Source: Desulfobacterales bacterium (GTDB lineage: Bacteria > Desulfobacterota > Desulfobacteria > Desulfobacterales > JAHEIW01). Taken from it: DNA of 7,825 nt. The notes under the pieces are model-generated. The model was not told the DNA's origin. It made no database searches and saw only the letters and a list, made by a program, of their open reading frames with translations. This document shows, piece after piece, positions 1-7,825 of the stretch. The first letter of the stretch is position 1. Each line of letters opens with the position of its first letter. The stretch covers positions 1 through 7,825 of the forward strand of contig JAQYWI010000229.1 in NCBI GenBank assembly GCA_030145015.1, read 5' to 3'. Position numbers and translations under genes: made by a program.

Positions 1-216
1 ATGCGTGGGCAGGGCGCTGATATCCTCCCCGTTGAAGACAATCTGCCCTGAACGCACCGGGGTAATCCCGAGGATACTCTTGAGTGTGGTGGTTTTGCCG
101 GCCCCGTTTCGACCGACCAGGGTCACAATCTCGTTCTTATCCACCTCTAAAGAGACATCCTGCAGGACATGGCTTAGTCCGTAGTATGTATTGATATTTT
201 CGATTGTCAGCAACAT
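1..216 (-). CDS. livF: LivF-type ABC transporter ATPase, N-terminal 72 residues (cut by window edge)
   Basis: This is the second ATP-binding subunit of a branched-chain amino acid/amide (HAAT family) importer, acting at the cytoplasmic face of the inner membrane with LivG. The visible protein begins MLLTIENINTYYGLSHVLQD. It carries a Walker A motif GRNGAGKTT at residues 35-43, and the Arg after the first Gly is typical of LivF rather than LivG. The Q-loop, signature, Walker B and H-loop would lie beyond the left edge, where the reading frame is still open. The ATG at 214-216 is supported by an AGGAG at 222-226, 5 nt upstream. The start lies 14 nt after the livG stop, so the gene is part of the operon and probably translationally coupled. 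A complete LivF is usually about 235 residues, so roughly 70% is missing. The family call is secure; the substrate is unknown. Confidence 0.93.
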   Translation of the reverse strand, partial: MLLTIENINTYYGLSHVLQDVSLEVDKNEIVTLVGRNGAGKTTTLKSILGITPVRSGQIVFNGEDISALPTH

Positions 217-230
217 CGGGACTCCTATAA

Positions 231-977
231 TCAGACTTTTACGCCGCCGAGATACACCTTGCGCACGTCTTCGTTGGCACGGATTTCATCGGGACTGCCC
301 TGGGCAAGAAGCTGGCCATAGTGCAATACCGTAATTTTGTCGGATACCTCCATGATGACCTTCATCTTGTGCTCAACCAGAATAATGGTCAGGTTCCGGG
401 CAATTTTTTTGATAAGTTCGATCGTCTGGCGGGTCTCTGTCGGTGCCAGGCCGGCCGTGGGCTCATCAAGAAGTAATAGTTTGGGCCGGGTCGCCAGGGC
501 AATGCCGATCTCCAGGCGCTTTTGATCACCGTGGGACAAATTACCCGCTATTTCATCCTTGAATTCTGCCAGGCCAATATCTTCCAGAATCTGCGATGTC
601 TGGTCAAGAACATCACTCAAAGAGAGGGCCCGCGACCAGAAATTGAATGTGGTTTGTCGGGACTGCGCCGCCACCCGGACGTTTTCAAAGACGGTTAGCA
701 TGGGAAAAATATTGGTGATTTGATAAGCAACGGCAATGCCCAAATGGGATATGGCCGTCTGGGACAGGGCGGTAATATCTTTGCCGCCAAACATGATCTG
801 GCCGGTAGTGGGCTTGTGTTCTCCCGAAATCAATCTAAAAAAGGTACTCTTGCCCGCCCCATTAGGCCCGATGATGGATTGCAGATCGCCTTCTTGCAAT
901 GTAAAATTCACATCGTCCACAGCAAATAAGCCGCCGAAGCTCTTGGTCAGGCCGACCGTTTCAAGGATTGCTGACAT
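231..977 (-). CDS. livG: LivG-type ABC transporter ATP-binding protein
   Basis: This 248-residue ATPase subunit of the HAAT importer energises uptake through the LivH/LivM pore. All nucleotide-binding motifs are intact: Walker A GPNGAGKST (37-45), Q-loop Gln86 in YQITNIFPMLTVFENV, signature LSHGDQKR (147-154), Walker B LLLLDEP with Asp171 and Glu172, the D-loop region AGLAPTE, and switch His203 in VEHKM. Length is normal for LivG (about 250). The C-terminal stretch after the H-loop (VLHYGQLLAQGSPDEI, then VYLGG) is the usual LivG ending. The ATG at 975-977 has AGGA at 983-986, 5 nt upstream, and lies 14 nt downstream of the livM stop, the same spacing as livG-livF. The signature has His where many ABC proteins have Gly/Ser (LSHGDQ), which is common in this subfamily and not a defect. 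It should be an active ATPase; what it helps import is not visible. Confidence 0.96.
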   Translation of the reverse strand: MSAILETVGLTKSFGGLFAVDDVNFTLQEGDLQSIIGPNGAGKSTFFRLISGEHKPTTGQIMFGGKDITALSQTAISHLGIAVAYQITNIFPMLTVFENVRVAAQSRQTTFNFWSRALSLSDVLDQTSQILEDIGLAEFKDEIAGNLSHGDQKRLEIGIALATRPKLLLLDEPTAGLAPTETRQTIELIKKIARNLTIILVEHKMKVIMEVSDKITVLHYGQLLAQGSPDEIRANEDVRKVYLGGVKV

Positions 978-991
978 GGGTTTCCTGCCTC

Positions 992-2026
992 TTAGGTGTT
1001 TCCCTTGCTTGTTAGTTCTTTAATCGTGCCCCATATACCGCTCGGAAAAAACAGGACGCAGAGAACAAAAACCGTTCCGAGGAATATCATCCAGTTTGCC
1101 GTCAACGCGCTTAAGACGTCTTCCAGGAAAAGGAACACCCCGGCCCCGATAAAAGGCCCGATAAAGGTGCCCATACCACCCAAAAGGGTGATCATGACAA
1201 CCTGGCCTGATGTGATCCAGTAAAGCGTTTCAATGCCGACAAAGTGTAAATACAGGGCATAAAGGCCTCCGGCCAGGCCCGAGATGGACCCGGATATGAT
1301 GAATGCCATCCAACGCACATTGGAGGTTTCGTATCCACAACTCAGGGCGCGATGCTCATTTTCCCGCACGGCCTGCAATACATGCCCGAAGGGCGATTGC
1401 AAAATTCTGTTGAGCGCCAGGAGCGACAACACAACGAAAAAAAGCACAAAAAAGTAATAACGCAGCGGCGTAGAGATATCTATGGAAAGCCCGGGAAGAG
1501 ACAGGGGCACAAGTGGAATGTTCCTCAAGCCGTTATCCCCCCCTGTCAGATCCACCCACTGAAAACCGATGAAATAAACAAGCTGGGCAAAAGCCAGGGT
1601 CAGCATCGCAAAATAAATGCCGCGGCGTTTAATGCACAAATATCCCAGAATAAAGGCGGTGACCGCCCCCATAAGTAGGCCGCAAAAGAGTCCAAACCAC
1701 ACATTTTCCCAGAGACGGATAAGCACAATTCCGGTTGCATAGGCGCCCACCCCGAAATAGGCGGCGTGACCGAAGGAGAGCATCCCGGTGTACCCAAGGC
1801 AGACGTTGTACCCCAGGGCGAAAAGCCCCCAGATGATAATCTCGGTAGCCAATGCCCGATAGGGAACGGTAAAGGGAAAAATAAAGAGGAACGCCACTGT
1901 GAAAAAAAGAGGGTAGCGTTGGATGACGCCTACCATTTTCTGCCATCGGCTCTGATCTAATTCCAATTGCATCATTGCGCCGGTTACATTTTCTTCATCG
2001 ACCACTTGCTTCCCCTTTGATGCCAT
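992..2026 (-). CDS. livM: LivM-type ABC transporter permease
   Basis: This 344-residue inner-membrane permease pairs with LivH to form the translocation channel. Hydrophobic segments lie roughly at residues 41-58, 61-80, 84-104, 109-131, 138-156, 190-208, 238-262, 272-300 and 312-328. Family hallmarks are visible: GYTGMLSFGHAAYFGVGAY (78-96), TGGDNGL (161-167), the ATPase-coupling loop GHVLQAVRENEHRAL (214-228) followed by GYET, GGMGTFIGPFIGA (283-295) and the C-terminal FFPSGIWG (326-333). About 40 polar residues precede the first membrane segment, a cytoplasmic N-terminal tail seen in many LivM proteins. The start at 2024-2026 lies only 2 nt after the livH stop and has no clear Shine-Dalgarno, so translation is probably coupled to livH. 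Met18 or Met19 are possible alternative starts, but neither has a better ribosome site. Confidence 0.95.
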   Translation of the reverse strand: MASKGKQVVDEENVTGAMMQLELDQSRWQKMVGVIQRYPLFFTVAFLFIFPFTVPYRALATEIIIWGLFALGYNVCLGYTGMLSFGHAAYFGVGAYATGIVLIRLWENVWFGLFCGLLMGAVTAFILGYLCIKRRGIYFAMLTLAFAQLVYFIGFQWVDLTGGDNGLRNIPLVPLSLPGLSIDISTPLRYYFFVLFFVVLSLLALNRILQSPFGHVLQAVRENEHRALSCGYETSNVRWMAFIISGSISGLAGGLYALYLHFVGIETLYWITSGQVVMITLLGGMGTFIGPFIGAGVFLFLEDVLSALTANWMIFLGTVFVLCVLFFPSGIWGTIKELTSKGNT

Positions 2027-2028
2027 AA

Positions 2029-2907
2029 TTATTCAAGAAGGCCTGCTTTGCCGAAAAGGCCGCTGGGCCGAACCAACAGGACGACTGCCATCACGAGAAA
2101 GATAACGATATCCGCCATCGGGGGATAAAAAAGAGTCGTGATGGCAATCGCCTCTCCCATGATGATGCCCGAAAGGATGGCGCCTTTGAGACTCCCCATT
2201 CCCCCGACGACAACCACAACAAAGCATTCCACCAACATGGCGATCCCCATCTCCGGGAATACGCTTCGAATCGGGGATGCCAGTATACCTGCAATACCCG
2301 CCAGTGCTGAACCGATGCCAAAAACAAGCCACCATATTCGATTCATATCAATACCCAGGGCACGCACCATAAGTGAGTCTCGGGTTCCTGCCCGAATGAC
2401 CAGCCCCAGGTTTGTCTTTTCCAGAAAAAACCATAAAACCGCACATATGACAAGGGTCACGCCAATCACGAATAGACGGTAGGAGGGGAAATAAAAGACG
2501 CCAAACATCTCGATCGGCGCGGATAGAATATCCGGAGCACTGAAGGGTTGGTCGGAAGTTCCCCAGAAGATACGGACAATCTCTATCATGATGAATTGAA
2601 GGCCGAAGGTGAGCAATAACGGGTAGTTAATATCGCGCCCATAAAGGGGACGAATAAGTCCTCTTTCAACGACCAGACCGTAGCCGCCCATAACCAGCGG
2701 GACGATGACCAGTGCAAGCCAAAAGTTCCCGGTGATGGCGACGACCGATACGCCGGCATAAGCCCCCCACATGTACATGGCCCCATGGGCAAAATTGACC
2801 ACCGTGAGCAGTCCAAAGATGATGGACAGACCCAAGGCGAGCATGACATAGAGCATGCCCAGCGATAACCCCGTAAAAAGCTGCATCACGATGACTGTCC
2901 AGTCCAT
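2029..2907 (-). CDS. livH: LivH-type ABC transporter permease
   Basis: This 292-residue inner-membrane permease is the partner of LivM in the HAAT importer. It is very hydrophobic, with about eight membrane segments. Family motifs are present: GLSIIFGLLTVVNFAHGA (26-43) continuing into MYMWGAY, ERGLIRPLYGRD (81-92), the cytoplasmic coupling loop IRAGTRDSLMVRALGID (171-187), GGMGSLKGAILSG (235-247) and LLVRPSGLFGK (277-287). Length matches LivH (about 290-300). The ATG at 2905-2907 is preceded by a purine run AAGGGG at 2920-2925, about 12 nt upstream, which is farther than ideal. A strong hairpin (2931-2959) ends 5 nt before that run, so access to this site could be modulated. The gene follows the binding-protein gene on the same strand after 65 nt and almost touches livM. 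The call is secure; the transported compound cannot be deduced from the permease. Confidence 0.95.
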   Translation of the reverse strand: MDWTVIVMQLFTGLSLGMLYVMLALGLSIIFGLLTVVNFAHGAMYMWGAYAGVSVVAITGNFWLALVIVPLVMGGYGLVVERGLIRPLYGRDINYPLLLTFGLQFIMIEIVRIFWGTSDQPFSAPDILSAPIEMFGVFYFPSYRLFVIGVTLVICAVLWFFLEKTNLGLVIRAGTRDSLMVRALGIDMNRIWWLVFGIGSALAGIAGILASPIRSVFPEMGIAMLVECFVVVVVGGMGSLKGAILSGIIMGEAIAITTLFYPPMADIVIFLVMAVVLLVRPSGLFGKAGLLE

Positions 2908-2930
2908 CTGCTTTTATAACCCCTTTCGCA

Positions 2931-2959
2931 TGATCCCGCCCCGAGACGGGGCGGGATCA
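2931..2959 (-). promoter_or_regulatory. Strong RNA hairpin between the binding-protein gene and livH
   Basis: The arms TGATCCCGCCCC (2931-2942) and GGGGCGGGATCA (2948-2959) are perfect inverted complements. A further G-C pair (2943/2947) makes a 13-bp stem with a 3-nt loop. The hairpin begins 13 nt after the binding-protein stop codon. On the transcribed strand it is followed by TGCGAAAGGGG and not a U-run, so it does not look like a standard intrinsic terminator. In similar transporter operons, such hairpins shield the upstream message from 3' exonucleases and let the binding protein be made in excess over the membrane subunits. That role is inferred here; the fold itself is plain in the sequence. 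Confidence 0.75.
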
Positions 2960-2972
2960 GAATATATGTTGG

Positions 2973-4262
2973 TTATTTCTTGAGCCCGTGTCGAACCGGT
3001 TTGTTGGGGTTCATCCCCACCTCGACACAAGTCCGCAGGAGTCGCTCATCTGCTCCTGATACCGTCGCAACATGCTCGAAAACATCATATTTGGCCGTGT
3101 CTTTTTTGGAACGAACGATGAAGACATCCTGCTGCGACTGATGGTCGCAGGGCCGCCACCATTGTTTGCCCTTGTAATTGTCGTAGCTCCGGTTCTCAAT
3201 GGTCTCGGCCATGCCAACAGGATCCAGCTTGCCGGCCCGGATAACGGCCATTAGGATTTCCTTAATGCCCCCATAGGCGTATCCCGCGTAATCAATCGGA
3301 GGACGACCATGCATCTTCTGGAAGGCACCCACAAATTGTTTGGCCGTCGGATTGTCCAGACCCCAGTCGAAGGAAGTGCCGCCTGCGACCCCATCATAGG
3401 CCGCCGCACCGGCCCCGATACGAGCGGACATAAGAATGATGGGGCATATGAGTTGCATTTTTTTCTTCAGGCCAAAGGCGGTAGCCTGCTTGATGGAATT
3501 GAGCTGATCTTTTCCGAAGTTGTCAAGCAACAGCACATCCGGCTTTGCGGCCAGGATGCGCGGCATATAGGAAGAGTAGTCACTCGTACCTAAGGGATGC
3601 TTGGTTTCCCCCACATCAACAACGCCGAACTCTCTGCCTTTACGTTTGAAACCGTCTGTCATCTGCCAGCCATAGGCATAATCAGAGGTCAGGTAGTACC
3701 AGCGCTTGCCGAAATTCTTCGCGACCCATTCTCCCACAGCCTGTGTGGTCATGTGCGGATTCATCGCTTCATGATAGGTATAGACGCTATTGTCCTGTCG
3801 CTGGGTAATCTCGTTGGCCTGGCTTACGGAAACATAGGGCACACCGTGTTCCTTGGCCAGCTGGTTTACGGCAAGCTGGTTGGAAGCCGAAAGGCATCCT
3901 GACATAAGCTCAACTTTTTCAGCTTCCAGGAGTTCCTTGGCCCGTCTGGCCGCTTCAGCCGCCTTGAGCTTGGTGTCGCGAACAACAAGTTCCACCTTAC
4001 GCCCCAGAACGCCGCCATTTGCATTGATTTCAGCGATCGCCAGTTCGGCACCTGCTTGTTGATCTTTAGCCTCGGTCCCATAGGGCCCGGTCAAGGGGAT
4101 TGGAAAGCCAAATTTGAGGGGGCCTGTGGCAGCTTGAGCACGGCGAACAAAATGAAAACCTCCGGATGCCATTGCACCGGCAGCCATCCCAGTCGTCTTG
4201 AGGAAGGTGCGCCGATTAATCCCTTTGCCATCTTTTACCTTTTTCTTTTTGATCTCGGACAT
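2973..4262 (-). CDS. Tat-exported periplasmic substrate-binding protein of the HAAT transporter
   Basis: This 429-residue receptor (type I periplasmic-binding fold, Peripla_BP_6/LivK-like) captures substrate in the periplasm and delivers it to LivH/LivM. A Lys-rich N-terminus leads into a twin-arginine motif NRRTFLKTTG (16-25). A hydrophobic Ala/Gly stretch follows, with a likely cleavage site after AQA (42-44). The mature part opens with LKFGFPIPLTGPYG (49-62) and continues with AGAELAIAEINANGGVLGRKVEL (from 70) and VVRDTK, the classic start of this fold. Later segments include LTSDYAYGWQ (191-200), YAGYAYGGIKEILMAVIRAG (325-344) and a WWRPCDHQSQQD (368-379) segment found in a subset of these receptors. 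Length fits the Tat-type subset, which is longer than E. coli LivK. The ATG at 4260-4262 has an excellent AGGAGG 7 nt upstream. It is the first gene of the transporter operon. The ligand is unknown; amino acids, amides, urea and aromatic acids are all served by this family. Confidence 0.95.
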   Translation of the reverse strand: MSEIKKKKVKDGKGINRRTFLKTTGMAAGAMASGGFHFVRRAQAATGPLKFGFPIPLTGPYGTEAKDQQAGAELAIAEINANGGVLGRKVELVVRDTKLKAAEAARRAKELLEAEKVELMSGCLSASNQLAVNQLAKEHGVPYVSVSQANEITQRQDNSVYTYHEAMNPHMTTQAVGEWVAKNFGKRWYYLTSDYAYGWQMTDGFKRKGREFGVVDVGETKHPLGTSDYSSYMPRILAAKPDVLLLDNFGKDQLNSIKQATAFGLKKKMQLICPIILMSARIGAGAAAYDGVAGGTSFDWGLDNPTAKQFVGAFQKMHGRPPIDYAGYAYGGIKEILMAVIRAGKLDPVGMAETIENRSYDNYKGKQWWRPCDHQSQQDVFIVRSKKDTAKYDVFEHVATVSGADERLLRTCVEVGMNPNKPVRHGLKK

Positions 4263-4269
4263 AACAAAA

Positions 4270-4275
4270 CCTCCT
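4270..4275 (-). promoter_or_regulatory. Strong Shine-Dalgarno site for the binding-protein gene
   Basis: AGGAGG on the minus strand, 7 nt before the ATG at 4262, is the best ribosome site in the window. It fixes the start codon and fits a receptor produced in excess over the permeases, whose own sites are weak or distant. Confidence 0.85.
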
Positions 4276-4319
4276 GTCTTTTAAGGGTTGATGATGAGAG
4301 TCGGCCCAAACCCCAAATC

Positions 4320-4348
4320 TATAAAGAAAACCTCCGTCCACAACACAA
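4320..4348 (-). promoter_or_regulatory. Candidate sigma70-type promoter of the transporter operon
   Basis: Reading the minus strand, TTGTGT (4348-4343) and TTTATA (4325-4320) are separated by 17 nt. This would start transcription about 50 nt before the binding-protein ATG. Two direct GTGGAC copies (GTCCAC on plus at 4336-4341 and 4352-4357, 16 bp apart) sit on either side of the -35 and could be a regulator site. Both hexamers are imperfect, so this is only a candidate. Confidence 0.35.
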
Positions 4349-4391
4349 CATGTCCACTAAGAAATCAGATGCTTGTTTAAGGGCAGACCTC

Positions 4392-4541
4392 GTTAGAAGT
4401 GGTTTCAAAACCCCATCTAAGGCCCAATGGCTGCGTTGCAGACCTCCGATAAATGCTCACATACCCATGTATGGTGCGCTTTCTCGTTCAGTCTGCGCCT
4501 TGCCCTTGAACCTGATCTGAGGTTTTTAAACCACTTCCAAC
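4392..4541. repeat. 150-bp fold-back element with 21-bp terminal inverted repeats (MITE/REP-like)
   Basis: The left end (4392-4412) contains GAAGTGGTTTCAAAACC. The reverse complement of the right end (4521-4541) contains GAAGTGGTTTAAAAACC. Over the full 21 nt the arms agree at 19 positions. The interior is also roughly self-complementary: GCAGAC (4438-4443) opposes GTCTGC near 4491-4496. The centre, AAATGCTCACATAC (4451-4464) against GTATGGTGCGCTTT (4469-4482), forms an imperfect hairpin around CCAT. ACCTC occurs just outside the left arm (4387-4391) and again at 4540-4544, overlapping the last base pairs of the right arm, which could be a 5-bp target duplication. No protein is encoded. This fits a non-autonomous mobile or repetitive palindromic element; whether it is repeated in the genome cannot be seen from one copy. 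Confidence 0.6.
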
Positions 4542-4559
4542 CTCCGTTTTATCACGCCA

Positions 4560-4582
4560 AAGGCCGTTACGGTCGCGGCCTT
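4560..4582 (-). terminator. Weak hairpin downstream of the GntR gene, possible terminator
   Basis: AAGGCCG (4560-4566) and CGGCCTT (4576-4582) form a perfect 7-bp stem with a 9-nt loop, about 60 nt past the regulator stop. On the minus strand it is followed by TGGCGTGATAAAACGG, without a U-run, so termination would be inefficient or factor-dependent. Its place at the end of the regulator gene is the main argument. Confidence 0.3.
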
Positions 4583-4643
4583 ATGTAGTTACGAACGAAA
4601 TGATGAAATGGATATTATCCGGGATGAGATTTATGAGCTGCGC

Positions 4644-5303
4644 TCAAACAACCGTTTCCAAGTGCGATTCGATAACCCAGAGCCCGTTTCGCAAGTGTTT
4701 TCGTAATACTTTTTTTGCTTTAGCTCGATCACCGTTTCTGAATGCATCTAAAATCAAGGTGTGTTCTCGGTTGGCCCTGGTCACGGCTTTTTCAGATTCT
4801 GAGAAAATGCGCAGATAAGGCCCCGTGCTGTTCCACAACCCTTGCAGTATTTTGCACAGACGCGGTGAGCCGGACATTTCAAATAAGGACAGATGAAAGA
4901 CTCGGTTGAGATTAAACCATTTGGAGCCGTTGATACTTTTTTTTGACATCTTGCGGTTGAGCTCCTCCAGATGCTTAAGGGCCTGTTTGTCGCAACGGTC
5001 AAAGCATTTCAATAATGCCATGACTTCCAACGGGATCCTCAGATCGTAAATATCATGAAGTTCAGTTCGGGACAATCGACTTGCCACGATGCTTTTGTTG
5101 GAATTAAAGCTGACCATGCTCTCGACTTCAAGTTGTCGAAGTGCCTCCCGAACCGGCATGGTGCTGACATTTAGTTTTTCAGCCAGCTTACTAATTTTGA
5201 TTACCGCTCCAGGCTCGATTTCACGTTCCAGAATAGCTTGCCGCAGGCTTTGATAGGCCATTTTTTGAAGGGATTGTTTCTTGATGGGTGTGTCCAAAAT
5301 CAT
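4644..5303 (-). CDS. GntR-family transcriptional regulator, FCD (FadR-like) subgroup
   Basis: This 219-residue DNA-binding regulator probably responds to a carboxylic acid or amino-acid-derived ligand. The N-terminal winged helix-turn-helix runs about 10-75: KMAYQSLRQAILEREIEPG (14-32), then the recognition helix STMPVREALRQLEVE (47-61). The C-terminal FCD ligand domain (about 80-215) shows YDLRIPLEVMAL (86-97), FHLSLFEMSGSPRL (136-149) and REHTLILDAFRNGD (179-192) followed by RKHL. The likely metal/ligand residues by FCD spacing are Asn133, His137, His181 and His203. The first is usually Asp, so the pocket is slightly altered. Length is normal. The start at 5301-5303 has only a weak purine-rich site; no better start was seen. 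It sits between the PLP-enzyme gene and the transporter operon, all on one strand, with its own likely promoter at 5411-5438. It is a candidate regulator of itself and its neighbours; the actual target is inferred. Confidence 0.9.
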   Translation of the reverse strand: MILDTPIKKQSLQKMAYQSLRQAILEREIEPGAVIKISKLAEKLNVSTMPVREALRQLEVESMVSFNSNKSIVASRLSRTELHDIYDLRIPLEVMALLKCFDRCDKQALKHLEELNRKMSKKSINGSKWFNLNRVFHLSLFEMSGSPRLCKILQGLWNSTGPYLRIFSESEKAVTRANREHTLILDAFRNGDRAKAKKVLRKHLRNGLWVIESHLETVV

Positions 5304-5409
5304 CGCTTATTCCAGGTTTCCCGTGTCACTGTCTGAATGCGGAGGGCGTTGTTTTCGTTCCGCACGGATTGCGCGCAGGATTAACAGAGCAGAAATCGAT
5401 TTGGATATC

Positions 5410-5426
5410 AAATATATTTTATATTT
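5410..5426. promoter_or_regulatory. 17-bp palindrome overlapping the GntR promoter, candidate operator
   Basis: AAATATA-TTT-TATATTT is a perfect 7-bp inverted repeat with a 3-bp centre. It lies over the -10 element and part of the spacer of the likely gntR promoter. GntR/FCD proteins bind short palindromes as dimers and often repress themselves, so this is a reasonable autoregulation site. It is so AT-rich that chance is a real alternative, and no second clear copy was found upstream of the transporter. Confidence 0.35.
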
Positions 5427-5438
5427 CATCGTTGTCAA
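5411..5438 (-). promoter_or_regulatory. Likely sigma70-type promoter of the GntR gene
   Basis: On the minus strand a perfect TTGACA (5438-5433) is followed after 16 nt by TATATT (5416-5411), five of six matches to the -10 consensus, within very AT-rich DNA. Transcription would start near 5403, giving a leader of about 100 nt before the ATG at 5303. The promoter begins about 12 nt after the PLP-enzyme stop codon, so the regulator can be made independently of that gene. Confidence 0.65.
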
Positions 5439-5449
5439 GAAAATTCTTC

Positions 5450-7825
5450 TCAGCTGTCAGAAGCACGTAAACTTTCGTGATGCTTTAGCAATAAAGAAAG
5501 TTTTAGCAACAGGGCCCTGTCATCTGCAAGCGCCGCTTCTACACCATATTTTTCCATAAAAAAAACAAGGTCCATACCCAGGGCGATTCTGAGTACAGCA
5601 AAATTACCCAATTCGACCGGCTGTCCGATCAAAAAAGAACGTTGCAAAACGGCTTTTTCTGCATGACTGAGCCTAATGTCAGCGGGAAAGCGGCAACGCA
5701 TATCTTCGTAGAGCCAATAATATAAACTTTTCAGGACTTTTAAGGGCAATACGTCACCCTTTGATAATAATTTTAGGGAAATAATTGTATTTCTTTCTCC
5801 GACGGCCCCGGCCTGAGTTTCTCCGCCGTTTAAAACTTCCAACTGCGGATATTGCGCAACCAATTTCAAAATCGCGTCTACCCAGTTTTGAATCAATTGA
5901 TTGCGCGTCTGATCTTCAATATGGCGATAGTTTTCCCAGTTGGTCAACGCGCTGGTCCAGCGCATCATCAATCCCCAGTTCATCCAGCCGGGCAGATAGG
6001 GCCGGATCATCTCCATATCCCCGGAAACATCATACGGATTAATAAATTTTCCAAGCGCGGGAAGAAAATTTATAAAACTATTGGCAGTCAGCGATCCAGT
6101 TAGCCGGTGAGGCACAATGACGGCTCCGCTAAACGGAGGGCCTTCTTCAAACTTCGAACCCGTAATCATGACCATATAACCATGTTGTAAATAGTTACGC
6201 GTACGACTAATATCGGTTCGGCTCTGACAGCTGTCTATCGTAACCAGCAGTCGTCCTGAATATTTTGCTCTCAAGCGTTCGACTTCATCAATTACATCCA
6301 TTCGGCGACCCAGTTTGGATGAATCCACAATATGCAACAGCGCCAGGGTTCCTGGTTTTGACAGGCTATTGTGCACATGCTTTATCCATACATCCTGGTT
6401 TGGCGTCTGCTGACCGGTTAAATGATGGTGTTGTGATATGGTTATCACTTTGACATTATCACCAATGCCGATCAATCTGTCCGCGGAATCAACTTTCTCC
6501 CCACAAGGTGTTAAGGATGAGTAATATAGACCATTTGCCGCGGTGGCTGAATGAGCTCCTATCTCGCCGGCACCGGTGACAATACTCACTATTTTATCAC
6601 CGTCTCCTGTATAGGCCTTCGAAATCAGCAACGGGATGTATTCTGCATCTGTGCCGCAAGATACGGTTATGATGCTGTCTTTTGAATCAATTGTCAGTAT
6701 GCGCCGCATCCGATCATGAACCTGTTGCATACATTCCGGAAATGAAACCTTAGCGGCGCGGATATCCCTGTATAGGTCATTAACATATTTATAGTTGTCT
6801 GCGGATATAAAAGAGCCGCTGCAGCTCGACCGGGATACTAAATTCTTCGAAGCAGGTTTGGGCGCGATTTGAATATAGTTCAATCCCTGCTCGTCTAGTT
6901 GCAGACGATCATCTCCGCCGGAAATCAATATTTTTGAAAGGCTGGATGATAAAATTTTGCCTAATGATTCTATTATATCCAGTATTTTCTTTATGGATTC
7001 GCGTGTCAGTTTAGGGCCGGTTATAAATCTGATAAACGCAGGGTAGTTTTTTATGCTGGAATAATTGACCAGGATTTGCCCATCTTTCTGCATGCATTCA
7101 TATAACCGGACAGTCAATTTTTCTAACTCGGCTTTATCCTTCTGCGAGCACTGGTCGATATTGCCTAACTTGCGCAGATGCCCGGGTACGTACCAAAAAC
7201 ACAGGTTCCAGAAATCAGGCTGATCGTCATAGAGCCAAAAACAAGGCCGCGCCTGTATCATATCAACAGCTTCGGCCGTCTTTGCAAACCGTCTCTCCAC
7301 CTCTCGGGCAAAATAATCCTTTCCCCTCATTTTCCACATCAACCAAAATTTAAAAGCATCACCGCGACGCCCACACTGCGGAGTCTTTTCTCCTAAATGA
7401 TAGGTTTGTATTTCCTGACTGCCATGAAACAAATAAGACCCATCAAATACAAAACTGTTTTTTAAATGCGAACCATTTTTGACCAGCAAAGCCGCACATA
7501 GAAGCGGAGACCGCATGGCCTTGTGCAAATCCCAGGCTATGGAATCCGCTCGCTGGAGCCCTTCTATCATTTCTCTTCTTTTATTTGACATGAGAACAGC
7601 GCCGCCCCAGGCCGCGTCTGCATGCAGCCAAATTTTGCGGGAAGATAAAATGTTTTTTATTTCAGTTTGCGGATCAAAAGCGCCTAAAACCGTCGTGCCC
7701 ATTGTCATGTTGACAAAAAAGGGCCTTTCTCCTTGATCTTGTGCGGCTTCAATTTTTTGTCTCAAATCGTCGGGGACCATTCGTCCATGCCGGTCACATT
7801 TAATCTTGCGGACTGATTTTGCGCC
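5450..7825 (-). CDS. Two-module PLP enzyme: GAD/CSAD-like decarboxylase fused to an aminotransferase-like domain (5' end beyond window)
   Basis: The frame is open to the right edge, giving 791 visible residues. The first, GAKSVRKIKCDRHGRM, already belong to the decarboxylase, so the ATG at 7778-7780 is internal. Residues about 1-290 match group II PLP decarboxylases (glutamate, cysteine-sulfinate): FFVNMTMGTTVLGAFDP (36-52), HADAAWGG (68-75) with the PLP-binding Asp70, catalytic Lys102 in AWDLHKAM, the loop YLFHGSQEIQTYHLGEK followed by QCGRRGD (150-156), FWLMWKMRG, and NLCFWYVPGHLR (207-218). A second fold-type-I PLP module fills about 300-791: SCGTDAE (389-395), IDSCQSR (530-536) with likely PLP-binding Asp531, presumed Schiff-base Lys558 in TGSKFEEGPPFSGA, and a C-terminal LIGQPVELGNFAVLRIALG (732-750). 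No ATG with a ribosome site lies at the junction. About 230-250 N-terminal residues should lie outside the window. The first module should decarboxylate an acidic amino acid; the second module's function is not recognised. Confidence 0.88.
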   Translation of the reverse strand, partial: GAKSVRKIKCDRHGRMVPDDLRQKIEAAQDQGERPFFVNMTMGTTVLGAFDPQTEIKNILSSRKIWLHADAAWGGAVLMSNKRREMIEGLQRADSIAWDLHKAMRSPLLCAALLVKNGSHLKNSFVFDGSYLFHGSQEIQTYHLGEKTPQCGRRGDAFKFWLMWKMRGKDYFAREVERRFAKTAEAVDMIQARPCFWLYDDQPDFWNLCFWYVPGHLRKLGNIDQCSQKDKAELEKLTVRLYECMQKDGQILVNYSSIKNYPAFIRFITGPKLTRESIKKILDIIESLGKILSSSLSKILISGGDDRLQLDEQGLNYIQIAPKPASKNLVSRSSCSGSFISADNYKYVNDLYRDIRAAKVSFPECMQQVHDRMRRILTIDSKDSIITVSCGTDAEYIPLLISKAYTGDGDKIVSIVTGAGEIGAHSATAANGLYYSSLTPCGEKVDSADRLIGIGDNVKVITISQHHHLTGQQTPNQDVWIKHVHNSLSKPGTLALLHIVDSSKLGRRMDVIDEVERLRAKYSGRLLVTIDSCQSRTDISRTRNYLQHGYMVMITGSKFEEGPPFSGAVIVPHRLTGSLTANSFINFLPALGKFINPYDVSGDMEMIRPYLPGWMNWGLMMRWTSALTNWENYRHIEDQTRNQLIQNWVDAILKLVAQYPQLEVLNGGETQAGAVGERNTIISLKLLSKGDVLPLKVLKSLYYWLYEDMRCRFPADIRLSHAEKAVLQRSFLIGQPVELGNFAVLRIALGMDLVFFMEKYGVEAALADDRALLLKLSLLLKHHESLRASDS

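Follow-up and report, generated by a model that had tools for sequence, protein, structure and literature searches.

A reading frame that enters this Desulfobacterales DNA at its right-hand edge was predicted to carry two complete PLP active sites in one chain, a decarboxylase followed by a second, different module. Two questions follow: whether the two enzymes are really fused, and what reaction the second one would contribute. We addressed them from the window, i.e., the whole 7,825-nt stretch analyzed here, together with homologous proteins and D2-bearing genome loci.

The fusion gene and its two PLP modules

The features of the window on which the analysis rests are as follows (residue numbers are visible residues unless stated):
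5450..7825, minus strand: 3' part of the fusion gene, encoding 791 visible aa of a 981-aa protein, with the start beyond the window
6944..7825, minus strand: domain 1 (D1), C-terminal part from full-length residue 191 (P0001 numbering) on, a GAD/CSAD-like PLP decarboxylase (PF00282)
7616..7618, minus strand: D1 Asp70 (D260 of P0001), the pyridine-nitrogen aspartate, invariant in 14 of 14 fusions
7520..7522, minus strand: D1 Lys102 (K292 of P0001), the Schiff-base lysine, invariant in 14 of 14 fusions
5453..6943, minus strand: domain 2 (D2), an uncharacterised class-V-like PLP module of 497 aa
6233..6235, minus strand: D2 Asp531 in the motif DSCQ, aligned by hhalign with DGAQ of cysteine desulfurases, nearly invariant in a 36-sequence alignment
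6224-6226, minus strand: D2 Gln534 in the same DSCQ motif, nearly invariant in that alignment
6152..6154, minus strand: D2 Lys558 in TGSKF, presumed Schiff-base lysine, invariant in that alignment and aligned with the SGHK lysine
5588..5590, minus strand: D2 Arg746 in LRIALG, presumed carboxylate-binding arginine, invariant in that alignment and aligned with the RASF arginine of desulfurases
4644..5303, minus strand: GntR/FCD regulator (PF00392 and PF07729), the next gene downstream of the fusion
231..4262, minus strand: branched-chain-amino-acid-type ABC transporter
2973-4262, minus strand: its binding protein
2029-2907 and 992-2026, minus strand: its permeases
231-977, minus strand: its ATPase

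No stop interrupts the frame between the window edge and its stop codon at 5450, i.e., over all 791 visible residues, and D70, K102, D531, and K558 sit at the visible positions first assigned to them. As also predicted, the stretch from visible residue 245 to 366 holds no in-frame ATG; TTG codons in the frame are found at visible residues 300 and 315, the latter directly abutted by an AGGGA that is too close for a normal ribosome site. A protein search recovered a full-length counterpart, P0001, whose residue 191 corresponds to visible residue 1 and which is identical to the window at 789 of 791 positions. At 981 aa (predicted), with homologues of 955–1002 aa, this counterpart falls short of the >1000 residues initially proposed. 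Overall, 14 full-length fusions (P0001–P0005, P0007–P0012, P0014, P0015, and P0018; 955–1002 aa) align colinearly and uninterrupted across the junction, with 41–87% identity to P0001 among the 13 others. A sequencing error or hidden stop, named at the outset as a possible undoing of the fusion, is thereby ruled out. Taxon hints from the protein search assign one of these fusions, P0010, to a Desulfobacterales MAG and the second-half protein P0013 to a Deltaproteobacteria MAG.

A second possible undoing, that homologues might consistently be two adjacent genes, fails for the window's clade, where the 14 fusions stand against three apparently standalone D2 proteins (P0020, P0125, and P0126), yet it describes the wider D2 family, in which separate neighboring genes are the usual form. 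P0020 and P0125 lie inside the fusion clade and may represent genes that were split later or called incompletely, and P0126 may be a neighbor of the decarboxylase P0035, which comes from the same source and is likewise listed with a longest contig of 3419 bases. The fusion is real, conserved, and established. The original prediction of one polypeptide with two PLP sites, a GAD/CSAD-type decarboxylase first and (as modeled) a different fold-type-I module second, is thus supported.

D1 is a group II PLP decarboxylase: PF00282 matches visible residues 5–212 at 169.9 bits (cut-off 27), and a PDB comparison matches residues 25–480 of P0001 to structures of GAD2 and CSAD (~338 bits). At the three positions of the substrate-selectivity motif, GAD carries S-N-F. 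CSAD reportedly carries F-S-Y there, a motif credited to Agnello et al. 2013. D1 has neither the CSAD-proper nor the GAD-proper pattern; Y-N-H occupies these positions in all 14 full fusions, in the sister fusion P0021, and in 15 standalone relatives (P0022–P0036), i.e., in 30 aligned hits. The remaining hits read FSY (31), YSY (37), or SNF (3), with HNG (48) and QNG (5) coming from D2 loci; these are counts of aligned hits and not of proteins, some of which appear twice, with nine hits gapped at one or more positions, eight other patterns, and the truncated P0006 unscored. Animal CSAD proteins were mostly FSY, GADL1-type proteins mostly YSY, and the three SNF hits included two of GAD1 type. 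In planctomycetes, 15 of 294 genomes held a decarboxylase match at E ≤ 1e-70, reading FSY in 11 cases, YSY in 3, FSA in 1, and YNH in none, and the short loci around these matches held no match to D2, to its gene partner X (described below), or to cysteate synthase. A query for Y-N-H decarboxylases matched none of 199 genomes from the Desulfoscipio phylum, an empty answer that is uninformative for this search.

D2 falls below every Pfam and NCBIfam cut-off, including that of class V aminotransferases (PF00266, 13.8 bits vs. a cut-off of 21.5), and a PDB sequence search with its profile returned nothing significant. Its AlphaFold model (pLDDT 93) has a class-V/cysteine-desulfurase fold, and the fold together with the Asp/Gln/Lys/Arg arrangement places D2, by model and alignment, in the class V superfamily. 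The concern that the second half might match no PLP fold is hence not borne out by the predicted structure; of the label "aminotransferase-like", the fold stands and nothing beyond it. The alignment with desulfurase profiles was obtained in hhalign local mode (global mode gave no useful alignment), and the match reached a probability of only 43%. We found no conserved equivalent in the window family of the catalytic Cys on the C-terminal loop of desulfurases, in a stretch where the alignment is poor. The C-terminal Arg of class V enzymes binds the substrate carboxylate; Arg746 at this position favors an alpha-amino acid over an amine as substrate, although D2 may still be a transaminase. The idea that D2 is a tail of the decarboxylase is ruled out by its own complete predicted fold and by its existence as a standalone gene. 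Separately, D2 residue 96 (window 6656-6658) is Cys in the window, P0002, and P0003, and Ser in at least 90% of aligned D2 proteins, within an SGTD motif.

Distribution and gene partners of domain 2

An earlier scan of genome contigs queried with the full ORF returned no relative. With the D2 alignment as query against GTDB species genomes, 324 of 325 pattern matches encoded D2, and we kept the best 80 of these 324 loci. They come from Pseudomonadota, Actinomycetota, Verrucomicrobiota, Rhodothermota, Bacillota, Planctomycetota, and Bacteroidota, with counts that lean on Bradyrhizobium (39 of the 80). All 80 loci were scanned with profiles for group II decarboxylases (DCII), group IV decarboxylases (DCIV), PAPS reductase, and partner X, scoring matches on the same strand with centers within 5 kb of D2. 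The most frequent architecture was D2-X-DCII (40 loci), ahead of D2-DCIV (7), D2 alone (7), D2-X (5), DCII-D2 (4), X then DCII fused to D2 (4), DCII-D2-PAPS reductase (3), D2 fused to X then DCII (3), and DCII-X-D2 (2); D2 fused to X, DCII fused to D2 (L043), D2-D2-X-DCII, X-DCII-D2, and X-D2 were seen once each.

D2 thus had a decarboxylase-superfamily match as a neighbor or fusion partner in 66 of the 80 loci, or in 59 when six S1P-lyase-like partners and the L043 remnant are left out. These six, from Phytoactinopolyspora and Verrucomicrobia, had matched DCII and were recognized as S1P-lyase-like in two cases by PDB comparison, in three by a shared motif, and in one by profile only; as a group II decarboxylase the upstream gene of these loci was rejected after the PDB comparison, and it counts as a partner at the superfamily level only. 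Across 21 comparison loci (82 kb), a non-random set of 3–4 kb pieces from D2-bearing genomes that includes a piece of the P. alkaliphila D2 locus (L108), there was no DCII, DCIV, or X match. This recurrent linkage is strong evidence that D2 is functionally coupled to decarboxylase-superfamily enzymes.

The partners are of several types. The Bradyrhizobium partner tested (L014) is AADC-like, the decarboxylases of L016 and L019 are ~46% identical to it, and the AADC-like partners of Alphaproteobacteria carry HNG or QNG at the selectivity positions; the DCIV partner resembles DAPDC and scores below the lysA cut-off. Given the AADC-like partner of L014 and these HNG/QNG motifs, the substrate in alphaproteobacterial D2 loci may differ, i.e., HNG-type partners may act on another one.

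Fusion itself has occurred more than once. Four halophile loci (L016, L036, L054, and L058, i.e., Vreelandella utahensis twice, Halospina, and Halovibrio) resemble the window in having a decarboxylase then D2 in one chain of ~1000 aa; unlike the window, their decarboxylase is of the HNG type, and in L016 it is 25.6% identical to the D1 of P0001, with D2 at 28.5%. In a 46-sequence D2 tree, window-type and halophile fusions form separate groups (SH-aLRT 100 each), and a tree forcing them together was rejected (AU p 1.5e-41, quick tree), in a test made after sight of a first tree and for a group defined by architecture. By this phylogeny, the halophile fusions arose independently of those of the window type. 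P0184 and P0211 represent a third kind of fusion, in which D2 precedes a group IV decarboxylase.

Several other observations concern these loci. Partner X (~415 aa, e.g., P0213 at L080 9490-10737) reaches the cut-off of no Pfam or NCBIfam family, and a PDB search with it gave nothing significant; by eye it looks like an ATP-grasp ligase, the sole support being that one member matches PF14243 below threshold (E 0.11). It shares one ORF with D2 in L018, L020, L038, and L005, and in halophiles it lies within a protein bearing TPR and acylphosphatase domains. In Vreelandella massiliensis (L043 6185-9509), the D2 ORF begins with only the end of a decarboxylase domain and the locus has no other decarboxylase match, so that this fusion may be truncated. 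Relatives of D2 also occur in the eukaryotic datasets EukProt and MMETSP (P0129, P0132, P0136, P0177, P0185, and P0187), P0129 being labeled Galph1, probably Galdieria phlegrea.

A candidate route from sulfite to taurine

A possible function for D2 is suggested by a protein in which another enzyme takes its place. In P0021 (923 aa), a single sequence on a 3.5-kb contig, a window-type D1 (57.5% identical to the D1 of P0001, with Y-N-H in both) is joined to a cysteate synthase (TIGR03844, 489 bits, cut-off 324.9) where D2 would be. Algal cysteate synthase-decarboxylase fusions are mentioned in patents. An excerpt of PMC12713407 gives O-phosphoserine and sulfite as the substrates from which cysteate synthase forms L-cysteate. 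Among the homologues listed for P0021, all 10 proteins scanned of the other 19 with PF00291 pass the TIGR03844 cut-off, and P0021 is the only cysteate synthase-decarboxylase fusion. Cysteate synthase is otherwise fused there to PAPS reductase (P0228), to a CysN/CysC-like protein (P0218), and to a PGDH-like dehydrogenase domain (P0231), the latter two below their own cut-offs; these partners are likely suppliers of sulfite and phosphoserine.

PAPS reductase recurs next to D2: in three of the four Phytoactinopolyspora loci its gene immediately follows that of D2; the fourth species (L028) lacks it in this position. This link amounts to one event in one genus, where the upstream gene is S1P-lyase-like and not GAD-like, and P. 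alkaliphila has two further PF01507 loci. The operon itself (L011 6076-10231) consists of the S1P-lyase-like enzyme, D2, and PAPS reductase with overlapping gene ends, a combination that is unexplained. None of 20 D2-bearing genomes encodes a cysteate synthase over the cut-off; sub-threshold cysteate-synthase-like matches occur in 10 of the 20, and matches in 12 of 14 control genomes. Since the enzyme is rare, this absence is weakly consistent with D2 standing in for it.

On the strength of P0021, the shared PAPS reductase partner, and the lack of an over-cut-off cysteate synthase in D2 genomes, D2 likely replaces cysteate synthase in function, and the fusion is likely a taurine synthase, with leaving group, sulfite, and product as we infer them. 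In such a scheme, sulfite would replace the leaving group on a serine derivative (or on cysteine) via a PLP-aminoacrylate, giving a sulfonated alpha-amino acid, most likely L-cysteate, which D1 would then decarboxylate to taurine and CO2. We give about an even chance to this full reading, i.e., L-cysteate made by D2 from sulfite and decarboxylated by D1 to taurine, whose substrates and products we infer. Also in favor of it are the Y-N-H motif that D1 shares with P0021, the recurrent decarboxylase-superfamily linkage, the independent origin of the halophile fusions, and the predicted class-V fold with its Asp, Gln, Lys, and presumed carboxylate Arg. The window itself holds no sulfite-supplying gene.

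The next contender, which we consider unlikely, shares the order of events and changes the molecules: D2 would make another amino acid, such as a beta-substituted alanine or a cysteine sulfinate-like acid, and D1 would decarboxylate it to an amine other than taurine. The spread of D2 partners over GAD-, AADC-, DAPDC-, and S1P-lyase-like enzymes could mean different substrates, and the Y-N-H of D1 is the motif of neither CSAD nor GAD; against this, the same D1 type is paired with a curated cysteate synthase in P0021, and D2 has PAPS reductase neighbors in one genus.

The scheme first proposed for this locus, in which D1 decarboxylates an acidic amino acid and a D2 transaminase converts the amine to an aldehyde, now seems quite improbable. 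An amino-acid-forming enzyme in the D2 slot of P0021 indicates that an amino acid is formed first and then decarboxylated, not that an amine is converted to an aldehyde; Arg746 likewise lessens support for the amine-to-aldehyde direction, the seven D2 proteins scanned all stay below the cut-offs of aminotransferase models, and the scheme has no role for the PAPS reductase linkage.

Very doubtful, in turn, is a catabolic role in which the downstream ABC system would import a sulfo-amino acid and D2, as a desulfinase or sulfo-lyase, would free its sulfite. The modeled fold of D2 is desulfurase/C-S lyase-like, an ABC amino-acid-type importer and a GntR regulator lie downstream of the fusion, the relative P0010 is in a Desulfobacterales MAG, and Desulfobacterales are known for sulfite respiration. 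However, it makes little sense to fuse two enzymes that compete for one substrate, the PAPS reductase neighbors in one genus are assimilatory, and a promoter-like site separates the fusion gene from the importer (a single sigma-70-like match at 5438-5411, with 0.5 expected in shuffles). The window neighbors are uninformative for sulfonate synthesis and could suit uptake or catabolism as well; the ABC binding protein carries a Tat-type signal (TIGR01409 over cut-off). Finally, a catalytically dead D2 that only aids D1 folding or oligomerization is scarcely credible: no activity is known for any D2 member in this analysis, but the 36-sequence alignment shows no variation at Lys and Arg and almost none at Asp and Gln, and standalone D2 genes are common.

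Returning to D2 as a cysteate-forming enzyme, we tentatively extend the idea to the family. D2 could be an unrecognised fold-type-I, sulfite-using amino-acid synthase, i.e., a second, unrelated cysteate synthase, present in at least seven bacterial phyla, with related sequences among archaeal and algal data, and repeatedly joined, by fusion or operon, to four kinds of PLP decarboxylase-type enzyme. A pathway widespread among bacteria would then lead to taurine, or to a related sulfonated amine, from a starting point other than cysteine dioxygenase. The best-known taurine route uses cysteine dioxygenase and needs oxygen. If the reading is right, a sulfite-based fusion in anaerobes, e.g., Desulfobacterales, would make taurine without oxygen, bacteria would have a new taurine route from a serine-like precursor and sulfite, and a function would be assigned to a PLP family that has no Pfam model and occurs in Bradyrhizobium, Rhodopseudomonas, halophiles, and further groups. 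The fusion offers a clean test case: one protein, two active sites, and one easily measured predicted product. A passage of PMC10356861 calls bacterial and algal taurine synthesis sporadic, and an excerpt of PMC12585060 presents a screen for the decarboxylation of cysteic acid, in which an E. coli cysA ssuD cysC strain depends on a decarboxylase to grow on this compound; the screen would suit D1. Among the matches listed in open-licence PMC, judged by title and the start of the abstract, there was no published account of D2 or of the fusion.

A separate lead is that Bradyrhizobium may modify its flagellin with a sulfonated group. Of the 39 D2 loci from this genus, 37 hold one or more genes from four clusters represented in L014 by flagellar members, and L014 966-16500 encodes two flagellins, FlgK and hook-type proteins, and a protein with a weak, below-cut-off flagellin-N match. 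In C. difficile, type B flagellin bears a taurine-containing peptidylamido-glycan (excerpt of PMC5207245), and its locus includes an ATP-grasp gene (excerpt of PMC5207246).

Comparison with known systems

Each half of the fusion has familiar relatives from which it departs. Like CSAD, GADL1, and GAD (PF00282), D1 has the catalytic Asp and Lys, and it is ~41% identical to mammalian CSAD (P0043); unlike them, it carries Y-N-H in place of FSY, YSY, or SNF and is fused to a second enzyme. D2 shares its modeled fold and the positions of Asp, Gln, Lys, and Arg with the NifS/SufS cysteine desulfurases and hercynylcysteine sulfoxide lyase, whereas it stays below all their cut-offs and has insertions and conserved motifs of its own (TGSKFFxGPPFSGA and IGQPV). 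Cysteate synthase (TIGR03844), known from the CoM pathway of Methanosarcinales, differs in structure, being of fold type II vs. the fold type I modeled for D2, and no TIGR03844 match is listed for P0001 or D2 at the cut-off of 324.9 bits. In gene context, however, the two are alike: in P0021, cysteate synthase occupies the same C-terminal slot after the same decarboxylase type, and both have PAPS reductase and a decarboxylase as partners.
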